From a virus, in the IMG/VR virus record IMGVR_UViG_3300033388_002303, positions 1 through 40,852 of that record: DNA of 40,852 nucleotides; one strand, 5' to 3'. The notes under the pieces are model-generated. The model was not told where the DNA came from. It saw only the letters and a program-made list of their open reading frames with translations, and made no database searches. The position numbers were made by a program, and so were the translations under genes. Positions 1 through 40,852 of this stretch are shown here, one piece after another; the stretch's first letter is position 1, and every line of letters begins with the position of its first letter.

Positions 1-121
1 TTGAGTCCGTATAGGTGGTAGCGACATAGTCATGCTCGTACCATACAGGGCTAATAGAAAAGCCCTCGGTAGTAGGTGAGTGGTGATATAAGCGCAGAGT
101 ACTTGTTATTCCTCTACCCAT
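1..121 (-). CDS. Possible partial CDS running off the left edge
   Basis: A minus-strand frame opens with ATG at 121 and stays open for 40 codons to the window edge; an in-frame TAG lies just upstream of the start. The predicted peptide begins MGRGITSTLRLYHH and looks protein-like, but there is no recognised domain and no good A-rich leader. The same stretch contains two inverted repeats, so it could instead be structured non-coding DNA. If the contig were circular, the frame would end within a few codons after the junction. Confidence 0.25.
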   Translation of the reverse strand, partial: MGRGITSTLRLYHHSPTTEGFSISPVWYEHDYVATTYTDS

Positions 122-202
122 CACCCACTACAGAAGGCTCATGGTCTTTGCTTATATCGACCCAACTATATCAAACTAATTGTTAAAAGTCAATATCTAC
201 TA

Positions 203-328
203 TCACCTCTCATCCATAACTCCAATAGCAAGCCCTAAAATAAAAGCCCCTATCAACGAAAGAGTTATTCCTAATATATCTATATTCTTTTTAGTTATTA
301 ATTTTAATATCCATTGCCCTTTACTCAC
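203..328 (-). CDS. Small single-pass membrane protein (41 aa)
   Basis: GTG-started frame of 41 codons whose start overlaps the stop of the preceding minus-strand gene by a few bases, the usual coupling in this genome. It has a basic N-terminus (SKGQWILKLITKK) followed by a hydrophobic segment at about residues 18-37 and a short charged tail, which suggests a one-pass membrane peptide. No family is recognised. The plus-strand frame over the same bases has a TTG start and no coding character. Confidence 0.4.
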   Translation of the reverse strand: MSKGQWILKLITKKNIDILGITLSLIGAFILGLAIGVMDER

Positions 329-488
329 CGTCTCTATATATGCAGTTTCCAGATATTGTATAATGATGCCACTCATTATTTACTTCAGGTATAATCAAGA
401 GCTCTTTTCCCCCAATAGAAAACAAAGATCTATACCCCAGCCACTTTAAAACTTTTCTCACCATCCATAACGCTATCTTTCTAAACAT
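321..488 (-). CDS. Small hypothetical protein (55 aa)
   Basis: ATG at 488 follows an A-rich leader (ACTAAAAGAAAT), like most starts here. The product begins MFRKIALWMVRKVLKW: a basic amphipathic N-terminus, then a short beta-like region and an acidic C-terminus. It is coupled to the next small membrane-protein gene, so the two form a mini-operon read away from the early promoter. Function unknown. Confidence 0.4.
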   Translation of the reverse strand: MFRKIALWMVRKVLKWLGYRSLFSIGGKELLIIPEVNNEWHHYTISGNCIYRDGE

Positions 489-649
489 ATTTCTTTTAGT
501 TGTTTACTAGACCCCCAATATCAGCCAGGCAAGGATTTCCGAGAGGTTGTTTCCCAGTGGGTACGAATATCCACTCGAAGATCTAACTCGTATAGTCACC
601 TTGCATGATCACCACCTTCTTAACATGTACTCATCATTTCTAATGAGAA
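489..649. other. Non-coding stretch with small inverted repeats
   Basis: No credible reading frame on either strand. It holds a GCAAGG/CCTTGC pair about 75 nt apart and an inner AGTGG/CCACT hairpin (minus strand). Their spacing is roughly tRNA-sized, but no T-loop or D-arm could be assigned. It lies between the tRNA-like element and the small minus-strand genes and may be part of the same transcript. Confidence 0.3.
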
Positions 650-803
650 CGAAGGGGGCAAGGTTCGAACTTGCATCCAACAAATTTATTGTATCCGTAG
701 CTTTACTGCTGATAAAGCCATAATCACCACGGCACGCACCCCAGACATAGTTATCAACATTGCCATCCAGTGCGCTAAGACCTACCGGTTAGCCGACCCC
801 TTC
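650..803 (-). tRNA. tRNA-like element, isotype unresolved
   Basis: On the minus strand GAAGGGG (803-797) pairs perfectly with CCCCTTC (657-651), forming a 7-bp acceptor stem. Just inside the 3' strand is a canonical T-arm, GCAAG-TTCGAAC-CTTGC. After the 5' strand come T8 and a D-arm-like GGCT-AACCGGTA-GGTC with A14 and G18G19. The span is about 154 nt, twice a normal tRNA, and no anticodon arm fits the standard position. The interior has a GCGCAC/GTGCGT pairing and a CTTTA-N7-TAAAG hairpin. CCA is not encoded. It could be a tRNA with an insertion, two fused degenerate tRNAs, or a tRNA mimic. Confidence 0.4.
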
Positions 804-939
804 ATTCTTACTAGAACCTAATTGTCAATAGAACGAGTAGGCTTTTGGTTTCCAGCGCCACGCCTACAGAGAATCAATTTTAAGGGGCCTCCTCAAACCC
901 CGCTGGTTTCCCCTGTCCGCTCTGCCTTCATACTATCAT
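804..939. other. Non-coding, structured region upstream of the early promoter
   Basis: No reading frame with a plausible start. Inverted repeats include GTAGGC/GCCTAC and AGGGG/CCCCT. A TTGACA hexamer on the minus strand (about 830-825) could be the -35 of a promoter for the tRNA-like element, but no good -10 follows at the right distance. Confidence 0.3.
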
Positions 940-968
940 TTGACAAAAGTAGTGTCAATACTTACAAT
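940..968 (+). promoter_or_regulatory. Early promoter, TTGACA-N17-TACAAT, with overlapping palindrome
   Basis: The -35 TTGACA at 940-945 and -10 TACAAT at 963-968 are separated by exactly 17 bp. The -35 is also the left arm of a perfect inverted repeat TTGACA-N7-TGTCAA (940-958), placed like a repressor operator. Transcription would begin near 975 and read the whole early module. An ATG at 976 would be almost leaderless; the next in-frame ATG is at 1009. Confidence 0.75.
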
Positions 969-1008
969 ACACCCAATGAGTATAGAAACAAAGAACAACT
1001 TATTTATA

Positions 1009-1128
1009 ATGAAGCAGCTCTATAAGTGGAAAGAGCTAGCCGAAACACAAGCAATTATTATTAATCAACTATTATATGGTAAAGAGAGACTGGATTCAGA
1101 TCCGAACAACAATATTCGCAAAAGATAA
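1009..1128 (+). CDS. Hypothetical small protein (39 aa), first early frame
   Basis: Starts MKQLYKWKELAETQ and follows the leader AACTTATTTATA. The frame can be extended upstream to an ATG at 976, which would coincide with the predicted transcription start. It overlaps the next frame by 53 bp, unusually much for this genome, so only one of the two may be expressed. No family recognised. Confidence 0.35.
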   Translation: MKQLYKWKELAETQAIIINQLLYGKERLDSDPNNNIRKR

Positions 1129-1255
1129 GCTCAAAAAGAAAATAAAAGAACACGGTTTTAAGAACATGACCAGTGCTATCACTCATGCGGTTAAGTCGGT
1201 ATTCAGTGTGGATATCGGAAAGAAATGTATTGACAAGGACGAAGACAAGGAGTAA
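1076..1255 (+). CDS. Small ribbon-helix-helix-like protein (59 aa)
   Basis: ATG at 1076, TAA at 1253. The product has a short strand (DWIQIRTTIFAK), a basic helix (KLKKKIKEHG) and a second helix (NMTSAITHAVKSV), then a charged tail. That order matches a ribbon-helix-helix DNA-binding fold, but this is pattern recognition only. As one of the first genes after the early promoter, which carries a palindrome, it could be an early autoregulator. It overlaps the preceding small frame. Confidence 0.45.
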   Translation: MVKRDWIQIRTTIFAKDKLKKKIKEHGFKNMTSAITHAVKSVFSVDIGKKCIDKDEDKE

Positions 1256-1329
1256 GGTAGAGACAGTTCAGCTTCACACTTAATAACGAGTGACCCGAAG
1301 AGAACCAAATATCATTAACCACCTACCTC

Positions 1330-1581
1330 ATGAAGACAATACAAAACATTTTTTCCCCCTTCACTTGTAATGAGTGCGAGAACTCCCTCTCGTGGGATCC
1401 AAACAAAAGAAGTAATCCCCCATGTTATTTTTGTATAAGTGAAAAACTTGCAAAGAAAGACGAAGAGTGGAAAAAGATATCAGATTCAAACATTGATGAG
1501 CCTACTGGAGATAGCGATGAAGATTTTTGCCTTGACGGACGAGATTCAGAGTATGACCGAGCACATAACATTCACTCATAA
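1330..1581 (+). CDS. Small zinc-ribbon-like acidic protein (83 aa)
   Basis: The N-terminal third has paired cysteines (CNEC at about 14-17, CYFC at about 32-35) that could bind one zinc ion. The C-terminal half is strongly acidic (DSDEDF). The stop overlaps the start of the annealing-protein gene by one base, so the two are probably translated together. Zinc ribbons of this kind bind nucleic acid or protein; the role here is unknown. Confidence 0.65.
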   Translation: MKTIQNIFSPFTCNECENSLSWDPNKRSNPPCYFCISEKLAKKDEEWKKISDSNIDEPTGDSDEDFCLDGRDSEYDRAHNIHS

Positions 1582-2108
1582 TGAAAACAGTTAAAACAAC
1601 TAATATTAAAAAGAAGTATAAGGACAAACAAACAGGGGAGTGGAAGTCTCTCACTATAAAACATGCCATGGTTAAAGACAGGCTGAAAGAGTTTAGAGAG
1701 GAAAACACCAGGGGGGATATTGTAACTGAGCCAATGACAATTAACGGCGATTTGGTTTTTAAAGCCTTTATAATTAAAGACAAGTCAGATCTTGCCTCTG
1801 CCTCTGCAACAGGACATGTTTCATCGGCCTCTAAAAAAGGAAAGTCTTTTGAGGCACTGGAGACACTAGCTGTTGGACGTGCGTTGGCACTACTTGGGTA
1901 TGGAACGGATGGAGGAATAGCCTCTTCTGAAGAGATGGAAAGATTCCACGAATATGAGAACGAGAAAAAAGAAGAAGCTATTCTCTCAATGAGAGCTGTA
2001 AAAACAATAGACGAACTCAAAGAGGTGTTTATGTCTCTTGGGAACTTGATGGCTGATCCAGAAGTTATTGCAATTAAAGATCAATTAAAACTTAAATTAA
2101 CATCATGA
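1581..2108 (+). CDS. ERF-like single-strand annealing protein
   Basis: The protein of 175 aa has the hallmark central segment of ERF/Sak-type phage annealing proteins: a KSFEALETLAVGRALALLGY block followed by G(G)IASSEEMERF. These proteins coat single-stranded DNA left by a 5'-3' exonuclease and anneal it to a complementary strand. A YqaJ exonuclease 0.8 kb downstream in the same operon fits a two-component recombination system, with the NinG-like nuclease as a third part. The C-terminal 50 residues are a charged linker and a helical tail. The start follows directly on the previous stop; the stop overlaps the RNA ligase start (TCATGA). Confidence 0.8.
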   Translation: MKTVKTTNIKKKYKDKQTGEWKSLTIKHAMVKDRLKEFREENTRGDIVTEPMTINGDLVFKAFIIKDKSDLASASATGHVSSASKKGKSFEALETLAVGRALALLGYGTDGGIASSEEMERFHEYENEKKEEAILSMRAVKTIDELKEVFMSLGNLMADPEVIAIKDQLKLKLTS

Positions 2109-2749
2109 AAACTTATCACAAAATTAAAACGCTGTGGAAAAGGGAGAGCGCCAAACCTTGCAACATGATTGTTGGCGGGTACGCCCTTCCAGAGTTTGAA
2201 TTGTTAAAAGAACTTGATTGGGTTGCCACCGAAAAGATTGACGGCACAAATATACGCATAATGTGGGATGGGGATAAAGTTAGACTTGGAGGAAAAACAG
2301 ATAGTGCCCAGCTACCAATGCCCCTCCTGGAAAAACTTAATGAGTTATTTACGGGAGAGTCCAACGAACAAGTATTTGAACAAACCTTTGATTGTGGAGA
2401 GGTTTGTCTTTATGGAGAAGGGTTTGGGGCAAAGATACAAAAAGGTGGAGGGAACTATGGGGATCCAAACTTTGTTTTGTTTGATGTAAAGGTGGGGGAC
2501 TTCTGGCTGCAAAGAGAAGATATTGAAGATATAGCTAATAAACTAGGCATAAAGGTTGTGCCAATTGTTTTCACGGGATTTCTTGAAGATATAGCTAATT
2601 TTGTTGCCGAGGGTTTTAATTCTCAGTGGGGAAACTTTAAGGCCGAGGGGGTGGTTGCAAAACCTAAAGTAGAACTTTTAAACAGAAGAGGAGAAAGAAT
2701 AATCACAAAACTGAAGCATAAAGACTTTTTAAAACTAAAACTATCATGA
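2105..2749 (+). CDS. RNA ligase, T4 Rnl2-type
   Basis: A 214-aa nucleotidyltransferase with the ordered motifs of the Rnl2 family: motif I KIDGTN with the adenylated lysine at K44, motif III region CLYGEGFGAKIQ at about 101-112 followed by FVLFDV, motif IV EGVVAK at 181-186, and motif V KLKHKDF at about 202-208. The enzyme seals RNA ends via a ligase-AMP intermediate. In phages this typically repairs tRNAs cut by host anticodon nucleases. No polynucleotide kinase/phosphatase gene is seen in the window, so end-healing would have to come from elsewhere. Four-base overlaps link it to both neighbours. Confidence 0.88.
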   Translation: MKTYHKIKTLWKRESAKPCNMIVGGYALPEFELLKELDWVATEKIDGTNIRIMWDGDKVRLGGKTDSAQLPMPLLEKLNELFTGESNEQVFEQTFDCGEVCLYGEGFGAKIQKGGGNYGDPNFVLFDVKVGDFWLQREDIEDIANKLGIKVVPIVFTGFLEDIANFVAEGFNSQWGNFKAEGVVAKPKVELLNRRGERIITKLKHKDFLKLKLS

Positions 2750-2874
2750 AAAAACGAATAAACGATATATATATTCAAGTTGAAGACTGGCATGTTTATG
2801 AACTAGAGAGACTTGTTTCGGAAGTTGAAGACCTCATAGAGAGCAAGATTTTAAAACTAAATAAAACATTATGA
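2746..2874 (+). CDS. Small acidic helical protein (42 aa)
   Basis: The ATG overlaps the RNA ligase stop (ATGA), and its own TGA overlaps the start of the exonuclease gene in the same way, so it sits seamlessly in the operon. The product (MKKRINDIYIQVEDWHVYEL...) is predicted to be largely helical with a heptad-like LxxxVxxL pattern. No family recognised. Confidence 0.6.
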   Translation: MKKRINDIYIQVEDWHVYELERLVSEVEDLIESKILKLNKTL

Positions 2875-3488
2875 AAATACTTGGCCACGAACAAAACACG
2901 GAGGCATGGCTCGACGCTCGTAAGGGCTGCATAACAGGCTCAAAGCTTAAAGGGCTTATAGTAAAACATGGAACCAAAAGAAAGATTGGATTTTATGAAC
3001 TACTGGCTGATCGTATCGCAATAGCTAGTGATGGAGAGAACCCTATGGAGAGAGGACATAGGCTAGAAGAAGAAGCCCTTGAGGAATGGAGCAAGAAGAA
3101 CGACATGGAGGTAGAGCGTGTAGGGCTGTGCGTGAGCGACTTTAATCCCAATATAGCCCTTTCGCCCGACGGACTGATTAAAACGACGTCTGGAGAGTAT
3201 ACTGAGGCTGTCGAGGTTAAGTGCTTGTCGTCAGCAAGACACCTACGAACATACTTCGAAAACAAAGTGCCACTGGATTACATTGAGCAGGTAGTGCAAT
3301 ACTTTATTGTTATCGAGACCCTGGGGGTTCTGCACTTTGTTTGTTACGACCCTCGAATAGCATCTCTTCCTGTGTTTGAGATAAGAGTTGAAAGGGGAGA
3401 CTTTGAAGACTTGATCGAGAAGTATAAGGATTATCAAGAAGAAGCTTTGGAAGAAATTAACAAAATGGCTGAACAACTAGCATTCTAA
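2871..3488 (+). CDS. YqaJ-like recombination exonuclease
   Basis: A 205-aa protein with the YqaJ/lambda-exonuclease core: an opening NTEAWLDARKGCITGS motif (9-24), a conserved glutamate-containing helix ERGHRLEEEAL (60-70), SPDG with the metal-binding aspartate (98-101), the E-x-K pair in EVKC (115-118), and a downstream Y-x-x-Q segment. This is the restriction-endonuclease-like fold that degrades the 5' strand of duplex DNA ends. It partners with the annealing protein upstream for replication-linked recombination. Length is normal for the family. Confidence 0.87.
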   Translation: MKILGHEQNTEAWLDARKGCITGSKLKGLIVKHGTKRKIGFYELLADRIAIASDGENPMERGHRLEEEALEEWSKKNDMEVERVGLCVSDFNPNIALSPDGLIKTTSGEYTEAVEVKCLSSARHLRTYFENKVPLDYIEQVVQYFIVIETLGVLHFVCYDPRIASLPVFEIRVERGDFEDLIEKYKDYQEEALEEINKMAEQLAF

Positions 3489-3490
3489 TT

Positions 3491-3844
3491 ATGGAAAAAC
3501 AATTCCCAAAAGCAACAAGGCAACAGCAGAAATCCTTACATCTAGGGTGTACACTCCTAGGCAAGAAGCTTAATGATGCAGGGTTAAACCAGAAGAAAGT
3601 ACTTGAAAAATTACCTGATATAATAGATGTACAATGGAACATGACCTCAATCAAGGAACTGTATAAAATATTGATGACGGCAATGTATGGCTACACATCA
3701 ACAACAGAACTAAGTACAAAAGAAATATCAAGTGTATGGGAGAGGTTGATGGATATACTAATGAAAGAATGGGGAACAGAAGTTAACGTACCGTTCCCAG
3801 ATGAAACACAAACAAAGAAGTATTTAGAATCATTTAAAAAATAA
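3491..3844 (+). CDS. Conserved phage protein of DNA-metabolism modules, function unknown
   Basis: The 117-aa protein has the pattern NDAGL-x3-KVLEK, a central tryptophan-containing segment, then TTELSTKEISSVWERL and a C-terminal VPFPDE. From memory, proteins with this layout occur next to annealing, exonuclease and NinG genes in many phages, but no activity is known to me. It starts three bases after the exonuclease stop. Soluble, mostly helical. Confidence 0.7.
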   Translation: MEKQFPKATRQQQKSLHLGCTLLGKKLNDAGLNQKKVLEKLPDIIDVQWNMTSIKELYKILMTAMYGYTSTTELSTKEISSVWERLMDILMKEWGTEVNVPFPDETQTKKYLESFKK

Positions 3845-3846
3845 AC

Positions 3847-4029
3847 ATGCCAAGAAAAACACATCGCCGAGCTGTTGTGGGAATTACCTACCCAGAAAGA
3901 GTACAAGATGCTTTAAAAAGAGGGGTTCTTAGTCCTTCGGATGTAGGAGAAACAACATTAACAAAAAAGGACAAAGAGAAACTCAGGGAAAAAGGAGGTA
4001 AGCAATGGAGTGGGCCTTATCATATTTAA
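3847..4029 (+). CDS. Hypothetical small basic protein (60 aa)
   Basis: Basic product (MPRKTHRRAVVGITYPERV...) with a TTLTKKDKEKLREKGGKQW stretch, consistent with nucleic-acid contact but not diagnostic. The start lies just after the previous stop with leader AAAATAAAC. No family recognised. Confidence 0.6.
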   Translation: MPRKTHRRAVVGITYPERVQDALKRGVLSPSDVGETTLTKKDKEKLREKGGKQWSGPYHI

Positions 4030-4038
4030 CAAAAAACC

Positions 4039-4218
4039 ATGAATACACGGGAACTAATTAAGTCAAAAAAGTGGAAAGATCTATGGAACAACAACACGGA
4101 CTTAAGAATGCAGGCGGAATTGGTTATACTTGAAGCAGCAATTGAACAAACACAAAAAGACAAACAACAAATTAAAGAAAAGCTGGAAAAACTACTAGGG
4201 CTTAACCAAAAACCATGA
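4039..4218 (+). CDS. Small coiled-coil protein (59 aa)
   Basis: The start follows the recurring AAAAAACC leader. The product is predicted almost entirely helical, with a C-terminal segment (EQTQKDKQQIKEKLEKLL) in heptad register, so a short coiled coil and dimer are likely. Its stop overlaps the start of the next small membrane-protein gene. Confidence 0.6.
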   Translation: MNTRELIKSKKWKDLWNNNTDLRMQAELVILEAAIEQTQKDKQQIKEKLEKLLGLNQKP

Positions 4219-4349
4219 CACGTAAAAAATTTAAAACAGGACCAAAGAAAGAATACAACCTAGGATCCTTCGTTATGGGAGCGCTAGCAATGCTGATCTG
4301 GTCTACTATCATCATCCACTTTCTCCCTTATATTTTACAACCTTGTTAA
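4215..4349 (+). CDS. Small single-pass membrane protein (44 aa)
   Basis: Very basic N-terminus (MTRKKFKTGPKK) and one hydrophobic segment at about residues 17-40 (FVMGALAMLIWSTIII). The topology by the positive-inside rule is N-in. It is translationally coupled to the preceding gene by ATGA. The role is unknown; small early membrane proteins of phages often modify the host envelope or exclude other phages. Confidence 0.6.
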   Translation: MTRKKFKTGPKKEYNLGSFVMGALAMLIWSTIIIHFLPYILQPC

Positions 4350-4359
4350 CAACAAACCT

Positions 4360-5502
4360 ATGAAAGCAGAAATAATAAAATACGCAAAAGGAATGGAGGC
4401 TAGTGAGAAGATTTACACATGGTTGGAAAAGCATGTGTTCACACAAGAGAAACTAAACCAGCAAGAGGTTGAACACATAGTTGACTACCTTGTTTCTGAC
4501 AAAGCTCCAAGGAACCTTTCAAGGGCAAGCCTGAAGCAGATGAGCCTAAACACAAAAAAATGGACAAAGGCCTTAGAAAAAAAAGGAAAAAACATTAAGG
4601 AGAGTAAAAAAGATACCAAGGTAGTATTGGACTTCAAAGACGGATTCAAAATAGTTAAGCTTGTGGGAAAAAACGCCTACAAAAGAGAGGGGTTTCTGAT
4701 GCGCCATTGTGTTTCTGGCTATTACGGAAAAGATGACGAAATATACTCATTGAGGGATAAGAAAAACATGCCACACGCAACTTTATCCAAAAGCTCCCAG
4801 CAAATAAAGGGAAAGGGCAATGGTTCCATCAACCCTAAATATATAAAATATGTGGTTGAGTTTCTAGAGCACGTTGGTATAGAGGTAAGGGATTCCGAAA
4901 TGCAGAATCTCGGCTATATTAATATAGAAAATATAAAAGACGATAATGCCGTTTTTCCTGGCTTATTTAAAGAAAAATATTTTTACAAAGAAGATGTTGA
5001 TAAGATTGTTGACAGTAATGGGGACAAGTATGAAAACATGACATTGTGGAAAGCTTTTGGGCTTTTTAAGTTTGACGCTAACCTAAAAATTAAATTTAAT
5101 TTCTCTGTTTCAAAAAGTTTAAAGAATTTTAAAAAATTATTTAAAAACAAAAAAGACAATAGTCAGCTCAGTGGAGGAGACGATAGTCAGCTCAGTGGAG
5201 GAAACCGTAGTCAGCTCAGTGGAGGATACAATAGTCAGCTCAGTGGAGGATACAATAGTCAGCTCAGTGGAGGAAACTATAGTCAGCTCAGTCTTGACGG
5301 CAAAAACGGACTTGGCATAGCTGGTAAAGACGCAAGAATTAAGGGAAAGGTGGGCTCTGCTTTTGCGCTAGCGGTATATGACGAAAACAACAACATTACA
5401 GATATTGTCTCTGTAGTAGTTGACGGGAAGAAAATAAAAGAAAATGTGTTTTACACAATTAAAAACGGCGCTCTTGTTGAATATATACCACCTAACAATT
5501 AA
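4360..5502 (+). CDS. PcfJ-like protein with octapeptide beta-solenoid repeat
   Basis: A 380-aa protein. Residues about 85-170 match the PcfJ-like pattern: a beta region, then FLMRHCVSGY with adjacent His and Cys (116-117), a DEIYSLRD segment and HATLSKSS. The biochemical role of PcfJ-type domains is not established. Residues 267-311 are five full copies and one partial copy of an 8-residue unit (xSQLSGGx), regular enough to form a short beta-solenoid. The C-terminal 60 residues are beta-rich (VGSAFALAVYDEN, VVVDGKKI). The repeat DNA is nearly identical between copies, so copy number may vary between relatives. Confidence 0.72.
   Translation: MKAEIIKYAKGMEASEKIYTWLEKHVFTQEKLNQQEVEHIVDYLVSDKAPRNLSRASLKQMSLNTKKWTKALEKKGKNIKESKKDTKVVLDFKDGFKIVKLVGKNAYKREGFLMRHCVSGYYGKDDEIYSLRDKKNMPHATLSKSSQQIKGKGNGSINPKYIKYVVEFLEHVGIEVRDSEMQNLGYINIENIKDDNAVFPGLFKEKYFYKEDVDKIVDSNGDKYENMTLWKAFGLFKFDANLKIKFNFSVSKSLKNFKKLFKNKKDNSQLSGGDDSQLSGGNRSQLSGGYNSQLSGGYNSQLSGGNYSQLSLDGKNGLGIAGKDARIKGKVGSAFALAVYDENNNITDIVSVVVDGKKIKENVFYTIKNGALVEYIPPNN
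5158..5292 (+). repeat. Tandem 24-bp coding repeat (five copies plus a partial one)
   Basis: Each unit contains the invariant core AGTCAGCTCAGTGGAGGA followed by a variable GACGAT / AACCGT / TACAAT / AACTAT hexamer. It encodes the SQLSGG octad in the PcfJ-like protein. Only the two residues between cores vary, which suggests recent expansion by slippage or unequal exchange under constraint on the SQLSGG face. Confidence 0.95.
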
Positions 5503-5507
5503 TACCT

Positions 5508-5693
5508 ATGAAGCCACCATTCAAAGAATTAAGAAAAATAATAGACACCAAAGAAGAAAGGGAGGAAACAATTGATCATATAATGATTGAATACTCACCA
5601 GAGGCGGTAGCGATGGTACTATCACACACAATCAAAACCCTTTACTTAAAAATAGAACGAGCAATGAAGGCGTATGATGATAATAATTTATAA
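5508..5693 (+). CDS. Hypothetical small helical protein (61 aa)
   Basis: Starts five bases after the PcfJ-like stop (leader AATTAATACCT). Acidic and helical (EEREETIDHIMIEYSPEAV, then LYLKIERAMKAYDD). No family recognised. Confidence 0.6.
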   Translation: MKPPFKELRKIIDTKEEREETIDHIMIEYSPEAVAMVLSHTIKTLYLKIERAMKAYDDNNL

Positions 5694-5704
5694 CTAAAAG
5701 AAAG

Positions 5705-5857
5705 ATGAAGTGGATCAAAATGAAATTAAGAGAGTTCAGAAAGCTATTTTGGATTAAGTGCCCAGAGTGTGGGGGGAGGGTAAGATTTGTGTTTATAGAT
5801 ATGGAATTTGACAAGGCAGTTTATGAATGCCTGGAGTGCAAGAAAGAATTTATTTAA
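5705..5857 (+). CDS. Small zinc-ribbon protein (50 aa)
   Basis: The product has a basic N-terminus and two CxxC knuckles, CPEC at 19-22 and CLEC at 42-45, spaced as in a rubredoxin-like zinc ribbon. Between them is a strand region (RVRFVFIDMEF). Probably a one-zinc nucleic-acid or protein-binding module. Start ATG follows TAACTAAAAGAAAG. Confidence 0.65.
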   Translation: MKWIKMKLREFRKLFWIKCPECGGRVRFVFIDMEFDKAVYECLECKKEFI

Positions 5858-5869
5858 ACCCAAAACCCC

Positions 5870-5932
5870 ATGACAACTAAAAAACAAATAGAGGCTCTAG
5901 TAGAAACGCCAGAGCACTCACAGATTTTTTAA
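5870..5932 (+). CDS. Possible 20-aa micro-ORF
   Basis: ATG with the typical leader AAAACCCC encodes only MTTKKQIEALVETPEHSQIF before TAA. It has the right leader and position in the operon, but is so short that it may be a remnant of a longer gene or a spurious frame. Confidence 0.25.
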   Translation: MTTKKQIEALVETPEHSQIF

Positions 5933-5957
5933 TCAATATTTTTCTAACAAAACAATT

Positions 5958-6314
5958 ATGACTAACCTAGAAAAAATCAAAGCGGCTTGGGCAATGGGAT
6001 GGAGTGCTACGATTAAAACCATCCGAGTCTCAAGGCAGGTAGTGGGTATTCAAGATGGAGGTGCTATTGTGCTGAACACTGGCTCAACTCTCCCAGCATG
6101 GATGGATCACGAAGCGCTTGAAATCACAGGCTATAAGTACGCTGGAGGGCTCGCAGGTAATGAACCTATTCCAAAAGGGCAGAAATTTATGATTAAAGAG
6201 AATGGCGAAATTTTGGTTTTTCACAAAAACACGGCAGACCGATGCGAATTCAAAGGAACAACAAAAATGTTCGACAAGTCCGAAATAGAACCATATTTTA
6301 ACAAAACATCATGA
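5958..6314 (+). CDS. Hypothetical protein (118 aa), beta-rich
   Basis: A soluble protein with a short N-terminal helix (LEKIKAAWAMGWSAT) followed by alternating beta strands (QVVGIQDGGAIVLNTG, KFMIKENGEILVFHK). Leader TCTAACAAAACAATT. Its stop overlaps the next start (TCATGA). No family recognised. Confidence 0.65.
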   Translation: MTNLEKIKAAWAMGWSATIKTIRVSRQVVGIQDGGAIVLNTGSTLPAWMDHEALEITGYKYAGGLAGNEPIPKGQKFMIKENGEILVFHKNTADRCEFKGTTKMFDKSEIEPYFNKTS

Positions 6315-6589
6315 AAACTAAACCAACACTAGAAGACGCACGTCAGTCTGCCACAATGGGGCCTCAGAGAGTTGAATACTTTCAAAAGGTATTCGGTGAA
6401 CTGAAGGAGGAACGTAATGCCTATTATCCCTCAGCAGAACTTAAGATGATCCAGCAACTGATTGTTATAGTCAGGATGGCTTACGAAGAGCTTGAGGTAG
6501 CCGTGGAAATAATTGACAGGCTCGAAGCGATGACTATCGACACAAAAAAGAATGTTGAGGGTGTGTATAGTTCAAGATCTAATATTTAA
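6311..6589 (+). CDS. Hypothetical helical protein (92 aa)
   Basis: Coupled to the upstream gene by ATGA. Predicted helical with a long amphipathic central segment (LKMIQQLIVIVRMAYEELEV). No cysteine motifs, signal or membrane segment. Function unknown. Confidence 0.6.
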   Translation: MKTKPTLEDARQSATMGPQRVEYFQKVFGELKEERNAYYPSAELKMIQQLIVIVRMAYEELEVAVEIIDRLEAMTIDTKKNVEGVYSSRSNI

Positions 6590-6599
6590 TTTAAACACT

Positions 6600-6857
6600 A
6601 TGGCAAAAATGTTAAAATACCTAGGCTTTTTAACCCCTGAGAACGAAAAAACAGAACCAAAAAGCAACGCCTGTTTTATCTGCCTAGGTCAAATAAAGAA
6701 GGATGGCAAAAACACTACCCATTCGCTTGTCTGTGAGAACGGAGAACACGTAACGTATTTTTTCAGAACTCATAAACAATGCTGGGAACACACACCTGGA
6801 CACTTGAAAAGAATGTATGAAAGCAATTTAGTTGACTCAATAACAAAAAAACTATGA
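6600..6857 (+). CDS. Small Cys/His protein, possible zinc finger (85 aa)
   Basis: The start is taken at ATG 6600 because it follows the AATTTAAACACT leader and clears the previous stop; an upstream in-frame start at 6552 would overlap the previous gene. The product has CFIC near residues 25-28 and a later H-x2-C pair (HKQCWEH), a likely Cys/His metal site. It is coupled to the next gene by ATGA. Confidence 0.6.
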   Translation: MAKMLKYLGFLTPENEKTEPKSNACFICLGQIKKDGKNTTHSLVCENGEHVTYFFRTHKQCWEHTPGHLKRMYESNLVDSITKKL

Positions 6858-7036
6858 GCTTATCTGATGACCGAAAAAGAGAAATAGTGAGCATGAACAT
6901 TTCTAGAATAGCTTTTATGGCAATGGCGGTTTGTCAGCGTCAGGGGACCCTGGGCAAGGAGATAAATACTTTGACTAGTGAAATTTGCGAGGCTGCTAGG
7001 CTTATCGAATCTATTTATATTGATAAATCATCATGA
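6854..7036 (+). CDS. Hypothetical small helical protein (60 aa)
   Basis: Helical product (MSLSDDRKREIVSMNIS...) without motifs. Four-base overlaps with both neighbours (ATGA) place it firmly in the early operon. Confidence 0.6.
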   Translation: MSLSDDRKREIVSMNISRIAFMAMAVCQRQGTLGKEINTLTSEICEAARLIESIYIDKSS

Positions 7037-7440
7037 ATAAAGAAACACCAAGGGAAGAATTCAAACGATTGGTAATAATGGCATTACATCCTGGAATGAG
7101 TTATGAGGAGGCGCGGGGGTCAGAAGGTGCCTCCTCTCTATGCCGATTTTATTCAAAAGAGGAGAATGAAATAATAACGCTCGGCGAATCCTGCTCTTTT
7201 CTTCGGCGAAAAAACAATACTATTACAATGTGTAGTAGCGGAATTACGTATAAACCCATAGGCCTACCCATCACAATAGGCCGAGTTATGCAGGCGTTTC
7301 TAAACAGGGAGGTGTTTCAGATTTTTGAAATACTAGGAGACAACTTGTGGAAACTAACCAAAGAGAACGGTCAAGAGGCAATAGATGACGATCAAACAGA
7401 TGAATGTATTTCTGCATTACTTAAACTTTTAAAATCATGA
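7033..7440 (+). CDS. Hypothetical protein (135 aa)
   Basis: Begins with a helical segment (REEFKRLVIMALHPGMSYEE), has a beta-rich middle and ends in a helical acidic tail (DDDQTDECISALLKLLKS). The overall pattern (a short N-terminal helix, then LPITIGRVMQAF) is common in small phage proteins, but I recognise no named family. Coupled on both sides by ATGA. Confidence 0.6.
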   Translation: MNKETPREEFKRLVIMALHPGMSYEEARGSEGASSLCRFYSKEENEIITLGESCSFLRRKNNTITMCSSGITYKPIGLPITIGRVMQAFLNREVFQIFEILGDNLWKLTKENGQEAIDDDQTDECISALLKLLKS

Positions 7441-7631
7441 ACTTGTTCCAATGGATAAAATATAGAATTGAGTTGTTCAGAAGAAAACAGAAGGTCTGTA
7501 AATATTGCTATGGCAAGGGCTACAGCACTGAACTCAAAGGGCAAACTCTGTCCGCTGATTTCCCTGGTGATAAGTCTTATACTTTGCCACCCGAGGTTAA
7601 TAAAAATATCTGTAAACAATGTAAACCATGA
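7437..7631 (+). CDS. Small zinc-ribbon protein with CxxCxGxG motif (64 aa)
   Basis: Residues CKYCYGKGY match the DnaJ-type CxxCxGxG zinc knuckle, with a second CKQC at the C-terminus to complete one site. In DnaJ this ribbon binds unfolded chains, but here it stands alone, so only metal binding is inferred. Chosen over a longer frame beginning at 7468 because this one is coupled to its neighbour and holds the motif. Confidence 0.62.
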   Translation: MNLFQWIKYRIELFRRKQKVCKYCYGKGYSTELKGQTLSADFPGDKSYTLPPEVNKNICKQCKP

Positions 7632-7807
7632 AAAAACAACTAGAACAATTTACCCCTACTACAGAGGAGGAACGAAATGAAAAAGCACAACTAATCTCTG
7701 TCTTTCAGATAGCAATTGAGTGTGGACTTGATATTGATACAGATTTTACAACAGAGGAACGAAGGAAGTTAAATGAACGAATAAATAATTTAATAAATCA
7801 ATCATGA
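7628..7807 (+). CDS. Hypothetical small acidic helical protein (59 aa)
   Basis: Leader GTAAACC before ATG. Acidic, helical product (FTPTTEEERNEKAQLISVF) with a C-terminal amphipathic helix (ERRKLNERINNLINQ). Stop overlaps the next start. Confidence 0.58.
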   Translation: MKKQLEQFTPTTEEERNEKAQLISVFQIAIECGLDIDTDFTTEERRKLNERINNLINQS

Positions 7808-8082
7808 AGCAAATAAAAATTAAACCATTAGTTGAAAAGAAAGTAGAGCAAATGTTTTCACTGGCTCAGCAAATTTCGGAAATAAAAAAACAATATCCAG
7901 GGTGTTGGGGGGTTATCAAAAGGGAATTTGATTTGGGTGATTATTATGGTAACAACGAGCCTCAAGATACCGTTGAGAATACAAAAGTTCGCTTATATGT
8001 TGAAGTAATAAGAAAGGACAATGAGGCTAAATTTAAAAAAGAACAAGCCGTATTAAAGGGTCTGAACAGGCAAAAATCTTAA
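7804..8082 (+). CDS. Hypothetical protein (92 aa)
   Basis: A mostly helical basic protein (KPLVEKKVEQMFSLAQQISE) with a central aromatic segment (YPGCWGVIKREFDLGDYYG). No recognised family. It is followed by a 78-bp gap without a strong signal. Confidence 0.58.
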   Translation: MKQIKIKPLVEKKVEQMFSLAQQISEIKKQYPGCWGVIKREFDLGDYYGNNEPQDTVENTKVRLYVEVIRKDNEAKFKKEQAVLKGLNRQKS

Positions 8083-8160
8083 TAAAAAGACTCACCCTGG
8101 TACGCATAGTATAGAGGCGTGATGAGTACTAGTCAGATACATTATAACATATTTAAAACC

Positions 8161-8310
8161 ATGCTAACAATCATCACGTACTACCTTCTAAACAAAATTG
8201 AAAGCAACGAACCTGTTTTTATTGATGTAGGGATTGTTCTTGCAGGATTGTTTCTCGCATTCGTTCAAGACATAACCATCTTGAGATATATTCAATCTAT
8301 AACAATTTAA
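8161..8310 (+). CDS. Small membrane protein (49 aa)
   Basis: The start is set at ATG 8161 because it follows ATTTAAAACC, the same leader as the next gene; GTG/ATG codons 39-42 bp upstream lack it. The product has one clear hydrophobic segment (IDVGIVLAGLFLAFVQDI) and a moderately hydrophobic N-terminus (MLTIITYYLL). Unknown role. Confidence 0.55.
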   Translation: MLTIITYYLLNKIESNEPVFIDVGIVLAGLFLAFVQDITILRYIQSITI

Positions 8311-8314
8311 AACC

Positions 8315-8524
8315 ATGAAAATATCAAATCATGAAGGCATCCAAGAGGACGCTACCGATAAGGAAATACAGGCAATCATTCAGGTTTTGTCTGGACTCTG
8401 CGACACCCTTTTAACCTCCGCAGACTATTTGGAAGTTAGGGCCGTCCTTTCTCCTGATGAGATTAGGCGGTTAGATTCTGTTCGCATTATGATTGCAGGG
8501 AAGGTTTTACAAATAACTCAATGA
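8315..8524 (+). CDS. Hypothetical small helical protein (69 aa)
   Basis: Leader ATTTAAAACC. Acidic, helical (KEIQAIIQVLSGLCDTLLTS, then VLSPDEIRRLDSVRIMI). No motif recognised. Confidence 0.58.
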   Translation: MKISNHEGIQEDATDKEIQAIIQVLSGLCDTLLTSADYLEVRAVLSPDEIRRLDSVRIMIAGKVLQITQ

Positions 8525-8528
8525 AAAA

Positions 8529-8681
8529 ATGTTCAAAATCCACCCATTAAAACACGGTGAATCTCCTAACAGAATACTCCGAAGCCTAGGGGTTTCTGCT
8601 AATTATCCAGAAGATATTGTCTATGACGAAGTAATAGACGCCTATGTCCCTAAGAATAAACTCAACAATAAAACTCAATGA
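8529..8681 (+). CDS. Hypothetical small protein (50 aa)
   Basis: ATG at 8529 gives a 50-aa product (MFKIHPLKHGESPNRILRSL...); an ATG at 8521 gives only 8 codons. Its stop overlaps the start of the NinG-like gene (ATGA), the usual coupling. A helix-turn-helix-like LRSLGVSANYPEDIV segment is visible but too short to call. Confidence 0.5.
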   Translation: MFKIHPLKHGESPNRILRSLGVSANYPEDIVYDEVIDAYVPKNKLNNKTQ

Positions 8682-9085
8682 AAAAACAAAAAAGAAGCTC
8701 GGTGGTAAAAAAACTAGACAGGTTCTTTTCTAAATATATCAGGCTACGAGACTCTGATGATATGGGGTATGGTAAGTGCTGCACCTGTCCAAAGATTCTA
8801 TTTTGGAAAGAGTCCCACGCTGGACATTTTATCAGTCGAGGAAACAAGTTAATCAGATGGGATGAAAGGAACGTTCATTTACAGTGCCCTGGATGTAACA
8901 CTTATAGGGCAGGGGAGCAAGCAGAGTACCTTTTATTTCTTGAAAACAAATATGGAAGAGAGATTGTTGACGAGTTAATGAAAAAGAAGAGAGATTGGAA
9001 TGGAGTAGGCGGCCCCTCAATTCACGAAATGAGAGACATGATTGAAGAATATAAGGAAAAGGTTAAGGCGCTTGACAAAGGTTAA
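8678..9085 (+). CDS. NinG/Rap-like recombination nuclease
   Basis: A 135-aa protein with the lambda NinG (Rap) layout: basic N-terminus, CCTC knuckle at 34-37, AGHFISRG with the HNH-type histidine at 50, a WDERNVHLQC segment (61-70) and C-x2-C (70-73) closing the zinc site. Lambda Rap is a structure-specific endonuclease that cuts recombination branches. Together with the annealing protein and YqaJ exonuclease it completes a phage recombination module. It is the last gene of the packed early operon; a promoter for the next gene overlaps its 3' end. Confidence 0.85.
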   Translation: MKKQKRSSVVKKLDRFFSKYIRLRDSDDMGYGKCCTCPKILFWKESHAGHFISRGNKLIRWDERNVHLQCPGCNTYRAGEQAEYLLFLENKYGREIVDELMKKKRDWNGVGGPSIHEMRDMIEEYKEKVKALDKG

Positions 9086-9100
9086 GAATGGGTGTAGTAT
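9072..9100 (+). promoter_or_regulatory. Sigma70-like promoter TTGACA-N17-TAGTAT
   Basis: The -35 TTGACA at 9072-9077 is perfect and the -10 TAGTAT at 9095-9100 matches four of six; the spacer is 17 bp. It overlaps the end of the NinG-like gene and would transcribe the lysozyme-like gene at 9169 independently of the early operon. Confidence 0.65.
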
Positions 9101-9168
9101 TAACCAATCCCTTAAACAGCCTGCGGGCCAAAAACAAAAATAAATATTAAAAAATAACAAAATGAATA

Positions 9169-9912
9169 ATGAAAAATTTCAAAAGAATAGCTTTAGTATC
9201 TATCGTTTCTTTCTTAGGTTTTTCTGCTCTAAGTGCAACAATCTTCGGAGCAGTAGGACAATCGGACATACTATCATCAAGTCACACCCAAGAAATGGAG
9301 TGTGAACGCGACATGCAAGATAAGCTCTTAGAAGAGCAGAAACTGTTAAAGCAACTTGAGGCCATCAATATGGATCTCGAAGCTCTAAGGTTATGTAGGG
9401 ACACAGCAGCACAGGAAAGAGTTGACTGGATGAACACCGCTGAAGCATCAGACTTTGAATACACTTTTGGTAAAAAGCTTGAGGAGTATACAGAGACTAT
9501 GCCAGAGGATACTTTTGTGTTTGATAATTTAGCAGGGTCAATCAATAAATATTGGGCAGGTTCAATATTAGAAGGAAAGGGTAACCTCCTGGTCAATGAG
9601 TGTAAAAGAAGCACAGTTCCAGACCTATGTGTAAAAGTCATAGCAGCACAAACAAAATATGAAACATCCTTTGGAACTACTGGTACTGGAAGACCTCCAA
9701 AAAGAAACCTTACTGGTATTAGGGATTCAGGAGTTTGGAGAATATACGAAAAATATGACGACTCTTTAAAAGATACTGTTAAACTGTTTATAGACGGAAA
9801 CTACCAGGATTACTTCACTATTTATGGATTCCAAGACGGACTAAAAAGACATCTTGCTAGGTGGGGAACCAACCATTATCCAGAGATATTAAACGATGTC
9901 AATAAATTGTAA
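9169..9912 (+). CDS. Secreted/anchored lysozyme-like protein (putative lytic transglycosylase)
   Basis: Residues 1-30 are a signal-anchor (KNFKR then a hydrophobic run). Residues 35-80 form an acidic coiled coil (EEQKLLKQLEAINMDLEAL). Residues 99-118 carry the motif TFGKKLEEYTETMPEDTFVF, which recurs in the CHAP-containing virion protein of this phage. The C-terminal 110 residues resemble a lysozyme-like fold: C154 followed by VIAAQTKYETSFG, where E165 would be the catalytic acid, then NLTGI and a YEKYDDSLKDTV region. That would cut peptidoglycan glycan strands outside the inner membrane. It has its own promoter and terminator, so it is expressed apart from the late lysis cassette. Catalytic assignment is inference. 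Confidence 0.65.
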   Translation: MKNFKRIALVSIVSFLGFSALSATIFGAVGQSDILSSSHTQEMECERDMQDKLLEEQKLLKQLEAINMDLEALRLCRDTAAQERVDWMNTAEASDFEYTFGKKLEEYTETMPEDTFVFDNLAGSINKYWAGSILEGKGNLLVNECKRSTVPDLCVKVIAAQTKYETSFGTTGTGRPPKRNLTGIRDSGVWRIYEKYDDSLKDTVKLFIDGNYQDYFTIYGFQDGLKRHLARWGTNHYPEILNDVNKL

Positions 9913-9951
9913 ACCAGCTCCACTTCCGTTGGAAACTGATTGTAAACAAAG

Positions 9952-9979
9952 AGCCACTTGCTTTCACAGGTGGCTTTTT
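9952..9979 (+). terminator. Rho-independent terminator after the lysozyme-like gene
   Basis: AGCCACTT and AGGTGGCT form an 8-bp stem with an 8-nt loop, followed directly by TTTTT. It closes the short transcript begun at 9072-9100. Confidence 0.85.
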
Positions 9980-9985
9980 GTATAG

Positions 9986-10004
9986 TTGTTATACCACATA
10001 ACAA
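9986..10004. promoter_or_regulatory. Perfect palindrome upstream of the regulator (operator candidate)
   Basis: TTGTTAT-ACCAC-ATAACAA is a 7-bp perfect inverted repeat with a 5-bp centre, ending 7 bp before the start codon of the helix-turn-helix gene at 10012. Size and symmetry suit a dimeric repressor, so autoregulation is likely. No second copy was noticed elsewhere. Confidence 0.6.
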
Positions 10005-10011
10005 ATACAGT

Positions 10012-10695
10012 ATGGACAATCTTCAAAAAGATTTCAAGGGGGAAGAAGTAGTGAGTTTACCAGAGGCGGCTGACCAACTAGGAATAGCAAGGTCTTCTTT
10101 TAATAGATGGATTAATAATCATCAAGAAATAAAAGAAGAATATTGCTTTAAGACTAACTACAAAGGTGGAAGAAGAAGAATCGTAATAAAACTTATTGCT
10201 CTTCCAATTATTGCAAATATGAAAGATATAGGCGGAAGAAGAAAAAGTGCATCAACTGCACAAATTCAAAAGGGTAAGAAAAAAATTGCAAAAATAGCTA
10301 TAGAAAAGGGGAGCACCGAAAAGAAAATGGAGTGGCTTTATAAAACTGTTTGTGAATTGAGAAATGATGTTTTAGAGTTAAAACATTCAAAACAACCAAA
10401 GCAGATCGAAAAGAAAAACCCTCTTGCACTTCCAATGGCTAAAGAAGAACCACCTCCAATCTCACATCGGGCAATGATAAATCAACGACTAAGGAAGTTT
10501 GCACAAGAGAATGAGTTTGAATATTTCGTTCCATGGGGAAGGCTGTATGAAGAAATCTACTACAGGTATAGTATAAATGTTCGTGCAAAAGCAAAGGCAA
10601 GGAACCTAAAGCCAATTGACTATCTTGCGGAAAAAGAAATGCTCGAAGCAACGTGGGTGATGGCGTGCAGTTTGTTTAAACTAAAAGGAGAATAA
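10012..10695 (+). CDS. Helix-turn-helix regulator / antirepressor-like protein
   Basis: The start at 10012 follows AACAAATACAGT; an upstream frame extension to 9958 would run through the terminator. Of 227 aa, residues 12-33 (VVSLPEAADQLGIARSSFNR) form a helix-turn-helix, followed by a basic stretch and a linker. The C-terminal 75 residues (INQRLRKFAQENEFEYF ... LYEEIYYRY ... LDYL-type segment) resemble the ORF6C-type C-terminus seen in phage antirepressors. It likely controls the early/late or lytic decision. It has a palindrome in its leader and a strong terminator after it. Confidence 0.65.
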   Translation: MDNLQKDFKGEEVVSLPEAADQLGIARSSFNRWINNHQEIKEEYCFKTNYKGGRRRIVIKLIALPIIANMKDIGGRRKSASTAQIQKGKKKIAKIAIEKGSTEKKMEWLYKTVCELRNDVLELKHSKQPKQIEKKNPLALPMAKEEPPPISHRAMINQRLRKFAQENEFEYFVPWGRLYEEIYYRYSINVRAKAKARNLKPIDYLAEKEMLEATWVMACSLFKLKGE

Positions 10696-10697
10696 AC

Positions 10698-10767
10698 AAA
10701 AAGCCACCGATAGATAATGTCATCTCTCTGCAAGTGTTGTCAGATGATTAGTGCTATTGGTGGTTTT
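10698..10767. terminator. Bidirectional terminator between convergent early and late arms
   Basis: AAAGCCACCGATAG pairs with CTATTGGTGGTTTT across a loop that itself holds a TCATCT/AGATGA hairpin. The outer stem is flanked by an A-run on the left and TTTT on the right, so it can stop transcripts from both the plus-strand regulator and the minus-strand late operon. Confidence 0.75.
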
Positions 10768-10819
10768 AACTCACTCCTTAACCAGTTCTCACGTTAGCAC
10801 ATATTGTCTCTAAAGTCAA

Positions 10820-11071
10820 TCATTTGGACTTCTGTAGTTTGTACAGACCCGTAGCTCCCGTCCACCAAATAATCCCAAAGGCTACTAGATTAGCTAGCAT
10901 TTCTCTTGGCATTAATACTTGAGTCAAAGCGTAAGCGGCCCCTCCTAATGCACATACACCAGCGGTAATATATCGAGCGTTATACTTCTTCAGCCAAGAT
11001 GTGTTCTTGAGCCATTGTACTATCATCGAAATTACAGCTGACCCTACTAATGTTAATTCTAATTCTTCCAT
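10820..11071 (-). CDS. Holin-like membrane protein
   Basis: An 83-aa protein with three hydrophobic segments at about residues 5-22, 34-53 and 58-76 and a short basic C-terminus (YKLQKSK). Size, topology and its place at the end of a lysis cassette (protease, amidase, two small proteins) fit a phage holin that opens the inner membrane for the endolysin. No holin family is identified by sequence. Confidence 0.65.
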   Translation of the reverse strand: MEELELTLVGSAVISMIVQWLKNTSWLKKYNARYITAGVCALGGAAYALTQVLMPREMLANLVAFGIIWWTGATGLYKLQKSK

Positions 11072-11080
11072 ATTTGCATA

Positions 11081-11305
11081 TTAAGTTATAATTACCCAGT
11101 CCTCCCCCATTATACTTTCGCAAGATAAATCACAAGGAAACTTATCCTTGTATTTACACATATATATATAAGGTTTAGTCATCTTACTATTCTTGTCTGG
11201 CACTTGCAGCTCAAGATGAATATCCTTATTGCTCCACCCCTTTCGCGTTACTTTCTTGCCTAGTTTTAAAGCCTCTAGTGCTTCTCCAAAATTAAGTTTT
11301 TCCAT
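11081..11305 (-). CDS. Tad2-like (DUF2829) protein, candidate anti-Thoeris factor
   Basis: The 74-aa product opens with LNFGEALEALKLGKKVTRKGW, the signature start of DUF2829/Tad2 proteins, and ends with GEDWVIIT, matching their usual EDW ending; PYIYM in the middle fits the third conserved block. Known Tad2 proteins bind the cyclic-ADP-ribose-type signal made by the Thoeris defence and so block it. The segment normally reading W-x-S-Q-T-D before EDW is changed here (FPCDLSCESIM), so ligand preference may differ. DUF2829 genes occur widely, often near holins, and not all are tested. Confidence 0.7.
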   Translation of the reverse strand: MEKLNFGEALEALKLGKKVTRKGWSNKDIHLELQVPDKNSKMTKPYIYMCKYKDKFPCDLSCESIMGEDWVIIT

Positions 11306-11316
11306 ACTATTTATTA

Positions 11317-11508
11317 TTAAGATAATAAAACTTTTTTAAAACCATAGGTATATAAATCTTCTGGATCATGTGGCCCTTCATACGGCCCCGTACTTCCATC
11401 GTCATTGTGTTTCCTAGTAAAGATCATTTCCTCTAATACTCCCGTGACAACTAAATGAAAATCAGAATTATCACTCTTTAAAATATCTCCTTTTTCTAGT
11501 TCTTCCAT
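11317..11508 (-). CDS. Hypothetical small acidic protein (63 aa)
   Basis: A beta-rich acidic protein (EELEKGDILKSDNSDFHLVV, then HDPEDLYTYGF) that resembles a small SH3-like barrel by pattern only. It lies between the amidase and the Tad2-like gene and could be another counter-defence or lysis accessory. Leader AACAATAAATAAAA. Confidence 0.55.
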   Translation of the reverse strand: MEELEKGDILKSDNSDFHLVVTGVLEEMIFTRKHNDDGSTGPYEGPHDPEDLYTYGFKKVLLS

Positions 11509-11510
11509 TT

Positions 11511-12101
11511 TTATTTATTGTTAAGATATTCTTCAAAATTTAAAAGAGACTGCCAGACCTCTACTCTTGTAATAGGATCATCTGGTCTTTCACCATTTGA
11601 AATCCCATTGTCCTTAGCCCACTTCCTAGCTTCAACTTTCCATTTCTCGTCATCTTTATATTTAGAGATTAGGTGAGGCCATACTGGATCAGGGAAGTTT
11701 GTTCCCGGACATTGAGTGTTTTTGTATTGTCGATGTGGAGTAATATTTAGATCAGGTATTCCGTGTCTAGCCGTAACCTCTCTAATCAACTTAACTCCTG
11801 CGTTTATCTGAGCTTGTGAAAGGTTTTGTCTACTCATGTTTCCAGCAAAGCAAATTCCAATAGCTCTATAATTCATTAACGATTTATTGTTGTGAGCCCC
11901 TTCCTCGCCCTCATGCCTGGCTTGAGTCACCTCTCCATTCCTTTCTACCACATAGTGATATCCGCAGTAGTAACCCAGCTTTGACTTTGTTGCTCCATTC
12001 CATCTCTTCTTATGTGCTGCGTCTATAGACGCGAACTGTAGGTCATCATCACTCTCTGCAAACATTGCGCTGTGATGAATGTTAACATATGACTTACCCA
12101 T
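11511..12101 (-). CDS. Endolysin: N-acetylmuramoyl-L-alanine amidase with C-terminal SLH-like motif
   Basis: Of 196 aa, residues 5-145 form an Amidase_2/T7-lysozyme-type domain: zinc ligands H9 or H10 (NIHHS), H123 (TPHRQY) and C131 (QCPG), with Y45/Y48 and K-rich loop in the expected places. It cuts the amide bond between muramic acid and the stem peptide. Residues 154-190 (VEARKWAKDNGISNG ... DPITRVEVW) follow the S-layer-homology pattern, which binds cell-wall polymers, and also occur as tails of phage endolysins. No signal peptide, so it depends on the holin. Confidence 0.88.
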   Translation of the reverse strand: MGKSYVNIHHSAMFAESDDDLQFASIDAAHKKRWNGATKSKLGYYCGYHYVVERNGEVTQARHEGEEGAHNNKSLMNYRAIGICFAGNMSRQNLSQAQINAGVKLIREVTARHGIPDLNITPHRQYKNTQCPGTNFPDPVWPHLISKYKDDEKWKVEARKWAKDNGISNGERPDDPITRVEVWQSLLNFEEYLNNK

Positions 12102-12103
12102 GT

Positions 12104-12628
12104 TTATATGGTTATTTGATATGCGCTCTCAATAAAAGGTCGATACCTTTTTTGTATAGTTGGCTTAATTTTAAAGTACCCGTTCTTTCCCCAGTCTTTA
12201 CCCCAAGAATTAGCACAGGTAAGGATTAAGTCAACCGTCTCCATTCCTACAACTGCATGCGCCCCCCTCTGTCTTCTACGCACAATCCCATCTTTATCCA
12301 TCCTATCTTGCAATGGCTCTCCTGTTTCCAAATCTACTACTAACAACAAAGGCTCTGTCTTGCAAAAATCAAAGACTCTATACTTGCCTATTCTTTTAAA
12401 ACTCTTTAAAAAAATTCTATCACCATTCTCTAATGGAACTCCGAACTGTTTAGCCATCAGTAAGACTGTTAGCATGTTGGGGGCATTTCTTGCTCTGTTC
12501 TTCACTTCTTTATAAAACCTCACAGGATCAAAGATCTTTCCACTCATGTATTCTAGCAGCCCACAAAGAGCAAAAGCATAGCAAGAGTTATTATCTATCT
12601 GTTGGAATATCCTAGGTAATTTTTTCAC
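12104..12628 (-). CDS. Papain-like (C1 family) cysteine protease
   Basis: The 174-aa protein shows the complete papain-type catalytic set: oxyanion glutamine Q10 six residues before nucleophile C16 (QIDNNSCYAFALCG), H124 in GAHAVVGM, and N140 in ANSWGKDWGKNGYFKI, the classic NSWG-x-WG-x-x-GY block. There is no signal peptide or pro-domain. It is coupled to the amidase gene (2-bp gap) and is the second gene of the lysis cassette, which suggests it attacks peptide parts of the host envelope or its protein coat at lysis. A host-takeover or virion-maturation role is also possible. Confidence 0.8.
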   Translation of the reverse strand: MKKLPRIFQQIDNNSCYAFALCGLLEYMSGKIFDPVRFYKEVKNRARNAPNMLTVLLMAKQFGVPLENGDRIFLKSFKRIGKYRVFDFCKTEPLLLVVDLETGEPLQDRMDKDGIVRRRQRGAHAVVGMETVDLILTCANSWGKDWGKNGYFKIKPTIQKRYRPFIESAYQITI

Positions 12629-12638
12629 AAAACAAAGG

Positions 12639-12716
12639 TTAATTGCCTATCCTTTTCCTTTTATCGCTCCGTATCTTTTTAGATTTTTTCCCTGGCTTTT
12701 TTAGTCCTTTTTTCAT
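12639..12716 (-). CDS. Very basic micro-protein (25 aa)
   Basis: MKKGLKKPGKKSKKIRSDKR plus five residues: about half Lys/Arg. The frame lies directly upstream of the protease gene behind a possible minus-strand promoter. Such peptides can bind nucleic acid or be a leader peptide, but the coding status is uncertain. Confidence 0.4.
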   Translation of the reverse strand: MKKGLKKPGKKSKKIRSDKRKRIGN

Positions 12717-12749
12717 GTGTATTCGATTATTGAATATCAAGCAACTCCT

Positions 12750-12758
12750 ATTGTAGCA
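12750..12758 (-). promoter_or_regulatory. Extended -10 promoter candidate for the lysis cassette
   Basis: On the minus strand TGC-TACAAT gives an extended -10 (TGnTACAAT); the -35 region 17 bp upstream is poor. Transcription would start near 12743, just ahead of the basic micro-protein and the protease. It is back-to-back with the plus-strand promoter at 12779-12807. Confidence 0.4.
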
Positions 12759-12778
12759 TACGAATCATTTTTTTGCAC

Positions 12779-12807
12779 TTGACGAATATTGACACGACGT
12801 ATACAAT
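12779..12807 (+). promoter_or_regulatory. Sigma70-like promoter TTGACG-N17-TACAAT
   Basis: -35 TTGACG at 12779-12784 and -10 TACAAT at 12802-12807 with a 17-bp spacer. A second TTGACA begins at 12789. It faces opposite to all late genes and leads, with a leader of about 23 nt, into the small membrane-protein gene at 12837. Confidence 0.65.
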
Positions 12808-12836
12808 GACGTACTGTAATATATAACTTATTTACA

Positions 12837-13001
12837 ATGGGCCTTGTAGCACTTTTCTTCATAGGTATATTCTGTATTTTACTGATTATTCAAAAGATAA
12901 TTGGACTTAGCGATGGATGGGCAGCTATAGTGACTGGATGGTGTTTTGTTGGCATGTTCGCCACTGCGTTTATTGTTGTTCTGTTTAAGATGGCATTTTA
13001 G
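12837..13001 (+). CDS. Small two-pass membrane protein on the opposite strand
   Basis: The 54-aa product has two hydrophobic segments (residues 2-22 and 29-50) joined by a short polar loop (LSDGW); the N-terminus has no charge. It is the only plus-strand gene in the late arm. Its 3' end overlaps the end of the convergent virion gene by 17 bp. A dedicated promoter precedes it. Candidates are an early membrane or exclusion protein, an antiholin, or a second holin; none can be proven from sequence. Confidence 0.6.
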   Translation: MGLVALFFIGIFCILLIIQKIIGLSDGWAAIVTGWCFVGMFATAFIVVLFKMAF

Positions 13002-14946
13002 GCGTTTCTTTCGTAAGGGCCTCAATTAATGCTCCATCGTCAAGAGTAGATAGCTTGTTAAGCTTCTTTAGGTTTTTACTTAACAATTCTTGCAAATGAA
13101 GTGAATTCAAGCTTTTCATCCCCACGTTACTAGGGAAAAACACCTTAGAAACAAATGATTTAAGTGCCCCAAAGGTAGCAAGATCTACGGCGACACCCAT
13201 CTTTCGACCAATCTTCTCCATTAATCCCCTTTTCTGTATCTTTTGAGACAAAGTATTAACTTTATCTTTCATTTTATCAGTCACCTTTTTAAGAGTATAT
13301 AGTTCGCTCATTTCTTTGTCTAAAAGCTTTGGAGCTTCTCCTCCAGCCTTCTCCCTAAAGGTCTCCTTTACTCCCTTCCTAGTGTTTTCAAACTTTTGAG
13401 CATTTACACTTGTAAGTGGGTCCCCTTGTTTATTAAACGCCTTTTTCCCAAACTCTCCTCCGTACTCTTTGGCAATACCATTAATCTCTTTAAGTGAAAG
13501 CCCCTCTGTCATAGCCTTCGTTTTTAAGTTGGCTATTTCCGCCGCCTTTACTCCGTCATTTGTCTTAGAATAGAGCTCTTCAAGGTTGTTTAGGGCATCT
13601 TTAACAAAATTCTGCTTAACAGTCGCATCTCCCACCTTAGTAGTCACCTCCATTTCCTTAAGCTTTAATTTGCCACCACCTTCATCAAGAATCTGATCTA
13701 GTTTTTTTGAAAGTACCGATATTTTATCACTAGCAACCGCGCTCAGATCTTCGTAAGTCTTAACTCCCTTTGTGTCCAGTTTTTCCAGGGCTGCCTTTGA
13801 TTTTGCTATGTCTACCTTTTTTCCCTGTGCAATTTGTCCAACTATATCATCTGCTGCTGCTGCTGTTTTAATCTTTTTGTTTTCTCTTACTTTCTTAAGT
13901 CCTTCAGAAACAAGTTCTTCCACTTTTGTTAATCCTTTGGCGGTTGATTCAGCAACGGATTCTCCAGCCTTCACAACACCCTCTTTAACCATTTCAATCT
14001 TTGGAGCTACGTATTCCTTTGTTTTAGCCAGTGGCTCCTTGAGCAACTTTGACCCTTTCTCTGCAAGCTTCGGCCCTCCAATCAGCGCTCCTAGGTTTAT
14101 CGACTGCATAATAGGGTTTAATACACCAGTTTGAAACTCTGTGGAGTTAACGTCATGTCCCAACTTCTCGGCAGCCATCTTGATACCACTTTCTAATGCA
14201 GAAAATGGAGCAGCAATAGCTTTTTCAGCCATATCTCCACCGGGTATCTCAGACAAAGCTGCGGAAATAGGAGAAAACATAGCTTGAAGAGAACCTCCTA
14301 CTACATCACTAAGTCCTCCTGCTGTTTTTGTTAAAGCCTCTTCTCCTGTCAATCCTGCGCCAACTGTACCAGTAACAAGATCTTTTACTCCAGACCCAAG
14401 GGTTTCCACTCCTTCAATAGCACCTTCTGCTGTTTTTACACCAATGTCCATAGGCATAGTAACAGGCTTAGATATTCCCTTTGCAAGAAACTCTAGTGCT
14501 CCACCAACGTAAGGAACTTCACCAATTGTATCCTCAATACTTCTTTCTATCGCTGCACCTGGTCTAAACGGGGCCGCTCCTTCTTGAATCTTCTTCTCCC
14601 CTAGCTTTTGTGCCTCTGCTCCTCCAAACGTCTCCACGGCCTTCATAGCTTGCCCCACTGCTGGAGACATCTTCTCAAGTTTCTGTGTTTGAGTTTGAAC
14701 ATTCTGCTTTTGAGCTTCTTGAATTGTCACTGTTGACTTTAGAGCGTTTGCCAATGCTGGACTGGACTTTTGAAGCTCTGCAAATTTAGTGGCATTGTTT
14801 GCAATTGAAGTAGCCTTCTCTGCTGTACTCATAGCATCTGCTTGTTGCTTCTTTTTAACCGAAGTCAGTGCCTTGATAGCATCTTCTTGCGAATAACCAT
14901 CTCCCTTTAATTTTAATAAAAAATTTTTATCTCTTTCTGTAAGCAT
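12985..14946 (-). CDS. Large helical internal virion protein
   Basis: A 653-aa Ala/Lys/Glu-rich protein, nearly all helical. The N-terminus (TERDKNFLLKLKGDGYSQ) resembles a short helical module; a glycine-rich amphipathic region at about 150-300 (GGALEFLAKGISK, AGLTGEEALTKTAG) could insert in membranes, and the rest is coiled coil. Position after the tail genes and next to a second large virion protein matches podovirus internal or ejection proteins, which form a channel for DNA delivery. No enzyme motif seen. Confidence 0.6.
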   Translation of the reverse strand: MLTERDKNFLLKLKGDGYSQEDAIKALTSVKKKQQADAMSTAEKATSIANNATKFAELQKSSPALANALKSTVTIQEAQKQNVQTQTQKLEKMSPAVGQAMKAVETFGGAEAQKLGEKKIQEGAAPFRPGAAIERSIEDTIGEVPYVGGALEFLAKGISKPVTMPMDIGVKTAEGAIEGVETLGSGVKDLVTGTVGAGLTGEEALTKTAGGLSDVVGGSLQAMFSPISAALSEIPGGDMAEKAIAAPFSALESGIKMAAEKLGHDVNSTEFQTGVLNPIMQSINLGALIGGPKLAEKGSKLLKEPLAKTKEYVAPKIEMVKEGVVKAGESVAESTAKGLTKVEELVSEGLKKVRENKKIKTAAAADDIVGQIAQGKKVDIAKSKAALEKLDTKGVKTYEDLSAVASDKISVLSKKLDQILDEGGGKLKLKEMEVTTKVGDATVKQNFVKDALNNLEELYSKTNDGVKAAEIANLKTKAMTEGLSLKEINGIAKEYGGEFGKKAFNKQGDPLTSVNAQKFENTRKGVKETFREKAGGEAPKLLDKEMSELYTLKKVTDKMKDKVNTLSQKIQKRGLMEKIGRKMGVAVDLATFGALKSFVSKVFFPSNVGMKSLNSLHLQELLSKNLKKLNKLSTLDDGALIEALTKETPKMPS

Positions 14947-14955
14947 AGTTTTATT

Positions 14956-17565
14956 TTAGTAAATTGATGAAAGGTAGTCCATGTCACTACCTGAGAAATC
15001 GCCATAATCATTAGAGTCCCAAACACTAGCAACATCATTACTTAATAATTGTTGCTGTACGATGTTCATCATGCCAGAAATCCCCTCGATATTTCCAGAC
15101 AAGCTTCCTGCAAGTTGTGTTCCTGTACTTGGAGAATATGTATCTCCGAAGTCTAGTTCGCTATACATTCTTTCCCCACCAGGGCCCATTTCACCTTTTA
15201 AAGAGTCTTCTAGCTGCATCCTTCTCTGTTGTTTCATTTTAATTGTAGCCTCATCGTCACCAGCCCTAGGAAAGTACATCAATCCATTAGATGAGTATTC
15301 CTCTGCACTAATCGCTGCACCAGACTCCTTTCTTAGCTTTCCTTCAATCCATCTCATTTCAGACATCATGGCCTGCCTAACAATAGGATCATCTATCTCT
15401 CTGTTAATTAGCTCAGCTGTGAGTCCGTCAGTCTTTATTTTTTTAGTAATGTAATTGATACTGTTTGCAAAATCTTCTTGGTTCAAGTTGGCTGTTAACT
15501 GAGTGTAAAGCTCATTTTCAGGCGTAATTTTAGCATAAGCCGAATATGCCGCCCCTTGTATTCCATTCAAAGGCTTGTAACTCTCTTCCACTCTATTTTC
15601 TGCAAACTCCATAGCTTTGTCTCCAGAAAGGCCGATATCCTTAGCCTCTTGCAAGAAATTATTAAGCATATTGTCTTCTAGTTCTTGCTCTGGTGGCGCA
15701 TATTGATCTACCGCACTTGCCAGTTTATCAGCGTACTCAGGCTTCAATGTCGAATCTGTGAACCCCCAGTTATCGCCATACTTACCATTGAGCTCATCAA
15801 CAGTGTAAGACTCAAATGATTGCCCACCCTTTCCATCTCTATTAAACGAAACTGTTTGGACCACCCCTGTTTGAACGTTAAAATCAATTACAGTCTCTGC
15901 ATGCCCCCATTTTCCAGCTCCACTCAAAGGAATCATCAAGCCATTACCGACTGCTGGCCTATCCCTGCTATAAACTTTACTCATTTTCGTAGCCCATAAA
16001 CTTCCAACCTTTGGCCCATTTGTTAAGTCGTTATACGCTTCTCCACACTGCTTCTTTCCTTCTCCAAATGCAGGGGTAACTCTACTTTTTCCTGGGATAG
16101 AGAAGATACCCGCTAATTCGTTTTCTGGAACACTTGCTGACCCACCAGATGGCCCTAATCCAGCAACTTCCATATTCGCCTTCTGTAATTCAAGTTTTTT
16201 CATATCATAATCCAACCTTTCGATAGTTCCTTCTGGGGGCGGTTGTCCTTGGTTAGCTGATTCATATGCTAGGATTGCAGCTTTTGCGTTCTCCTGGTTT
16301 AGTTTTGCTTGCCACATCGGATCACTTTCATCACGCATCCCCATTGCTTGTTTTGCTGCACTAATTACCTCTGGCGAAGCACCACTTGAATACAGTCCCC
16401 TCAAGTATTCAACATTCTGAGCCTGGGCAGTTGTTACGTTATTAATCTTGTTATCTAAATCAACCTTTAAACCTTCAAGCTGAACTTGTTTTTCAGCCAC
16501 TGAGAGCGTTTTGTCATCTCTTATGGCCTGAGCGCCATTGTAGTAAGAATAAGCATCTTCAAAAGGAATATTCAAGGTTTGTGAAAACCCCATGATTCCT
16601 TCTGTAGTCATAGTCCCTCCCATGTTCACCATGTCAGTAAATGACTTAAGATTCGCCCTTGTTGAAGCTTCTGCTTGTAACGCCTGCTCGTTCGCAGTAG
16701 CCAATAGTGATAGATTTTGATTCTTAGCTTCCAGGATTCGCATTTCAGCACCTGCAATTGCACTTTGGATAGATGATGCTCGTTCAGAATCACCTGCTTT
16801 CTGTGCAACGTCTAGCTGTCTCAAAAGCTCCTCTCTTCTCCTGGTCTCCATTCCAAACTTAGTCTGAGCCTCTGTCATTCGAGTACCCATCTCTGCTTTA
16901 AATTGAGCAGAAGCATATGGAGCACTTCCAGCAATAGCCCCTTCTCTTGGTTGAGCCAATGATGCGGTGGAAGACTTCAAGGCTGCGTCAGATTGTGATT
17001 TAAACCTCTCTAATTCAGATTGAGCAAGCTCGCCTTCGGCACTTATTTGTTTTTTCTGATATTCAGACTGAGCCGCTTGATCTTCTTTATATTGTGAAAC
17101 CATTTCTTCAATTGAAGTAGGTCCTTTTTGTAATCCGTATTTTTCTGCAACAGCTGCTGTCTCCTGCATCTCTGAACCTATAAGTCCTTCTGGAGTAAGG
17201 TAGTCTTGTGCACTAACCTCTGGCCCCAGTGAAGTATCACCTTCCGCTTCTCCAGTGGCAGTAGTTCCAGGAACTGCCTCCCCTTTGTAATCCTGCTTGT
17301 CTTTGAATACGAAAGTGTCGCCTGGCATTGTTTCTGTGGCCTTCTTAAGATCATCTCCAAAAGTGAGAGGAGCCTTTTCTTCTGGTTTATCTCCCCATGA
17401 CGCTCCTCCTGGGGGAGTTACTAAATTTGGATCAGGCGTTCCAGTCAGCCCAGCAGTGTAATTAGCTCCTGACTTCTTCATGTTTTTTACTACTGAAGGT
17501 GGCCTAACTGGCGCAGGTGTTCCAGTCCCCGCCTTGAGATTCCGCATTTCCTGTATTGTTGGCAT
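14956..17565 (-). CDS. Internal virion protein with CHAP-like peptidoglycan hydrolase domain
   Basis: An 869-aa protein. Residues 1-130 are disordered and Pro/Gly-rich and carry TFGDDLKKATETMPGDTFVF at 68-87, shared with the lysozyme-like protein at 9169. Residues 130-460 are long coiled coils. Residues about 490-600 look like a CHAP/NlpC-P60 domain: C507 in KQCGEAYNDL, then GLMIPLS and H555 in KWGHAETVIDF. The C-terminal 260 residues are helical. A virion-borne wall hydrolase would open the host wall during DNA entry. Catalytic residues are assigned by pattern only. Confidence 0.65.
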   Translation of the reverse strand: MPTIQEMRNLKAGTGTPAPVRPPSVVKNMKKSGANYTAGLTGTPDPNLVTPPGGASWGDKPEEKAPLTFGDDLKKATETMPGDTFVFKDKQDYKGEAVPGTTATGEAEGDTSLGPEVSAQDYLTPEGLIGSEMQETAAVAEKYGLQKGPTSIEEMVSQYKEDQAAQSEYQKKQISAEGELAQSELERFKSQSDAALKSSTASLAQPREGAIAGSAPYASAQFKAEMGTRMTEAQTKFGMETRRREELLRQLDVAQKAGDSERASSIQSAIAGAEMRILEAKNQNLSLLATANEQALQAEASTRANLKSFTDMVNMGGTMTTEGIMGFSQTLNIPFEDAYSYYNGAQAIRDDKTLSVAEKQVQLEGLKVDLDNKINNVTTAQAQNVEYLRGLYSSGASPEVISAAKQAMGMRDESDPMWQAKLNQENAKAAILAYESANQGQPPPEGTIERLDYDMKKLELQKANMEVAGLGPSGGSASVPENELAGIFSIPGKSRVTPAFGEGKKQCGEAYNDLTNGPKVGSLWATKMSKVYSRDRPAVGNGLMIPLSGAGKWGHAETVIDFNVQTGVVQTVSFNRDGKGGQSFESYTVDELNGKYGDNWGFTDSTLKPEYADKLASAVDQYAPPEQELEDNMLNNFLQEAKDIGLSGDKAMEFAENRVEESYKPLNGIQGAAYSAYAKITPENELYTQLTANLNQEDFANSINYITKKIKTDGLTAELINREIDDPIVRQAMMSEMRWIEGKLRKESGAAISAEEYSSNGLMYFPRAGDDEATIKMKQQRRMQLEDSLKGEMGPGGERMYSELDFGDTYSPSTGTQLAGSLSGNIEGISGMMNIVQQQLLSNDVASVWDSNDYGDFSGSDMDYLSSIY

Positions 17566-17605
17566 ATACTGTTTGATTTAGTTTATATTTCTATGTCTAT
17601 AGTTT

Positions 17606-19546
17606 TTATATTTCAATATCTACAAATGGAATCCCAAATCCACCTGTTCCAGTAGCATTAAATGGCGCAATTAAGTGCATATATGCGTTTCCAGATGCAG
17701 GAACTGTCGTTGTGTGAGTTGCCAGCAAAACTGTATTAACATAAAAGGTCGCAGTGGTTCCGTCGAATCTAATCTCCCACACATTAAAATCAGTTTCTGT
17801 CACTGAGCCAGTAATTATAGTGTCTTCACTAGACCCTCCTGCTGCCGCAGATTTTGCTGTAACAGCACCAGAATCACTAATTTCAAACCATATTGCGTTG
17901 TCATTAAAGTCAATAGCTCCAGATACCGAGTCATCGCTTATCCCCAGCGTAGAGATATTTGCACCAGCAGGGTTAATGTTAAAAGCAGGCATTCTTATTA
18001 TTAATTCCTTACTACCAGCAAAGTCATAAGTACCAGTCGCACTCACTCCCTGTAGTTGAGTGACTGCCTGGGCTGTAGTTGCCCCTCCAGTAGTGTAGAT
18101 CCTGGCTATACTTAGCTGCTCTCCTGTTAGGGTGGAGTACCCAGATGAGCTAGTGGAGTCAGTTATAAAAGGCATTTCGTAAGTATACCTAGTTCCCGCC
18201 TTGTTGTATCCTGACTCAGAAAAGGCATGGGTGTGCAAAGAGTCGGCGTTACTTCCGTCACTTAGCGTCTCAGCCTCTGCCCCTGAGATATCCGTAGCAC
18301 CAAAAAATGTATCCGCCTCCCTTAAATTAGCCTCCAGTAAGTCGCTCTTTATGTCTCCACTTGAATCTAGCGCTACAGATACTCCAGCGTCAGCTGTTCT
18401 ATCCAATACCGCCGCCGTAACTGTTCCATTTCCAGTGTCACAATCCATCCAGTCGCTTGCTCCTGCCCCTGAGATATCCGTTCCAACTGTTCCTGTAGAT
18501 GTGCTCGTAACCGACACTGCACTACTTGAAGTAGTATCTGTAGAGGTTATTACAAAATGGTCGGTACTCCATACTACCGTTTCTGTTCCTCCCGTTGCAG
18601 TATTTAGTGCTGTTTGAATGTATGTTGCTACATCTGCCATTGAAGTCACACCTGTAAAATCTATCGCATCCACATTTACCGCTACTCCATCAATAGTTAT
18701 TCTAAATGACCCATCTAGTACTGCTAACCAATTACTAAATGTTGATTCTGCACCAGTGTCACCAGTTAAATATCCAGGCGTATAAATTAAGTGCTCAGAT
18801 ACGGTTGTGTTTGCTGATGTTGCCGAAATGGTAAGGGTTTCATCCCCAGCATCATTGCCTTCAACAAGGGTAATGTTCGTTCCAGCCACAAGTTTTCCAT
18901 TCAAATACCCTGCGGTTGTGTCGTTTGCTGATACTTTTACCAGTGCACTTGCAATAGAGTCATCAAATGCAATCCAAGCGGTTCCATCATTTGAGTATTC
19001 AGCCTGAGTTCCAGCTAAATTCCATCTAAAAAGCCCTTTCGTAACCCCTGCTGTTGTAGTTCTATAAATAGTTATAGTTTCGCTCCCCGCCCCTGGTTCA
19101 GTTCCAATAATAAAATTAGCTCCTCCAGTTGCCAGTGTTCCCTGTACTGCACTTACCATTATAGCCTGTATAACTCCTGTAACATTACAGAATACTGCGG
19201 AATCTTGCCCATGTGATACTGCTAGATCAGTATCTCCAGTAGTCCAGTCTAAAGCTGATAGCCTTATTCCTCTTGTACATCCGGTCGCCGTTAATCCATC
19301 TCCACTTAGCCCTCCTGCTGGAACTAGTATTGTTTCTACATATCCATTGCTTTTTTCTGCTCCAAATAAGAACGCTTCAGTAACTACTGCACCATTTTCG
19401 TCTAATGGAGCTGATGTAAACTGTATAGTTGTATTATCATCGTCAATCGGTGAAGCTAACTTAGGATTAGGATCATCTGGGGTTGACCACTGAAAGTAAA
19501 CCATCTCCGCCAATGTCGGCATTTTTGTACTAGCTGTATAAGCCAT
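17606..19546 (-). CDS. Beta-rich tail or fibre protein
   Basis: A 646-aa Ser/Thr/Gly-rich protein with no transmembrane segment. The middle (SFRITIDGVAVNVDAIDFTG ... VATYIQTAL ... HFVITSTDTT) resembles the beta domains found in DUF3383-like tail proteins. The C-terminal 180 residues (ELIIRMPAFNIN, NVWEIRFDGTTATFYVN) look like a concanavalin-type jelly roll. It probably forms part of the tail or a fibre that contacts the host surface. The next gene upstream starts 6 bp away. Confidence 0.55.
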   Translation of the reverse strand: MAYTASTKMPTLAEMVYFQWSTPDDPNPKLASPIDDDNTTIQFTSAPLDENGAVVTEAFLFGAEKSNGYVETILVPAGGLSGDGLTATGCTRGIRLSALDWTTGDTDLAVSHGQDSAVFCNVTGVIQAIMVSAVQGTLATGGANFIIGTEPGAGSETITIYRTTTAGVTKGLFRWNLAGTQAEYSNDGTAWIAFDDSIASALVKVSANDTTAGYLNGKLVAGTNITLVEGNDAGDETLTISATSANTTVSEHLIYTPGYLTGDTGAESTFSNWLAVLDGSFRITIDGVAVNVDAIDFTGVTSMADVATYIQTALNTATGGTETVVWSTDHFVITSTDTTSSSAVSVTSTSTGTVGTDISGAGASDWMDCDTGNGTVTAAVLDRTADAGVSVALDSSGDIKSDLLEANLREADTFFGATDISGAEAETLSDGSNADSLHTHAFSESGYNKAGTRYTYEMPFITDSTSSSGYSTLTGEQLSIARIYTTGGATTAQAVTQLQGVSATGTYDFAGSKELIIRMPAFNINPAGANISTLGISDDSVSGAIDFNDNAIWFEISDSGAVTAKSAAAGGSSEDTIITGSVTETDFNVWEIRFDGTTATFYVNTVLLATHTTTVPASGNAYMHLIAPFNATGTGGFGIPFVDIEI

Positions 19547-19551
19547 ATGTT

Positions 19552-21342
19552 TTAGGTTATTTTTGTAATATTACGTCTTCTTATAGAGTCTTTTTGTTCG
19601 ATCTTAAGGGCTATCCAGTTCAAAATGTGTCTTAGCTTGTCTCCTCCAGTAATACGAACTCTAAGCCGCTGAAAATTGCTTATCCGTGGACTTCCACCAT
19701 CAAAGCTTTCAACTAATCCAGTTGTATCATAGTCTCCTCCCCATGAACTACCACCCCATCCACCTGTTCCCCATCCAGTATGACCTCCTAAGCTTCTTTG
19801 AGTACTCCATCTATAAGTAGTTTTGTCAGTTATTAATTTTCCTGTTACGTCGTATATGTCAAATCTAATATCAAGCGTTGTTGAAGGACTTAAGAACCCT
19901 CCAGCATACAATCCTTTGAGCTTGTTTTTAACAAAAAGGCCATCCATAGGAATTTCTTGATACATTTCTGTACCAATATCAAAACCATCGTCTGAATATC
20001 CTTCAAATAATTGCCATACTTTAGCATTTACACTAGAAGCTCCATAATATTTATCTCCACTTTTTGCAAACCTACTAATATTCCACTGGCTTATTTCAAA
20101 GAAAGCGTTGTTTAGCTCTGGTTTACATCCTATTACAAGGTTGTTTGTAGCTGATTCTTTTGCAACCGTCACTAATACAATCTTTTGATTAGCATCATAT
20201 ATCAAATCTGTGTTAGAAAAATCAACTCCATCGAAATAAGCGCTTCCAAGCAGCGTAGAAGTTAACTGTTGTTGTCTACTGGCTGGCTGATCTTGCACCC
20301 CCACACTTACCATTTGCCATAAACCAGCTTCATTCACATAAAATAGACCCTTTGGAGTGGAAATAGCACCCCTGGCGCCACCGAAATCAGTAACATACTC
20401 TTGGATAACCTCTGTTTTTGTCAAAGTGCCAGCACTATCAAAAGTGTTTAAGAAATAGGCATAATACCCATCATCTGAGAAAACAAGTGTAAATTGCCCC
20501 AGTTGTAAAACACTTCTAGCAGTCCCAGCATTTCGAAAACTTACTTTTCCTCCATCAGTAGCCGCAGCCCCTATAGTCCAGTCATCAAACGGTGGATTTG
20601 TCCCATCATCAACATCTGAATATCTGTCTGCTGTACTATCGTCTATTAAATTAAACCCATGTAGTCGTGGACCAAGAACCGAAAGGCCATTACATATAGG
20701 AGAGGCCGTTATTTCCTCAATCGCATAGGTTAGCGTCCCATTTACAACCGCTGCGCCGTTCGAGGAATCCTCCAAAGCTTCGTTGTTCTCAAATATTCCC
20801 GATATATTCCCAAGGGTGAGTGTTCCAGTTGTTCCGCCGTCATTATCCTCTAAAACAACTGCTGTGGCCCCACTGGTTACTCCTGTAACAATTAATCCAG
20901 TAGTAAAGTTGGCTGTTTGAGCGTCATATGCCAGCGTTTGAGAGATTCTATTGATCTTTTCTACTCCATTGCAAACAAAGAAGTAGTCACCGTATCTTGC
21001 CCCATCAAAGCCATTATTAACTAAAAAGTCATCCTTTATTGTTGTATATGTGTCTGTAGCGGTGTTGTAGGCTTCAATCTTTGTTGAATATCCAAATATC
21101 CACACCCCACTTGAGTATTCTTTCAATAAAGTAATAGCATCTGTTCCAGATCTTTCAATAATCTTAGACAATCCCTTTCTTTTCTCTAGTCCATATCGTT
21201 GAGGGATATAGTTTCTAAGGACCAATGCGTAGTTAACATCAAGAACTTGCGCTAAATCCTCCAAATCCAGCCCTTTCTTTGGCATGAATGAGTTTTTGTG
21301 AGAGACTCTTGGCTTTGCTTTTGTTTGTAATGGTCTGTACAT
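19552..21342 (-). CDS. Tail hub / nozzle-like structural protein
   Basis: A 596-aa protein starting with a Lys-rich segment and LEDLAQVLDVNYALVLRNYI followed by GLEKRKGL, the N-terminal pattern of propeller-like tail-hub proteins in short-tailed phages. Repeated blades of the type GVWIFGYSTKIEAY and LFYVNEAGLWQMV follow. Residues 137-203 are a small inserted beta module that is also present in the neighbouring adaptor protein. Assignment to the tail hub is inference from pattern and position. Confidence 0.55.
   Translation of the reverse strand: MYRPLQTKAKPRVSHKNSFMPKKGLDLEDLAQVLDVNYALVLRNYIPQRYGLEKRKGLSKIIERSGTDAITLLKEYSSGVWIFGYSTKIEAYNTATDTYTTIKDDFLVNNGFDGARYGDYFFVCNGVEKINRISQTLAYDAQTANFTTGLIVTGVTSGATAVVLEDNDGGTTGTLTLGNISGIFENNEALEDSSNGAAVVNGTLTYAIEEITASPICNGLSVLGPRLHGFNLIDDSTADRYSDVDDGTNPPFDDWTIGAAATDGGKVSFRNAGTARSVLQLGQFTLVFSDDGYYAYFLNTFDSAGTLTKTEVIQEYVTDFGGARGAISTPKGLFYVNEAGLWQMVSVGVQDQPASRQQQLTSTLLGSAYFDGVDFSNTDLIYDANQKIVLVTVAKESATNNLVIGCKPELNNAFFEISQWNISRFAKSGDKYYGASSVNAKVWQLFEGYSDDGFDIGTEMYQEIPMDGLFVKNKLKGLYAGGFLSPSTTLDIRFDIYDVTGKLITDKTTYRWSTQRSLGGHTGWGTGGWGGSSWGGDYDTTGLVESFDGGSPRISNFQRLRVRITGGDKLRHILNWIALKIEQKDSIRRRNITKIT
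20734..20934 (-). repeat. Beta module, copy 1 (in tail hub protein)
   Basis: About 66 residues with TSGAT, GGTTGTLTLG and ISGIFENNE blocks. By my count 39 of 66 residues match copy 2 at 21807-22004, and part of the DNA is identical for about 20 bp. Modules of this TSGAT / ISG-x-F type are common in marine phage structural proteins. Confidence 0.85.
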
Positions 21343-21350
21343 AGTTTTTA

Positions 21351-22268
21351 TTATGCTGACTGAGTATAGTCATCTATTTGATAAACTTTTGGTGTTCTTT
21401 TGTATGTTTGCATCACCTCATCTAGCGCCCTAACGAGCCTAAAGTCAGCAATACTCTCGTAACTTAAATCTTCATCCCATTGAGAGTAGTAAACGTCAAT
21501 TGCCCTTAGTAAATACTCCTTGTGCCTGTCTTCAACCAACAGAACGCCTGTTGCGGTTCCATCAAGAGTGAAATACTCATCTATAGAACTCAAAGAAACT
21601 GATTTGGGAACATATCTCTGCAAATAGTTTCTATCCTTTACTCCTGTAAAAACAATATTTGACCCACTAAAGTAATATCCTTGATCTTTGCTTCCAAAAG
21701 AAGTCTCAACAAGGTTTCCGCTTGAGCTTCTACCACCATCTCTATAGGTGTTTCCGTATAAACTATATCCAGTTGATCCATTTAGATTAATATTGTACAC
21801 AGGCTCTCCATTGGCAGTTGCGCTTCCTCCACTTGCTCCAGTTATCACCTCATTATCCTGGAATATACCGCTAATTGTACCGATTGTGAGTGTTCCAGTT
21901 GTTCCGTTATCATCATCGGCCGTAATTGTCCCTGTAGCTCCACTTGTTCCTCCTGTTAGGACAGCGCCTACCGTAAAATCAGCTGATTGAGCATCGTATG
22001 CCAGGCTTGCATTAATTATTTCAAAGAATCCACACCCATCTTGCCTCATTCCCATCATATCTGTAGGAAATGCGAATGTGTCTGGAGCAGTTAAAACAGC
22101 ATAAGCTTGTTTATTCAAAAACCTCTCTGAATCTTGCCTTTTAAGCCTTTCATACAAAAAATATAGTAAGTATTCACACCACTCCACAAACTCTGCTGTT
22201 CCCACGTCAGAAATATCTCTTTTATATCTCAGGAAACTTGATTTAAGGTCGGATAACTGTATAGCCAT
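21351..22268 (-). CDS. Head-tail adaptor-like protein with inserted beta module
   Basis: A 305-aa protein. Residues 1-85 are helical (SDLKSSFLRYKRDISDVGTA, then YLLYFLYERLKRQ) as in connector adaptors. Residues 89-154 are the beta module shared with the hub protein. The C-terminus is helical (YKEYLLRAIDVYYSQWDEDL). The base protein without the insert would be about 240 aa. Position beside the hub protein fits an adaptor at the portal-tail junction. Confidence 0.5.
   Translation of the reverse strand: MAIQLSDLKSSFLRYKRDISDVGTAEFVEWCEYLLYFLYERLKRQDSERFLNKQAYAVLTAPDTFAFPTDMMGMRQDGCGFFEIINASLAYDAQSADFTVGAVLTGGTSGATGTITADDDNGTTGTLTIGTISGIFQDNEVITGASGGSATANGEPVYNINLNGSTGYSLYGNTYRDGGRSSSGNLVETSFGSKDQGYYFSGSNIVFTGVKDRNYLQRYVPKSVSLSSIDEYFTLDGTATGVLLVEDRHKEYLLRAIDVYYSQWDEDLSYESIADFRLVRALDEVMQTYKRTPKVYQIDDYTQSA
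21807..22004 (-). repeat. Beta module, copy 2 (in adaptor-like protein)
   Basis: Homologous to 20734-20934. Both copies begin with LAYDAQ and end with NG. It interrupts an otherwise helical protein, so it looks like a mobile domain insertion or a gene-conversion event between neighbours. Confidence 0.85.
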
Positions 22269-22270
22269 GT

Positions 22271-22378
22271 TTATTTCTTAGCAAATAATTTACGTTTCAT
22301 GTTTGTTGTTTTCTTTCTCTTCACCCTCACTTTTGTTTTATTTCTGTTTGCTGTCTTAGCTTTTCTTTTATATGCCAT
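22271..22378 (-). CDS. Very basic micro-protein (35 aa)
   Basis: MAYKRKAKTANRNKTKVRVK followed by RKKTTNMKRKLFAKK. Over half Lys/Arg/Asn, no acidic residue. It fills the gap between the adaptor-like gene and a small membrane protein. Basic peptides of this kind in virion operons may bind packaged DNA. The coding status rests on start context and absence of other content. Confidence 0.5.
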   Translation of the reverse strand: MAYKRKAKTANRNKTKVRVKRKKTTNMKRKLFAKK

Positions 22379-22386
22379 AGGATTAC

Positions 22387-22719
22387 TTAATTAATAAATT
22401 CAATTGATTCTAGGCTTCCACTAATTGAGGAAACCTCCCTTGCTACTTCATATTGTGCCTCTTGTAAATCGTGAATCTGATCTATCAAATATCCAATCGT
22501 AGTCATTAGTAACGTCATCATAATCCCCACAACCCAATAAAAGTGCTTAAACCCTACCTTGTCTTTTACTGTAGCTTCTACACTTGCGACCCTCTCTTTA
22601 ATATTTGCAATCTGCATCACAGTAGCCTCGCTCATTCTATGCACTGGCACACTTTTAATCATGGCCTTCAAGAACTCATCTCTTTCTTCTAGCTCTTTAT
22701 GTGTTACGAACTTTGTCAT
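22387..22719 (-). CDS. Small coiled-coil membrane protein (110 aa)
   Basis: N-terminal helix and coiled coil (residues 28-52, IANIKERVASVEATVKDK), one transmembrane segment at about 59-78 (FYWVVGIMMTLLMTTIGYLI), then a second coiled coil (residues 80-108). It resembles XhlA-like haemolysin/holin accessory proteins in layout, but lies among tail genes. A lysis-accessory or envelope-fusion role is possible. Confidence 0.55.
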   Translation of the reverse strand: MTKFVTHKELEERDEFLKAMIKSVPVHRMSEATVMQIANIKERVASVEATVKDKVGFKHFYWVVGIMMTLLMTTIGYLIDQIHDLQEAQYEVAREVSSISGSLESIEFIN

Positions 22720-22728
22720 GTTTAATTA

Positions 22729-24822
22729 TTATAGGGGGCTAATAACACCTTCCCAGAATTTAATGTTTGAAATCTTTTCTCCGATACCAAGAACTGGAAT
22801 GAAATACTTACTGCCAGTATGAGTTAGATCGGTTGATGGATTTGAACCACTAGCGGACGAGTCAATTAAAGTCCACGCTGTGAATGCCCCTCCCTTAATA
22901 TACGAGGTAAATACTCCCGTTGCACTTCGGGTTATTCTGAATGAATATTTAGTGTCGGCGGCGATATAGCTATTAGATGAATTGCTCAGCACTGCCCCAC
23001 TTCCATTCGTACTTTTACCTAATGCGATGTTCTCTAACGAACCAAGTGCAAAGTAATATCCATCTTGCCCCGTTACTACGTTGCTACCAATTACATCAGC
23101 CAAAAGCATTACATATGCACCAGTAGTCTCCTTTTTGTATAAATCAAACTGCCATGTACCAAACGCTTTCAAGCTATCAATATAAACCATTCCAGCACTA
23201 ACACATTCTAACCATTTTTGAGTGCCATCATCTGTAATTTTGTAACTTCCTGAATCAACACGCCAGTCAGAAATAAATCCACTGCTCACAGCGGCTACCG
23301 ACACTGGTTCATCGCTAAAATCGTTTTTGTAAATGAGCTTATCCCTGCCTCTAGCATACTCTTCACTCGCAACAGTATCACCCTGTAATCCAGTCCACAC
23401 ACGAACTCGATCAATAGGGCCATCAAAAGATCCCACACCGCCCTGTGGCGTTCCGTCACCATCCGCAGCCCAGCCAATAGTAAAACTTGCTCCTCCATCA
23501 ATCATCGCCCCTAACGCACCTGCGGTTAAACTAAGAGTATTAGTTTCTTCAACATCATTTACCCACATTCTGACCCTGTCCAACCCGTCATTCGTGTCTA
23601 AAGTTCCATCATACTCAATCACAATGTGATAACGAGTATTCAAGTTAGTAATAGGTGTCGAACCTAAAACACCCCTGTGGGTCGCCCCTGCCAGTGACTG
23701 AGACCAGAAAAATTCTAACTTACTGTCCGTAGATATTCTCCAAATAAATTCTCTTTCATTGGTTCCAGTATAATACTTAGAAATAAAGAAATTATTTGTC
23801 ATTACCGACGAAGGTTCGATCCAAGTAGATATAGTGAATTGTTTATCTGCCCCAGCAAACACATCATCCAGGACATCTCCCATGTATAGATAAGCTTGGT
23901 CAGCATTTATAAAGTTCCCAGCATTACCCCAAAGTCCAGGTTCTGATATTAAATTACTTACAACGGCTCCACTATTATTCCTGTCAGATAAATCAGCGAC
24001 TGTATTCCCAACCCTTTGTCCTGGATTCCATGCACCAACTAAACTTTCTGGTACTGAATCACTAGGTTGAGATAACTGAAAATTACACTTAGATAAAGAT
24101 ATTACAGCCTTTTCTTTCAAAGACTCTTCATAAAACTGTGTGCGTTCAGTCGAGGTTAACCCCGTATTAAAAATAATCATCTCTCTAACATTCCCTCCAT
24201 ATTCTAAGGACAATGTACCAGTGCTATTTTTAACACCAATGGTGTCAACACTAGCCGTTGATATTTTAGTATATACACTATTAGTGAACGACACACTTGT
24301 TGAGCCTTCTGGAGCACCATCAACATCAATAGACACCGTGTCGTTGGCAAAATCTAACACCCCAATGAAAAAATGTTCTTCATTTAAACTATATGTTGCA
24401 GTCGTTGTATGAGATTGAAATGAATCTCCACTAACTGACCTACCACCTAGCAATAACTTGAATGTTGATGCTGTTATAGAGTCAACACGGAGATTCATAC
24501 CAGCACCCACGGTGGAAATCCAACTATGTAACAGTGATGGCAACCCATCGCCAGAAGCGCCATTAGGATTAAACCAACACCCGATTGTTATTGCTGAAGC
24601 CCCGTTGACAGCGTCCCCAATCTCCCCAGTTGGAAATGATATATACTTAGCATTTGTAGTAGCTCCATCTAAAAACAAAGTTCTTCCTCGTCCAGTCATC
24701 TGCCACTCAGGGCTATTAACAAAACTCCCATCTGCAACATTTCCACTTTTATCAATCAAATTTCCATCCCTACCGTCCCAGTGGAAAGCCGTATTAGCTG
24801 CGTATTGTTTTTTAATTGACAT
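22729..24822 (-). CDS. Tail adhesion protein with LamG-like domains
   Basis: A 697-aa beta-rich protein. Two concanavalin/LamG-like jelly rolls are visible: residues about 40-235 (AITIGCWFNPNG ... VREMIIFNTGLTSTERTQF) and about 310-480 (QFTISTWIEPSS ... IDRVRVWTGL). The typical final strand and helix of LamG_3 domains recur in both. A third jelly-roll-like region forms the C-terminus. Such domains bind sugars, so this is a candidate receptor-binding protein. Confidence 0.62.
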   Translation of the reverse strand: MSIKKQYAANTAFHWDGRDGNLIDKSGNVADGSFVNSPEWQMTGRGRTLFLDGATTNAKYISFPTGEIGDAVNGASAITIGCWFNPNGASGDGLPSLLHSWISTVGAGMNLRVDSITASTFKLLLGGRSVSGDSFQSHTTTATYSLNEEHFFIGVLDFANDTVSIDVDGAPEGSTSVSFTNSVYTKISTASVDTIGVKNSTGTLSLEYGGNVREMIIFNTGLTSTERTQFYEESLKEKAVISLSKCNFQLSQPSDSVPESLVGAWNPGQRVGNTVADLSDRNNSGAVVSNLISEPGLWGNAGNFINADQAYLYMGDVLDDVFAGADKQFTISTWIEPSSVMTNNFFISKYYTGTNEREFIWRISTDSKLEFFWSQSLAGATHRGVLGSTPITNLNTRYHIVIEYDGTLDTNDGLDRVRMWVNDVEETNTLSLTAGALGAMIDGGASFTIGWAADGDGTPQGGVGSFDGPIDRVRVWTGLQGDTVASEEYARGRDKLIYKNDFSDEPVSVAAVSSGFISDWRVDSGSYKITDDGTQKWLECVSAGMVYIDSLKAFGTWQFDLYKKETTGAYVMLLADVIGSNVVTGQDGYYFALGSLENIALGKSTNGSGAVLSNSSNSYIAADTKYSFRITRSATGVFTSYIKGGAFTAWTLIDSSASGSNPSTDLTHTGSKYFIPVLGIGEKISNIKFWEGVISPL

Positions 24823-24824
24823 AA

Positions 24825-26228
24825 TTATAAGTTAAGTTCTTTTAAAGCTCTTTGATGCAACCAACGAACTTGACGAGGGGTTGGCTCAAAGCCACCGTAA
24901 GTAACACCTTTAATATCACCATCCCACAGCTCACTTATACCAATACTTCTTATTGTAGCCCCCACAACAACATTATCCCTATTGTCAGTTTCAGCCAGCC
25001 AGTCACCTAAATTGTCACCACTTTTTAACGTATATGAAAGTGCCTCTTCTCCATTAAGATAAAACTTATATGCACTACCTGTAGTAGTGTAAAGGACATG
25101 GTTTAGCTCACCTATCTTAATAGATACATCAGCATCAACTTGATCATAGGCGTCGTTATTTTTCTGCAAAAAGAATGGATTACCTGTGGCAAGAACACCT
25201 AGCCTTAAATAATAAGTAGCCGTTGCCTCATCACATGATGAAAACACCGTCATTGTACCAGCGAGCGAATCAGCCCTAACCATCGCTGACACAAACCCGA
25301 CCGAATCACCACTTTGGAAATCAGCTGTCGAGTCCTTTAGGTAATCACCACCATCAAAATTAAATAGTTTAGGACTAGTTTTAACCGTTGGATAAGTAGT
25401 ACTCGTTGATCCGTCACCTACTACAATGCTGTCACTAAATGTACCGATGTTCTTAGTCTTCTGCGATCCATCGTTATATTGACTAATTAACGGTAGATGG
25501 ATAGGTAGTTTACCAAAATCAACCTCAGTGTAAGTATCGTTATCATAGTCGTCTGTTACTTCTTCAGCCGTCCAAACAACATCTTTGTAAATCTGAACAC
25601 CCTTCATTGCCCCATTCATAATAAAAGTTTCAGAGCTCTCGGCGCCAATGCGCAAATTACTCAAAGAATCAGCTGTTGATGGTGTGTTACCAGTCTTATC
25701 GTTATCGGCCAAACTGATAGATACACCGTCAATATAAACCAACCAATTGTTACTAGCCAATGACTGGTCGTATGTCATTACAATGCGGTGGTATTCTGTG
25801 TCGTTTGGATAGATATCATTACCACCCAAGGTTAGTGCTACTGGAGCCCCTCCATTACCCATTAACATTAAAAAGGTTCTACTTCGTGATTGTGAAGACC
25901 TGTCCTCGTAAAATATGGAAACCCCAGGGTCAGCATTTGTTGCTTTCATTGTCGAAATCAATGCAGATAAAGAATCAAATTCGGGATCATCTAACCTCAT
26001 ATCAAATCGAATAGTCCACTTAAAATCACCAGGCCGCTCAGCTCCGTGCATCCATTTATAGTCAGCATTACTTCCATAAGTTACCCAATCAGTTGAACCA
26101 TTCAATGTGATCTCTTTATCAATAGTAGGTGTACCAAAAACAGTACCACCGTTATCGGCAACTGCCTGCTTGTTCAGAAAGTCTTCTCTGAACAATATCT
26201 TGTCTCCCATATTTCTTGCGTATACCAT
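24825..26228 (-). CDS. Tail adhesion protein with two LamG-like domains
   Basis: A 467-aa protein with jelly rolls at about 60-230 (FKWTIRFDMRLDD ... MKGVQIYKDVVWTAEEV) and about 290-460 (GFVSAMVRADSLAG ... IKGVTYGGFEPTPRQVRWL). The design parallels the neighbouring 697-aa protein, which suggests duplication and divergence of adhesin genes. Probably binds glycans on the host surface. Two-base gap from the downstream gene. Confidence 0.62.
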   Translation of the reverse strand: MVYARNMGDKILFREDFLNKQAVADNGGTVFGTPTIDKEITLNGSTDWVTYGSNADYKWMHGAERPGDFKWTIRFDMRLDDPEFDSLSALISTMKATNADPGVSIFYEDRSSQSRSRTFLMLMGNGGAPVALTLGGNDIYPNDTEYHRIVMTYDQSLASNNWLVYIDGVSISLADNDKTGNTPSTADSLSNLRIGAESSETFIMNGAMKGVQIYKDVVWTAEEVTDDYDNDTYTEVDFGKLPIHLPLISQYNDGSQKTKNIGTFSDSIVVGDGSTSTTYPTVKTSPKLFNFDGGDYLKDSTADFQSGDSVGFVSAMVRADSLAGTMTVFSSCDEATATYYLRLGVLATGNPFFLQKNNDAYDQVDADVSIKIGELNHVLYTTTGSAYKFYLNGEEALSYTLKSGDNLGDWLAETDNRDNVVVGATIRSIGISELWDGDIKGVTYGGFEPTPRQVRWLHQRALKELNL

Positions 26229-26238
26229 AATTTAATTA

Positions 26239-27444
26239 TTATCTAATTTCTTTCCATCCAATACTAGCCAATGTCTCCGAATCCGTTGTGCCCGTCTTTA
26301 TTGCGCAGACAGTTAAAATACCTGACTCAGTTCCTTGCCGATCCCATAACAAAGTCTTACCCAGCAACGCCGTACCTGTTGTTTGTGAGTTTTTACCAGA
26401 ACCAATGTATTCAGAATGCACAATATGGCCGTTACTAAACGATGACGCCGAGATGTCGTATTCCATTATGCTCTCGCTAGTATCAACATCAACCCAACTA
26501 GCACCCGTCAACACTGCGTTATGAACAATAACAAGCTTTATTGGATTATCGCCAATAACCCCAGCATCCATTGGGATGGCCAACCCTAAGTTAGGAAGAG
26601 AGTTGAATGTTGTTTTGGGCCGAATCGAAATAAGCGGGATAAGAGTTGTACTAACCGTTACCTCAGTAACTCCCATATCAATAGTTTTGTGGTATCCAGG
26701 AATGTCGTCCAGGCTTAAACCACCTTCACTCTTAACTGTTCCGCAAATAGTCCTTAATGTTGCTGAGGCATTCTTTGCTATTCTATACCGAACACCAATT
26801 GCATTATTTGAGTCTCCATACCCCATTTCCATATAGGTATATGTAGCATCATTATAAAGACGCCAACACAGGGGAAGGGTTGGCGTCTGCCAGTACCCCG
26901 TAGCCCTAACATTATCATTTGTTATCTCGTGCAATTGCTTGATCTGGCCTCCTCGATTTAGGTAGAACCGAATCCGACCCACCTTCAGTGATTGAAAATC
27001 TATTTCCAGAATCTGAGACTTTGTCCAGTCAACATCCAAATTAGGACTATCCCAGTCGTCCTGGTTAACGACCGTCTCGACAACCGAACCAGTTACTTTA
27101 CTTCTAACAAATATCTGTGCTGTCCCACTACCAATAGCTGCATTATCTAAAGTACCTGTAATCGCCACCAGTTGGGAGTTGCCAGGAGTGTACGGCACGG
27201 GGTGTGAAGCCATCGCCGCTGAGTATGTTGTACCAGTGTTTGTTGTCGCAAGTGTCAAGTCCCGCCCATTAGCGTTGTGCGTCACAGTACCACCCCCTGC
27301 TCCAACAACCTCATCAAAAATCTCAGCTTGCTTATCATAAATAAACTCTACATCAAGACGCTGTCCTGTTCCTGAGACTCTTACCCTATTAAAAGCATCT
27401 AAGCTTGGGGAGTCTTTATCAACTACTATTACTGGTGTAGGCAT
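26239..27444 (-). CDS. Beta-rich virion structural protein
   Basis: A 401-aa protein whose N-terminus (SPSLDAFNRVRVSGTGQRLD ... FIYDK) follows the DAFxRxRVS pattern that I recall from structural proteins of many environmental phages. It continues with YTPGNSQLVAITGTLDN and mainly beta structure. No enzymatic motif. Likely a tail or baseplate component. Confidence 0.58.
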   Translation of the reverse strand: MPTPVIVVDKDSPSLDAFNRVRVSGTGQRLDVEFIYDKQAEIFDEVVGAGGGTVTHNANGRDLTLATTNTGTTYSAAMASHPVPYTPGNSQLVAITGTLDNAAIGSGTAQIFVRSKVTGSVVETVVNQDDWDSPNLDVDWTKSQILEIDFQSLKVGRIRFYLNRGGQIKQLHEITNDNVRATGYWQTPTLPLCWRLYNDATYTYMEMGYGDSNNAIGVRYRIAKNASATLRTICGTVKSEGGLSLDDIPGYHKTIDMGVTEVTVSTTLIPLISIRPKTTFNSLPNLGLAIPMDAGVIGDNPIKLVIVHNAVLTGASWVDVDTSESIMEYDISASSFSNGHIVHSEYIGSGKNSQTTGTALLGKTLLWDRQGTESGILTVCAIKTGTTDSETLASIGWKEIR

Positions 27445-27445
27445 C

Positions 27446-27715
27446 TTAAATAGTTATATCTTTTGGTAAAAGTTCTTTGATCCTTGCTTGCATTCTAAGA
27501 TGTATTCTTTTCACCTGTGGCTTTCGAATTTTATCAAAGCCAATCTCTGCGGCAATATCCGTGTAACCTGTTATTACTCCTGCCTTCAATAGGTCCTTAG
27601 CTTGAGTAACTACCGCTGCTGTAAGCGTTGGAAGTACCCTTACTGGTCTAATTTTTTCTGTCTGTAATTCAGATAAAGTCAGACTGTCAATTGTTGTTGC
27701 TATAATATTTGCCAT
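27446..27715 (-). CDS. Hypothetical small protein in structural operon (89 aa)
   Basis: A basic helical protein (VVTQAKDLLKAGVITGYTDI, then RIHLRMQARIKELLPKD). The C-terminal half resembles a small DNA- or protein-binding helical bundle. It sits between two virion genes with 1-bp spacing to the upstream gene end. Function unknown. Confidence 0.55.
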   Translation of the reverse strand: MANIIATTIDSLTLSELQTEKIRPVRVLPTLTAAVVTQAKDLLKAGVITGYTDIAAEIGFDKIRKPQVKRIHLRMQARIKELLPKDITI

Positions 27716-27733
27716 AATTTTATTAATTAGTTG

Positions 27734-29161
27734 TTACCATTTATAAGTACGAACCGTGTAGTCATTGTCGTTATTACCACCCGCTGTAGTGATTTTCAAG
27801 CTTACAGCTTTCCCCCTAAACCCTTTGTTAGTATGAATAAAGGCATCACCAGTCAAAGACCCTCCTGCTAAGGTTGTTCCATTTGTTGTAATATCATCTC
27901 GTTTGTCCGTACTCGCCGTACCCTCATTACTTGCAAAAACAGTAAGCACCACTGTATCAGTGCCTCCATCTTTTTCAACTTGAAACGAGCATCCTTGATA
28001 ACCCTCTAAATCAACTACCACCGTTTCATCTGGCGTAGCATTAGGGACATTTGTTAAAACATGTGTTGATCTTTGTGAGTGACTCCAATCTGGAGCTACA
28101 TTAAAACCTTTATTAGAATCTGAAGAAGAATCATAACCTCTTAGGATCGAATAAAGATATCCAAGAGCATCAATACTCAATGAACCATAATCTCCATCTG
28201 CACTAGTCTTAGCTGCTAAAGCGTCATCTCTTACTGCTAACATATGTTGACCAGCATCACCAGTAGTATGTGCAGTATCTTCATCAAAGATTGGCGTTCC
28301 TGGAACCGTATCTCCTCCTATCTTTTCTACATTTACATTTGCTGAAGGACCAGCAGATCCTCCAGCCGTTGATGCCCATACATTGTAAGTAACCACCTCT
28401 GAAGCAGTTGTGTCAGCCTTTGGTCCAAATAATTCGCCTCTCATGTAATCCACAAAAAACTGACCATCATTCAATGTTTCAGCATATTCTAATTGTGATT
28501 TTCGACTCTTTGAGTATTCTTTAGGACAATTAACCTCCTCTATAAAACAAGTTCCCGTTCCAAATGAAAGAGATGAATTATAGAAGAACAATTCTACCTT
28601 CTCTAAAGAAGTATGATCAAAATCTGCCAGTGTTCCTACCCAATTCTGGTTCAACTCTGTAAGCCTGTCGTTATATATGTCAAAAGTGTACAAATCACTT
28701 GATACTGCAACACCCATAACCCACCCATACAGAGTTCCTCCTGAAGTGTCAGTCACCTTAACTACAAACCTTTTTACAGTGGTAGTTAAAGACTCAAACA
28801 TCTCTTCAAGATTCTTTTTTGGATTATAAATAGATACTGCTGCACTTCCATTTGTTTCTACAACCGCTGTCATCCACTCATCCCCCTTTTTAGGACTTTT
28901 ATCAGAAAATGCCTCGTAAACTCTGTTCTGAACCTGGCCCCAGTAAGAACCCACTCTAGACCCTAGGGCTTCGATAATAGGCTTTAAAGGAACAGAAGAA
29001 ACTGAAACAGCACCTGCTGCTGCTTTCCCGTTGTAAGTTAGTGTAGGAGCGACAGATGATGTTTCCTGTGCTTCTACGGAGTCAACTGGTAAAGGTTGAC
29101 GTGGATCAATAGTGTCTCCATGAGACCCTCTTAATCTATATCCGTTTAGTGATCCTCCCAT
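27734..29161 (-). CDS. Virion structural protein (475 aa)
   Basis: Begins with NGYRLRGSHGDTIDPRQPLP and a short Pro/Val-rich region. The middle is mixed alpha/beta (RFVVKVTDTSGGTLYGWVMG). The C-terminal 150 residues are beta-rich, with VLTVFASNEG and VVVDLEGYQG, a pattern common in capsid or tail decoration proteins. Exact role unknown. Confidence 0.55.
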   Translation of the reverse strand: MGGSLNGYRLRGSHGDTIDPRQPLPVDSVEAQETSSVAPTLTYNGKAAAGAVSVSSVPLKPIIEALGSRVGSYWGQVQNRVYEAFSDKSPKKGDEWMTAVVETNGSAAVSIYNPKKNLEEMFESLTTTVKRFVVKVTDTSGGTLYGWVMGVAVSSDLYTFDIYNDRLTELNQNWVGTLADFDHTSLEKVELFFYNSSLSFGTGTCFIEEVNCPKEYSKSRKSQLEYAETLNDGQFFVDYMRGELFGPKADTTASEVVTYNVWASTAGGSAGPSANVNVEKIGGDTVPGTPIFDEDTAHTTGDAGQHMLAVRDDALAAKTSADGDYGSLSIDALGYLYSILRGYDSSSDSNKGFNVAPDWSHSQRSTHVLTNVPNATPDETVVVDLEGYQGCSFQVEKDGGTDTVVLTVFASNEGTASTDKRDDITTNGTTLAGGSLTGDAFIHTNKGFRGKAVSLKITTAGGNNDNDYTVRTYKW

Positions 29162-29185
29162 AGTGTGTTTGGATTATGTAATAAT

Positions 29186-29440
29186 TTACTTGTTTAAGAA
29201 CTCGAGAATATCTGCTTTTTTTGTTTCATTTGTCACTTCCATACCTTTGTCTTTTGCAATCTTCTTCAAGGTAAAGAATTTCATGCCATCAAAACCATCT
29301 TTTTCAACAGGCGCACTCTCCTTTTTAACAGGCGCTTTTTCTTTTTTGAGAGCTTTCTTTTCTTTCAGTGCCTTCTCACGTTTCATCTCCATCAGCTGAT
29401 GATGGTTGTATGTTTTTCCATCTATTGTCCAGAATTGCAT
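29186..29440 (-). CDS. Small protein with SAP/HeH-like C-terminal motif (84 aa)
   Basis: N-terminus has WTIDGKTYNHHQLMEMKREK, then a Lys/Glu/Ala-Pro linker. The last 32 residues (FTLKKIAKDKGMEVTNETKK then ADILEFL) form a helix-extension-helix of the SAP/HeH/Rho-N type, which binds nucleic acid and is frequent at the ends of phage structural operons. Head-completion or DNA-contact role inferred. Confidence 0.62.
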   Translation of the reverse strand: MQFWTIDGKTYNHHQLMEMKREKALKEKKALKKEKAPVKKESAPVEKDGFDGMKFFTLKKIAKDKGMEVTNETKKADILEFLNK

Positions 29441-29473
29441 AGTATATGTATTATGTTTTAATTCTTCATTGAA

Positions 29474-29490
29474 GGCTTGATATTCAAGCC
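29474..29490. promoter_or_regulatory. Intergenic hairpin after the beta-repeat protein gene
   Basis: GGCTTGA-TAT-TCAAGCC is a perfect 7-bp stem with a 3-nt loop. No T-run follows on either strand, so it is more likely an mRNA processing or stabilising hairpin or a weak attenuator than a full terminator. Confidence 0.5.
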
Positions 29491-29501
29491 CTCTAGAAAA
29501 A

Positions 29502-29885
29502 CTAAGCTATAGCCACCCCATTCGTAGAAACCACATACCATGCACTACCCACAAACTGTAAAAGAACAGAATCTCCTATATCCGCAAATGTAAGAGTTGT
29601 CCCTCCAGTAAAGCTTGCTGGTGTTAATGTTGCGTCTCCACCGTCAACCGCCATAACAACAGTTTTCGTCTGTCCATCAGCTCCATCTGCCAAAGTAAAG
29701 GCATCAGCACCTGTTGTAGTGATAACTGTTAATGGAGTTGTAAGATTTACTGCTCCAGGGCCAGAAATAGCCTGAGAAGCACCAGCGTAGAAATTACCGT
29801 AATTATCTATAACTAGTCGTCCTCCTTGTTCTCCGCCTCCAGCGGTAGCTCCTCCAGATACTTTATATTCAAATTTAGTTCCCAT
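29502..29885 (-). CDS. Small beta-rich virion protein (127 aa)
   Basis: The start is set at ATG 29885 because it follows AATTAATAAAAACAGT; the upstream in-frame ATG at 29921 has no such leader. Short GTKFEYKV N-terminus, then Gly/Ala/Thr-rich beta repeats (VNLTTPLTVITTTGADAFTL, then GDATLTPASFTGG). It resembles small capsid spike or fibre-like proteins. Between hairpins on both sides, just after the capsid gene. Confidence 0.58.
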   Translation of the reverse strand: MGTKFEYKVSGGATAGGGEQGGRLVIDNYGNFYAGASQAISGPGAVNLTTPLTVITTTGADAFTLADGADGQTKTVVMAVDGGDATLTPASFTGGTTLTFADIGDSVLLQFVGSAWYVVSTNGVAIA

Positions 29886-29953
29886 ACTGTTTTTATTAAT
29901 TGTATAGAGATGGAATTTCACTCATCCAGTCCGTTTGACCTCTTGGGTTGAGA

Positions 29954-29974
29954 GGGGAGTTTAGAGCACTCCCC
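29954..29974. promoter_or_regulatory. Hairpin just downstream of the major capsid gene
   Basis: GGGGAGT-N7-ACTCCCC forms a stable 7-bp GC-rich stem 19 bp beyond the capsid stop. There is no T-run on the minus strand. A hairpin here would partly stop transcription or protect the capsid mRNA 3' end. Confidence 0.55.
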
Positions 29975-29992
29975 AAGCTCATGACTAAAAGA

Positions 29993-30925
29993 CTAAGTAG
30001 TTCCATCTGAACCGTAGACTTGGAAAGGCATGTTGATCACACCTTGTTTCCAGAATCCAGTACAATTGGACCTAATAGCTTCATTTGTTTGATGTATAGG
30101 TTCTCTCATTGTTGGATACTCACCAATACCTACAGCCAAAGGACTGTCATATTTAGTAAGGTCCATCATGAACCAATAGTTTGTGTTTGTGTAAGTAATG
30201 TATGGAGTTTCAACCACCATCAACGCACCTTCATAGATATTAATATCATTGACTGCTGTTGGAGTAATTTCATGAGCAAAAAGTCTTCTAGCTTCACGAG
30301 AAGCAGCTGACCCTTTCTTCACCACTATACATGTAGGATCAAGAGGATCTGGTTTTCCTGATGGATCAGTAAACCGTCCAAAATAATCATAAGCTGCGTC
30401 TACAGCATCAGAATCAAGAGCAGCAGTAACACTATTGTCAAATGTGCCTCCACTTGCCCACGTATGAGATCCACAAACCTCTACTGAATCAGGCGATAAA
30501 TAAACAGATGTAGAGTCAAAAGCTTCGTTCAGCATCAGATGTGCGTTTGTAAGCATTAGATTCGTATTGTCGATCAAAGCTTGATTTCTTTGACGTTTAA
30601 GGAACTGATCTACTTTCCATGTGGAATCTCGACCATCACGTCTGTATACCTTTTCAGGAATAATAATACCTCCACCAAATCTTTTCTCGGTGATAGTCAC
30701 ACTGTAACCATCCTCAAGAGCCATAGAAGGCGGTGTTTCTTGCTCAGCAAGTTCTTTGGTTCCATCGATTCCTTCTGTTGAAGTATAAATTTCAGATACT
30801 TCAGGGGTTGTATAAAACTTAATGAACCTTTGGCTCATATATTTTTCTAATTTGTTTTGAATTGCATTGTCAAAAGATTTTCTAATCCCTTTGACGGCCT
30901 GCAAAGCGTAATCTGCACTTGTCAT
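29993..30925 (-). CDS. Major capsid protein
   Basis: A 310-aa protein placed after scaffold and decoration genes, as expected for the major capsid protein. The N-terminal 40 residues are helical (YALQAVKGIRKSFDN). A spine-helix-like segment (KVDQFLKRQRNQALIDNTNL) and P-domain-like strands (CIVVKKGSAASREARRLFAH, then LMVVETPYI) fit an HK97-type fold, but this is pattern and context, not proof. Length and composition fit. Likely the most abundant gene product of the particle. Confidence 0.75.
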   Translation of the reverse strand: MTSADYALQAVKGIRKSFDNAIQNKLEKYMSQRFIKFYTTPEVSEIYTSTEGIDGTKELAEQETPPSMALEDGYSVTITEKRFGGGIIIPEKVYRRDGRDSTWKVDQFLKRQRNQALIDNTNLMLTNAHLMLNEAFDSTSVYLSPDSVEVCGSHTWASGGTFDNSVTAALDSDAVDAAYDYFGRFTDPSGKPDPLDPTCIVVKKGSAASREARRLFAHEITPTAVNDINIYEGALMVVETPYITYTNTNYWFMMDLTKYDSPLAVGIGEYPTMREPIHQTNEAIRSNCTGFWKQGVINMPFQVYGSDGTT

Positions 30926-30944
30926 GATTAATTATTGTTAGGGA

Positions 30945-31352
30945 TTAAAATAATGGCAAATTGATTCGCACTCTAATCTTCTCTATTGAGGCTGCTGTTC
31001 CAGCATTCTCAGAAGCATCTATTCTGAATACGTTCGTTGAACTTGCTCCAACATCAACCAATTGAACAGTTGATGTAACAACTAGATCTACTTCTGTACC
31101 TTTTTGAGTAACTGCGAAGGCTGCGTCTCCTGTTCCTTCCAAAACGAATTCATCACCAACAGATAGCTCAATTTGAGTATCACCTGCCGCTGATGCGTTT
31201 GGAGAGTAAGCAAGACGTGCTCCTGTAGCAGTACCCTTAACGATCAAACCAGTATCAAGTTCACATACATCACCAGCTTCAATTACTACAGCTGACGCGA
31301 TTGTACATATCACTGTCCTCAAAAGTTCGTCGCCGACTACTTTAAAGTCCAT
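30945..31352 (-). CDS. Capsid decoration / head-stabilising protein
   Basis: A 135-aa beta-rich protein (AVVIEAGDVCELDTGLIVKG ... RLAYSPNASAAGDT ... VGDEFVLEG) of the type encoded between scaffold and capsid genes in many phages. It probably binds the outer capsid surface. No membrane or enzymatic motif. Confidence 0.65.
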   Translation of the reverse strand: MDFKVVGDELLRTVICTIASAVVIEAGDVCELDTGLIVKGTATGARLAYSPNASAAGDTQIELSVGDEFVLEGTGDAAFAVTQKGTEVDLVVTSTVQLVDVGASSTNVFRIDASENAGTAASIEKIRVRINLPLF

Positions 31353-31371
31353 ATTTTTATATTGTTAGGAT

Positions 31372-31983
31372 TTAAAATCCTGGAGGTAAGTCTGTTGCCA
31401 GCTTTTTCTCCAAGGCTGTTTCCTCATCATCCTTTTTAGATAGCTTACGTCGTTTATTGTTCCGTGGTGGCATCAATAAACCCTTCTTCCTGCGTTCCGC
31501 TACTACAGAATCAAGATCCTTGATCCCCGATAGCTTCATTGCAAGCTGCAAAGCTTTCTTTTTAGAAACTCCTTCTTCAAGTAAAGATTCATATTCAGAT
31601 TGAATATCGGACATAACGTCAGCAGCAACCTCTTCATCTTCTAGATATCCTACAAGATAATTGAAGTCCTCCTTTTCGCTTCTGGCCTTAAGAGCTTTTT
31701 CTACTCTGGCATCTAGTTCATCCTCATCAACCTTTTTCTTAGCTGGCTTTCGGAATTCATTGAACTCCTCATCTTTCTTAAGCCAATCAAGGTTACTAGG
31801 CATGTCTTCAAGGGTGGTCTTTCCATCCTTAAGTTTCTTGAGCCAGGCGTTTTTTTGCTGCTCCTTTACCTCTTCAGCAGTTCCTTTTCGATCATCCGAA
31901 TCATCGGTGTCGGCTGGTGACTTTTCATCATCATCAACAATGTCTGAATTCAGATCATCATCGTGTGTTGTTGGTTCATCCAT
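31372..31983 (-). CDS. Scaffolding protein
   Basis: A 203-aa, highly charged, helical protein: acidic N-terminus (DDDLNSDIVDDDEKSPADTD), central coiled coil (DELDARVEKALKARSEKED), and a basic C-terminus (RNNKRRKLSKKD), the usual split for a scaffold whose C-terminal helix docks on the capsid protein. Gene order portal, small gene, scaffold, decoration, capsid supports it. Confidence 0.72.
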   Translation of the reverse strand: MDEPTTHDDDLNSDIVDDDEKSPADTDDSDDRKGTAEEVKEQQKNAWLKKLKDGKTTLEDMPSNLDWLKKDEEFNEFRKPAKKKVDEDELDARVEKALKARSEKEDFNYLVGYLEDEEVAADVMSDIQSEYESLLEEGVSKKKALQLAMKLSGIKDLDSVVAERRKKGLLMPPRNNKRRKLSKKDDEETALEKKLATDLPPGF

Positions 31984-32037
31984 AGTTTAGGATTATTAAG
32001 TAACAAGACTTATTAAAGTCTCTATAACCTAAAAACT

Positions 32038-32081
32038 CCGTGCAGGGATCTTCAGGCTATAGAGGCCCTAATATTGCACGG
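32038..32081. promoter_or_regulatory. CCGTGCA/TGCACGG inverted repeat
   Basis: Perfect 7-bp arms 30 bp apart with an inner AGGG/CCCT pair, able to form a stem-loop. The right arm lies inside the spacer of the putative capsid-operon promoter at 32068-32096, so it may be an operator or an mRNA leader structure. A separate AGACTT-ATTA-AAGTCT hairpin lies just downstream in the leader. Confidence 0.45.
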
Positions 32082-32096
32082 ATACTATGGTTTCAA
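32068..32096 (-). promoter_or_regulatory. Candidate promoter for the scaffold-capsid operon
   Basis: On the minus strand TTGAAA (32096-32091) and TATTAG (32073-32068) are 17 bp apart in a 116-bp gap before the scaffold gene, the longest gap between late structural genes near here. A boost for scaffold and capsid expression would be expected at this point. Confidence 0.45.
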
Positions 32097-32099
32097 GTA

Positions 32100-32447
32100 T
32101 CATTTCTTGTTTTTTCTTTTCTTAATTTCTGTTTTCTTTGCTCTTATTACTTCATTTAACTGATGGGAGTCTCTGCATCTCATAAAGAATGAGGCTACGT
32201 TTCCAACTACGTGTCTAATCGCTGCCAACTCTTTGTTTGTAAACTCTCTATTCGCTAGAAACTCATACTCTATTCCTGTCAACATTAGCATTATACTCTC
32301 TTTCTCCTCACTCCACAAGTTAGCAAACTTCTTTAACGCCTCATCTGACTCTAGTATTTCCTCACATCTCTCTAAATTCTTCCTGCAAGACTTCTTTATA
32401 TACTTTCGTAAATACGTATCCTCAATGTCTAGTTTTTTAAATATCAT
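32100..32447 (-). CDS. Hypothetical helical protein downstream of portal (115 aa)
   Basis: Coupled to the portal gene by a 4-bp overlap. A helical, highly charged protein (KKLDIEDTYLRKYIKKSCRK ... EIKKRKNKK tail). The central FTNKELAAIRHVVGNVASFF segment may form a helical bundle. Function unknown, perhaps a head assembly accessory. Confidence 0.6.
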   Translation of the reverse strand: MIFKKLDIEDTYLRKYIKKSCRKNLERCEEILESDEALKKFANLWSEEKESIMLMLTGIEYEFLANREFTNKELAAIRHVVGNVASFFMRCRDSHQLNEVIRAKKTEIKKRKNKK

Positions 32448-34153
32448 AGTGGAACTGGTTGACCAGGGGTTGCTGATGAAACTGTTTGTCTTTGTGTTCC
32501 TGCCGCTGCTTCAGGAGCCGCAGGCGTCCCTGGTGATCCAGGAGCATTTGTTTCACCTTGACCAGGCAAGGGAGCCTCTGGCGCAGGTGGTGGCGGCGGT
32601 GCAGGTAAATCAATTCCTCTAGCTATTGCCAGTCTCTTATATAGAACATTGTATTCTGGAGATCCTGGTTGAGTAAGTTGTAGTTGGTTCTGCATCTGTG
32701 TCATCCTCATTAGATCACTAGGGATTGATCCAGTTCTTGAATTAACAGTCACAAAGTAATTCCCCTCTTTTAGTTCCTTACTTATCATTCCTAGTGTAAT
32801 TGGTGCTTTAAGTTTTTCGTCGTTAATCTTTGCAACCATGTCTATCGGAGATTTGTTTGAGTTCTTAATATACTCCTTCATCCCCTCTAAAATACATTCA
32901 ACCATATCCTGAGTCTCACTAGCGTTATACTCCATCATCTGAGTAACAAAAGCATTTGAAGCCTCTTCCTCTGCAATAACCTGCCCTCTTGTGATTCCGC
33001 TTCCTCTGTCTACATCATCAAGATAAATACCCATTCTTGCAATTTCACGATACAACGTCTCCCAAACAAGCTTCCATTCATTCACTAGATTCTGAGTAAC
33101 CAAAGCTTGAGCACCTACACTTTGAGCGCCTCCATTCGGATCAAACTCCATCGCAACAAACGGTTTCTTTCCAGCCTCTCTTGCCTTGTATGCCATTGCC
33201 ATCTTCTCCACCAACTCGTCAATCTTTCCATTCGGAGCATTAATAAGAGTAAGAGGATGTACATTCTCCTCAGTGTGTCCGACTTGCAGGTTTAATAGTC
33301 TTCGAGTAATCACCGCTAAGTCATAAACCATATCTCCTATTCCATAATTAGTGAATCCTTGTTCTGATGGTATACATAAAAACTGGAACACAGGAATAAA
33401 TGGCTCTTTCTTCTTCATGAACGGGTACTCTTTGTCCTTAAACTGGTCTAAAATGTAAGTTTGTGAACCTGCAAATATCGTGTAACAGGTGGTATTAAGA
33501 TTATATGCGTAAGCTATCTCAAGAGTTTGTGACTCCTGCCTTTCGTCATCCCTTTCTTCTACTTGGTAACTTCCTGGTATCCTTCCGAACACCTTATTTT
33601 CCTTAAGCTCTGGGAACATCCTGTATGCCTCCTCTTCGCTGAAGGAATACAAAACAACCAACTGTTGCGCTGGTCTGACCCCTCTTATTCCTTTACAGAA
33701 GTTATCTCCATAAACATCTTCATTCTCTAGAACCCTAAAGTTCAGTGGTATTTGATCATTTTTTCTTTCGTTCTTTCCCATTAACAAAAACGCATCTCCA
33801 TAAAACATGCTGTTGAAGAATACTCCTCCTTTATCTCTGAATGCAGAATCTAAACCACCTCTATCTATAACCGTTCTGAATCCATCGGTGGTGATTGCCT
33901 CCGCTTCTTCTGATCTACTAGATGATTGTAATTGAAAATCAAGGAATTTAACCTTGCTCATCACTCTCCACATACATTGCTGAATAACCTTTGATCCTAT
34001 TTTCCTCGTTCCGCTGGGGTTAGAACACTCAAACCCTTCTTTAAAAAGTTTTCTTATCGCCTCGTTCTTTACATCCCTTGTTTCCTTGAATGAATAGTTC
34101 TCCGAAATTAACCTGAGAGCTATTGAAACCTCATCATCATCGTACTTAGGCAT
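32444..34153 (-). CDS. Portal protein
   Basis: A 569-aa protein with the portal arrangement: N-terminal region with IGSKVIQQCMWRVMSKVKFL and LDFQLQSSSRSEEAEAITTD, a RDKGGVFFNSMFYGDAFLLM segment typical of the portal wing, a central stem-like region, and a Pro-rich C-terminus (PAPPPPPAPEAPLPG). It forms the dodecameric DNA gate at one capsid vertex and docks the terminase. Position directly after the large terminase gene supports it. Confidence 0.82.
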   Translation of the reverse strand: MPKYDDDEVSIALRLISENYSFKETRDVKNEAIRKLFKEGFECSNPSGTRKIGSKVIQQCMWRVMSKVKFLDFQLQSSSRSEEAEAITTDGFRTVIDRGGLDSAFRDKGGVFFNSMFYGDAFLLMGKNERKNDQIPLNFRVLENEDVYGDNFCKGIRGVRPAQQLVVLYSFSEEEAYRMFPELKENKVFGRIPGSYQVEERDDERQESQTLEIAYAYNLNTTCYTIFAGSQTYILDQFKDKEYPFMKKKEPFIPVFQFLCIPSEQGFTNYGIGDMVYDLAVITRRLLNLQVGHTEENVHPLTLINAPNGKIDELVEKMAMAYKAREAGKKPFVAMEFDPNGGAQSVGAQALVTQNLVNEWKLVWETLYREIARMGIYLDDVDRGSGITRGQVIAEEEASNAFVTQMMEYNASETQDMVECILEGMKEYIKNSNKSPIDMVAKINDEKLKAPITLGMISKELKEGNYFVTVNSRTGSIPSDLMRMTQMQNQLQLTQPGSPEYNVLYKRLAIARGIDLPAPPPPPAPEAPLPGQGETNAPGSPGTPAAPEAAAGTQRQTVSSATPGQPVPL

Positions 34154-34198
34154 AGACAGACATAAAAGAATATCAACCTATATATACCATATTTTCAC

Positions 34199-35761
34199 CT
34201 AACTTTCAATGTATTTTTTATATCCATCTGAATAACTCTTTGCAGAAGTACCGTTTTGAACAGCGTGTTCTTTCATCTGCCAAGCGATCACAACCGCTGT
34301 AAGTAGATCAAAATGCCTCGTTATCAATCCAGCCTTCTCGTCTTTCAAGTCTGAATTAGAGTAAGCCTTCATTTCTGCCAAAACGTTCTTGTCATATATT
34401 CTAATTAGTCCATCGTTATAATCTTTCTTGAATTCGTAGAACATATTGTATTTAGTCTTGGAGTTTGTCTCCCATCCCACTTTCTCATTCAGCCTTTCCT
34501 TTGCATTAGCTATTTTCTTTCCTCTGTATATCCTTGGGTAATCAAGTTGTTTTAATGTTGTTATCACTGTGCCTCCGCACTTATTGTTTACCTCTGGTGC
34601 ATAAACACAATTCCCAAACTCTGCCCCTACTCTTGCAAATTCGTGTGCTGAAAGATCAGGAGCTATTTCGTTGTTTGCATAAGTGACGATTAATTCTCCT
34701 ACAGTAAAGTCAAACAAGGCCACTGTGTTTGAATCTAACCCCACCCCTTCACTGTGATCACTTCCCATTCCATACCGATGATGTGGTTTGTATCCAGCCC
34801 AGTATTTGACTAACCCAGATAGTCTTTTAGGAGATGTACATAACTTTAAGTCCTCTCTTATCTTTTGGTAATCAAAGAAACAGTTTGTAGATTTAGTAGG
34901 GTCACACTGATACTCACCATAGAAGTCTTCAGCATCCTTTTTAAGCTGCTCTACCTTGGCAGATGAAAACATACTCCAGGTTACACTAGAATTGTCTTTA
35001 TCATCGCTCAAAAGAGGCGTAATTCTTGATTCCAGAGATTTTCCCATGAACCACTGAATCGTTCCTTGATCTGATATATAGTTACATGTCACGAAGTAGT
35101 TTCCATCAACCGATAGTCCGTCAATAGCCTCAGCGATTCGATTGATAATTGATTCTGTAACCACCATTGATCTAATTGAATCTCTATCTTCAACATCCTC
35201 AAACCATATCCAATCAGGACGATAAGCATCTTGAACATGCCCACGCTGTGTTTGTCCGACAGTTCCAGCTGAGTACTTCCTTCCGTCCTTTGTGGTGAAA
35301 CTCATCATTGTTTCTTCTCTTTTTGTGTCTCCAGCCTTTTCAAACACATCACCATAGATATCTTTCACCTCTACAATTAGATTATAAACATCTGTAACAA
35401 TCTGTTTTGAGTTCTTTAGGTCCTTTGTCAGCACCTTCATGTACTTCCTGTAGCCATCAGTGTCATTTAATAGCACAAACACATCAAAAAGCTTCTTCAA
35501 GCTAGTCTTTGCGCTTCCACGAAACGCCGCTTCGAGCATATTCTCTCCACGATACGACTTAATCATGTCCATAACCATGTCATCATGGAACGGTGCGGCT
35601 GGATGAGATAAGTATCGAGGGTAGTTTCCCCTAGCAAATACCTTAAACTTATCTAGAACAACCCTTATGTTAGTATCACTGCTAAACTCATAAACCTTTC
35701 TTTTCTCTTCAGGTGTTCCAGTCAGGATGATGTTTTGTATGTAGGCTTTATTCTTTATCAT
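34199..35761 (-). CDS. Terminase large subunit
   Basis: The start is placed at 35761 (MIKNKAYIQ), overlapping the upstream stop as ATGA; the in-frame extension to 35827 would lie within the upstream gene. Of 520 aa, the Walker A-like AAFRGSAKTS is at about 79-87, the Walker B segment WIWFEDVED at about 184-192 with its acidic pair, and coupling-type VTCNY follows. The C-terminal RNase H-like nuclease has D335 (GSDHS), an acidic/Asn site near 390 (PEVNNKCGG) and D485 (HFDLLTAVV). It drives ATP-dependent DNA packaging and cuts concatemers. Confidence 0.9.
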   Translation of the reverse strand: MIKNKAYIQNIILTGTPEEKRKVYEFSSDTNIRVVLDKFKVFARGNYPRYLSHPAAPFHDDMVMDMIKSYRGENMLEAAFRGSAKTSLKKLFDVFVLLNDTDGYRKYMKVLTKDLKNSKQIVTDVYNLIVEVKDIYGDVFEKAGDTKREETMMSFTTKDGRKYSAGTVGQTQRGHVQDAYRPDWIWFEDVEDRDSIRSMVVTESIINRIAEAIDGLSVDGNYFVTCNYISDQGTIQWFMGKSLESRITPLLSDDKDNSSVTWSMFSSAKVEQLKKDAEDFYGEYQCDPTKSTNCFFDYQKIREDLKLCTSPKRLSGLVKYWAGYKPHHRYGMGSDHSEGVGLDSNTVALFDFTVGELIVTYANNEIAPDLSAHEFARVGAEFGNCVYAPEVNNKCGGTVITTLKQLDYPRIYRGKKIANAKERLNEKVGWETNSKTKYNMFYEFKKDYNDGLIRIYDKNVLAEMKAYSNSDLKDEKAGLITRHFDLLTAVVIAWQMKEHAVQNGTSAKSYSDGYKKYIES

Positions 35762-36066
35762 AGGAACTGTTCGAGATACTTTAAAGGTTCTTCTTCTAGG
35801 ACTAGCTCTTGCGAGTAATACCTCCAAGCTTCTTCCCTATAATCATGGTAGCTGTCAAAGTAAGCTTCCTCAACTGGTCCATGCTTATTGGATATAAGCA
35901 ACATATCTTCTCCCCAGAAAGCTTTAGCAAAGTCGTGACTAAAGATAATTGAGCAGTAGCGCTCTGGGTGACACCCACATATTATTTTGTCATCATATTT
36001 AATATTTATCCACCCATTCTCTTTAGCCTTCTCAATAGCCTTTTTAAGTATCTGTTCTTTAGTCAT
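35758..36066 (-). CDS. Conserved small phage protein (102 aa)
   Basis: The start is set at ATG 36066 (MTKEQILKKAIEKAKENGW). Further residues include CGCHPERYCSIIFSHDFAKA, FWGED and a C-terminal EEPLKYLEQFL. From memory this pattern (HDFAKAFWG ... PLKYLE) recurs in small phage proteins of unknown function next to terminase genes. The stop overlaps the terminase large-subunit start. Confidence 0.65.
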   Translation of the reverse strand: MTKEQILKKAIEKAKENGWINIKYDDKIICGCHPERYCSIIFSHDFAKAFWGEDMLLISNKHGPVEEAYFDSYHDYREEAWRYYSQELVLEEEPLKYLEQFL

Positions 36067-36095
36067 TTTAGAATTGTTTATTGATCTTGTTGTCT

Positions 36096-36221
36096 TTAAA
36101 GTATCTTTATAAAAGCCCAAAGTGCTATCCACCATAATATATTTTTCACAGCATATATCGCCCTAATCAGCTCCTCATGCTCAGTCATTACCACTGTGCT
36201 TAACATCTCTCCTTCAATCAT
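36096..36221 (-). CDS. Small membrane peptide (41 aa)
   Basis: Coupled by ATGA to the Phd-like gene upstream. Acidic N-terminus (MIEGEMLSTVVMTEHEEL) and a C-terminal hydrophobic Trp-rich segment (NILWWIALWAFIKIL). The arrangement behind an antitoxin-like gene is where a small toxin would be, and a membrane-active toxic peptide is possible, but nothing in the sequence proves it. Confidence 0.5.
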   Translation of the reverse strand: MIEGEMLSTVVMTEHEELIRAIYAVKNILWWIALWAFIKIL

Positions 36222-36595
36222 AGTTTTTCAAGTTTACATAAATAAGATTTTAATATTTTTGATGAAACTGTTTTCTTGATACATGTCAGACACACGATGT
36301 GGTCTTCTCCTTCTTCCCAAAGCTTGTAGCACATCTCGTGCATCAAGTCACATTTTCCACATATATATTCAGTGATCATGTAGTCCACCGTTTTAGGGTC
36401 TTTTTTCATATATTCAGCATGAAATCCACTGTCAATAATAGGAGGAGCCATATCTCTCTGCATCTTTTCCATTACCTCGTTAAAATCACTCCCTTCTAGA
36501 ATCACTCCACGTACGCACAAAGAATTCCCTTCTGATAAATAATCTAGGTGCTTCTTGATATTCTTCCTGAACTCAGTGACTGTTATCTTTTTCAT
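36218..36595 (-). CDS. Phd/YefM-antitoxin-like protein fused to a zinc ribbon
   Basis: The start is set at ATG 36595 (MKKITVTEFRKNIKKHLDYL); an extension to 36754 would cover the tRNA-like element. The first 35 residues have the Phd/YefM pattern: ITVTEFRKNI, then a helix and SLCVRG. Residues 75-125 carry CGKC and CLTC pairs, a probable zinc ribbon instead of the usual toxin-binding tail. Phd-type N-terminal domains bind DNA as dimers and repress their own operon. TGTACA boxes lie immediately upstream, which are the core sites of Phd and YefM operators. No Doc, YoeB or other toxin gene is nearby. Confidence 0.62.
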   Translation of the reverse strand: MKKITVTEFRKNIKKHLDYLSEGNSLCVRGVILEGSDFNEVMEKMQRDMAPPIIDSGFHAEYMKKDPKTVDYMITEYICGKCDLMHEMCYKLWEEGEDHIVCLTCIKKTVSSKILKSYLCKLEKL

Positions 36596-36596
36596 A

Positions 36597-36645
36597 TGTA
36601 CACTGTACACGAGCCACGTACAGATTGCAAGAGATTGTCTGTACA
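36597..36645. promoter_or_regulatory. Array of TGTACA boxes (operator of the Phd-like gene)
   Basis: TGTACA at 36597-36602, 36604-36609 and 36640-36645, and a variant CGTACA at 36617-36622, within 49 bp right before the start codon. The outer pair is extended to GTACAGA-N13-TCTGTAC. TGTACA is the published core of the YefM-YoeB operator, and P1 Phd uses GTGTACAC. Confidence 0.75.
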
Positions 36646-36648
36646 TCT

Positions 36649-36737
36649 TGGAGAGGTGCGCCAGAGTCGAACTGGGTTGGGACTGATCAGCTGCCCACAC
36701 ACTACAGAATAGCGGCATCCACATGCTCCACACCTCC
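36649..36737 (-). tRNA. tRNA-like element with encoded CCA, isotype unresolved
   Basis: On the minus strand GAGGTGT (36736-36730) pairs with GCACCTC (36659-36653) in a 7-bp acceptor stem (8 bp if the flanking G:U pair is counted), followed by U and an encoded CCA. A T-arm has the canonical loop TTCGACT on a 4-bp stem. A CGCT-ATTCTGT-AGTG hairpin could be an anticodon arm (UCU), and TGGG/CCCA could be a long variable arm. The D-arm is short or unusual. It lies between the terminase small-subunit stop and the TGTACA boxes. Confidence 0.45.
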
Positions 36738-36740
36738 ACA

Positions 36741-37187
36741 TTAAACATCACCAAGCGCCTTCTTTATCGCTTCTCTCTTCTCGATATTGATAGTTACTTG
36801 AGGTTGTTTTTGCTTGTTATCCTTCTCGTATCGACCTTTAAGCTTGTTGTAGATTTCTATTCCACCTTTCTTCGAACCCATATCTGTAGACTGTGAAATA
36901 AGAAAGTTAAGCTCTGCATCTACTGACTCATTACTCAATGGCCCTAAATCGAGAACTTCCCTGATTCGCTCTAGTATATGTGGTTTTCGAAGGTTCTCTG
37001 CCGCTATAGAAGAGGCCACTGTTCTAATCAATGGCTTGTCATCACTTCCATAAGAGTTCATTGCCGCCTCAGTACCGTTTCCTAGGTTCTGTACATACTC
37101 ATTGCAAAACAGCTCTTCCTTTTCTGAAAGGACCTTTCCGCTTTTAGTCTTACCTGTTAATGGAGTTTCTCTTGTTTGTTTGGGCAT
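36741..37187 (-). CDS. Terminase small subunit
   Basis: The 148-aa protein has the terminase small-subunit pattern: LSEKEELFCNEYVQNLGNGT (21-40), A(A)ENLRKPHILERIREVL, and a C-terminal helical oligomerisation tail. It recognises the packaging site and loads the large subunit. It is followed, not directly by the large subunit, but by a small cassette with a tRNA-like element and three small genes. Confidence 0.85.
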   Translation of the reverse strand: MPKQTRETPLTGKTKSGKVLSEKEELFCNEYVQNLGNGTEAAMNSYGSDDKPLIRTVASSIAAENLRKPHILERIREVLDLGPLSNESVDAELNFLISQSTDMGSKKGGIEIYNKLKGRYEKDNKQKQPQVTINIEKREAIKKALGDV

Positions 37188-37190
37188 AAT

Positions 37191-37373
37191 TTAGTTATCA
37201 AAGTATCTTCCTATTGTTCCTTCTTTACCGCTTAGTTTAAAGATCTTGTGGTCTTCTATCTTTGCGAGCATTTCGTTTTCTGTATGCTTCTTTAGTTTCT
37301 CCAGGCTCTTATTGGTTGCTACTATAATCCATTGATTCTCTATCTTTACTGCAAATATGTACGTGTCCTTCAT
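37191..37373 (-). CDS. Hypothetical small protein after groEL (60 aa)
   Basis: The ATG overlaps the groEL stop. The product (MKDTYIFAVKIENQWIIVAT, then KLKKHTENEMLAKIED) is alpha/beta and charged. No family recognised. Being in the groESL transcript, it could be a chaperonin accessory or simply the next gene. Confidence 0.6.
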   Translation of the reverse strand: MKDTYIFAVKIENQWIIVATNKSLEKLKKHTENEMLAKIEDHKIFKLSGKEGTIGRYFDN

Positions 37374-39010
37374 TATTTGGCTGTGAAAAAGTTCCTTACA
37401 ACGTCTATATCGTCATCTGCGTCTGTTACTAAAAATTCACTTGTGATTAGAAGAGCTGAGACACTTACTGCGTTCTCTAAAGCACATCTTATTACCTTGT
37501 GTGGGTCTATTATACCAGCTTCAACCATATTTACCATCTCGTCTGTCAAAACGTTTACACCAATTCCATCTACCTTCTCTAGTTCCTTTATTGTTTTTTC
37601 GATTTTGTCGTCTTCGTATCCAGCGTTATGTAATATCTGAGTTACAGTTGCAAGACACGCTGTCTTAAGAACCCTTTCTCCAGCGGTGCTTCCTTTTAGG
37701 ACCTTAGAGGCATTCAAAAGAGCAACTCCTCCTCCTGGCACCACCCCTTCTTCCATTGCTGATCTAGTGGCGTTCACTGCGTCCTCTACCCTTAGGTTTA
37801 ATTCTGTTGTCTCTCCTCCAGTAGGTGAACCAATCTTGATGGTTGCCACTCCGCCAGTTAGGTTAGCATATCTTTCTTTAATTTGTTCTTTTTCAATCAA
37901 GTCTTCTGCGTTTTCTATTTGACATTCAACTACTGAAACTCTTGCCAGGTAGTCCTCGGACTTCATTCTCTCTTCTCCAACGGTAATAACTAATCCATGC
38001 CTAGACATGGACGCCACATCCACTTTCCCCATATCTTCTATACTAAAAGTGTTTAAATGAAACCCTGCCTCTTCATCAACAACCTTCCCTCCAGTTATAG
38101 AAGACAGGTCTTTGTATATTTCTGACATATTCTTGTTTGCAGTTGTTGGTCTAAACCAAACCCATTTTATATGTTCTGTGTTCCGTGCCATTGTCATTAT
38201 CAGCCTTCTGCTTAGCTTTTCCGCTACGATTAAAAATACAGGAACGTTCACGGATGGATGGCCGCCTTGTTCCCCTGGTGAAATAAAGTGCTTAAGAAGG
38301 GGGAGCCATTTCTTTTCAAATTCATGATCTTCTGGAGAGTCTTTTAGTACCAACACCCTTGCGCCATTAAGCTCTGTTTTCCATCCTTCTTTATCGTCAA
38401 ATACACCCTGCATTGGCTGTCCCTCTAGCCTCATTCCGTCATCCCTTTCAATAACAACCCCTTTTTCTGTAGACCCTTGAAAGGTTACCCCCCCTCCAAC
38501 GCCAATATCCTCCATCATTTCTCCAATTTGCCCCCCAACCTCTTCGTCTTGAGCAGACACAGATGCGACCTGGGCCTTTTCTTCCTGTGTTGTTACGTCT
38601 TTTGCGCTATCTTTCAGAGATTTCAAAATATCCTTCATTGCTGCCTCTATCTCTTTTCTTAGCAAAACAGGGTTTGCACCCTCTTCTACCTCTTTCCACC
38701 CCTCTTTGACAATTGCCCTAGACAACACTGTTGCTCCAGTGGTTCCGTCTCCAGCAGTAATGTTTGTATGAATAGCTGCGCCCTTAATGAGCTGAGCTGC
38801 GCTATCTTTGACTTTATTCTTAAACCCCATGTCTTTTATAATCTTAAACCCATCATTGACAACACTTGGGATTCCGCTTTCGTCAGACAAAATAACGTTC
38901 CTCCCCTTGGCGCCAAGTGTAGAGCCAACAACGTCTGCCACCTCGTCAATCCCTTCCATCATTAACTTTCTTGCAGAAGAATTATAAATTTGTTTTTTAG
39001 CTGTTCCCAT
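37373..39010 (-). CDS. groEL: Phage-encoded GroEL chaperonin
   Basis: A 545-aa, full-length GroEL. Equatorial ATPase motifs: TLGAKGRNV (31-39; the usual P is A), NDGF (52-55; the usual K is N), AGDGTT (86-91), the catalytic aspartate D410 in RVEDAVNATR, EEGVVPGGGVALL (420-432), and AGIIDPHKV near the C-terminus. Intermediate domain NLTGGVATIKIG is intact. The apical domain is divergent: the FDRGYLSPYF segment that binds GroES and substrate is missing (here ERDDGMRLEGQPMQGVF), as is the VKAPGFGDRRK block. The flexible GGM tail is absent. It most likely folds the phage's own capsid or tail proteins. Confidence 0.93.
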   Translation of the reverse strand: MGTAKKQIYNSSARKLMMEGIDEVADVVGSTLGAKGRNVILSDESGIPSVVNDGFKIIKDMGFKNKVKDSAAQLIKGAAIHTNITAGDGTTGATVLSRAIVKEGWKEVEEGANPVLLRKEIEAAMKDILKSLKDSAKDVTTQEEKAQVASVSAQDEEVGGQIGEMMEDIGVGGGVTFQGSTEKGVVIERDDGMRLEGQPMQGVFDDKEGWKTELNGARVLVLKDSPEDHEFEKKWLPLLKHFISPGEQGGHPSVNVPVFLIVAEKLSRRLIMTMARNTEHIKWVWFRPTTANKNMSEIYKDLSSITGGKVVDEEAGFHLNTFSIEDMGKVDVASMSRHGLVITVGEERMKSEDYLARVSVVECQIENAEDLIEKEQIKERYANLTGGVATIKIGSPTGGETTELNLRVEDAVNATRSAMEEGVVPGGGVALLNASKVLKGSTAGERVLKTACLATVTQILHNAGYEDDKIEKTIKELEKVDGIGVNVLTDEMVNMVEAGIIDPHKVIRCALENAVSVSALLITSEFLVTDADDDIDVVRNFFTAK

Positions 39011-39012
39011 AG

Positions 39013-39309
39013 TTATTTTTTAATTCCTAAAATATCTTCAGTTTTAACAAACACCAACTCATTTTCTGAGTCCATGTTTGCAATAAAGTGTTTTTTAAAA
39101 TAAATAATAGCCCCTTTTTTAAGGCCCTTCATTCTTAATTTTTCGCTAATTGTTCCAACCTCTAAAACCCTTCCCTCGTTCTTCATACCGTCTTGCTCAG
39201 CACCAGGTGATAGCTTTAAGCCACCACAATCTATTTTCTCCTTCTCAACCAGTACTGTTTTTCCAATTACGGTTATTGAGGGTTGCTTTTTGTCGCTGTT
39301 TTGAGTCAT
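39013..39309 (-). CDS. groES: Phage-encoded GroES co-chaperonin
   Basis: A 98-aa protein with the GroES order of strands: TVIGKTVLVEKEKIDCGGLK (13-32) with the mobile-loop GGLKL corresponding to GGIVL, GRVLEVG (46-52), KKGAIIYFKK (64-73) and VKTEDILGI (88-96). A 10-residue N-terminal extension precedes the first strand. It ends 2 bp before groEL, so both are made together and can form a matched chaperonin pair. Promoter and palindrome lie just upstream. Confidence 0.88.
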   Translation of the reverse strand: MTQNSDKKQPSITVIGKTVLVEKEKIDCGGLKLSPGAEQDGMKNEGRVLEVGTISEKLRMKGLKKGAIIYFKKHFIANMDSENELVFVKTEDILGIKK

Positions 39310-39317
39310 AATTTACT

Positions 39318-39341
39318 TGTTTATATTTTTCTGTATAAACA
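39318..39341. promoter_or_regulatory. Inverted repeat at the groESL transcription start
   Basis: TGTTTATA-N8-TATAAACA, perfect 8-bp arms, directly downstream of the -10 box. It would lie at the transcription start and first bases of the mRNA, so it may be an operator or a 5' hairpin. It is not CIRCE (TTAGCACTC-N9-GAGTGCTAA). Confidence 0.6.
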
Positions 39342-39369
39342 GAATATTGCTTGGCCTTTAAAAAGTCAA
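39341..39369 (-). promoter_or_regulatory. groESL promoter TTGACT-N17-TATTCT
   Basis: On the minus strand TTGACT (39369-39364) and TATTCT (39346-39341) with a 17-bp spacer, in the 71-bp gap before groES. It allows groESL to be expressed apart from the upstream small genes. Confidence 0.65.
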
Positions 39370-39379
39370 GCTTTGTTCG

Positions 39380-39571
39380 TTATGAATTCGTGGGTATCTT
39401 CTTGTCTGCTGTTAGTATTCTATCTCTTCTCTTCTGTGTTCCAGTAGCCAAACTAAAGGCTCTGTCTATTTCTTCATGTGCTGCAAAAAGTGCTTCAACT
39501 GTTAGCTCTTCGTCAGTGTAATTAAATTTATGTCCCCAATCTTCTTCTGTGTTGAATATCTGTAGATTCAT
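39380..39571 (-). CDS. Hypothetical small acidic protein (63 aa)
   Basis: The start is set at ATG 39571 because it follows CTAAATTAATACTA and clears the upstream stop by 10 bp; a longer frame from 39607 would overlap the neighbour. Acidic helical product (LQIFNTEEDWGHKFNYTDEE). No motif recognised. Confidence 0.55.
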   Translation of the reverse strand: MNLQIFNTEEDWGHKFNYTDEELTVEALFAAHEEIDRAFSLATGTQKRRDRILTADKKIPTNS

Positions 39572-39581
39572 TAGTATTAAT

Positions 39582-39824
39582 TTAGCATGATTCGGTGATA
39601 AAATCAAGGAACGCCTGGAAGTGCCTGTCGGACATAGCGTCTATGATTACTGTTTCATCAACATCAAAAAGCATGTTCATACTTGCGTGTTCATACCACT
39701 TGTCCCACTGTGGACTGCTTAACAATGCACCTGCTATTGTTTGATGGCTTCCTCCGCAGCATTTAGTGGCCCTGGCTAATCTAGTGGAACTACTATCACT
39801 AGGAATTATATGTTTATCTTTCAT
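39582..39824 (-). CDS. Hypothetical protein (80 aa)
   Basis: Contains RATKCCGGSHQTIAGALLSS and DVDETVIIDAM, mixed alpha/beta, no known motif. Coupled to the upstream gene by a 4-bp overlap. Confidence 0.58.
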   Translation of the reverse strand: MKDKHIIPSDSSSTRLARATKCCGGSHQTIAGALLSSPQWDKWYEHASMNMLFDVDETVIIDAMSDRHFQAFLDFITESC

Positions 39825-40072
39825 TGTTTCTTTTTGTTAATAAAGTTGTAGTAGTTTTCTTGTTGTTCATTGGCTACAGCGTTGCTTACTGGCCCCTCCC
39901 ACGTCCCCTTCTTAACCTTCACTGCCTCATAAGTACTATCAACCACCTGGTCTAAAGCCGAGGAAAGAAACCTCTCAAGTGCATCATCGTGCGCTGTTCG
40001 TGCAAACCTGGGGTTTCTAAGCCTCCTAAAATCCTCAAGTAAGTCCTTTTTAATTTGTTTTAATGTCTTCAT
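39821..40072 (-). CDS. Hypothetical helical protein (83 aa)
   Basis: Basic helical N-terminus (KTLKQIKKDLLEDFRRLRNP) and a central helix (DDALERFLSSALDQVVDSTY). No family recognised. It overlaps both neighbours by four bases. Confidence 0.58.
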   Translation of the reverse strand: MKTLKQIKKDLLEDFRRLRNPRFARTAHDDALERFLSSALDQVVDSTYEAVKVKKGTWEGPVSNAVANEQQENYYNFINKKKQ

Positions 40073-40521
40073 TTCTTCTTAGTTAGATATTCAAAAGCTT
40101 TACTATACTTCTTTCCCCATTCTTCACATTCTTCTTTTGTTCGGAAGCATGCACCAGAGGTGGCCCACAAAAACAAGTAGTCCTGCTCGAAACCATCGCT
40201 TGCTTTGAGCACCCCATGTTCAAAATTCCAATACCAACACTCCTCCCCCTCTTTAGGAATCCACGCCTTTGCCATGCTCTGAAGTCTCAGTTTGTACATC
40301 TCACAAGCCTTTTTTTTGTCTTTACCCCAAAAACAATTGCCTGTGGATAGTGCGTGATTGTCCGCGTCATCGTTCAACCAAATAGTCATGTCCATGTACC
40401 CAAATTTATTTATAAATCTATATTCTTCATCTTCCTCTGGCCTGTCCTTCTTCTTCTTCGCATACTTCTCAATAAGGTCATCAGCTACTTCATCTGGTAC
40501 TTCAATTTGTATTGTTTTCAT
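40069..40521 (-). CDS. Hypothetical protein (150 aa)
   Basis: Begins MKTIQIEVPDEVADDLIEKY, then DMTIWLNDD and WIPKEGEECWYWNFEHG, a WxPxxGExxWY pattern that recurs in small phage proteins of unknown function. The C-terminus has CFRTKEECEEWGKKY. Probably a conserved accessory protein. Confidence 0.62.
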   Translation of the reverse strand: MKTIQIEVPDEVADDLIEKYAKKKKDRPEEDEEYRFINKFGYMDMTIWLNDDADNHALSTGNCFWGKDKKKACEMYKLRLQSMAKAWIPKEGEECWYWNFEHGVLKASDGFEQDYLFLWATSGACFRTKEECEEWGKKYSKAFEYLTKKK

Positions 40522-40526
40522 AGTGT

Positions 40527-40673
40527 TTATTTATTTAAATGTTTAAATATTTCATCCTCACTTACTTGTAGCAGTCCGTAGTTGGGGCATTCAGGGTGTA
40601 CACACACATTATACAGCCCATCCTCTGTGTTTGTTTCTATCTCTGCGTTACACTGTAAGCAGTAATTCTTCAT
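40527..40673 (-). CDS. Small zinc-ribbon protein (48 aa)
   Basis: Starts at ATG 40673 with A-rich leader. CLQC at 5-8 and CVHPEC at 24-29 form a probable one-zinc ribbon, followed by an acidic tail (VSEDEIFKHLNK). No further function evident. Confidence 0.6.
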   Translation of the reverse strand: MKNYCLQCNAEIETNTEDGLYNVCVHPECPNYGLLQVSEDEIFKHLNK

Positions 40674-40690
40674 AGTGTTTGTTTAGTTAA

Positions 40691-40852
40691 TTATTTATTC
40701 ATTTCTTTGTATCCATAAGCTAATTTCTTTAAAGCTCCTAGGTTTACACAAGCGTTGTGTTGTGAAGCTTTCTTGAGAACAGGCCAACTATATTTGTTTT
40801 GTAGTTCTTTACATTTAGATATACTATATTCTCTTCTAATATATTTATCTTT
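40691..40852 (-). CDS. Partial CDS at the right edge, C-terminal 53 aa
   Basis: A minus-strand frame is open from the window edge to TAA at 40693-40691, with no start inside. The product (KCKELQNKYSWPVLKKASQH ... LGALKKLAYGYKEM) is basic and helical. It shows that the genome or scaffold continues to the right. Confidence 0.6.
   Translation of the reverse strand, partial: KDKYIRREYSISKCKELQNKYSWPVLKKASQHNACVNLGALKKLAYGYKEMNK

Follow-up and report, generated by a model that had tools for sequence, protein, structure and literature searches.

The window, i.e., the entire 40,852-nucleotide stretch of viral DNA analysed here, carries on its minus strand a packaging operon in the order GroES, GroEL, terminase small subunit, cassette, and terminase large subunit (TerL). 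The cassette includes a gene for a putative YefM-derived protein, and upstream of this gene lie an array of TGTACA boxes and a tRNA-like element. The features of the region, in window coordinates, are:

34199 to 35760, minus strand: terminase large subunit (PHROG 4.1e-12); probable start codon ATG at 35760, which overlaps the stop codon of the ORF before it
35758 to 36135, minus strand: last cassette ORF; likely start at 36066, 102 aa; family in 33 other viral contigs
36096 to 36221, minus strand: 41-aa ORF with a hydrophobic C-terminus, joined to the YefM-like gene by an ATGA overlap of start and stop codons
36218 to 36595, minus strand: putative YefM-derived protein, 125 aa; ATG start at 36595, without a Shine-Dalgarno sequence, like nearly all genes of the phage
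36281 to 36361, minus strand: cysteine-rich segment, aa 79-105, a possible zinc site judged from sequence only (C79xxC82 ... C102xxC105, also C89)
36452 to 36595, minus strand: aa 1-48, a predicted DNA-binding domain of the Phd/YefM type (beta-alpha-beta-beta-alpha), in which R10 and R29 correspond to the arginines that contact the operator in YefM
36597 to 36645, no strand assigned: operator-like array, TGTACA at 36597-36602, 36604-36609, and 36640-36645, CGTACA at 36617-36622; start-to-start spacings 7, 13, and 23
36618 to 36644, minus strand: possible RNA hairpin within the array, GTACAGA/TCTGTAC, 7 bp (z -0.87, not significant)
36649 to 36736, minus strand: tRNA-like element with an 8-bp acceptor, a 4-bp T stem with GTTCGACTC, a four-base D loop, a long variable arm, and an encoded CCA
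36741 to 37187, minus strand: terminase small subunit (Pfam Terminase_2 1.2e-9; PHROG 4.6e-15)

An earlier note on this DNA had placed the YefM-like gene between the terminase genes, and both subunits could indeed be identified on either side of it. The cassette ORFs overlap one another and TerL. The tRNA-like element, which the earlier note overlooked, fills the gap between the stop of the small subunit gene (36741) and the array, starting 4 bp past that stop and ending 3 bp before the boxes. In the two TerL relatives with sequence upstream of TerL (L002 and L005, 57% identical TerL), a small ORF overlaps TerL directly, without such an insertion, and in the nearest relatives of the small subunit (L007, 62%, and L008, 39%) a different large subunit follows at once. 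Judged by these junctions, these relatives lack the ~1 kb that spans the tRNA-like element and the ORFs up to TerL, which marks it as a cassette.

Several observations concern the wider neighbourhood. Phage genes for a GroEL (545 aa) and a GroES (98 aa) adjoin the terminase genes on their upstream side (37373-39309, minus strand). By eye, the large terminase ORF of L008 (5407-7725) holds an intein-like insertion, with an HNH-like ORF overlapping in another frame. The host is probably a member of the Bacteroidota, since Shine-Dalgarno sequences are practically absent in the 37 genes checked (the leaders are A-rich) and the best DNA and protein neighbours are from Bacteroidota, i.e., Cellulophaga phages for GroEL and Flavobacteriaceae for the YefM-like domain.

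The N-terminal domain of the YefM-like protein

The N-terminal sequence of the protein is MKKITVTEFRKNIKKHLDYL. The Pfam PhdYefM model (PF02604) scores 14.4 bits against the protein, below the curated cut-off of 29.8, and covers only aa 1-22. When ten flavobacterial antitoxins were compared to the protein using hhalign, a match of 93% was obtained, with an E value of 3.2e-7 and 52% identity over 27 residues. The N-terminal 30 residues score 72-75 against a shuffled mean of ~20, a score reached by none of 5000 shuffles. A tblastn search of 84,980 genomes retrieved only two relatives, both of them antitoxin genes of Flavobacteriaceae yefM-yoeB operons; the products of both pass Pfam PhdYefM, and YoeB is encoded directly downstream in each case (PF06769, 5.7e-28 and 2.4e-22). 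Relatives of the protein as a whole were not found beyond chance in phages, viral contigs, or 395 Bacteroidota genomes, and a sequence search of the PDB with the protein yielded nothing relevant.

In E. coli YefM, R10 and R31 are essential for operator DNA binding (PMC4803016), and in the alignment both are kept in the phage protein, as R10 and R29. An AlphaFold model of aa 1-75, built from an alignment that included three relatives, has the order beta-alpha-beta-beta-alpha, with pLDDT ~80 for aa 1-30 and confidence only to about aa 40. The best 45 Foldseek matches of this model in the PDB are all antitoxins, mostly Phd/YefM and several of them on operator DNA, with a best E value of 0.05, and VIA-align gave a modest Z of up to 3.8 over 37-38 residues. 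Because the input alignment contained YefM rows, the fold model is supporting rather than independent evidence; the full-length model is uninformative (pLDDT 36). The Phd/YefM-like N-terminus proposed in the earlier note is thus borne out by the hhalign match and the two arginines, with support from the antitoxin-only Foldseek matches. By homology, residues 1 to ~48 make up a domain of the YefM DNA-binding type, for which DNA binding is predicted. The phage protein has the predicted fold, R10 and the second arginine, and the TGTACA core in common with E. coli YefM and P1 Phd, but it differs from them in its shortened beta2-beta3 turn, its cysteine-rich C-terminus, the lack of a toxin, and the box spacing of 13/7/23.

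A longer protein, starting from an ATG at about 36715 behind a GGAGGTG, was considered and rejected. The GGAGGTG forms a strand of the acceptor in the tRNA-like element, the YefM homology begins at the ATG at 36595, and practically none of the 37 checked genes has a Shine-Dalgarno sequence.

The TGTACA boxes and the operators of bacterial relatives

The three TGTACA boxes and one CGTACA that had been described before the ATG were confirmed, and they occupy 49 bp that end 1 bp upstream of the start codon (36595-36593, minus strand). The probability of at least three exact TGTACA in the 145-bp gap is 6e-6 with the composition of the window and 1.7e-4 with the gap's own composition. Of all 64 palindromic hexamers, only TGTACA and the low-complexity ATATAT, TATATA, and TTTAAA occur three times in a 60-bp span at any place in the window. 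Window-wide, TGTACA is mildly enriched, with 16 copies seen vs 10.1 expected and 16 being reached by 5 of 100 shuffles. The motif was picked after the fact; nevertheless, the look-elsewhere penalty for its clustering is small, since the motif had already been tied to YefM/Phd operators in the earlier note and was then confirmed on independent sequences.

For this independent test, yefM-type genes were sought in 246 Flavobacteriaceae genomes, and the 120 bp ahead of each matched gene were scored. Exact TGTACA was seen 25 times against 1.45 expected, a count in which L051 and L053 represent one gene and a few antitoxin loci were matched only via the tail. In most genes whose N-terminus reads SDFRK or SEFRK, two TGTAC(A/G/T) boxes stand upstream at a distance of exactly 12 bp, and a TAnnTTTG element, the -7 box of Bacteroidota, lies between them or just downstream; this operator is conserved among the flavobacterial yefM-type genes L053-L082. 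The distance of 12 bp is the same as in the E. coli and enterococcal operators (PMC7730913), and in E. coli, cooperative binding is disturbed when the distance between the boxes is altered (PMC4803016). As the yefM-type genes of Flavobacteriaceae carry the same boxes upstream, the boxes and the YefM domain belong together. The enrichment upstream of the bacterial relatives supports the earlier reading of the boxes as YefM-type operator boxes, while their geometry in the phage differs from the canonical 12-bp pair.

As in flavobacterial yefM-type operators, the phage array includes a TGTACG variant beside a TGTACA. A canonical yefM-yoeB operator would have a box pair with a centre-to-centre distance of 12 bp overlapping the promoter; the spacings in the phage array are 23, 13, and 7, no TAnnTTTG element was found near it, and a sigma-70 promoter scan returned nothing at the array. 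Judged by its layout, the array is operator-like and not a canonical operator. The gene was found in no other phage, and the boxes are conserved upstream of the bacterial relatives instead.

The non-canonical spacing, the missing promoter element and toxin, and the sub-threshold Pfam domain would all fit a decaying remnant of a captured yefM-yoeB module, in which the toxin was lost, the tail was replaced, the spacing drifted, and no present function is left. We consider such decay improbable, given that the ORF is intact and overlaps the next ORF by ATGA, and that both contact arginines and four boxes are retained. In another reading, the boxes would be a by-product of RNA structure, with the array serving as the 3' trailer of the tRNA-like element, complete with processing hairpins and unrelated to the protein. 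The array does start 3 bp after the encoded CCA, and two hairpins can form. However, the hairpins are no more stable than shuffles (z -0.87), and TGTACA boxes serve this very protein family as its operator, which makes this reading very improbable.

The cysteine-rich tail, the missing toxin, and possible roles

The motifs CGKC (aa 79-82) and CLTC (aa 102-105) form a CxxC-x19-CxxC pattern, with 20 further residues after CLTC. No family matched the cysteine segment above threshold in profile searches, the tail's only profile match being PHROG 27542 (unknown function, E 0.007), and no relatives of the tail were found in phages, viral contigs, or genomes. A zinc ribbon is a plausible reading of the pattern rather than an established domain. 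The flavobacterial antitoxins end in a DUF2683-like toxin-binding tail, per profile match; no DUF2683 match was found in the phage protein, and beyond aa 70 its tail has no similarity to antitoxins. Residues 55-65 (DSGFHAEYMKK) show a weak 11-residue likeness to the antitoxin sequence DSGYNPEFVNK, the score of which is reached by 8 and 18 of 5000 shuffles, and a short remnant of the toxin-binding segment may persist in the phage tail. The proposal that a zinc ribbon has replaced the toxin-binding tail may hold: CGKC and CLTC are present and DUF2683 is not matched, but the zinc ribbon finds no profile support and an 11-residue remnant of the toxin-binding segment is possible. Taken together, the phage gene and the yefM-yoeB operons of Flavobacteriaceae (L050, L051, and others among L053-L082) have the N-terminal domain sequence and the upstream TGTAC(A/G/T) boxes in common, whereas the 12-bp box pair with TAnnTTTG, the DUF2683-like tail, and the YoeB gene immediately downstream are absent in the phage.

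Consistent with the earlier claim that there is no classical toxin, neither YoeB (PF06769) nor ParE (PF05016) was matched in the whole record, which may itself be a fragment with a distant toxin gene possible. It had been suggested that the 41-aa hydrophobic peptide might instead be the toxin paired with the antitoxin-like protein. Its start overlaps the stop of the YefM-like gene and its C-terminus is hydrophobic, but it has no family match and only ~14 consecutive hydrophobic residues, and the partners of the relatives are YoeB proteins. We found no evidence in favour of this suggestion and regard a toxin role of the peptide as highly unlikely.

An orphan YefM-type protein of 72 aa is encoded in another viral contig (L083, 2501-2719), where it is flanked by an ORF for a small membrane protein and a RecT-like gene. 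Like the protein described here, it is a toxinless YefM-type phage protein, but unlike it, it has no TGTACA boxes, no cysteine tail, and a different gene neighbourhood. Solo antitoxins are abundant (PMC2701414; PMC7354431). Given this abundance and the toxinless YefM of L083, the kind of protein is already known; the new features are the cysteine tail, the box geometry, and the tRNA-like neighbour. Literature searches turned up nothing relevant on a YefM fused to a zinc ribbon or on a phage case already described.

Orphan antitoxins have been proposed to counter addiction as anti-addiction modules, Dmd being a case from a phage (PMC7354431). Similarly, the YefM-like protein could serve in counter-defence by neutralising a YoeB-type toxin of the host, its operator being inherited from the toxin-antitoxin operon. 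Its closest relatives are YoeB antitoxins, aa 55-65 resemble the start of the relatives' toxin-binding tail, another phage (L083) also has a toxinless YefM, and there is the precedent of phage Dmd neutralising RnlA. Nevertheless, the tail past aa 70 is unlike antitoxins and gives no DUF2683 match, unlike the tails of the relatives, and we rate a counter-defence role as unlikely, if conceivable.

The explanation that we favour, and hold to be fairly probable, is a toxinless, autoregulated DNA-binding protein derived from a Bacteroidota yefM-yoeB antitoxin, with a cysteine tail replacing most of the toxin-binding tail. From the evidence above, we infer dimerisation, DNA binding, repression, zinc binding, and an effect on the terminase gene as follows. 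The N-terminal half would derive from the Bacteroidota antitoxin and now sit in a cassette flanked by the genes of the two terminase subunits. Most likely, the protein forms a dimer and occupies the TGTACA boxes immediately ahead of its own start codon; once bound, it would repress its own cassette, possibly with less read-through into the large terminase gene. The toxin would have been lost and the toxin-binding tail largely replaced by the cysteine-rich segment, which may bind zinc, giving a new partner or stability. This may serve autoregulation alone, temper TerL expression, or have turned into a counter-toxin role. For the idea that the protein times the packaging genes, no supporting evidence was found. 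The exaptation of solo antitoxins as regulators or counter-toxins is often proposed and rarely anchored; with the DNA-binding half and operator boxes kept together, and the toxin and most of the toxin-binding tail gone, exaptation becomes directly testable at this locus.

The tRNA-like element

The acceptor strands of the tRNA-like element are GAGGTGTG and CGCACCTC, the T arm reads CCAG-TTCGACT-CTGG, and the 3' end is a U followed by CCA. The element is the sole place in the window where a 3' half of this kind occurs with a matching 5' strand, the chance being ~1e-4 per 145 bp. Its minimum free energy fold is a full cloverleaf that is no more stable than shuffles, and its anticodon is ambiguous, being UCU if the loop has seven bases. 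In a local search, the Rfam tRNA-Sec model scored 24 bits (E 0.0084) against a gathering score of 47; the whole-window Rfam search had no match at the element, and ARAGORN called no tRNA there. Elsewhere in the window, at 8090-8126 (minus strand), there is a weak Rfam match to the abiF RNA (25.2 bits, E 2.4) which is probably due to chance.

The 8-bp acceptor, 4-bp T stem, long variable arm, and CCA are common to the element and to 8/4 allo-tRNAs resembling tRNA-Sec (PMC7609411). In contrast to these, the phage element has a U73 discriminator, an irregular anticodon arm, a single copy in the phage, and a sub-gathering Rfam score, and it could equally be a decayed tRNA. Some allo-tRNAs do not work in translation, and one group is hypothesised to go with transposons or toxin-antitoxin systems (PMC7609411). 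The element would thus be a further case of the little-understood non-canonical tRNA-likes hypothesised to accompany mobile elements or toxin-antitoxin systems. It is conceivable, though we think it quite doubtful, that the cassette is autonomous and that its non-canonical tRNA-like RNA works as a functional unit with a toxinless repressor of the YefM type whose tail binds metal. In this reading, the protein would control the output of the cassette and of the downstream large terminase gene via the TGTACA array, which lies between its gene and the tRNA-like RNA.

No convincing DNA relatives of the tRNA-like element and array were found in 320 Flavobacteriaceae genomes. Among phages, the only DNA relative is a 26-bp match to the T arm in the tRNA cluster of Escherichia phage KWBSE43-6 (L049), where an unannotated stretch at ~1440-1526 is identical to the T arm and acceptor of the element at 25 of 26 bases. 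Rfam found no tRNA at this stretch, which may be an undetected or decayed tRNA.
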